From assembly GCA_027486835.1 (NCBI GenBank), contig JAIXOJ010000218.1, positions 1 through 33,959 of the forward strand: a stretch of DNA of 33,959 bases. The letters run 5' to 3'. Positions within the stretch are counted from its first letter, which is position 1; every line of letters begins with the position of its first letter. The stretch is from Chitinophagaceae bacterium (lineage in GTDB: Bacteria; Bacteroidota; Bacteroidia; Chitinophagales; Chitinophagaceae). Positions 1-33,959 of the stretch are shown here, in pieces. A program made the position numbers and the translations under genes. Under the pieces are notes generated by a model. The model ran no database searches. It worked only from the letters and a program-made list of their open reading frames with translations, and was not told the DNA's origin.

Positions 1-1
1 A

Positions 2-1000
2 ATAGATTCAGTAGTACCCAACTTCCAATACTTTGGCACAAGCAATAATCAAATACTTCGATTGGGTTTATTTGATACTGCAAATGGCATGTTAGATGAA
101 TGTGTGTTGCGTTACAATGGGCATGGTTCAAAACAGTACAATAAAGATTGGGATGCAGTGACCCTGGGGGGAGGTAATCAAAACTTGGCAAGCATGAAAG
201 CGGGCGTTCCATTAGCTATTGCAACGAGAAATATCAATGAAAGGAGAGACACCATTTTTCTACTTCTAAAAAGCACTCAAATAGGTTCGTTTAGCATCAA
301 AATGAAAGAAAATACTGGTTTTGATGCTGGCACTACGTTCACACTAAAAGATAAATTCTTGGGAACGGAACAGAATATGCCAACCAATGCTGCATATTTT
401 TTCACTATCACGAACGATACCAATAGTGCTGGCAGCAATAGATTTGTTTTCATAATACACAAACCCACCACCTTGCCAATACTATATGGCGATATACAAG
501 CAAAAGAAATAAACAATACAGGGGTAATCAATTGGTCAATTACAGATAGTAAAGCTGTAAAATATTTCTTAGTAGAACGCCAATCAAATAACCCGACTTA
601 TGATTCCATTGGTAAGGTGAGCAAAGCGGCATTAACCAGCAATTCTTATCAGTTTACCGACAGTCATTTGCCAATGCCTGCAACGGTATTTTATAGAGTT
701 ATAGCAGTGGGGAAAACAGGAGAAAGAGTATATAGCAAAGTCGTATCAATTCGCAGAAACATAGATGATATTACAACCCAAGTATTTCCAAACCCAACAC
801 AAAGTGTATTGTATCTGCAGGGCAAAGGCATATTATCTGTAACAATTGTGGATGCCATGGGCAAGGTGATAAAAAGCCAAAGGAAAGAAGGCATTTCAAG
901 TATGTCTATTGAGATGTCTGATGTAGCAAAAGGTATCTATACTGTATTTATTGAAAGGCAGAATGGAAAACAAGAACGAAAAAAGTTGGTGAAGGAATAA
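2..1000 (+). CDS. C-terminal part of a T9SS-exported surface or secreted protein (5' end outside window)
   Basis: The frame is open from base 2, so the gene starts before the window; the TTG at 62 is only an internal Leu codon. The visible part begins with a beta-rich stretch (NQILRLGLFDTANGMLDE) of a kind seen in long exported Bacteroidota proteins. A fibronectin-like linker follows (INWSITDSKAVKYFLVERQ), then a type A T9SS sorting domain (VFPNPTQSVLYLQGKG ... MGKVIKSQ ... GIYTVFIE) reaching the stop. This tail directs export across the outer membrane and attachment or release by the PorSS/T9SS. The catalytic or binding part is missing, so no function can be given. It is separated by 175 bp and a hairpin from the next gene and is probably not in the same operon. 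Confidence 0.85.
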   Translation: MDSVVPNFQYFGTSNNQILRLGLFDTANGMLDECVLRYNGHGSKQYNKDWDAVTLGGGNQNLASMKAGVPLAIATRNINERRDTIFLLLKSTQIGSFSIKMKENTGFDAGTTFTLKDKFLGTEQNMPTNAAYFFTITNDTNSAGSNRFVFIIHKPTTLPILYGDIQAKEINNTGVINWSITDSKAVKYFLVERQSNNPTYDSIGKVSKAALTSNSYQFTDSHLPMPATVFYRVIAVGKTGERVYSKVVSIRRNIDDITTQVFPNPTQSVLYLQGKGILSVTIVDAMGKVIKSQRKEGISSMSIEMSDVAKGIYTVFIERQNGKQERKKLVKE

Positions 1001-1035
1001 ATAAGGATGAGGTTGAAAAATAATAAACATCCGCA

Positions 1036-1069
1036 AACCTTTATAGGGTTTCAAAACCTTATAAAGGTT
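1036..1069. repeat. Intergenic hairpin of a dispersed AACC(T)n..GGTT family
   Basis: Left arm AACCTTTATAGGG pairs with right arm CCTTATAAAGGTT across a short loop. Similar hairpins follow genes at 13368-13400 and 23052-23079, so this looks like a dispersed palindromic element and may also act as a terminator for the preceding gene. There is no clear T-tract after the stem. Confidence 0.6.
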
Positions 1070-1175
1070 GAGACGAAGCTTTAAGCGATACATTTTAATA
1101 ATCTACAACAAATGGCTCGCGCATCCACAAAAGAACGCCTTTATTATTTGAGCTTGATTTATAAATAGTAATACT

Positions 1176-3014
1176 ATGAACAGTCTGAAATTAGTTTTTT
1201 ATGTATCGGTTTTATTTTGCTACACCCATGTTTTTTCACAAACACGGATAACACATTATCAAACACCTTGCGATTCCATCAATGCGGGTGGTCAATACAC
1301 TTCAATTACAACAGCACCAAATGGAGATATTTATACAGCTTGGGTGGATGTTGGACGGAATTTTAAGGTATTGAGAATTAAAACCAATGGGACAAAAGAT
1401 TCCATCATTGTTAGGACTAATATTCAAATCAATCAGTATCACGTTCGCCCGTCCATAGTAATTGATAATACAGGATTCATTCATGTAACTGGCGACATGC
1501 ACACCCAACCTTGGGTATATTACAGGTCTTTATTGCCATACAATATCTTAGGAGGATTCCTGCAAGTATTCCCGCCAGGCTTTGGAATAACCTACGTTAA
1601 CTTCTTTAAGGATAAGAATGATTCCTTATACATCACATTTCGTCAACAAACTAAGCCCAATAGCACCGTAGGTTCCCGAGGTGGGGGAATTATGAAGTAC
1701 AGCACATTAAACAAGTCGTTTACTATGTTGGGAGGCACTAATCATGGCTTGGAAAAGACCGTAGTTTGGGTAAACAATGGCGGTGCTGGTACATTTAATC
1801 CTAGTACAGGCTTAACAACCCCAAGCCATTATCAGCAATTTGGCATTCAATTGTTTTTTGATAAAACCAATCGGATGCACTTGGCTTGTACCATAATAAA
1901 TGAAGCTACAACGGGTACTGCTTTTCATAATACACATGTTTTATATGCCTATTCTGATAATGGGGGAATAAGTTTTAAAAGAGTTGATGGTGCCGCTATT
2001 ACCTCCCTTCCAATGAATCCTATAAATATGAGTGTTGTAGAGGCCGTAAGTCCTGGAATTATCAATGCGGTGCCTTCTATCGGAGCATTTGATTCAGCCA
2101 CCCCGGTCATTTCTTATAGCTATAGGATACCGAATAGCGATGGACTTAGGTCAAGAATTCGGAAATGGAATGGAAGTAGTTGGGAGGTTATTACGCCTGG
2201 AGGTATAAATACCATTGGGCAAAATGATATTTTTTCAAGAAGGAACGGAGAAAGCATTTTCTGGGTAGATGCAAGCAATTATTATTATTTTACCAGGAAC
2301 AAAGGACTTACCTATATAAGATATAATATCACTCCAACAGTCAGCGGGCAAAGTGGTAGAATATTGGATGCTGATTATTTTATTAAATCAGGTAATATGC
2401 GATACAACAGTATGAGTAGTAACCTAACCAACTATACTTATTATACCGCCACTATAAATACCCCAACTTCAAGCCCATTGCCCATCAAAGTTGTCAGCTT
2501 TACAGGTAAGAAAGAAAGCAATAAAATTGTGTTGAGTATTCAAGCATGGACAGATAAAAACTCAGAAAAAATAGTAGTGCAAAAGTTGGATGTCTCCAAT
2601 AATGCTTGGAATGATTTGGGAGTGATTCAAAACTTTGATAACACTCAAGCACTAAGGAATTATAGTTTCATTGATGAAAATATAATTGCGAAAAACACCT
2701 ACAGATTGTTGTTGGTTGACAAAGATGGAAGTAGTTATTACGCTAAAGTGATTCAGGTGATGGACAATTTAGCTGAGCCAAAATCTGCTGTTGTTTATCC
2801 TAATCCTTGTAAAAGAGGAAGCAACCCCACTTTATTGATCAATAACCCTAAGCTGTTGGGTACTGATTATGTCATTCATGATGCGGTAGGAAGAATTGTG
2901 TACAAGGGTAAAATAAACAAATCGAATCAACTCATCTCTACTGAAGCCATTCCAAAAGGGTTTTATACAATATGTCTCAATAACCAAATCGCAATCAAGA
3001 TTAGTATAAATTAA
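1176..3014 (+). CDS. Secreted BNR_4-type beta-propeller protein with T9SS tail (candidate PL24/PL25/PL42/GH145-like enzyme), copy 1
   Basis: 612 residues. A signal peptide (about 1-21, ending FSQ) leads into a sevenfold-propeller-like region (about 25-425) with the BNR_4 signature YHVRPSIVIDNTGFIHVTGD (His89, His103, His109 nearby) and WVYYRS. Then comes a linker starting LPIKVVSFTGKKESN, common in T9SS cargo, and a sorting domain (VVYPNPCKRG ... GFYTICLNN) at about 537-612. From knowledge of the fold, BNR_4 propellers include ulvan lyases (PL24, PL25) and rhamnose-glucuronate cleaving enzymes (PL42, GH145), all using His-centred active sites. A role in cutting at glucuronate is inference. 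It is first in a tight operon, 9 bp before the next gene, and is a close paralog of the gene at 6713-8524. The exact family cannot be fixed by eye. Confidence 0.8.
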   Translation: MNSLKLVFYVSVLFCYTHVFSQTRITHYQTPCDSINAGGQYTSITTAPNGDIYTAWVDVGRNFKVLRIKTNGTKDSIIVRTNIQINQYHVRPSIVIDNTGFIHVTGDMHTQPWVYYRSLLPYNILGGFLQVFPPGFGITYVNFFKDKNDSLYITFRQQTKPNSTVGSRGGGIMKYSTLNKSFTMLGGTNHGLEKTVVWVNNGGAGTFNPSTGLTTPSHYQQFGIQLFFDKTNRMHLACTIINEATTGTAFHNTHVLYAYSDNGGISFKRVDGAAITSLPMNPINMSVVEAVSPGIINAVPSIGAFDSATPVISYSYRIPNSDGLRSRIRKWNGSSWEVITPGGINTIGQNDIFSRRNGESIFWVDASNYYYFTRNKGLTYIRYNITPTVSGQSGRILDADYFIKSGNMRYNSMSSNLTNYTYYTATINTPTSSPLPIKVVSFTGKKESNKIVLSIQAWTDKNSEKIVVQKLDVSNNAWNDLGVIQNFDNTQALRNYSFIDENIIAKNTYRLLLVDKDGSSYYAKVIQVMDNLAEPKSAVVYPNPCKRGSNPTLLINNPKLLGTDYVIHDAVGRIVYKGKINKSNQLISTEAIPKGFYTICLNNQIAIKISIN

Positions 3015-3022
3015 ATTAATGT

Positions 3023-4567
3023 ATGAGTAAAATGAATTCGTTAAAAATCGCACTATTAGCTATTTCCCTTTCAAACATGTATGGGATAGCCGCTCAAACA
3101 GCACCAAAGCCAATTATTGCATACAATCTAAGCAATATCAACAGTGAATCTTCTAAAGTCAAATTGAATGGCAATGCTCGGATAGTATCCATTAATGGGA
3201 AACAAGCCATTAATATGGTTGGAATAAAAAGTGCCTTGGAATTGAAGCAGCACAACCTGAACAATAAAAAAGGTAGTTTGGCATTATGGGTTGCTCCTTT
3301 AGAGGATATTTCCAATTTCCCGGATAGACCAACGATGTTTCTGAATAATCCTGATATACTCAACTATGTTCTTTTGAGCGATAATCCCAATTATCAAGAT
3401 TATAAGAACTCCAATTTCAAGTTTACTTGGTGGCAGGGCCGTTCCCCACAATTACATGCATTATTTGCCAAAGGAATTTTTTATGATGAAGCATTCAATT
3501 TCCCACACAAAGCAAAAGCAGTTACAGGCCATTTCTTTTGGGATAAAGAACGTTGGTACCAACTGGTTTTGAATTGGGATCACGATAAAAGGGAATACAC
3601 CATTTTTGCAAATGGCGTAAAAGTGGGTTCAAGTGATACCTATTATCCTGATAAATTTTATAGGGATTCTGTTGGCAAATCACTCTATTTAGGGCTACCA
3701 TTGTATTGTTATAACAGCATTGAATTTTTCGATGAGCCACTTACCGTTCAGCAGGCTTATTCAAAATATAGGAAGGAAGTAACCGATTATGATAAAACCT
3801 ATGACGATAAGTTGAAATACACTTACGGCGAGCGGGTTCGTAAAACAGTTGATTTTTTTCCTGATAAAAGCTGGACTAAGAAAACCGACTTAACCTTGAC
3901 CCAATCTTCTGATTTAGACAGTTTTTACATTCAAGGGCTTCCTGTACAAACGGCGATTACTAAAGATGGCTTGTTAGCAGAAACTATAGACTCAATTTAT
4001 ACAGGTTCAAGAACTCCCAAACAAATGTATATCTGGCTATGGCAACCTTATGAAGGTGATTTGTATGTAGAATATGAATTCAAAATTCTTAGGAGAGGCG
4101 GATTAAGTTTGTTAATGACCCAGGCTTCTGCCATGAACAGGGAAGATTTTATGAGGGACTATCCCCTAAGAACTTCTGGAAAAATGACTATGGTACATGG
4201 AGAAGATATCAGAAATTATCAATGGGAGTATTATAGAGACATGGTGGATGTACGCAATGATGTGGCTACTTCCATTTTAGTAAAAAATCCTTGGAATTAT
4301 CGCCTTTCTTACGGTTGCGATACTGGAAAATTGGAATCAGACAAATGGCACAAACTTCAATTGATTCAAAGGGGTAATCATATAATGGGATTGATGGATG
4401 GTAAATTGATGGTGGAAACAACAGATAATGGCTTCTCGAATCATGGACCTGTTTTAAACACGGGTCATATTGCCATCCGTTTAATGCTTCACTCAAAATT
4501 GTTGTTTCGCAATCTGAAAGTGTATAATAAAAGCAATATCAAAACCATCTCTGAAATTAAAAAATAG
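3023..4567 (+). CDS. Secreted two-domain ConA/LamG-like protein with DUF1961 (YesU-like) C-terminus
   Basis: 514 residues with a signal peptide (to about residue 25, GIAAQ). Residues about 30-250 form a LamG-like jelly roll (KGSLALWVAPL, RWYQLVLNWDHDKREYTIFA, SLYLGLP). Residues about 270-505 resemble DUF1961, with the conserved run QWEYYRDMVDVRNDVATSI, then VKNPWNYR and WHKLQLIQRGNHIMGLMDGK. DUF1961 includes B. subtilis YesU of the rhamnogalacturonan cluster and occurs in many PULs; its activity is unsettled to my knowledge. The fold suggests glycan binding or cleavage. A second in-frame ATG at 3032 gives MNSLKIALL, like the propeller genes' MNSLKLVFY, so it may be the true start. The gene lies 9 bp after the propeller gene and abuts the heparinase-like gene. 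Confidence 0.75.
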   Translation: MSKMNSLKIALLAISLSNMYGIAAQTAPKPIIAYNLSNINSESSKVKLNGNARIVSINGKQAINMVGIKSALELKQHNLNNKKGSLALWVAPLEDISNFPDRPTMFLNNPDILNYVLLSDNPNYQDYKNSNFKFTWWQGRSPQLHALFAKGIFYDEAFNFPHKAKAVTGHFFWDKERWYQLVLNWDHDKREYTIFANGVKVGSSDTYYPDKFYRDSVGKSLYLGLPLYCYNSIEFFDEPLTVQQAYSKYRKEVTDYDKTYDDKLKYTYGERVRKTVDFFPDKSWTKKTDLTLTQSSDLDSFYIQGLPVQTAITKDGLLAETIDSIYTGSRTPKQMYIWLWQPYEGDLYVEYEFKILRRGGLSLLMTQASAMNREDFMRDYPLRTSGKMTMVHGEDIRNYQWEYYRDMVDVRNDVATSILVKNPWNYRLSYGCDTGKLESDKWHKLQLIQRGNHIMGLMDGKLMVETTDNGFSNHGPVLNTGHIAIRLMLHSKLLFRNLKVYNKSNIKTISEIKK

Positions 4568-4570
4568 TTG

Positions 4571-6691
4571 ATGAAATTTCACTTTGCATCCATTGTATGC
4601 TGTTTCCTTTTGATTTCAAGCATAACAAAGGCACAAAAGAGTGCTGTTGTTTATGATAATCAGCGCATCAAAAGACCAACTGAAATTATGGATGTTACTG
4701 CCGATGATTTAAAGCTGAACGATTACTACAAAAGCAATTCTACTTCCAACCAAATATTTTGGAACAGGCAATCACTCATCAGATTAGGCGATTATTTTCA
4801 ACAAAATGAAAATGGGAAACAATTGTGGACCAACAAGATAAAAGAAACAGTTGCAATACTAAACCAATGGGATTTTAAACGCGGTGGGATGGGGGCTAAA
4901 CGGTATATCTATGCAGTTGAACAATTAGATGAGTTGGCTTTGATATATTATTTCACCCAAAACAAAGTTTTAGGACGATTTATCCAACAACATGTATTGC
5001 AAATAGCCAAACTTCCGATTGATTTTTGGCTACATGCCGAATTGAGAGGATATGATAAGGAGAAACCATTGGGTATGATTGAAACCGCCTCTCTCTGTAA
5101 TACGATTGCTGCATCCTTACATTTAATGGAAGGGTTATTAAGCATTGAAGAAAAGAAACAAGTTTCTGATTCATTAAGATGGAAAGGATTACAACCCTGT
5201 TTAAACTGGTTGGATAAACCTGGCAAAAACAATTTTACAGCAGTAATTAGTGCTGGTGCTTTTGTTGCGTCAAAATTTTTGAATGACACGGTAGGAAGGG
5301 ACAATGCGCAAAAAATAATGGTAGGGTATTTGGACAATTCACTGGAATCTGACGGTAGTTATGGAGAAGGTCCTGGATATTTTAACTACCCTATCAGCTC
5401 ATTATTACCCGCTGTTTTGTGTATGACCGAAACGGAAAGAGAAAAGATATTTAGTAAATCGGGGTTACGTAATTCAGCAATTTGGAAAGTATATCCCTAC
5501 TTTTTCTTTACCGATGTAAAAGGAAACTTACAACCCAACCTAATCCATTTTGGAGATAACAGCTATTCCGATGGCACATTTTTAAGCCCGCCTAAACAAA
5601 CCGTTAATGTGTTGCTTGCCAGTTTGTATCAAGATGGGTTAGCGGTTTGGCTAATGAATAAATTTAATTCCAAGTTGGATTTGAAAGAATTATTGTTACT
5701 TTTTTCCAATACCAAAGATTTGCCTAAAGCCATTTCACCCGAAGCATTAAAGCTTCCCACTATAAACTCCTTCAATAATGGCGATTGCTTTATTCGCTCT
5801 ACTTGGCAAAACAATGGTATAGTGTTAGGACTAAGAACGGGTAATGGGTCTCGTGTTGAGTTTAGCCACCAACGTCCCGAACTCAATTCAATTGGTATGG
5901 GTGCTTACGGTGAATATTTTATTGTTTCACCGGGAGCGGCATCCTATCGAAGCCCACTTTATTATTTATGGGACAGAAACACACGTTCCGCAAATACCAT
6001 ATCCATCGACGATTGCAACCAATTGTTTCCAGGAAACGGGAATTACCACTTTATAAAAATAGACAACGCTGCATTTTGGAAAGAAGGCACTCCCAAAGCA
6101 GAAATAACCCTATCTAATTCAAGCAAAATAGCAGATGTGTTGGTAAATGAAGCAGCAAAAGCTTATCCAACAAAAATGAACCATGCCCAGCGTGCCATCA
6201 TTTTTGTGAAAGACCCGGGCTATTTTGTTATGATTGACAAATTGGAAGCTGCCGATAGTAGTCATAAATACACTTGGCGCATTCATTTGAACAATCGGGA
6301 TGAAAAAGGCGTGATGAAGAAACAATCCAATCATCATTGGCAATTCAATCGTCCATTGGCAAATTTGAATGTTTACCTCTTTTCCAATCAAAGCATGTCC
6401 GTTGACACTGCTTCTGGTTACATGCATGGAGTTACGCGTGATTACAGTCCTGGTGGGGTTAATGAAGGTAAATTAGGCACCTCAATAGAGTTAGCAGCTT
6501 CTAACACAAGCAAAAGCAAGGCTATGATGTATTTTGCTGTTTTGTTTCCATATAAGTTTTCGCAAACAGTACCCGAGGTTTATTTTAAAGATGGAATATT
6601 GAGCGTTGGGAAGGATACATTTAAAATCAATAACAATCAATGTGAAATAAAACAAAAGGGGATTACTCAGTTGGTAGGTTTTAATTTCTGA
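4571..6691 (+). CDS. Secreted heparinase II/III-family protein (candidate polysaccharide lyase)
   Basis: About 706 residues. The TTG at 4568 directly precedes ATG 4571; ATG is preferred and gives the signal peptide MKFHFASIVCCFLLISSITK. The N-terminal half is an alpha/alpha toroid, with GSYGEGPGYFNY matching the S.GSY.EG..Y run of heparinase-II-type lyases. The C-terminal half is a beta-sandwich with SHQRPELNSIGMGAYGEYF (about residues 430-450), YLWDRNTRSANTISIDD and a later Ig-like region. This is the layout of PL8/12/15/17/21-type proteins that cleave uronate polymers by beta-elimination, but the usual HAHAD metal-site run is changed to SHQRPEL, so family and activity are uncertain. It is translated just after the DUF1961 gene and likely shares its mRNA. 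Confidence 0.75.
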   Translation: MKFHFASIVCCFLLISSITKAQKSAVVYDNQRIKRPTEIMDVTADDLKLNDYYKSNSTSNQIFWNRQSLIRLGDYFQQNENGKQLWTNKIKETVAILNQWDFKRGGMGAKRYIYAVEQLDELALIYYFTQNKVLGRFIQQHVLQIAKLPIDFWLHAELRGYDKEKPLGMIETASLCNTIAASLHLMEGLLSIEEKKQVSDSLRWKGLQPCLNWLDKPGKNNFTAVISAGAFVASKFLNDTVGRDNAQKIMVGYLDNSLESDGSYGEGPGYFNYPISSLLPAVLCMTETEREKIFSKSGLRNSAIWKVYPYFFFTDVKGNLQPNLIHFGDNSYSDGTFLSPPKQTVNVLLASLYQDGLAVWLMNKFNSKLDLKELLLLFSNTKDLPKAISPEALKLPTINSFNNGDCFIRSTWQNNGIVLGLRTGNGSRVEFSHQRPELNSIGMGAYGEYFIVSPGAASYRSPLYYLWDRNTRSANTISIDDCNQLFPGNGNYHFIKIDNAAFWKEGTPKAEITLSNSSKIADVLVNEAAKAYPTKMNHAQRAIIFVKDPGYFVMIDKLEAADSSHKYTWRIHLNNRDEKGVMKKQSNHHWQFNRPLANLNVYLFSNQSMSVDTASGYMHGVTRDYSPGGVNEGKLGTSIELAASNTSKSKAMMYFAVLFPYKFSQTVPEVYFKDGILSVGKDTFKINNNQCEIKQKGITQLVGFNF

Positions 6692-6712
6692 TTTTTAAAT
6701 GAAATAATTCTT

Positions 6713-8524
6713 ATGAAAAGTTTGAAGTTAGTTTTTTATGTATTGGTTTTATTTTGGTTTACTAAAGCAGTATCGCAAACACGAATAACGCATTATAGTA
6801 AACGGTGTCATGAAGCAAATGCTGGTGGTTCATATACCTCCATCTCCACAGCACCAAACGGCGATATTTATTCGGCTTGGATGGATGAGAACCAGAATTT
6901 AAGAGTGTCTAAGATTACGATTGCAACCAATGTAAATACGGAGGTCATATTGCGCAATAACATGCAAATCAATAAATTCCACGTTAGACCGTCCATCGTG
7001 TTGGATAAATTAGGCTATGTCCATGTAGCAGCCGATATGCATAATCAAAACTGGGTGTACTACCGCTCCTTAAATCCTTTTAATATTAATCCATCCAATT
7101 TTGAAATGGTAACGCCACCGGGATTTTTGATTACTTATCCCAGTTTTTTTAAGGATAAAAATGATGACTTGTATATCACCTTTCGGCACAAGGTAAAACC
7201 CGCCCCTAATCTATCAACGCCTGGTTCAAGCGGTGGAGGAATCATAAGATATAACGCTGTCACCAAAGTATTTACCATGCTCGGTGGTACTAATCATGGT
7301 TTGGACAAAACTGTTGTTTGGGTAAATATGGGAGGGGCAGGAACATTCAATACAACTACTGGAATTACAACACCTGGTCATTATCAACAGCCAAGCATTC
7401 GTTTGTTCTTTGATAATAACAATAGGATGCACCTTGTTTGTAATTTAATCAATCAGCCTACCACAGGTGCTGCTGGAGCCAATACCCATGTATTGTATGC
7501 TTATTCTGATGATGGAGGAAATACCTTTAGAAGAATAAATGGTACTACTATTGGTGCATTGCCAATGGGACCTGACTCCATGACCGTTGTTATTTCTCGG
7601 ACACAAGCAGATATAGGTGCTGGTTGTCATATTGGTGCATTTGATACCAACAAGCCCATCATTTCTTGGAATAGTGCTGGAGATGGTAGTAGAATTGTTT
7701 TTTGGAATGGTAGAGCTTGGCAATTATTTGCACCAGGAGGTACTTATGCAGGTAGGAAATTGTATTCACGACCCAATGGAGAAACCCTGTTTTTTATTCC
7801 TGAATTTAATTATCTACTAAGAACCTTTAATGGGGGTCTTTCTTATCAACGGTATAATTTCACGCCTAAGTACAGCAATGCTAATACACAACCCACAGGA
7901 AGTGAAATAATGGATGCGGATTATTATATTAAATCAGGTAATGTAAGGTATCATTTTTCCAATAGTACAACAGAGGATACCATCTTTTTAACCACTATTC
8001 CTTTTAACCTACCCTTACCAGTTCGTTTAATTTCTTTTAGAGGTAATAAGGAGGAAAATCGAATTCTTTTGCAATGGTCGGCTACCAACGAAGAAGATGC
8101 CTTGTATTATATCGTAGAGAAGTTGCAGGAAAACAACGAATGGGCATCTAAAGACACAATTAAGATAATTCGCAATCAATCGAAAGCAAGCTATGGCTGG
8201 ACAGATGTTCAATTATCAGAGAAAAATGTTTATCGCTTGCGAATAGTCGAAAAAGATGGCGCAATTCATTTCAGCAGTTTGGTTACCATTAATTATGTAT
8301 CGAAAGAGCAAGTAATCTATGACCCACAAGCCAAACAAATCCTGATAAAAGATGCCATTAATACAACTAAAAATTCCACCTATTTCATCACCAACACATC
8401 GGGAATGCTGATGAAGAAAGGTGTTATCAATGCAACTCAATTGAATGTCGCTACCCTTCCTACTGGGGTTTACTATTTTCGTTCCTCCAATGGGTGGAAA
8501 CTTACATTCACCCATTTTAAATAA
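6713..8524 (+). CDS. Secreted BNR_4-type beta-propeller protein with T9SS-like tail, copy 2
   Basis: 603 residues, a clear paralog of the protein at 1176-3014. They share the signal peptide pattern (M.SLKLVFYV.VLF), the TRITHY start, STAPNGDIYSAW, FHVRPSIVLDKLGYVHVAAD (His90, His104, His110), FTMLGGTNHGLDKTVVWVN and GGAGTFN. By eye the propeller parts are roughly 60% identical, while linkers and tails diverge more. The linker begins LPLPVRLISFRGNKEENRI. The last about 75 residues keep the shape of a T9SS domain (NTSGMLMKKG ... LPTGVYYFRS) but lack the usual YPNP motif, so sorting may be weaker. It sits 22 bp after the heparinase-like gene and 7 bp before the beta-helix gene. Function is as uncertain as for copy 1; the duplication suggests two related linkages or endo/exo roles. 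Confidence 0.8.
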   Translation: MKSLKLVFYVLVLFWFTKAVSQTRITHYSKRCHEANAGGSYTSISTAPNGDIYSAWMDENQNLRVSKITIATNVNTEVILRNNMQINKFHVRPSIVLDKLGYVHVAADMHNQNWVYYRSLNPFNINPSNFEMVTPPGFLITYPSFFKDKNDDLYITFRHKVKPAPNLSTPGSSGGGIIRYNAVTKVFTMLGGTNHGLDKTVVWVNMGGAGTFNTTTGITTPGHYQQPSIRLFFDNNNRMHLVCNLINQPTTGAAGANTHVLYAYSDDGGNTFRRINGTTIGALPMGPDSMTVVISRTQADIGAGCHIGAFDTNKPIISWNSAGDGSRIVFWNGRAWQLFAPGGTYAGRKLYSRPNGETLFFIPEFNYLLRTFNGGLSYQRYNFTPKYSNANTQPTGSEIMDADYYIKSGNVRYHFSNSTTEDTIFLTTIPFNLPLPVRLISFRGNKEENRILLQWSATNEEDALYYIVEKLQENNEWASKDTIKIIRNQSKASYGWTDVQLSEKNVYRLRIVEKDGAIHFSSLVTINYVSKEQVIYDPQAKQILIKDAINTTKNSTYFITNTSGMLMKKGVINATQLNVATLPTGVYYFRSSNGWKLTFTHFK

Positions 8525-8530
8525 AATTTC

Positions 8531-10213
8531 ATGCGTTCCATAGCTCATTTTAAAGCAATCATTTCCTTCTTTCTACTTCTCCTTGTTGCACAAGTAACAA
8601 TTGCGCAAACATGGCGAAGTGCATTGTATCCCGAGGATTGGAAACCAGGGTTTACAGATACAGCGGGTAGGTTTTTGCACGACTTTTCTTATGCGGGTTA
8701 TCATAGTGGATTGGTTGCATTACCCAATATATCTAAGCATATCATTGACATAACCAAGCCGCCTTATGAAGCGGATAATACTGGCAAGACAGATGTTACC
8801 AACCAAATTCAACAGGCCATCGATGATGCAAGTAAAAAAGGTGGCGGCGTTATTTTTTTCCCTGCGGGAGAATACATGGTCTCTGTGCCTATTGATAAAA
8901 AGTTTGCTATTAGAATTTCCACCAACAACATTGTTTTAAGAGGTGCCGGTTCAGATAAAAGTTTCATCAAAAATGTAACTACCAATATCCGTTCTAAGGT
9001 TTGTATCAGTTTTGAACCTAATGGTGGTGAATGGATAAAACCATTAGAAAAAGCCGTTCCACTTGCATCAGACGTTTCACTGCCAACCCAACAATTAAGC
9101 GTTACTAATGCCGCTTCATTTAAAAAAGGTGATGTAGTTGTTGTAATGACAGATTGCACAGATGAGTTCATTCAAGAACATAAATCAGCAGGTCAATGGA
9201 GTAGTAAAATTCGTGGCGTTCGGTTTTGTAGGTCTATCACAGGTGTCAATTCAAAGAACAATACCATTGAAATAGATGTGCCTACTCGATATTTTCTAAA
9301 GCAAAGGGATAATGCAAGGGTTTTTAAAATTGGTCAGCAATTAGAGGAATGCGGCATAGAAAATTTGTCGATTGGGAATGTACAAAACGAGAAAAGTGAG
9401 TTATGGATCGATGATAATGCTTTTAACACAGCAGGAACTGGTCCTTATGAAGTACATGCTTCGCATTTAATTAGGTTTAAATATGCAATGAATTGTTGGG
9501 TAAAACAAGTAGCTACTTACCGACCTAAAGAAAATAATGATGATTATCACACCCTTTCTAATTGTTTTCTCATTACCGAATCAAGATTTATTACCGTTGA
9601 TTCCTGTAATTTCCAAAAAAGCCAATATGAAGGCGGCGGAGGAAATGGCTATATGTACACCCTCGAAGGAAATGATTGTTTACTAAAAGATTGCTATGCG
9701 GAAGATGGTCGGCACAATTACGATTTCAAAGAAATGAGCAGCAATGGCAATGTGTTGTTCCATTGTAAATCCAAAAAACCGAGGTATGCAACCGATTTTC
9801 ACATGTGGCTTAGTATGGCAAATTTGATTGATGGATTTGTGTCTGATGGAGACTATTTAGATGCCAGTTTCAGACCTTATGGCCCAAAAGATTTGCGCCA
9901 CATGTACACCACAACAGAAACCGTTTTTTGGAATACGAAGGGATTGTCGCCCCATAAGTTTAAATACCTCATTGATTCCAGACAATGGAAATGGGGTTAT
10001 GTAATCGGTACATCGGGTACAACCTATCAAGTAAATACAAAACCTGTGCAAGGCAGCACCAGCAATGGGGGCAATAAATATTATGAAGATCAAACCTTTG
10101 ACACCTCGCCAGAGGATTTTGTAGAAGGGGAGGGCAGGGGCGAAACGTTAATGCCACAGTCGCTGTATTTGGATCAACTAAGCAAAAGAAAACTCAATTT
10201 CAAAAAGAAATAA
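8531..10213 (+). CDS. Secreted pectate-lyase-3-type right-handed beta-helix protein
   Basis: 560 residues. The signal peptide runs to about residue 26 (ATTIAQ-like end, VTIAQT). The segment TGKTDVTNQIQQAIDDASKK followed by GGGVIFFPAGEYMV (about 85-116) is the Pectate_lyase_3/GH28-related entry motif. Repeated beta-helix turns follow (NNIVLRGAGSDKSFI, ECGIENLSIGNV, FITVDSCNFQKSQ, DCLLKDCYAEDGRHNYDF). Members act as lyases or hydrolases on uronate polymers, or as epimerases. No family-specific catalytic set could be assigned. There is no sorting domain, so it probably stays in the periplasm or is released without T9SS. It lies 7 bp after the second propeller and 11 bp before the transporter, in the same likely operon. 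Confidence 0.75.
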   Translation: MRSIAHFKAIISFFLLLLVAQVTIAQTWRSALYPEDWKPGFTDTAGRFLHDFSYAGYHSGLVALPNISKHIIDITKPPYEADNTGKTDVTNQIQQAIDDASKKGGGVIFFPAGEYMVSVPIDKKFAIRISTNNIVLRGAGSDKSFIKNVTTNIRSKVCISFEPNGGEWIKPLEKAVPLASDVSLPTQQLSVTNAASFKKGDVVVVMTDCTDEFIQEHKSAGQWSSKIRGVRFCRSITGVNSKNNTIEIDVPTRYFLKQRDNARVFKIGQQLEECGIENLSIGNVQNEKSELWIDDNAFNTAGTGPYEVHASHLIRFKYAMNCWVKQVATYRPKENNDDYHTLSNCFLITESRFITVDSCNFQKSQYEGGGGNGYMYTLEGNDCLLKDCYAEDGRHNYDFKEMSSNGNVLFHCKSKKPRYATDFHMWLSMANLIDGFVSDGDYLDASFRPYGPKDLRHMYTTTETVFWNTKGLSPHKFKYLIDSRQWKWGYVIGTSGTTYQVNTKPVQGSTSNGGNKYYEDQTFDTSPEDFVEGEGRGETLMPQSLYLDQLSKRKLNFKKK

Positions 10214-10224
10214 ATAAAAAAAGT

Positions 10225-11460
10225 ATGACTAAATCGAATGACGTTTCATTACGTCCCTTATTCAGTATTCCAGTTATTGTAGCAGCCTTAGGCTATTTCG
10301 TGGACATCTACGATTTGTTGTTGTTCGGAATCGTAAGGATACCCAGTTTGAAAGCCATGGGGTTGGATGACAAAGCCATTTCATTGACAGGCTCCAGTAT
10401 TCTCAATTGGCAAATGATTGGATTGTTATTGGGAGGCATTCTTTGGGGCGTTATTGGCGATAAAAAAGGGCGTTTATCGGTGTTGTTTGGGTCAATTCTT
10501 ACTTATTCCTTAGCTAATATTTGTTGTGGGTTTGTGACTAATCCCGAAGTATATATGGTATTGCGGTTCATAGCAGGCATCGGCTTGGCTGGGGAATTGG
10601 GGGCAGGCATCACATTGGTGTCGGAAGTATTGCCCATTCGGCTAAGGGCCATCGGAACTTCCTTAGTCGCAGGCATTGGGCTATTGGGAGCTGTTTTTGC
10701 TTATTTCACAGTAGAATTGTTTGAATGGCGCACTGCTTATTTTATTGGAGGGGGCATGGGCTTGAGTCTTTTGCTGTTGCGATTGGGCGTTTTTGAATCG
10801 GGGGTATTTAAACATACTTCGGAAAAATCAACCATTGAACGCGGCAATTTTTTCGCTTTGTTTACCAATGCCAAACGCTTTTTGAAATATTTAAAATGTA
10901 TTGGACTTGGGGTACCCACTTGGTTTGTGATTGGTATTTTGGCCACTTTCAGCAACGAAATAGGGTTGGCATTGTCCATCCCAACGCCAATAAATCCTGG
11001 ATTATCCATCATGTGGTGTTATATCGGCTTGTCCATCGGCGATCTTTCAAGTGGAGTGATTAGCCATTATTTGCAATCCCGAAAAAAGACGGTTTTATGG
11101 TTCATGCTTTACACATTATTAATAAGCTTGGTCATCCTGTTTGGAGGAATAAAGACCGCGCAATTGTTTTATGCGTTGATGTTGTTTGCAGGAATCGGGA
11201 TAGGCTATTGGGCCATGTTCGTAACCATTGCCGCAGAACAATTTGGCACTAACCTCCGAGCAACGGCTGCCACTACTGTGCCCAATATGGTAAGGGGAAC
11301 TGTGGTGCTAATGACAATGAGTTTCAACGCTTTGAAATTCGATTACACCGTCTTGATTGCAACTACTGTTATAGGAATAGTTTGTTTTTCCGTTGGCATC
11401 AGTGCTGTGTTGACCATTAGCGAAACGCATGGAAAGGATATGGATTTTGTCGAAGAATAA
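10225..11460 (+). CDS. Major facilitator superfamily sugar/organic-acid importer
   Basis: 411 residues, strongly hydrophobic with about 12 membrane segments. The inter-helix motif A GVIGDKKGR lies at about 75-83, and RFIAGIGLAGELGAG with SEVLPIRLRA marks the TM4-TM5 region. Asp27 and Asp30 in TM1 (GYFVDIYD) recall proton-coupled MFS importers of acidic substrates. It is the last gene of the 1176-11460 run, 11 bp after the beta-helix gene. It is the only transporter in the window, so it likely moves a mono- or small oligosaccharide, possibly a uronate or its derivative, from periplasm to cytoplasm (inference). No SusC/SusD is present nearby. Confidence 0.85.
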   Translation: MTKSNDVSLRPLFSIPVIVAALGYFVDIYDLLLFGIVRIPSLKAMGLDDKAISLTGSSILNWQMIGLLLGGILWGVIGDKKGRLSVLFGSILTYSLANICCGFVTNPEVYMVLRFIAGIGLAGELGAGITLVSEVLPIRLRAIGTSLVAGIGLLGAVFAYFTVELFEWRTAYFIGGGMGLSLLLLRLGVFESGVFKHTSEKSTIERGNFFALFTNAKRFLKYLKCIGLGVPTWFVIGILATFSNEIGLALSIPTPINPGLSIMWCYIGLSIGDLSSGVISHYLQSRKKTVLWFMLYTLLISLVILFGGIKTAQLFYALMLFAGIGIGYWAMFVTIAAEQFGTNLRATAATTVPNMVRGTVVLMTMSFNALKFDYTVLIATTVIGIVCFSVGISAVLTISETHGKDMDFVEE

Positions 11461-11486
11461 AATTGTTCGAATTGATTTTATTTCAA

Positions 11487-11631
11487 TTTGGCAAATTCAA
11501 AAATCTATTACAAACCCACGAAATCAACTGTAGGGGCAATCCCTTGTGGTTGCCCTTTCAAGGTAATAGAAATTGGAATCCCTTGTGGTTGCCCTTTCTA
11601 CGTAATCAATATTGCAATCCAATTTGCCAAA
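11487..11631. repeat. MITE-like 145-bp intergenic element with 11-bp inverted ends
   Basis: TTTGGCAAATT at 11487-11497 is the exact reverse complement of AATTTGCCAAA at 11621-11631. Between them are two copies of a hairpin sequence: GGGCAATCCC / GGTTGCCC at 11534-11555 and a truncated copy at about 11577-11598 (AATCCCTTGTGGTTGCCC). GGGCAA..TTGCCC hairpins of this kind recur between genes in many bacterial genomes. No gene is supported here. Confidence 0.55.
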
Positions 11632-11702
11632 GTAGAATTATAGTAATTTCATTATAGTCTAATGATTCTCAATTCACATAGTTTTTCTACAAAAAATAAT
11701 CC

Positions 11703-11843
11703 TTACACAGAGAGCCACAGAGGTTACACAAAGCTTCACGGAGTTTTACTTCTCAGTGTATCTCTGTGCCTTCTCAGTGTATCTCTGTGCCTTCTCAGTG
11801 TATCTCTGTGTAACTCTGTGCCTTCTCAGTGTATCTCTGTGAA
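11703..11843. repeat. 21-bp tandem repeat with an inverted leader
   Basis: Four copies of a 21-bp unit beginning TTCTCAGTGTATCTCTGTG start at 11750, 11771, 11792 and 11823; the last two are separated by ACTCTGTGCC. Upstream, 11704-11742 holds the opposite orientation (ACACAGAG, CCACAGAGGTTACACA), so the block can fold into a large hairpin. Because 21 is a multiple of three, it yields a false repetitive reading frame. It belongs to the CTCTGTG-type intergenic repeats seen in several phyla. Confidence 0.75.
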
Positions 11844-11914
11844 ATTTTTCCTAGTTCTAACCAAAATAGAAATAGGTACTAACGAGAAACTTCAGTCACC
11901 TTTTAAATAATAAT

Positions 11915-13363
11915 ATGAATATGCGATTAATAATGAAGAAATGGGCTTTTTTACTGGTAGGGTGCTTATTGGCACTTACAATGGTGGATGGACAACAGAA
12001 AAATGGGTTTACTAATGCGGCGGACTATGGTTTTTCGCCTGATGCTTCTGGACTTGAAAATGCCAAAGCACTGCAAAAGGCGGTGGATATAGGCGGAACA
12101 GTGGTGGTGAGTGTACCCGGTAGTTATAAAATGGCGACTACTGTATATATTGGTAGTAACACCACCCTTCAATTTGGCAACAACATCTCTTTGAAAAAAG
12201 TAGATGAAAAAGGTGCTTTCACACATGTAATCCTCAATAAAGGCGCATTGACCAAAACCTACGACCAAAATATTGTAATTGACGGACTGCAAATTGTGGT
12301 GAACGGAATGGACAAGCAATACACGGAAATATTCGGGTTAAGGGGGCAGTTGGCATTCTTCTATGTCAAAGACCTCAAGATTACTCGCTTTCGTTGTTTG
12401 GATTTGATGAAGAATCAGTTTTGCATCCAAGTATGCACGTTTGAAGACTTAATTGTGGACGATGTAATCATCAAAGGGCAAAAAGACGGGGTGCATTTAG
12501 GACCAGGAAAACGTTTCAAAATCAGCAATGGCGTGTTCCAAACTTTTGATGATGCGGTGGCTTTAAATGCGCACGATTATGCTTCTTCCAACCCTGAATT
12601 GGGATGGATTGAAAACGGAATTGTAGAAAATTGTCACGACCTAACGGCAGAAAATACCACTGGATATTTCTGTAGGATTTTAGCTGGTGCATGGATTGAT
12701 TGGAAGGCAGGAATGGAAGTGCAACAATCAGATGCAGTGGTATCAAACGGTAGGATTTATAGGGTGCAAGCAAAACCAGATGGTACGATATATAAATCGC
12801 TCAATCCACCCACCCATGAAACAGGCAAAAAAGAAGTGGACGGCATCACTTGGGTGATGGTTCAAAAAGATACCATCCACACCTGTGGCGTAAGAAATGT
12901 AATCTTCAAGAATTTGTTTTTAGAAAAACCCCGCATCGGGCTATCCATTCATTTTGACAACGACAAGTTTAGCCGTTCCTACTATCCCGGAGCGCAAACC
13001 CCCGTTCAGGAGCAGTTGAGTTTTGATAACGTGCGGGTACTCCACAACAAAGCCATTCCTTTTTTAAACATTGGCACCCCAGTGGATGTGGTATCGATAA
13101 CCAACAGCAGCATCCGAAACAATAAAATCAATGTTTACACCAACAAGGCTTTGCAAGACTATTTGAAAACCACCATCAACATATATGGCTGCATATTCAA
13201 TAGCAAAGAACCAATGACCTTGCTTTCCAATAATGTGGACGGCAAAGAAATCTTCTTAAAAACCTTTGGTAATGTGGAATTAAACAAAGGCTTCTCTGCC
13301 AACATCGCAGCAGGCAATGGGAAGATTACGGTTGAGTCGGATTTGACTGGGTTGAAAAAGTAA
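11915..13363 (+). CDS. Secreted GH28-like right-handed beta-helix protein with inserted module
   Basis: 482 residues from ATG 11915. ATG 11933 (MKKWAFLLVGCLLALTMVDG) gives the cleanest signal peptide and may be the true start. The core resembles GH28 polygalacturonases: entry motif AADYGFSPDASG, then GQKDGVHLGPGKRF and FQTFDDAVALNAHD, matching the (N)TDG and DD catalytic runs. The usual GHG motif and RIK end are not found, so the catalytic set is incomplete or altered. Residues about 258-316 look like an inserted small beta module (WKAGMEV..SDAVVSNGRIYRV ... PPTHETG ... DGITWVMV), a pattern also found in phage tail and carbohydrate-active proteins. It stands alone between two repeat islands and probably has its own promoter. 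Confidence 0.7.
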   Translation: MNMRLIMKKWAFLLVGCLLALTMVDGQQKNGFTNAADYGFSPDASGLENAKALQKAVDIGGTVVVSVPGSYKMATTVYIGSNTTLQFGNNISLKKVDEKGAFTHVILNKGALTKTYDQNIVIDGLQIVVNGMDKQYTEIFGLRGQLAFFYVKDLKITRFRCLDLMKNQFCIQVCTFEDLIVDDVIIKGQKDGVHLGPGKRFKISNGVFQTFDDAVALNAHDYASSNPELGWIENGIVENCHDLTAENTTGYFCRILAGAWIDWKAGMEVQQSDAVVSNGRIYRVQAKPDGTIYKSLNPPTHETGKKEVDGITWVMVQKDTIHTCGVRNVIFKNLFLEKPRIGLSIHFDNDKFSRSYYPGAQTPVQEQLSFDNVRVLHNKAIPFLNIGTPVDVVSITNSSIRNNKINVYTNKALQDYLKTTINIYGCIFNSKEPMTLLSNNVDGKEIFLKTFGNVELNKGFSANIAAGNGKITVESDLTGLKK

Positions 13364-13367
13364 GCGT

Positions 13368-13400
13368 AACCTTTTTAGGGTGTTAAACCCATATAGGTTT
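13368..13400. repeat. Intergenic hairpin after the GH28-like gene
   Basis: AACCTTTTTAGGGTGTTAAA followed by CCCATATAGGTTT forms an imperfect hairpin starting 5 bp after the stop. It belongs to the same family as 1036-1069 and 23052-23079, and could end transcription of the preceding gene. Confidence 0.5.
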
Positions 13401-13417
13401 TGTGACTATATAGAGTT

Positions 13418-13674
13418 GTCGGCTTCTCGCAGCTTGATTTGGGTCGGCAAACAGGTTTGTCAGCTTCTCACAGCTTGATTTGCGTTGGCAAACCTGTTTG
13501 TCAGCCTCTCGCAGTCTGATTTGGGTCGGCAGATAGGTTTGTCTGCTTCTCCCAGCTTGATTTGGGTCGGCAAACAGGTTTGTCAGCTTCTCGCAGCCTG
13601 ATTTGGGTTGACAAACCTGTTTGTCAGCTTCTCGCAGCTTGATTTGGGTTGACAAACCTATTTGTCGGCTTCCA
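13418..13674. repeat. 41-bp direct tandem array, six full copies plus a partial
   Basis: Full units start at 13418, 13459, 13500, 13541, 13582 and 13623, with a partial copy from 13664. Each has GTC(A/G)GCTTCTC(G)CAG, then TTGATTTGGGT, then a near-palindrome. The unit end alternates between CAAACAGGTTTG and CAAACCTGTTTG, which are reverse complements of each other, so GACAAAC/GTTTGTC-type arms recur. Units touch with no spacers, so it is not CRISPR. It lies between the GH28-like and pyruvyl-transferase-like genes. Confidence 0.85.
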
Positions 13675-13684
13675 GAGTTACATC

Positions 13685-13717
13685 AACTTCCCGAAAATTT
13701 TAAGCATTCGGGAAGTT
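13685..13717. terminator. Perfect 11-bp stem hairpin upstream of the pyruvyl-transferase-like gene
   Basis: AACTTCCCGAA (13685-13695) and TTCGGGAAGTT (13707-13717) pair perfectly around an 11-nt loop. It may be a terminator, a REP-like element or a leader structure for the gene starting at 13801. No strong T-tract follows, so the type is uncertain. Confidence 0.45.
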
Positions 13718-13800
13718 TGAGAAAAATTATATGCCGTGGAATATAAGAAATTTAAAAAAAGAGATTGTTTACCTATTAAATAATAATAACACAGTTTAGT

Positions 13801-15048
13801 ATGAATAAATGTATCGTAGGGTTTTTGAGTATATGGATGGTTTTTTCACAGGTAGCTGCCCAACAGCCAGCTGCTAAAATACGTCCCGTAATTCTTTTAC
13901 GTTCTTCATGGCAAACCATCAATATTGGTGATATTGGGCATACCCCTGGCGTGATGGCATTGATTGAAAAACAACTCCCCGATGCAGATGTGATATTATG
14001 GGCTACCACTGTTGAAAATGGGGTAAGGGAAATGTTGCAAAAGCGGTTTCCCAAATTGAAAATTCTGTTGTCTTCCGATACGCTTGAATTGAAAAATGCT
14101 TTTAAGCAAAGCAGTTTTCTGCTGCATGGTTCAGGTCCTTGGTTGGTAGCAGACAAAGACATTAAAAAATGGGTGAAAGAAACGGGCAAGCCTTATGGCG
14201 TTTTTGGGATTACCCTGCCAGAAGAAAAAGCCACTCCCGAAGTGGTGGGCTTGTTGACCAATGCCCGATTTGTGTATTTCCGCGATACTGTTTCGTTGGA
14301 TGTTGCGAAAAGCAAGGGCGTTGGCTGCCCAGTGATGCAGTTTGGTCCAGATGGTGCTTTTGCTGTTGACCTGCGCAACGAGCCTGCCGCCGCCAAATTT
14401 TTGAAAGACAATCACCTCGAAGCAGGAAAATTCGTTTGTGTAATCCCCAAATACAGACGAACCCCCAAATGGAAAATCCCATCTGACCATGCCCCATACG
14501 ATTCTGCCATCAATGCCTTGAACGAATCAATGAAAGAGCATGATTTAAAGCCATACAGAGAAGCCATTATTGATTTAGTCCGTATATCAAAAATCAAAGT
14601 ATTGATATGTGCAGAAGATGTTACGCAAGTGGCTTTGGGCAAAGAAATGCTGTATGATCCGCTACCTGCCGATGTTAAAAAACAAGTGGTTTGGCGCAAT
14701 AAATATTGGTTGACCGACGAAGCATTGAGTGTATTTATCAAGTCCGCTGGCTTGTTTGGTTTGGAGCAGCATTCGCCCATTATGTGTATTGGCAATGGCA
14801 TCCCAGCCTTGTTGGGCAGGTATAAAGAACAGACTTCTAAAGGCTATATGTGGTACAATATCGGGCTGAAAGATTGGTTTTTTGATAGCGATGATGAAGT
14901 GGGGATGCAAAAATTATCTGAGACTATTCGTTCCATAGTTAGTAAACCAAAGGAAAGCAAGATAAAAGTCAAATCAGCCCAGCTAATTGTAAAGCAATTG
15001 CAAATTGGAATGATTGCACAACTTAAAAAGGAAATTTCAAAACCATAA
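13801..15048 (+). CDS. Exported polysaccharide-pyruvyl-transferase-family protein
   Basis: 415 residues. A signal peptide (1-21, FSQVAAQ) is followed by a PF04230-like domain: NIGDIGHTPG (about 41-50), FLLHGSGPW (106-114), YFRDTVSLDVAKSKG (159-173), FGPDGAFAVD (181-190) and a late LEQHSPIMCIGNGIPALL run, the counterpart of the R.H..I....G.P motif. Classic members add pyruvate ketals from phosphoenolpyruvate to sugars in the cytoplasm. Here the signal peptide predicts export, where that donor should be absent. In a degradation locus it may instead recognise or remove pyruvate from the substrate (inference), or be a repurposed glycan-binding protein. It follows a repeat island and is probably transcribed separately from upstream genes. 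Confidence 0.75.
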   Translation: MNKCIVGFLSIWMVFSQVAAQQPAAKIRPVILLRSSWQTINIGDIGHTPGVMALIEKQLPDADVILWATTVENGVREMLQKRFPKLKILLSSDTLELKNAFKQSSFLLHGSGPWLVADKDIKKWVKETGKPYGVFGITLPEEKATPEVVGLLTNARFVYFRDTVSLDVAKSKGVGCPVMQFGPDGAFAVDLRNEPAAAKFLKDNHLEAGKFVCVIPKYRRTPKWKIPSDHAPYDSAINALNESMKEHDLKPYREAIIDLVRISKIKVLICAEDVTQVALGKEMLYDPLPADVKKQVVWRNKYWLTDEALSVFIKSAGLFGLEQHSPIMCIGNGIPALLGRYKEQTSKGYMWYNIGLKDWFFDSDDEVGMQKLSETIRSIVSKPKESKIKVKSAQLIVKQLQIGMIAQLKKEISKP

Positions 15049-15053
15049 CTTTT

Positions 15054-15158
15054 ATGAAAGCTAAAATTTTCATATACAGTACTATTTATTTATTCTCAAT
15101 AAACACCATTAAATCGCAAACAAGCCAAAGGAGCATTATACTCTTTTTTCTCTTTTGA
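15054..15158 (+). pseudogene. Orphan signal-peptide stub of a lost exported protein
   Basis: ATG 15054 opens a 34-codon frame, MKAKIFIYSTIYLFSINTIK then SQTSQRS, ending in TGA 15156-15158. It has the charge, hydrophobic core and SQ end of the signal peptides in this locus, but no mature domain follows. It starts 5 bp after the pyruvyl-transferase-like gene. It is best read as the start of an exported gene whose body was deleted. The rest of 15159-15340 shows no gene, RNA or repeat that I recognise. Confidence 0.5.
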
Positions 15159-15340
15159 ATATATTATTCCTTTTTAATTATTAATCCAGTTGCATTTATA
15201 GCTTGGATCTAAAGAAAGAAATCAAACTTCATTCAAAAAATCGTTCTTGCTACTTTTCATGTCGAGCTAAATCCTACTGGCTACTAACGCATAAGATTAA
15301 TCCAACATCCTATTTCTAAACTACTAACTTGAATTCATAA

Positions 15341-17479
15341 GTGAAAATTGTTATTTTATTATTGGTATGCTTTCTACACGTTGGTTTTGCGTTTTCGCAA
15401 AATTCAGGGTTAGAGAATATCAATATTCCCGCCGTAGTTAGCTCAGCAAACATTGAACGTGTTGTTTACCCTGATAACGCTGTTATAAATCTATATCAAG
15501 GCAATGGCAGGTTTGGTTGTTCTTATGGACCCTTGGGTTTACACATACATCCTTCTAAAGCAGACCAATTATCCAAGTATGGTAAAACACAATTTATGCA
15601 TCTGGATAATTGGGTGAGAGCTAAATATGGTGCTGATTATTTAATTCCTTTTGCTAAGATTTACTGGGAGAAAGAGCCTATAAATATTACTAATTACAAG
15701 CAAAGTCAATCCTTTTATGATGGGACTATTGTTACCCATTTTGATGATTCCGAAAATAAAATAACCCTAAAAACATGGTTTGACCCTATTGAAAAAGATT
15801 TAGCTGGATTTACAGTTGATGTAGAAGGAAACCCATCGGATATAATACTTGATCCATCTGAAACATTTGGAGTGCATTACAATCAACAATTAGTGCAGGT
15901 AGCAAAAGTTACTGGGGAATTGGGTTTGTGGAAGATTGCAACTGCTTGTTTAAATTTAAAATCAGTTATTTACCTAAAAACCAATGCAAAGGTTGAACTA
16001 CATGGAAGTAAACTGCATATCAAATTACATCGTGGAGAAAATGAGATTCAAATTTCAGTAAATAAACCGATTAGTGTAACAACAGCAAAATCAATAGAAC
16101 GAAATACCCTTTGGTGGCATTCAAAATGGAAAAAGTCAGGAATGTTAGTGTTACCAGAGCCAAATGCACAGAAAATGTGGGTTCGTTCAATGGCTCAATT
16201 TTTATCAACTTATTCGGATGGTGGTTTTGGATTCCCTCCTCCGATGGGATTTACTGGCAACGGGTGGCCTTTTAGTTTCCCACAAGACATTTCATTTATC
16301 CAACCAGTGTTGCTTTCCACTGGAAACATAAGCATCTCCAAAGTATGGGTGGAATATTTAGCCTCAGAAATTTCGGGAATGAAAGATTATACCAAGAGAT
16401 TATTAAGTGTAGATGGTGTTTTACTTCCATGGGTCTTTCCTTATGGAAAATTTGAAGGCTATCATTTTCCAGCCCCCCCCAATAAGTATTATTATGAAAT
16501 ACATAACTCAGGATATTTGGCAAGAATGGCTTATGAAACGGCTATTTATATCAATGATGATAAATGGAAGTTGAAATATGCTCAACCAATTGTGAAAGAA
16601 ACCGCTTTGTTTTATAAAAACATCTGTTCAAAAGGGAAGGACAATTTGTGGCACTTGATTGTTAAACCATCTATGGGACAGGATGAAATGGGCGGTGAAA
16701 ACCAAAGTGATTATTTATGTGCTTTGTATAGTGCAAAATACTGCTTTCAAAAAGCTATTGAGTATCATCTTGATGAGGATGGTGCTTACAAAGCAATCTT
16801 AAAAGATGGGCTTGCTTTTCCTTCATTATTATCAGAAAAAGGATATTACTTCACATCAAAGGGTAGTGGAGCAACCGATTTTGGAAAGCAAAAACATCCA
16901 GTTCAGTTAAACGACTTGGCTTATTTGCCCATTAGCAAAGACATTAACAATGCTTCGAGCATAGCTTATGAATATAGGTATGACCTAACACAGCATGCAA
17001 ACAAACCTTTCTTCTTTGGATGGACATTAGGAGCGTTTTTATTGGCGGGTTCAAGGATTGGAAATATGGAAGAATGGAAAAAAGATTGGGGAAATTTGTT
17101 GAAATCGGAGTATGTGGACGCTGATTGGATTCAAGTTTATGAAACCAGTGCTGTTTATAATGCCTCTTATTACACCACAACAAATGGATTGATAACTCAA
17201 TCGCTTATCAATAACATCATTTCAGATTGGTTTGGAAAATTAGAAATAGCTAAGTGCATTCCATGGAAAGGAAAGGTTGCCTTTGTAAATATTATGTCTT
17301 TATTGGGTGTGAAAATGAGTGGGGAAATCAATGGAGACTCAGCCAAAGTAGTTTTAACCGCTTGGAAAAATTGCAGTTTTGAATTGTTCAATGAAAAAAT
17401 TGTTTTAAAAAAGGGAGACCGCATTCATCTGAATCTTAATTTGAAAAAAAGGGAGGTAGTAAATAGCATTAAGCATTGA
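15341..17479 (+). CDS. Secreted six-hairpin glycosidase-like protein (GH95/GH65-like)
   Basis: 712 residues. GTG 15341 is the only start that includes the signal peptide (MKIVILLLVCFLHVGFAFSQ), since TAA lies directly upstream in frame. An N-terminal beta-sandwich with LYQGNGRFGCSYGPLG (about 50-65) recalls the GNG..G..V run of GH95 enzymes. A long (alpha/alpha)6 region follows: QDISFIQPVLL, NSGYLARMAYETA, GQDEMGGENQSDYLCALYSA, YETSAVYNASYYTTTNG. A short C-terminal beta domain closes it. GH95 enzymes hydrolyse alpha-L-fucosides or alpha-L-galactosides, but GH65-like and unclassified members are possible. The acid may lie in GQDEMGGE (inference). It is 182 bp after the stub and 149 bp before the GH2 relic. 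Confidence 0.65.
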   Translation: MKIVILLLVCFLHVGFAFSQNSGLENINIPAVVSSANIERVVYPDNAVINLYQGNGRFGCSYGPLGLHIHPSKADQLSKYGKTQFMHLDNWVRAKYGADYLIPFAKIYWEKEPINITNYKQSQSFYDGTIVTHFDDSENKITLKTWFDPIEKDLAGFTVDVEGNPSDIILDPSETFGVHYNQQLVQVAKVTGELGLWKIATACLNLKSVIYLKTNAKVELHGSKLHIKLHRGENEIQISVNKPISVTTAKSIERNTLWWHSKWKKSGMLVLPEPNAQKMWVRSMAQFLSTYSDGGFGFPPPMGFTGNGWPFSFPQDISFIQPVLLSTGNISISKVWVEYLASEISGMKDYTKRLLSVDGVLLPWVFPYGKFEGYHFPAPPNKYYYEIHNSGYLARMAYETAIYINDDKWKLKYAQPIVKETALFYKNICSKGKDNLWHLIVKPSMGQDEMGGENQSDYLCALYSAKYCFQKAIEYHLDEDGAYKAILKDGLAFPSLLSEKGYYFTSKGSGATDFGKQKHPVQLNDLAYLPISKDINNASSIAYEYRYDLTQHANKPFFFGWTLGAFLLAGSRIGNMEEWKKDWGNLLKSEYVDADWIQVYETSAVYNASYYTTTNGLITQSLINNIISDWFGKLEIAKCIPWKGKVAFVNIMSLLGVKMSGEINGDSAKVVLTAWKNCSFELFNEKIVLKKGDRIHLNLNLKKREVVNSIKH

Positions 17480-17547
17480 TTGTTTTTTTCTAATCACAGG
17501 GCTTGAGAGGTTTTGACCAATACATATCATCCTCTATTAGTTCATCA

Positions 17548-17577
17548 TGTAAATGGACAAAAACATTTCCATTTACA
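17548..17577. other. Perfect 10-bp inverted repeat downstream of the six-hairpin gene
   Basis: TGTAAATGGA (17548-17557) and TCCATTTACA (17568-17577) pair perfectly around a 10-nt loop, 68 bp after one stop and 51 bp before the GH2 relic start. It could be a weak terminator or an operator once serving the lost gene; the sequence alone does not decide. Confidence 0.4.
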
Positions 17578-17628
17578 ATTCTTTGAACATAAAAGTCTTT
17601 TAATATTATTATAAAAAATTTATTCCAC

Positions 17629-18208
17629 ATGAAGGTATTCAGTCCGTTTTTATTATTCCTTATTTTGCAGAACGCTGTTTTGGGGCAATCTAAAATGGCA
17701 ATTCAAATCAATTACACCCAACTTGCCAATCCATTTGTTGGTGCTGCTTTCGTTAACCCTTCTTACGACAAGGCAACCTCAACCTTTAGTTTGAAGGATA
17801 AAATTTCAGAATTAGTTGATGTGGTAAGTATAAACAAATACATGGGTTGATAAATGCCTTATTCTACAGAGCCATTAATAATTAAATGGAACGTAGCCGC
17901 AAATAAGCCCCTGATTATGTCAGAATTTGGATGTGAGACACTCTAAGTATGGTCAACATGGAGAATAGGATGTAGCATCTTCTTGGAGCGAAGAATATCA
18001 GGAAAATATTTACAAAAAGAATATAGTAATGTTCAAAAATATTCCAAATCTGCGTACAACAAGTCCTTAGGTATTGTTCGATTTTCGCTCACCAACACGT
18101 TCTCATCCGCTCAATCAGGATGGTTGGAACCGCAAAGGCTTGGTTTCTTACAAAGGACAGCGTAAAAAAGCTTGGTATGTGATGAGGGAATTTTATAAGA
18201 ACTTTTAA
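17629..18208 (+). pseudogene. GH2 (beta-galactosidase/beta-glucuronidase-like) relic with large deletion and several stops
   Basis: A signal peptide (MKVFSPFLLFLILQNAVLGQ) is joined within about 20 residues to the late TIM barrel of a GH2 enzyme (GAAFVNPSYD, ISELVDVVSINKYMG). The sugar-binding, Ig-like and early barrel parts are deleted. Downstream, joined frames read EPLIIKWNVAANKPLIMSEF (the SEFG nucleophile region), YGQHGE, DVASSWSEEYQ, KNIPNLRTTSP, VLFDFRSPTRSHPLNQDGW and KGQRKKAWYVMREFYKNF. Stops replace Trp after KYMG (TGA), the next Tyr-like codon (TAA), a codon after GE (TAG) and Trp in SPW (TAG), and there is a frameshift near 17942-17945. It is not functional. It shows that the locus once contained a further beta-glycosidase. 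Confidence 0.85.
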
Positions 18209-18214
18209 TAAAAA

Positions 18215-19546
18215 ATGAAATTCAAAATCGTAGATATGAAAATGGATAAATGCAAATATTATAGGTGTTTAATGATCGCAATTTGCTTCATCGTTTCTAT
18301 TGATGTAGTTACATCTCAGTCAGCATTTTTTAAACCATCTGATTTGGTCAAAACTGGTATTTATTATTATCCAGAGCAATGGGAAAAAAATCAGTGGGAG
18401 CGGGATATAAGGAACATCAAATCAATGGGTTTTGAGTTCATCCATATCGCTGAATTTGCTTGGGCCATGTTGGAACCAGAAGAAGGAAAATATGATTTTA
18501 GATGGCTGGACGAGGTGGTTTCGTTAGCACAAAAGCATGGGTTGCAAGTAATTATGTGTACCCCGACTGCTGCACCTCCAGTTTGGTTGACCCAAAAATA
18601 TCCAGAGGTATTATTGGTGAAAGAAGATGGCATTCAAGCAAAACATGGGGGTAGGCAGCACAATTCTTGGAGCAGCAAGAAATACAGGGAACTTTCTGAG
18701 AAAATAATCACAGCCTTGGCTACGCATTATGGCAACCATCCCTCAATATATGGTTGGCAAATTGACAACGAACCCTCACATGCAGGATTTGTGGATTATG
18801 GTCAGGCAGTAAAAACCAACTTTCAACGTTGGCTTAGTAAAAAATACGGAAAAATAGATAGTCTAAATTATGCTTGGGGCAACTCTTTTTGGAGCCAGCT
18901 ATATACATCCTTTGATCAAATAAATCTACCAAGTGCAAAAACAAATGTGGCACAGGTTAACCCTCATTCCTTGCTTGATTTTCAGCGGTTTAATGCGGAT
19001 GAATGCGCCGATTATGTTGCTTTTCAAGCAGAAATTTTGCATATACATGTTTCAAAAGCGCAATGGGTTACTACCAACTTTATGGAGTTTCACACCAAAG
19101 TAAATCCTTGGCTGAATGATAAAGATCTTGATTTTATATCCTACACCATGTATCCAGTAGGGGGCGGTTATACCAATATTGGCGGTTTAGGGGAGGAGGG
19201 GTTTCGGATTGGAATGCCTTCGAGGATTGCATTTGCCAATGATTTTTTTAGGTTTAAGAAACAGCAAACTGCTGTTATGGAGATGCAGCCCGGTCAGGTG
19301 AATTGGGGTTTTTATAATCCACAAACATACCCAGGTATTATCAGGGCTTGGTTGTGGAGTGCTTATGTTGGGGGCTGTAATTTAATTTGCTCCTATCGCT
19401 ACAGGCAGCCTTTGTTTGGTGGAGAGCAATACCATTATGGCATGGTAGGTACCGATGGTGTTACACCCAATGTTGGCGGAAGGGAGTATAGTACATTTAT
19501 CAAAGAGGTGAAACAACTAAGGGAATCCCTATCAATCCATAGCTAA
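18215..19546 (+). CDS. GH42 beta-galactosidase-like, N-terminal catalytic part (gene frameshifted)
   Basis: 443 residues from ATG 18215; ATG 18242 (MDKCKYYRCLMIAICF) is another possible start. After a signal peptide comes a GH42 TIM barrel: GIYYYPEQW (about 48-56), MGFEFIHIAEFAW, YGWQIDNEPSH with likely acid/base Glu186, and TAVMEMQPGQVNWG with likely nucleophile Glu356. The frame ends after YSTFIKEVKQLRESLSIHS at a TAA, while the natural continuation resumes in the +1 frame (next entry). The barrel itself is complete, so the fragment might fold, but GH42 enzymes normally need the following trimerisation and C-terminal domains. It starts 7 bp after the GH2 relic. Known GH42 proteins cleave beta-galactosides or alpha-L-arabinopyranosides. 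Confidence 0.85.
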   Translation: MKFKIVDMKMDKCKYYRCLMIAICFIVSIDVVTSQSAFFKPSDLVKTGIYYYPEQWEKNQWERDIRNIKSMGFEFIHIAEFAWAMLEPEEGKYDFRWLDEVVSLAQKHGLQVIMCTPTAAPPVWLTQKYPEVLLVKEDGIQAKHGGRQHNSWSSKKYRELSEKIITALATHYGNHPSIYGWQIDNEPSHAGFVDYGQAVKTNFQRWLSKKYGKIDSLNYAWGNSFWSQLYTSFDQINLPSAKTNVAQVNPHSLLDFQRFNADECADYVAFQAEILHIHVSKAQWVTTNFMEFHTKVNPWLNDKDLDFISYTMYPVGGGYTNIGGLGEEGFRIGMPSRIAFANDFFRFKKQQTAVMEMQPGQVNWGFYNPQTYPGIIRAWLWSAYVGGCNLICSYRYRQPLFGGEQYHYGMVGTDGVTPNVGGREYSTFIKEVKQLRESLSIHS

Positions 19547-20360
19547 TGAAAGGATACCTAAAGCATATTCAGCCAGAAAAACGGGCATACTTTGGAACTG
19601 GGATAACTATTGGGAAACAGAACTCCAGCCGCAGACCAATCAGTGGAATCCTGCTAAAGTGCTGTATAAATACCACCGTTTGCTCAAGGAAATAAATTGT
19701 CCAGTTGATTTTATTGTTGAGGATATGGATTTCCATAAATACCCCACCATTGTTGCGCCCATGTATCAATTAGTGGATGATGCCTTGATAGCGAAGCATA
19801 CCGACTATGTGCAACAAGGTGGTCATTTGATATTATCAGCAAGAGCGGGACAAAAAGATAAGAACGCGCATTTATGGGAATTGCCTTTTGGAAGCAAGAT
19901 TGAAAAACTGATAGGGAGCAAATTGCTTTTTTATGATGTGCTACCTGAAGATAAAATAGGAACTATAATCATGAAAAATCAAACCTATAAATGGAACAAT
20001 TGGGCAGATATTCTCCAACCTATGAAAGGAACAGAAACCCTTGCTACTTATAGCAACCAATTTTATAAAAACAAAGCAGCAGCCACTCATGTAAAGTTGG
20101 GCAAAGGTTCCGTAACCTACATAGGGCCAGACACAGATGATGGTAAGTTGGAAAAAGAAATTATTGCTACTTCATTCACCAAAGCCAACATTGCTATAAA
20201 AAAATTGCCGGAAGGGCTTATGCTCGATTGGCGGGATGGTTTTTGGGTTGCGGTCAATTATCATTCAGAGAAAAGCATCCAACTACCTGTTGATGAAAAA
20301 ACGCATTTGCTTATTGGAAATAAGCTATTAAAGCCAGCTGAAGTTGCAGTTTGGCGGTAA
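19545..20360 (+). pseudogene. GH42 beta-galactosidase, C-terminal part in shifted frame
   Basis: From 19545 the +1 frame reads NERIPKAYSARKTGILWNWD, then NYWETELQPQTNQWNPAKVL, then YKYHRLLKEINCPVDFI, which is the GH42 trimerisation (Rossmann-like) domain. It ends with the small C-terminal beta domain (GLMLDWRDGFWVAVNYHSEK) and TAA at 20358-20360. The only start codon inside (GTG 19659) cuts into the domain, so this is not an independent gene. One base lost, or two gained, near 19520-19546 would explain the break. With the upstream part the intact protein would be about 714 residues, normal for GH42. Whether the break is real or an assembly error cannot be told here. Confidence 0.8.
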
Positions 20361-20365
20361 AACCA

Positions 20366-20381
20366 TTGGTTGAAAAACCAA
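20366..20381. terminator. Small hairpin after GH42
   Basis: TTGGTT, loop GAAA, AACCAA lies just after the GH42 stop, with flanking ACCA/AGGT partly extending the stem. It is a possible terminator without a T-tract. The rest of 20382-20499 shows no gene. Confidence 0.3.
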
Positions 20382-20499
20382 GGTATAGGAATATGTTTTC
20401 ATAAAGGTTTTGATTTGCAGTTAGGTTGTGTTTATCCTTTTGTTTTAGTTAGTCGAAACCTTTTAGTAGTAGTCTTTTAATAATTTAAAAATAGATATA

Positions 20500-22131
20500 A
20501 TGATAATAAAAAAAGGGATGGTATTCCTATTGTTAATGATGTTGTATGTAGTTAGTGAAGCCCAAAAATTACCAGTTTATATTATCGATTCCGTTCAAAC
20601 CAATAGAACGTTGAGAATGCCCTGGCGCAATTGTATTGCAGTAGGCAGAGCGCAAAATTTATTAAGAAACGATTTGTTAGCACATTTATCGTATGCTCAA
20701 AAAATTATGGGCTATAAATTCTGCCGCTTCCATGCCATTTTTGACGATGAGTTGCAAGTGGTTTCAAGAGATTCAAAAACTAATAAGCTTATTTTTCAGT
20801 GGAGCCAAGTAGATAAGGTGTATGATGCTTTGTTGCAAATGGGGATTAAGCCTTTTGTTGAGCTAAATCCCATGCCCAAGGCACTTGCATCTGGTACTCA
20901 AACGATGTTTTATTACAAAATGAATGTGACCCCGCCCACGAGTTACGACGATTGGGAATTTTTGGTGTCGGAATTTACCAAACATTTGGTGGATCGTTAC
21001 GGTATCAATGAAGTAAGAACTTGGTATTTTGAAGTGTGGAACGAACCCAACTTAAATGCTTTTTGGAGTGGTAGCATGGAGGAATATTTTAAACTTTATA
21101 AGGCAAGTGCCAAAGCAGTAAAAAGAGTGGATAGCTTATTAAAAGTGGGTGGTCCTGCTTCTTCCAAAGGGAGTTGGATTGCAGATATAATCAATTACAC
21201 CAGCACCAATCATATTCCCCTTGATTTTGTATCTACTCATTTATATCCGCAAGACGAGCAAGTGGTTTATCCCGATAGAAATGGTAGCCCTTATGCAATT
21301 GGTGATTTTTTCAAAGAAAATGTAAAAAAAGTACTGCAAATAGTTAGACAGTCTGTTAGGCCCAATCTCGAAATACACTGGACCGAGTGGAATACCCTGT
21401 CAGCACCCTCTGCCTCCACTGTTAGTTGGACAAAGAACAACAATGTGGACAATTTATTTGCAGCGTCATTTATCGTAAAAAATTGTCTCGCCTTAGATAC
21501 GGTTTGCAATACGCTGGGTTATTGGGTAGTTAGCGATATTTTCGATGAAGCAGTCATGCCCCAAACACCCTTTTCTTGTGGTTATGGCTTATTAAACATC
21601 AACGGAATACCCAAGGCATCTTTCAATGGGTTCAAACTATTGCGAAAGATGACCGGCCAAATTGTGAAAATAAATAAACAGGAATTCAATGATTCCATTG
21701 GTAAAGGGATTTTCGCTGTTAGGGAGAACAACAAATTAAGAATCCTTATGTGGAATCAAAATTTTGTGGAACTCTCTACCCATTCCAATTTTAAAGGAAC
21801 AATCAATTTACCATCTATGTATGATTCGAGCTATTTAGTGTTGCAAACAACCATCAAAATTGGAGCGGGTAGTGCATGGGAATCATGGAATATGTTGGGA
21901 GCCCCTAACAATTTGTCAACTGCAGAATTGGAATTTTTATGGACTCAATCTATTCCTCAAACCGCCATTCGAAAGATGATAAATAGAAATATTTCTTTTG
22001 AATTTCAGCCCGGAGAAGTTGGCTACTTAGAAATCATTAAGAAAGGAGCCAATACCCAAGTGAAAAATGTGAGCAATTCCGATTTGGAAATATGGGAAAA
22101 AGGAATGGGGAAAGCGGAGCAGGCAAATTAA
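20500..22131 (+). CDS. Secreted GH39 glycosidase (beta-xylosidase-like)
   Basis: 543 residues with a signal peptide ending SEAQ (about 22). The GH39 barrel shows YKFCRFHAIFDDELQV, KPFVELNPMPKALA, the acid/base run WYFEVWNEPNLNAFW (Glu182) and the nucleophile run EIHWTEWNT (Glu296), all at usual spacing. A beta-sandwich follows from about 400. GH39 enzymes are beta-xylosidases, alpha-L-iduronidases and others acting on beta-linked or uronate-containing units; the exact substrate is not clear. Uronate-type activity would suit this locus (inference). It stands 139 bp after GH42 and 47 bp before the cupin gene. Confidence 0.85.
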   Translation: MIIKKGMVFLLLMMLYVVSEAQKLPVYIIDSVQTNRTLRMPWRNCIAVGRAQNLLRNDLLAHLSYAQKIMGYKFCRFHAIFDDELQVVSRDSKTNKLIFQWSQVDKVYDALLQMGIKPFVELNPMPKALASGTQTMFYYKMNVTPPTSYDDWEFLVSEFTKHLVDRYGINEVRTWYFEVWNEPNLNAFWSGSMEEYFKLYKASAKAVKRVDSLLKVGGPASSKGSWIADIINYTSTNHIPLDFVSTHLYPQDEQVVYPDRNGSPYAIGDFFKENVKKVLQIVRQSVRPNLEIHWTEWNTLSAPSASTVSWTKNNNVDNLFAASFIVKNCLALDTVCNTLGYWVVSDIFDEAVMPQTPFSCGYGLLNINGIPKASFNGFKLLRKMTGQIVKINKQEFNDSIGKGIFAVRENNKLRILMWNQNFVELSTHSNFKGTINLPSMYDSSYLVLQTTIKIGAGSAWESWNMLGAPNNLSTAELEFLWTQSIPQTAIRKMINRNISFEFQPGEVGYLEIIKKGANTQVKNVSNSDLEIWEKGMGKAEQAN

Positions 22132-22178
22132 ATAAGACATTATTTCAAAATATATTCATGTAACCCCCTTTTATTATT

Positions 22179-23021
22179 ATGCGATATTTTATTTTTCTTT
22201 TAGCGATTCTACTTGTTTCTTCCATCGCTTTTATCAGTTGGAAGCGTTTACCAAGCATCCCAGTTCAGACCATGAAAATGCAATTGCCAAAGGGCAGCAA
22301 AATCTTTAAAGAAGAATTACTACGTGGCGAAATTGCGGAAACCAAGATTGAGCATATTGCTTTTGCTGGGCCTATTTCTAAGAAAATAGTACTACCAAAA
22401 GATAGCTCAAGCATGTTTATTTTCATTAAAGGCACTGGTCGTTTAAAAACCAATGCAAAGCAATATGATATTGCCCCTGAAACGCTTGCGCTCCCATTTT
22501 CCTACTCCACAATTACGCTGGACGTGGCTAAGGGCGATACGCTGCATTATGTATTGTTTACGAAGAAACTCACCGAGCCTGATTTGGCGGATTTAAAAAA
22601 CTTTCCAGAAAAGAATAAATACGATATATTCTTCACCAAGTTCAGCGACTGTGAGCCTTATACTGAAAAAATTAAAAGCCCAAATACCGTGAGCCGTACC
22701 GTTTTACCAGCCGATATTTTGCCTCGTGTTTCGTTGGGAACCGTTGAAACCAAAGGGCCTGATGCGGTTGGTGCTCATGCACATCCCATGTTAGATCAGT
22801 TGTTTCTTAGCCTAGCTGGCAATGAAATAGTGGTTCATGCAGATGAGCAATTTACCGTTTTGAAAGAATATTCCTTGTTGCACATCCCGCTAGGATCTAC
22901 TCACTGGGCTAAAGTTGGGGAAGGCAAGAAAATGTATTATCTGTGGATGGACTTCTTCATGACTAGAGAAGGACAAGAATGGTTAAAAACGCACAAGCCC
23001 ATTAGTAAGAAAATGGAATAA
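22179..23021 (+). CDS. Membrane-anchored double-cupin protein, KdgF-like metal site
   Basis: 280 residues. Residues 1-20 (MRYFIFLLAILLVSSIAFIS) are a signal anchor. A first, degenerate cupin (about 50-125, MFIFIKGTGRLKTN) lacks the His motif. The second (about 175-262) has GAHAHPMLDQLFLSLAGNE and HIPLGSTHW, giving His200, His202, Gln207 and His242. The His-x-His, +5 Gln, then His about 35 later matches, as I remember it, the metal site of KdgF, which opens unsaturated uronates into linear keto sugars. KdgF itself is a short soluble cupin, so an anchored bicupin version is unusual. Role with GH88 in handling released uronates is inference. The gene lies between GH39 and GH29. Confidence 0.7.
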   Translation: MRYFIFLLAILLVSSIAFISWKRLPSIPVQTMKMQLPKGSKIFKEELLRGEIAETKIEHIAFAGPISKKIVLPKDSSSMFIFIKGTGRLKTNAKQYDIAPETLALPFSYSTITLDVAKGDTLHYVLFTKKLTEPDLADLKNFPEKNKYDIFFTKFSDCEPYTEKIKSPNTVSRTVLPADILPRVSLGTVETKGPDAVGAHAHPMLDQLFLSLAGNEIVVHADEQFTVLKEYSLLHIPLGSTHWAKVGEGKKMYYLWMDFFMTREGQEWLKTHKPISKKME

Positions 23022-23051
23022 AGCAGTTTCAATCTATATTGCTGTAATCTT

Positions 23052-23079
23052 GTCAGGGTTTCAAACCCTATAAAGGTTG
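23052..23079. repeat. Intergenic palindrome GTCAGGGTTTC / AAACCCT
   Basis: AGGGTTT, C, AAACCCT (23055-23069) is a perfect 7-bp hairpin with partial flanks GTC and ATAAAGG. It belongs with 1036-1069 and 13368-13400, and with the gggtttcaaaccc repeats common in Bacteroidota. It lies between the cupin and GH29 genes. Confidence 0.55.
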
Positions 23080-23113
23080 TTTAAATGTTATTTTATAATT
23101 TGTCTTATTATTA

Positions 23114-24457
23114 ATGAAAAATGTCTTTCTTCTTACAGCTTGCTGTTTAATTATCAGTTTTTCTAATGCCCAGCAAACCGCCAACAAACCCGAGCGGGAG
23201 CAACAGTTTATAGATTGGGGGTTTGGCATGTTCATCCATTGGAGTTTCGATTCGCAAGTGGGGGCGGTCATAAGTCATTCTATGGCAGGAGCATCTCCAG
23301 ATTATGTTGATAGATTAGTGCATGAGTTGCCCAAAACCTTTAATCCCAAAAAATTCGATCCAGAAGAATGGGCAATTGCAGCAAAATTGGCGGGTATGAA
23401 ATATGTGGTGTTTACTACCAAGCACCATTCAGGATTTTGTATGTGGGACACCAAAACCACTCCCTTCAATGTGATGAATACGCCTTTCAAAAGGGATATT
23501 ACCAAAGAATTATTCGATGCATTCCGCAATCAAGGAATAGCTATTGGAGTGTATTTTTCACCAGAAGATTTTCATTATTTGTATGAGAACAAGATACCCA
23601 TTGGTCGCCTGCAACATCCGCTGCATTATCCAGCCAACAATGCTGGGTTAATGAACTTGGACAAGGCACAACTGAAAGAATTATTGACCAATTATGGAAA
23701 AATAGACCTCATTTTCTTTGACGGTCCTGCCGATGGATTGAAAGAATATGCTTGGAAATTGCAACCAGACATCATCGTTACCCGTGGACAAATGCAAACA
23801 CCCGAACAAAACCTACCCGACAAACCCATCCCAGGTCCATGGGAAGCCTGCTTTACAATGGGTACCGATTGGCAATACAAACCCACTAACGATCCGCATA
23901 AAAGTGGCACCGAAATCATCAATATGTTGATTGAAACAAGGGCAAAGGGTGGCAATTTGTTGATGAATGTTGGTCCCAAACCCAATGGTGAATTGCAAAT
24001 TGAGCAAGAAGCCCGCTTGCAGGAATTGGCTTTGTGGAATTTGGTGAACCAAGAAGCGATCCATGGTGTGCGCACTTGGAACTTATCCAAGGAAGGCAAT
24101 GTGTGGTTCACTAAAGCGAAAGACTCCAACACTATTTATGCTTTTGTACAAGGTGGAGAGGCTTGGAAATATGGCACACGTAAGGAATTTGTTTTCAAAA
24201 CCTTACAAGCCAATCCCAAAACCAAAGTAAGCATTCTCGGCTATGGAAGCAATCTGTTAGAATACAAAGAAGGTTTTGACGCCAAAGTGTATAGCTCAAG
24301 TACCCCGATTGGTTTGGTGGTTAGTGCGGTAAATGGGCATCGGTTATATACCAATAATCAATGGCCAAATCCTGTGGTATTAAAAATTGAAAATGTTCAG
24401 TTCAAGCCTGAAGTCAAATTGGAAATAAAAAAGCAAAAAATTGACGGGGCATTGTAA
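23114..24457 (+). CDS. Secreted GH29 alpha-L-fucosidase
   Basis: 447 residues with signal peptide ending SNAQ (about 20). GH29 motifs are clear: WGFGMFIHWS (35-44), MKYVVFTTKHHSGFCMWDT (95-113), FRNQGIAIGVYFSPEDFHY, and GKIDLIFFDGPAD with nucleophile Asp203. GPWEACFTMGTDWQY and KGGNLLMNVGPKPNGELQ complete the fold. A C-terminal beta domain ends at about 447. It removes terminal alpha-L-fucose from oligosaccharides in the periplasm, since no T9SS tail is seen. The start is the only ATG giving the signal peptide. It shows the substrate contains fucose or a related 6-deoxyhexose. Confidence 0.9.
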   Translation: MKNVFLLTACCLIISFSNAQQTANKPEREQQFIDWGFGMFIHWSFDSQVGAVISHSMAGASPDYVDRLVHELPKTFNPKKFDPEEWAIAAKLAGMKYVVFTTKHHSGFCMWDTKTTPFNVMNTPFKRDITKELFDAFRNQGIAIGVYFSPEDFHYLYENKIPIGRLQHPLHYPANNAGLMNLDKAQLKELLTNYGKIDLIFFDGPADGLKEYAWKLQPDIIVTRGQMQTPEQNLPDKPIPGPWEACFTMGTDWQYKPTNDPHKSGTEIINMLIETRAKGGNLLMNVGPKPNGELQIEQEARLQELALWNLVNQEAIHGVRTWNLSKEGNVWFTKAKDSNTIYAFVQGGEAWKYGTRKEFVFKTLQANPKTKVSILGYGSNLLEYKEGFDAKVYSSSTPIGLVVSAVNGHRLYTNNQWPNPVVLKIENVQFKPEVKLEIKKQKIDGAL

Positions 24458-24599
24458 AGTTGGTTAGATTTTTTCGACAAATAGAATTTAATCTTACGTG
24501 AAATATTCCTATGGCTTCATTTTTTGGGAAATATAATCGCTAAAAATTTCGTTCATTTTTCACACCTTTAATAATTTTCAAATTTCGTAATTAGTAGAT

Positions 24600-25790
24600 A
24601 TGAAGAGAAAGTACTTATATGCAGGTTTTGTCTTTCAGATGTTGTTGTGTTTGCCCATTTCCTGTCTTTTTTCCCAAGCTCTTTCTCTGGAAAAAATATT
24701 CGCCAATGCCCAATCCCATTATACAAATGCTTTGAAAGCAAACACCGATAGCACCAAAATACCAAGAAGCACTTTGCCAGATGGTAGTTTGAAACTTGTG
24801 AAAAGCAATGATTGGTGTAGTGGTTTTTTTGCGGGCAATCTGTGGTATTTGTTTCAAGCAACCAAGCAACCTGATTGGAAGAAAGCGGCAATCAAATGGA
24901 CTGCAGCTATTGAGAAAGAAAAGTTCAACAAAACCACCCATGATTTAGGGTTTATGATGTATTGTTCCTTTGGATCAGGGTATAACCTGACCAAAGACGC
25001 AGACTATAAAAAGATATTGATTCAATCTGCCAAATCATTGGCTTCTCGCTTTAAACCAAAAGTAGGAGTAATTCGTAGTTGGGATTTTGGTACATGGCAA
25101 TATCCAGTAATAATAGACAATATGATGAACCTTGAGCTATTGTTTGAAGCCACCAAACTAAGCGGCGACAGCAGTTTTAGAAAAATTGCCATTGCCCATG
25201 CCGACCACGATATGCAGCATCATTTTCGTAAAGATTACAGCAGCTACCATGTGGTGGATTATGATAGCACCGATGGACATCCCATCAAAAAGCAAACCCA
25301 CCAAGGCTATAACGATGAATCTTCTTGGGCAAGAGGACAAGGATGGGGCTTATATGGATTTACTGTTATGTATCGCTACACAAAAAATAAAAAGTATTTG
25401 AATCAAGCAGAAAAAATTGCTGCTTTCATTTTAAATCATCCCAATTTACCCAAAGACAAAGTACCTTATTGGGATTTTAATGCACCCAATATTCCATATG
25501 AAGAGCGGGATGCTTCTGCCGCCGCTGTTATTGCTTCTGCCTTGTTGGAATTGTCTAATTATTCCAAAGCAAACGCAGTTTTTTACCGTAAAAATGCCAA
25601 AGAAATATTGGTAAGTTTATCTTCAGATGAATACACCGCCAAGCCAGGTAGCAACAATAATTTCATTTTAAAACACTGTGTAGGCAGTAAGCCACATGGT
25701 GCAAAAGGAGAAATTGATGCACCCTTGAATTATGCGGATTATTACTATTTAGAAGCTTTGTTGAGGTATAAAGCGATTGTGAAAAATTAA
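24600..25790 (+). CDS. Secreted GH88 unsaturated glucuronyl hydrolase
   Basis: 396 residues with signal peptide ending LFSQ (about 26). The alpha/alpha barrel shows DWCSGFFAGNLWYLF (71-85), TTHDLGFMMY with Asp115, YPVIIDNMMNLELLF with Asp173, and the later THQGYNDESSWARGQGWGLY run conserved in this family. Known GH88 enzymes hydrate the vinyl-ether of unsaturated uronyl ends made by lyases, which splits the glycosidic bond. Its presence is the best evidence that real lyases act in this locus. It is followed directly by the lipoprotein gene (3 bp gap), so the two are likely co-translated. Confidence 0.92.
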   Translation: MKRKYLYAGFVFQMLLCLPISCLFSQALSLEKIFANAQSHYTNALKANTDSTKIPRSTLPDGSLKLVKSNDWCSGFFAGNLWYLFQATKQPDWKKAAIKWTAAIEKEKFNKTTHDLGFMMYCSFGSGYNLTKDADYKKILIQSAKSLASRFKPKVGVIRSWDFGTWQYPVIIDNMMNLELLFEATKLSGDSSFRKIAIAHADHDMQHHFRKDYSSYHVVDYDSTDGHPIKKQTHQGYNDESSWARGQGWGLYGFTVMYRYTKNKKYLNQAEKIAAFILNHPNLPKDKVPYWDFNAPNIPYEERDASAAAVIASALLELSNYSKANAVFYRKNAKEILVSLSSDEYTAKPGSNNNFILKHCVGSKPHGAKGEIDAPLNYADYYYLEALLRYKAIVKN

Positions 25791-25793
25791 GTG

Positions 25794-26786
25794 ATGAAGT
25801 TACCTTACGCTTTTCAGCCTTTACTTGCCTGTTTATTACTTGTTGCGGCTTGTTCTAGTTCTAAATCCATACCCGAAATGCAGACAGCCAAAAATGGGGA
25901 GTTGATTTTTCAAAGCGGGTTTGAAAGTAATTGTAAATTGGTTGGATTTGAAAGTGCAAATCCAAAAATTATAGGTTCCGATCTGTCGTTTTCCGATCGA
26001 AATAGTTGGGATATATTGAGGGGAGAAGTTCCCATTGTTTATTTCAATTTCACTGGTGGCGATACTACTAAGCGATTTGTCAAGATAATTGATGAACCAA
26101 CCAACCCAAACAACAAGGTCTTATATTACAAGATTATTCAACCTTGGGTTGCCGAGTCCAATAGTGAAAAAGCGAGAGTTCAATTAGAATATTACGGAAT
26201 TAAGGGAGGGTACAAAGAATTTATGCAATCTGTTAGGGTTTTTCTACCTCAAGGAATGGGCGAACTCAAAGCTTATCCCAGTAAGATAAATTGGTTCACC
26301 ATCGCTGAATTTTGGAACAACATCACTTGGAGAAAGGATGTACCTTATGGTTTTAGGGTTACACTTGGATTAGGGAAACCAACGTCAGATAAAAGTGAAT
26401 TGAATTTTATTTTGGATGCACAGGATTGTGAATTTACTGCTGATGGAAAGCAGCAATACACCAACATTTGGAACAAAGAAAGCGAAGTAAAAGTACCCAT
26501 CGGTAAGTGGTTTACTTTAGAAACCTATTTTAAAGAAGGCAATCAAAACAATGGCAAATTTTCATTGAGCATTCAGGCAGATGGAGAATCCAAAAAAACA
26601 GTTTTTGATGTTACCAATTTCACCCACAATACAAAAGACCCCAATCCTACAGGGATTACCGAATTCAATCCAATGAAAATGTACACTTCCAAGGAGGTTG
26701 CCAATTTTATGAAATCAAAAGGTAAATCATTGGAAATTTATTGGGATGATTTGAAAATTTGGAAGGATAAACAGCCGGGTAAATAA
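25794..26786 (+). CDS. Jelly-roll lipoprotein, candidate polysaccharide lyase
   Basis: About 330 residues. GTG 25791 and ATG 25794 both follow the GH88 stop; ATG is preferred. The lipobox LLVAAC places lipid on Cys19-20, so it is tethered to a membrane. The mature part (FQSGFE ... GFRVTLGLGKP ... WFTLETYFKEGNQNNGKFSL ... IYWDDLKIWKD) is a beta-sandwich of the concanavalin-like type, resembling heparin-lyase-I/PL20-type folds where WxxLxxxxKxN motifs recur. No family-specific catalytic residues could be named. Its tight coupling to GH88 suggests it makes the unsaturated oligosaccharides that GH88 trims (inference). It could also be only a glycan-binding protein. Confidence 0.6.
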   Translation: MKLPYAFQPLLACLLLVAACSSSKSIPEMQTAKNGELIFQSGFESNCKLVGFESANPKIIGSDLSFSDRNSWDILRGEVPIVYFNFTGGDTTKRFVKIIDEPTNPNNKVLYYKIIQPWVAESNSEKARVQLEYYGIKGGYKEFMQSVRVFLPQGMGELKAYPSKINWFTIAEFWNNITWRKDVPYGFRVTLGLGKPTSDKSELNFILDAQDCEFTADGKQQYTNIWNKESEVKVPIGKWFTLETYFKEGNQNNGKFSLSIQADGESKKTVFDVTNFTHNTKDPNPTGITEFNPMKMYTSKEVANFMKSKGKSLEIYWDDLKIWKDKQPGK

Positions 26787-26817
26787 ATTCTTATCATTGT
26801 TTCTTTAATAGTTAAAT

Positions 26818-29046
26818 ATGAAAAATATTTTTTTGTTTTTATTGAGTTTTCTTACGCTTCTATGCTTTGCCCAATCAAAAAAGTCAAGCAACACAAACCC
26901 TGCTTCTTCCTTAGTTCAATATGTTGACACAAAAATCGGAGCCAACAGCATCCGTGAATCCAATTGTGTCATCGGGCCGCAAATGCCTTTTGGCAGCATC
27001 AACCCATCACCGCAAGGCACACCCAAAACCAAAAAATGGGGCAATACTTCAGGCTATGAAATGGGTACGCCGGTTCGTGGTTTTGGTCAATTGCACGTTA
27101 GCGGAACAGGCGGTTCGGGCAAGTATGGTCATTTTTTGGTTTCCCCTCAAATTGGGATTTCAGTTGGGGCAGAAGAACATTATTCGCCTATCCGTTTCGA
27201 GAATACACAGCCCCATTATTTCAAAGCATATCTTGAAAAATATGCTGTCACAACTGAAATTGCCCCCACCCACCATAGTGCTATCTATCGCTTCACATGC
27301 CCGGAAAGCGATAGTTTCAGCTTGGTTTTCGATGCTACTCAAAGTGTGCCAACGGATATTTTACTTTCTAAATCAACCATTTATGAAAATACCGTTGAAA
27401 TTGACAACAATAGCCAAACCATCAAAGCTAAAATAAAATTCAAAGGTGGATGGGGTGGCGATGCTCCTTATACCCTCTATTTTGTTGGTCAATACAGCAA
27501 AACATCCATTGCAAGTGGGGTTTGGAAAAACAAGGAATTGTTGAAAGACCTTACTTCCATTGCCCGCGACAATAAAGAAGGGGAGCGAATAGGTAGTTAT
27601 AGCCTATTTAAAACAAAAGCTGGCGAACAGATATGCTTGAAAGTGGCCATTTCCTTTAAGAGTTTTGAAAATGCGAGCCAATATTTAGCCTCAGAAATCA
27701 ATGGGTTTGATTTTGAAAAAGTAGCCGCAAAAGGACTGGAAACATGGGAAGCACAACTCAATAAACTGAAAATTGAAACATCATCAATAGACCAAAAGAA
27801 AATTTTTTATACTGCGCTTTATCATTCAATGGTTATGCCGAGGGATAGGACAGGCGACAACCCCAAATGGGAGTCAACAGCACCTTATTGGGACGACCAT
27901 TTTGCCGTTTGGGATACATGGCGCACCCTTTTTCCACTCCACTCACTCATCAACCCAAAAGTGGTGCAAGGAACGGTGCAATCATTCATAGACCGATACA
28001 AGCACAACGGAATCGTAAAAGATGCCTTTGTGGCAGGTGTTGATATGACCAACGAACAAGGTGGAAACAATATCGACAACATCATTGCCGAAGCCTACGC
28101 AAAAAAAATATCGGGTATAGATTGGAAAGCGGCCTATCAGGTCTTGCTATTTCATGCGGAAAAAGACAGGTTGAGTTTAAGTACGGTATATGGCAAATTG
28201 AAACCTGAAAGCGAATACATCAAAAACGGCTGGATTCCCAACGGCTGGAATAGTACATCTACCACACAGGAATTTGCTTACAATGATTTTTGTATTGCCC
28301 AAGTGGCAAAGGGATTGGGCTTGCAAAATGATTACGAAAAATACCTCAAAAGAAGCAATAATTGGCAGAACCTATGGGATAGCAGCAGAACCGATAAAGG
28401 CTATAAAGGCTTTATCGGCATAAGGGATTCATCGGGAAAATTCATCGATTTTGACCCAGCTAAGATTTATGGTTCTTGGAGATACCCATTTTATGAAGGC
28501 AGTTCTTGGACATATTCTTATTTCACCCCCCACGGTTTCGACAACCTGATTGCGCTTATGGGTGGAAAAACTCAATTTGCCACCCGATTAGACTTCGCCC
28601 TAAAAAATAAATTGATAGATTTTGGCAATGAACCATCTTTCCTAACCCTAAGAGCCTTTAACCATGCCGGCAGACCCGATTTAGCTTCTTATTGGATAAA
28701 CTATGCCTTGAATAAAAACTACGATTTATCGGGTGTAACAGGTAACGATGATAGCGGGGCCATGAGTTCTTGGTATATTTTCTCAGCTCTCGGTTTCTTC
28801 CCCAATGCCGGACAGGACATATATTACCTGAACGCACCATTGTATCCCAAATCAGAAATCACCTTGGGCAATGGTAAAAAATTGACCATTACAACCAAAA
28901 ATGTTGGTGAAAAGAACATCTACATTAAATCCTGTAAAATCAATGGAAAGGGTTGGAACAGCCCTATTTTCCACCATGCTGACATTGCCAATGGAGGGAC
29001 GATTGAGTTGGAGTTGAGCGATGTAGCGGGGGAGTGGGGGAAGTAG
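26818..29046 (+). CDS. Secreted GH92 (alpha-mannosidase-like) protein, copy 1
   Basis: 742 residues with signal peptide ending CFAQ (about 19). The GH92 N-domain starts YVDTKIGANSIRESNCVIGP, followed by PFGSINPSPQG and GFGQLHVSGTGGSGKYG. The barrel has YHSMVMPRDRTGDNPKW, DHFAVWDTWRTLFPL, the acid region GNEPSFLTLRAFNHAGRPD (Glu near 605) and GNDDSGAMSSWYIFSALGFF (about 642-660). Known GH92 enzymes are calcium-dependent exo-alpha-mannosidases. Here the usual aromatic/His-rich sequence after NEP is replaced, so the sugar may differ from mannose (inference). It lies 31 bp after the lipoprotein and 16 bp before a second GH92. Confidence 0.88.
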   Translation: MKNIFLFLLSFLTLLCFAQSKKSSNTNPASSLVQYVDTKIGANSIRESNCVIGPQMPFGSINPSPQGTPKTKKWGNTSGYEMGTPVRGFGQLHVSGTGGSGKYGHFLVSPQIGISVGAEEHYSPIRFENTQPHYFKAYLEKYAVTTEIAPTHHSAIYRFTCPESDSFSLVFDATQSVPTDILLSKSTIYENTVEIDNNSQTIKAKIKFKGGWGGDAPYTLYFVGQYSKTSIASGVWKNKELLKDLTSIARDNKEGERIGSYSLFKTKAGEQICLKVAISFKSFENASQYLASEINGFDFEKVAAKGLETWEAQLNKLKIETSSIDQKKIFYTALYHSMVMPRDRTGDNPKWESTAPYWDDHFAVWDTWRTLFPLHSLINPKVVQGTVQSFIDRYKHNGIVKDAFVAGVDMTNEQGGNNIDNIIAEAYAKKISGIDWKAAYQVLLFHAEKDRLSLSTVYGKLKPESEYIKNGWIPNGWNSTSTTQEFAYNDFCIAQVAKGLGLQNDYEKYLKRSNNWQNLWDSSRTDKGYKGFIGIRDSSGKFIDFDPAKIYGSWRYPFYEGSSWTYSYFTPHGFDNLIALMGGKTQFATRLDFALKNKLIDFGNEPSFLTLRAFNHAGRPDLASYWINYALNKNYDLSGVTGNDDSGAMSSWYIFSALGFFPNAGQDIYYLNAPLYPKSEITLGNGKKLTITTKNVGEKNIYIKSCKINGKGWNSPIFHHADIANGGTIELELSDVAGEWGK

Positions 29047-29062
29047 TTATAATAAAATAATT

Positions 29063-31365
29063 ATGAAGAAAATATTATCAATTGCAATTTGTTTTTATGC
29101 ATTAATTAATAATCAGTATTATCAGCCCAACAATCCCTCAATCCCCTTCAATATGTAGATCCCTTCATAGGCGTGGACGGTGGCGGCAATGTATTCCCTG
29201 GGGCAGCTTTGCCATTTAGTATGGTAAACGTGAGCCCAGATTCCAAACGTACCGGCTCGCCTGCGGGTTATTCTTCCAATAGCCCCATTGTGGGTTTTAG
29301 CCATAACCACATGAGTGGAATGGGCGTAAAAAGAGGGTTTGGCAATTTGCTGGTGTTTCCTCAAACAGGTGCTTTGCGATTAAATGACACGGCAACCGTA
29401 TCCGATGAAATTGCCAGTCCAGCTTATTATTCAGCCAATTTGGTTGAATCGGGCATAAAGGCAGAGGTGACTTTATCCGAAAAAAGCGGGGTGCATCAAT
29501 ATACTTTTCCCAAAGGACAAACGCCTCGAATCTTGCTCAACGTAACCGCTACTACCATTGGCAGTTCCAGTAAATGTGTGGCATCCCAAGCCGCTTTTAT
29601 CTCCAACAAACAAATAGAAGGGCAGGCTTCTTTTGAATCGGGTGGGCATTCCAGTGCTTATACTATTTTTTTTGTTGCTGAATTCGATAAACCTGTTGCC
29701 AATTATTCCGCTTGGAAAGGGGAGGAGATTTTCAATAATCAAAAGATTGCGGATGGCATCAATGCAGGTTTGGTGGCTGGTTTCCATATTCCAAAAGGAG
29801 GCACGGTTGGAATGCAAATCGGTATTTCTTATTTCAGTTTGGAAAATGCACGAAAAAATTTGGCTGTCACCCAAGGAAAAACCTTTATTCAAAACAAAAA
29901 GGCGGCTGAAAAAATTTGGCTGAATTATTTGAATAAAATAAAGATTGAGGGAGGAACTGATGCCCAGAAAAAATTGTTTTACACCAGTTTGTATCGTTCC
30001 GCCGTGGTGCCTGCTGATGTTTCAGGCGAGGTGCAGGGTTGGGATGCAAACATTCCCCATTTTTGGCATATCTACTGTATTTGGGATACCTACCAAACCC
30101 TAAATCCATTATTTACCCTCATTGCACCCGAAAAAGAAGCCGCTTTGATCCGTTGCTTGACCGACATCCAACAAAAAAAAGGATGGCTGCCCGATTCATG
30201 GTATGCCAATGACTACACCCATATTCAAGGCGGCACCCATGCGGACATGGTGATTGGCGATGCCTTTGCCAAAAACTTGAAGGGATTTGATAAGGAAGCG
30301 GCCTACCAAGCCATCCGAAAAGATGCCACCACGCCCGGCCCAGACGGTAGGTTTAAGGGCCGATACCCGGAATATTTCACCCTCGGTTATTTACCCTATT
30401 TCCAACCAGAAAAATACATGACCAACGGATTGTTCGACCCTGCAAAACATGCTGCCACTTCCACCAATCCTTCCTCAAGAACCTTGGAATATGCTCGAAA
30501 TGATTATGCGGTTGCCATTGCGGCAAAAGCACTTGGCAAAAATGAGGACTATCAATTCTTCAAAAAACAATCGATGAATGGCTGGAAAATTTGGAATCCT
30601 ACAACCAAATTCTTTTGGGGCAAGGATGAAAACGGCAAATGGGTAGATGGTTATTTTGATACGGATTATGGCACGAACAGTAAAAAATGGGTGTATGGTT
30701 TTAACCCCAATCATATACCCCGCACTTGGACACCACCTTTCTATGAAGGAAGCCCTTGGGCTTATGCCTTTAGTATGCAGCACGACGTAAGAGGATTGAT
30801 CAATAGGCATGGTGGCAACGCTGCTTTCTTAGCTTTTTTGGATAGATATTTTGAAGAAGAATGGATAGAAAATGGGAAGAAAACCATCGGCCATCACGAA
30901 GCAGACAACGAACCTTCTTTTCTGTATCCTTGGTTACATACTTATGCTGGTCGCCCAGATAAAAACGTGGATAGGGTTTGGGAAACCATCAACAAAGCAT
31001 TTAAAACCACCCGAAAAGGTCTTCCTGGCAATGATGACGGCGGGGCGATGTCTTCCCTCTATGTGTTTAGCGCAATGGGTTTTATGCCCGTTGCAGGTCA
31101 GGATGTTTACCTTTTGGCAAGCCCATTTTTTTCAACAATTTCTATGCAATTAGAAGGAGGAAAAACCTTCCATATCCGAGCAAAAAACCTAAGCGAAACC
31201 AATAAGTATGTCCAATCTGCCACCCTGAACGGACAACCTTGGAACAAGGGTTGGTTCCAGCATCAAGACATTATCAACGGGGCGGAATTGGTATTGGAAA
31301 TGGGTGCAAAACCATCTGATTGGGGCACCACTGCACCCCCGCCGCCATCAGCTTCGGATGAGTAG
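29063..31365 (+). CDS. GH92 (alpha-mannosidase-like) protein, copy 2, signal peptide frameshifted
   Basis: ATG 29063 starts a signal peptide (MKKILSIAICFYALINNQ) that runs into a stop at TAG in codon about 32, whereas the mature protein LSAQQSLNPLQYVDPFIGVD continues in another frame. The break lies between about 29095 and 29118. The first start in the mature frame is GTG 29173, which gives 730 residues and loses the export signal and the YVDPFIG strand. The rest is a full GH92: NVFPGAALPFSMVNVSPDSK, GFSHNHMSGMG, YCIWDTYQTLNPLF, DNEPSFLYPWLHTYAGRPD and GNDDGGAMSSLYVFSAMGF. A one-base change would restore it. If real, the enzyme would be stranded in the cytoplasm or not made. Confidence 0.85.
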
Positions 31366-31382
31366 GGTAAATGTCACGAATG

Positions 31383-31433
31383 CACGAATGATTGGAATTT
31401 GATATTATTCTAATCATTTAATAAATATTCGTG
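31383..31433. repeat. Nested inverted repeat after the GH92 pair
   Basis: CACGAAT (31383-31389) pairs with ATTCGTG (31427-31433), and inside it ATGATTGGAAT pairs with ATTCTAATCAT with one G-T mismatch. It is a likely palindromic intergenic element, possibly also the terminator of the glycosidase run. Confidence 0.55.
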
Positions 31434-31468
31434 ATTTTCGATTTTTGTGATTCATCAAAATACCTAAA

Positions 31469-31954
31469 ATGATTCAAAACTTTTCATTACAAAAAGCTAC
31501 ACAATCTGATGGTCCGGCCATTCATCAATTGGTGGCAAATGCTTTAGGGGAAAAGGGGCTATATGCAAGGAGGCCAAAATATGTGGATGCGGATATTGAC
31601 GATTTAGAAGCCAATTACTTTGGTTGTCATGGTTATTTTTGGGTATGGAAAACAGAAGATGGGGAAATAATCGCTTCCGTTGCCATTGCTCGGGTGGATG
31701 ATACCATCTGTGAACTAAGAAAAATGTATTTGTCAAGGCAGGAAAGAGGTAAAGGCATTGGAAAGATGCTGCTTGAAACTGCCATCGAAAAAGCCAAAGA
31801 GTTGGGCTATAGCACTATGATTTTGAAAACGAACAGCAAGTTGGATACTGCTATTGATGTATATCGTAAGTATGGTTTCGAGCATATTCCAATAACTGAA
31901 AGCGACAAGAAAGCGGATTGTGATGTAGCTATGCAGTTGGAATTGGAAGCTTAA
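31469..31954 (+). CDS. GNAT-family N-acetyltransferase
   Basis: 161 residues, no signal peptide, so cytoplasmic. The acetyl-CoA binding motif A is clear as LSRQERGKGIGKMLLETAIE (about 90-110), preceded by a beta strand IASVAIARVDDTICELRKMY and followed by DVYRKYGFEHIP, the usual C-terminal GNAT signature. It transfers an acetyl group to an unknown amine or small molecule. It starts after the palindromic element, so it is not part of the glycan operon. A second GNAT gene follows after 13 bp and the two are probably co-transcribed. Confidence 0.85.
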   Translation: MIQNFSLQKATQSDGPAIHQLVANALGEKGLYARRPKYVDADIDDLEANYFGCHGYFWVWKTEDGEIIASVAIARVDDTICELRKMYLSRQERGKGIGKMLLETAIEKAKELGYSTMILKTNSKLDTAIDVYRKYGFEHIPITESDKKADCDVAMQLELEA

Positions 31955-31967
31955 ATAAATAAAGCAA

Positions 31968-32411
31968 ATGAAAATATTCAATAGCAGTCTCAATGATATA
32001 GAGGAAATTTTTCGGCTCTACAAATTGGCTACTGAATTTCAAAAAACAAGGTTCACTATACATTGGCCGGAATTCAATCGAAAATTGGTTGAATTTGAAA
32101 TTGTTGAAAACCGACAATGGAAAATAATGATAGAGGAAAAGGTTGCTTGCGTTTGGGCAACTACAACGAATGATCCCCAGATTTGGGAAGAAAGAAATAT
32201 TGACCCGGCGATTTATATTCATCGTATCGCTGCAAACCCAGACTTTCGGGGTCAAAACTTAGTGGGTCAAATTGTTGATTGGGCTAAGATGTATGCATTA
32301 GAAAATCACAAGCAATTTATTCGGATGGACACAGTGGGCAACAACCCCGGACTTATTAACTACTACCAAAAATGTGGTTTTGATTTTTTACAATTGCAGT
32401 ATTTCATGTGA
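31968..32411 (+). CDS. GNAT-family N-acetyltransferase, second copy
   Basis: 147 residues, cytoplasmic. The core strand YIHRIAANPDFRGQNLVGQI carries a loose Q/R-x-x-G-x-x acetyl-CoA motif, followed by VDWAKMYALENHKQFIRMDT, GNNPGLINYYQKCGF and a short end. The substrate is not known. It shares little sequence with the neighbouring GNAT apart from the fold. Its last codons overlap the start of a fragment of an SGNH esterase in another frame, so the natural 3' end may have been altered by the deletion that produced that fragment. Confidence 0.8.
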   Translation: MKIFNSSLNDIEEIFRLYKLATEFQKTRFTIHWPEFNRKLVEFEIVENRQWKIMIEEKVACVWATTTNDPQIWEERNIDPAIYIHRIAANPDFRGQNLVGQIVDWAKMYALENHKQFIRMDTVGNNPGLINYYQKCGFDFLQLQYFM

Positions 32412-32528
32412 TGTAACCGGGGGTATTTTAAAAAGAATGGAAGACGATATTTTGATTCATCTGCCCACCCACATCGTAATAATGATCGGCATGAACGATG
32501 TAAAAAGGAGTTTGTATGTGCAAAGCTT
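32395..32528 (+). pseudogene. Internal fragment of an SGNH/GDSL hydrolase
   Basis: The frame reads SISCDVTGGILKRMEDDILI followed by HLPTHIVIMIGMNDVKRSLY. This fits the G(D/I)VT..IL.R...D block and the V.I.IGMND block of SGNH esterases, with Gly to Cys in the first block. Neither the catalytic Ser start (GDS) nor the C-terminal DxxH is present. It is a short relic between the GNAT genes and the insertion sequence. Such esterases often deacetylate PUL glycans, so it may be another lost member of the locus. Confidence 0.6.
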
Positions 32529-32549
32529 TCCAACTAAGTCCAAGCTTTG
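32521..32549. terminator. Hairpin CAAAGCTT / AAGCTTTG
   Basis: A perfect 8-bp stem with a 13-nt loop (CAAAGCTT 32521-32528, AAGCTTTG 32542-32549) is followed by a T-rich run (TACATTTTCATTTT). It may terminate the GNAT transcript. Sequence from 32550 to the transposon end at about 32696 shows no other feature I can support. Confidence 0.4.
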
Positions 32550-32718
32550 TACATTTTCATTTTAAACATGATAGGTAAGTTGTCACTTATTAAAGTGCAC
32601 AAGAGGGCAGTAATAAATAATAATTTGTACAACTTTTTGTACCATTGTGTCGAATGCGAATATTTTCACCATAGAATAAATTAGACAATGTAAAAGGGTG
32701 CATAAAAGTTTTTCGCAC

Positions 32719-33759
32719 TCATGCTGCTTTTATCGTATTTCTTGTAAAATTCTTTACAGTATCCCATTTTTCATTCAGGGACATTGTTTTGAGGTTAATC
32801 ATATGCTGCGCACCTTCTTTACTCCACCTTTGCCCAGCTCGTTTCATCCTATCTTGAATCAACGTTCGGTGTGCAGATTCAATTGCTCCTGAGCCAATTA
32901 TCCCAGCTCCAATCGTTTTATATTTTTTGTAATCCATCCTATTTTTGTTTGCCTCATAGTAGGCTATCAACTTTTCAGCCGTTTCCTTGGCTTTCCCGTT
33001 GTTTGCAGCTTTCCTTATATTCTCTATAACTATTTCTGTTTCGCTCTCCAATAAAAGTTCAGCTTGTTTTTCAACCCAAAGATTCCCTTCTGATTTATCT
33101 TTAAACAACACTTCCTTAAACGCATGTAAATGTTCTAACGCATGGTAATAATCCAAGATTGCTATTGAACCTGGATAGGTATCCTCAATCCACTTCCGTA
33201 TCCAAGTGGCACCATCTGATAAGAATACCAAACGCTGGGGATGTATGGAGTAGTTGTCTAATATTTTTTCCACATTTCCAGTGAACTGTTTACTTGTTCC
33301 CAGATGCCCGTAATATTGTGAATGCCTTATCCAGCTTGACTTTCCATTCGGGTCAACACAGTCAGAGGCCTTAAATAGCCGCATCACCTTTACCTCTTTC
33401 CAATCATCATCTCTAGTAAATAACATCGACCCGTCAATAGCTGAGTACAGGATATCGTTACCCTTTACTTCGGACAGGCTGGGTTTTAAAAGTACTGAAT
33501 CATCACTACAGGAAGCACCATAAAAGTCGGTAATCGTATTCACCTGCATACCGCTTATATCAACTCTCAAAAAACGTTTCAAAATGTCGTTCCCTTGCTC
33601 ATAAACATCTAACTGGCCAGCATAAGTGATTAATTCCTGCAACATAGGACTGTAACGAAAACCATTCACATTTTCACTAAAAGGATGGGAGTTACTGATG
33701 GTTATCCTTCCTAAAGTCGTTTCCAGAGTTTTTTTTTCGCTTATCCGCAGGTAACTCAC
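32719..33759 (-). CDS. ISKra4-family transposase, main (C-terminal) frame
   Basis: 346 codons, of which the first eight or so (MSYLRISE) are probably only the overlap with the other frame. A DDE core is visible: YSAIDGSMLF (Asp109), LVFLSDGATWIRKW (Asp182) and the family-typical GSGAIESAHRTLIQDRMKRA (Glu294). The end is KEGAQHMINLKTMSLNEKWD. It carries out cut-and-paste type movement of the element. It overlaps the upstream frame by 68 bp and needs a frame change at the A9 run (33729-33737 on the + strand, as T9) to join it. Joined, the protein would be about 395 residues, the usual size. Confidence 0.8.
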   Translation of the reverse strand: MSYLRISEKKTLETTLGRITISNSHPFSENVNGFRYSPMLQELITYAGQLDVYEQGNDILKRFLRVDISGMQVNTITDFYGASCSDDSVLLKPSLSEVKGNDILYSAIDGSMLFTRDDDWKEVKVMRLFKASDCVDPNGKSSWIRHSQYYGHLGTSKQFTGNVEKILDNYSIHPQRLVFLSDGATWIRKWIEDTYPGSIAILDYYHALEHLHAFKEVLFKDKSEGNLWVEKQAELLLESETEIVIENIRKAANNGKAKETAEKLIAYYEANKNRMDYKKYKTIGAGIIGSGAIESAHRTLIQDRMKRAGQRWSKEGAQHMINLKTMSLNEKWDTVKNFTRNTIKAA

Positions 33760-33907
33760 CTAGATTAGCCGTTAAAATTTCCTGACCCATTTTATTTAGA
33801 ATGGTCAGGAATTGATTTTCGTAATCATGGAAATTATCAACTTCATTTAAATCATTGAATGAATCATAATGTTTTGACGCTAAGTCAAGAAATTTTTCTT
33901 TTGTCAT
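33692..33907 (-). CDS. ISKra4-family transposase, N-terminal frame
   Basis: 71 codons: MTKEKFLDLASKHYDSFNDL and then FLTILNKMGQEILTANLGEL (part of the family's N-terminal helix region), PADKRKK. After the A9 run the frame reads NSGNDFRKDNHQ, which is out-of-frame sequence of the main transposase. Removing one A would join it to the downstream frame as RKKTLETTLG. It may therefore be the first half of a slippage-expressed or broken transposase. Confidence 0.75.
   Translation of the reverse strand: MTKEKFLDLASKHYDSFNDLNEVDNFHDYENQFLTILNKMGQEILTANLGELPADKRKKNSGNDFRKDNHQ
33729..33737 (-). other. A9 homopolymer at the transposase frame junction
   Basis: Nine T on the + strand (A9 in the coding strand) separate the two transposase frames. 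The change needed is +1 (or -2), not the -1 shift expected from classical ribosomal slippage at A-runs; polymerase slippage or a one-base indel would fit. Confidence 0.6.
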
Positions 33908-33959
33908 AATAGTAGTAGTAGTTTACTATATAACGGATTTGAACCCCTATTTATTGTGC

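Follow-up and report, generated by a model that had tools for sequence, protein, structure and literature searches.

An exported relative of the ketal pyruvyltransferases, encoded in a glycan-degradation locus of a Chitinophagaceae bacterium, may act as a pyruvate-ketal hydrolase; we put the probability of this reading at a little over one in three. The exported family to which the protein belongs is likely to have a glycan-catabolic role and, to judge from its sequences, quite probably does not consist of PEP-dependent transferases. The window, i.e. the whole stretch of DNA analysed (33,959 nucleotides), is a whole contig, JAIXOJ010000218.1. The gene and its export signal are located as follows:

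13801..15048, + strand: exported PF04230-fold protein, 415 amino acids, ATG start (ORF list, Pfam, AlphaFold)
13801..13860, + strand: Sec-type signal peptide, residues 1–20, with a proposed cleavage between VAA and QQ, as read from the sequence

PF04230 was the only Pfam match of this ORF (31.1 bits, cut-off 25.3, E 2.8e-7, residues 41–214), and an NCBIfam search at E 1e-3 gave no matches. A paralogue from the same genome (G000:C93), which shares 44–49% identity with the window protein and carries its own signal peptide, scored 24.9 bits against PF04230, just below the cut-off. The N-terminus of the ORF, MNKCIVGFLSIWMVFSQVAA followed by QQPAAK, was read by eye as a Sec signal peptide, and the window protein is almost certainly exported. 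No start codon was read in this frame between codon 13 (ATG) and codon 51, so that a later start would cut off the NIGD motif together with the first strand. A cytoplasmic start downstream of the apparent signal peptide, which the preliminary description had set against export, was checked for; a mis-called signal peptide was rejected, as the frame offers no usable later start codon. A mis-called start on an ordinary cytoplasmic pyruvyltransferase is a very improbable explanation: the Pfam name speaks for it and nothing further was found, while the missing later start, the Sec, lipoprotein and Tat signals across the family, and the loss of the phosphate-binding Arg speak against it. The family name in Pfam, 'polysaccharide pyruvyl transferase', implies a biosynthetic role, which is probably wrong for the exported branch. 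Just 5' of the gene, a 41-bp unit is repeated in tandem some 6.3 times (13416–13672), and other short arrays occur at 11536–11620 and 11749–11841.

The family was sampled by a scan of GTDB contigs, seeded with an alignment of three sequences (the window protein, its same-genome paralogue, and a homologue from genome G347). At least 593 matching stretches were obtained, at least 495 of which encode a relative, and the best 80 relatives were kept. These belong to Bacteroidota, Verrucomicrobiota, and Planctomycetota, with one Acidobacteriota MAG. A regular-expression and hydropathy script identified an export-type N-terminus in 79 of the 80 and a twin-arginine pattern in 75, and flagged seven as lipoproteins. 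Relative L087 has no export-type N-terminus at the start chosen, and the signal type of L012, with both a twin-arginine pattern and a lipobox-like Cys, is ambiguous. Since the scan used patterns from outside the signal region, the excess of export signals is not an artefact of the search. Export, as claimed in the preliminary description, is thus backed by the signal peptide of the window protein and by those of its relatives. A single-protein search found the family in two of 395 sampled Bacteroidota genomes, one of them the window's own, and the family is therefore patchy in this phylum. Judged by their sequences, exported PF04230 proteins form a family that reaches beyond one locus and spans several phyla, with mostly Tat-type signals and with tandem arrays.

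A tree of 70 rows included 65 exported members (without near-duplicates, L071, and L087) and five of 12 non-exported ones. The latter sit on very long branches, and the backbone is poorly resolved. The window protein falls into a Sec/lipoprotein clade of six rows (support 100/98), which is joined by three Tat rows (100/96). With this clade nested in a largely Tat tree, a switch of export route seems to have occurred in the lineage of the window protein. Tat substrates are exported in the folded state, which is compatible with a periplasmic transferase that uses another donor or carries its donor out inside the folded protein; the fold and motifs of a transferase are also in line with this. We consider such an activity improbable, since the window clade is Sec-type and Sec would not carry a preloaded ligand, the gene setting is catabolic, and we know of no donor pool for such a transferase in the periplasm.

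The AlphaFold model of the window protein (48 sequences; pLDDT 93.6, pTM 0.90) has a predicted GT-B-like, two-Rossmann fold. Foldseek matched this model to GT-B proteins, with a UDP-GlcNAc 2-epimerase on top and query TM values of 0.46–0.58 (best 50 of 278 matches, E 0.001); Pvg1 and WbbZ were absent from these best 50. According to the accessible part of the WbbZ study, 2-epimerases likewise dominate the structural matches of WbbZ after Pvg1 (PMC10629545). The similarity to 2-epimerases and other GT-B enzymes would also suit a GT-B-fold lyase, hydrolase, or phosphorolytic enzyme of another kind that has nothing to do with pyruvate and whose substrates are glycans, acidic or not, as would the diverse neighbours of the family (e.g. 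FAD_oxidored, SASA, GDSL, and GH29). This is unlikely, three pyruvyltransferase motifs being kept in 97 of 97 rows.

Sequence searches against solved structures gave no matches with the window protein alone or with a profile of the exported family; a profile of 12 non-exported PF04230 members reached WbbZ (6x1l) and Pvg1 (5ax7). Profile–profile comparison aligned the exported family with 12 non-exported Bacteroidota members (96.4%, E 1.1e-9, 296 columns) and paired R161, H324, E322, and K347 with positions of the PEP site. Conservation was scored in 97 sequences, namely the 80 relatives, 14 tandem paralogues, the window protein, L002, and L004. The key positions are:

13921..13932, + strand: N41-I-G-D44, the NxGD motif of ketal pyruvyltransferases; N, G, and D in 97/97
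14281..14283, + strand: R161, which the profile alignment equates with the PEP-carboxylate Arg (R217 of Pvg1, R148 of CsaB); 97/97
14614..14616, + strand: E272, invariant Glu after a strand end; 97/97, most often His in non-exported PF04230 proteins
14764..14772, + strand: E322-Q-H324; E and H in 97/97, identified by profile alignment and segregation with export
14839..14841, + strand: K347, matched to CsaB K328 and Pvg1 K361 by the profile alignment only, as the MAFFT alignment does not pair Lys with Lys; 97/97

The motif residues of ketal pyruvyltransferases (N41, G43, D44, R161, S165, and H324) were present in all 97 sequences. Together with the Pfam score above cut-off, the invariant NxGD, RxxxS, and His confirm the PF04230-like motifs noted earlier. 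D44, H47, R161, E272, E307, E322, H324, R340, and K347 never varied. Thirteen of the 31 invariant positions are among the six residues that follow the end of a strand, a zone that holds 20% of all positions; in the GT-B fold, it is the cleft edge. The accessible part of PMC10629545 lists the motifs NxGD, Rxxx(S/T), and His, describes Pvg1 D106, of which D44 is taken as the match, as acceptor-binding, and reports a model of Pvg1 with R217 at the carboxylate of PEP and R337 at its phosphate. For CsaB, the part accessible of PMC10435577 describes mutation of R148, H308, and K328, which matter for PEP binding. In the profile alignment, E322 of the exported family is aligned with the Arg two residues before the active-site His. 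It thus replaces the PEP-phosphate Arg (Pvg1 R337, CsaB R306), and the His is kept as H324 (H339 and H308, respectively). The PEP site, whose intactness the preliminary description would have counted against a new activity, proved to be altered: the carboxylate Arg is kept, and Glu stands in place of the phosphate Arg in 97/97. This exchange, along with export, lowers the case for an ordinary PEP-dependent transferase. The phosphate Arg is not universal in non-exported PF04230 proteins either, being found in 12 of 17 in the within-genome set described below and in nine of 12 in the profile set.

For this set, 20 genomes were picked for holding the family, and all of their 54 PF04230 matches were retrieved. 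The position of the phosphate Arg was occupied by Glu in 36 proteins and by other residues in 17 (Arg in 12); one protein was unscored (in-frame stop). All 36 scored Glu-type proteins had an export-type N-terminus (one start corrected) versus none of the 17 others, eight of which had unclear starts and were inspected further, with export signals seen in none. The position of E272 was Glu in 37 of 37 Glu-type rows (36 and the window) versus one of 17 others, seven of which had His. These associations do not represent many independent events, as the Glu-type proteins seem to form what is in essence a single lineage. The unscored protein possesses a Tat-type signal and has the Glu beyond the stop. 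A family member with an in-frame TAG, past which family-like sequence continues in frame, was recorded at G411:C50:203551-204474.

The gene setting in the window was examined in 20 scanned ORFs. Neighbours supported by Pfam include two BNR_4 proteins, DUF1961/3keto-disac_hyd, heparinase II/III, a pectate-lyase-like protein, MFS, GH42, GH39, GH29, GH88, and two GH92 proteins. The lyases and glycosidases around the gene uphold the glycan-degradation setting given in the preliminary description. The neighbours considered further are:

1176..3014, + strand: BNR_4 protein carrying a T9SS sorting domain (match above the cut-off of NCBIfam, below that of Pfam)
4568..6691, + strand: heparinase II/III-like lyase (Pfam)
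6713..8524, + strand: BNR_4 protein, 49% identity to the gene directly upstream in L013
8531..10213, + strand: pectate-lyase-like protein, 73% identity to the gene directly upstream in L008
10225..11460, + strand: MFS transporter with weak similarity to aromatic-acid and sialate symporters
11915..13363, + strand: GH28-like protein (weak, below the cut-off), 73% identical to a neighbour of the family in L013 and 70% to one in L017
23114..24457, + strand: GH29 alpha-L-fucosidase-like protein (Pfam, comparison with loci of relatives)
24600..25790, + strand: GH88-family protein (unsaturated uronyl hydrolase family), 56% identity to a neighbour in L013

Relatives of the window MFS transporter occur beside the family in L013 (71% identity) and, in three copies, in L061 (53–65%). 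The GH42 beta-galactosidase is split over two frames at 18215–20360 (catalytic part 18215–19546, trimerisation domain from 19659), which suggests a frameshift or an assembly error. Directly downstream of the PF04230 gene, at 15341–17479, a 712-amino-acid exported-looking protein without Pfam or NCBIfam match is encoded; no relatives of it were found at E 1e-8 in loci L006–L087. Close to the end of the contig, the minus strand carries a UPF0236-family ORF (32719–33759); UPF0236 proteins are often linked to mobile elements.

After clustering at 85% identity, 57 loci of relatives were left, 24 of them from Bacteroidota. BLAST clusters placed a SusC-type gene in the fetched flank of 17 of the 24 Bacteroidota loci and a SusD-type gene in that of 16, including L018. 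SusD lies directly upstream on the same strand in L011, L020, L021, L030, L039, L057, and L061. L018, where the SusD relative is on the other strand from an antisense ORF at position -1 with no Pfam matches, adds one, giving 8/24. For the seven, P ranges from 3e-9 to 7e-6 at base rates of 66–159 SusD per 5000–6500 genes. SusD counts in 11 genomes were 10–95, those for G405 and G406 being at least values (95 scored of 159 and of 107). Among 65 upstream neighbours from 23 loci, Pfam recognised 10 SusD proteins and nine with the TonB plug; four SusD and two SusC proteins, including one pair from L007, were checked singly. The order sigma/FecR/SusC/SusD was seen in several Bacteroidota loci, and eight contain tandem copies of the family, two to four each, with four in L020 from Runella. 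In the eight cases of SusD directly upstream and in this gene order, the Bacteroidota loci are like SusCD polysaccharide utilization loci (PULs); in the window, no SusC or SusD matches were seen among the 20 ORFs scanned, on a contig that ends at the window ends.

The locus in Emticicia (L013) has BNR_4, MFS, GH88, GH28-like, and GH29 in common with the window (best matches 31–73% identity) and also holds SusD and a SusC fragment. In Larkinella terrae (L040:1355-12578), SusC, SusD, and a PL8 lyase are followed by three exported PF04230 paralogues. Two exported PF04230 copies precede a SASA-type esterase in Spirosoma validum (L061:11241-14726 and beyond), where the three relatives of the window MFS transporter follow the exported copies, as if transporter and enzyme had been co-amplified. 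An FAD-dependent oxidoreductase (PF12831) is encoded directly upstream of the family member at L007:7232-10328, and seemingly the same BLAST cluster is present in L017, L019, L020, L037, L042, L058, and L077.

In the 33 loci from Verrucomicrobiota, Planctomycetota, and Acidobacteriota, the neighbours were mixed (98 scanned of 135 found within three genes), the commonest being DUF1501, FAD_oxidored, and PQQ at three each; gene calling was crude in high-GC loci, so that neighbour counts there are lower bounds. The control comprised 18 PF04230 loci, left from 23 matches after removal of the two from the window genome, the weakest one, and the second member in two genomes. Its 107 neighbours were rich in glycosyltransferases (15, 14, and 10 members in the top three families), with no SusC or SusD among the top 25 of 99 neighbour families. 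Thus, the exported family in Bacteroidota is found with glycan-breakdown genes, whereas non-exported PF04230 proteins are found among glycosyltransferases. The PUL association proposed earlier recurs with SusCD-type loci in Bacteroidota; in Verrucomicrobiota and Planctomycetota, the neighbourhoods are mixed.

The position right after SusD in eight of the 24 Bacteroidota loci and the tandem copies would also fit a glycan-binding protein, SusE/SusF-like or periplasmic, whose old cleft would bind pyruvylated or uronic sugars in the manner of a lectin, as would the lipobox of some members. We hold this to be rather unlikely, since most members are Tat-type without lipobox and the invariant charged set, including E272, E307, E322, and H324, looks catalytic.

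The main rival reading is that the protein acts on delta-4,5-unsaturated uronides from polysaccharide lyases. The vinyl-ether carboxylate of such a uronide resembles the enolpyruvyl group of PEP, and the old site, which keeps the carboxylate Arg and the His, could therefore protonate and hydrate it without phosphate. Hepar_II_III is found beside the family in the window, L037, and L058; PL8 lies between SusD and the three tandem copies in L040; BNR_4 is present in the window and L013, with a BNR_4 relative in L011; and GH88-type proteins occur in the window, L013, and L020 (the L020 match is under the Pfam cut-off). GH88, Hepar_II_III, or BNR_4 was encoded within 20 kb of nine of 29 Glu-type loci versus 2.1 expected (P 4e-4, 21 genomes), one of the nine (G402) resting on a GH88 match under the Pfam cut-off; without the window, the figure was eight of 28 (P 1e-3). 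The association with GH88 and BNR_4 suggested in the preliminary description, here with heparinase II/III added, is therefore real as an enrichment but far from universal, as no gene of the three families lies within 20 kb in 20 of the 29 loci, with short contigs in some cases. These 20 loci also count against the uronide reading, as do the GH88 enzymes that already do the same job in some of the same loci, and the chemistry is one that we infer. It is thus an unlikely though serious candidate. GH88/GH105 unsaturated uronyl hydrolases would be like the window protein in a possibly similar vinyl-ether carboxylate chemistry and share several loci with the family, but the window protein has no GH88 match in Pfam, and the GH88/GH105 fold differs from that of PF04230.

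We return to the preferred reading, pyruvate-ketal hydrolysis. PEP should be absent from the compartment of the exported family. Being exported and having lost a key part of the donor site, these proteins probably serve to dismantle acidic sugars and not to decorate them, and the simplest chemistry would be hydrolysis at an acidic, pyruvate-derived group. In the proposed scenario, a PEP-dependent ketal pyruvyltransferase gained an export signal, lost the PEP-phosphate pocket, and became a periplasmic glycan-breakdown enzyme. Its substrates would be acidic oligosaccharides, in many relatives those imported by SusC/SusD. Arg161 would hold the carboxylate and Asp44 the sugar, while Glu322 and Glu272, a newly acidic pair, may provide acid/base chemistry with His324, so that the ancestral reaction would run as hydrolysis: water would attack the ketal carbon and free pyruvate would leave the pyruvylated sugar. 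Tandem paralogues may serve different ketals or sugars. The neighbouring MFS carrier may take up the organic-acid product into the cytoplasm, which would fit a ketal or a uronide substrate, and no nearby gene proves a pyruvylated one.

The known PEP-dependent ketal pyruvyltransferases CsaB, Pvg1, WbbZ, and WcfO share with the window protein PF04230 membership, the GT-B-like fold, NxGD, RxxxS, the His, and the carboxylate Arg. The exported family differs from them in its export signal, the exchange of the phosphate Arg for an invariant Glu, and the second invariant Glu, E272. We are not aware of any PUL enzyme class with this fold. Among the polymers that bear pyruvate ketals are xanthan, algal galactans, capsules, and those of the cell wall. 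In the accessible part of a 2018 paper, enzymes that metabolise or degrade pyruvylated sugar chains were said to remain to be identified (PMC6090015). The same source describes PvGal-ase, a beta-galactosidase releasing pyruvylated galactose; like the enzyme proposed here, it breaks down pyruvylated glycans, but it frees the whole pyruvylated sugar and not pyruvate. No saccharide depyruvylase was found among the open-access papers listed, including the accessible parts of PMC6090015, PMC10881899, and PMC6801904. Nor did we find a report of an exported or PUL-linked pyruvyl transferase family among the papers listed from this literature, with most subscription papers outside its scope; of two papers matched, as far as the accessible text goes, one dealt with a cluster for polysaccharide biosynthesis and the other with a list of starch-induced genes that includes glycosyltransferases.

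The exported branch of the pyruvyltransferase fold may, tentatively, be the first class of enzymes to strip saccharides of ketal-linked pyruvate, with a synthetic PEP site made hydrolytic by the Arg-to-Glu exchange and with amplification in dedicated SusCD loci, in at least three phyla. If an unsaturated uronide is the substrate instead, the family would, to our knowledge, represent a new fold for that reaction. The locus of Larkinella terrae offers a compact model for experiments, and with an exported family so defined and its active-site change explicit, the depyruvylase question becomes directly testable.
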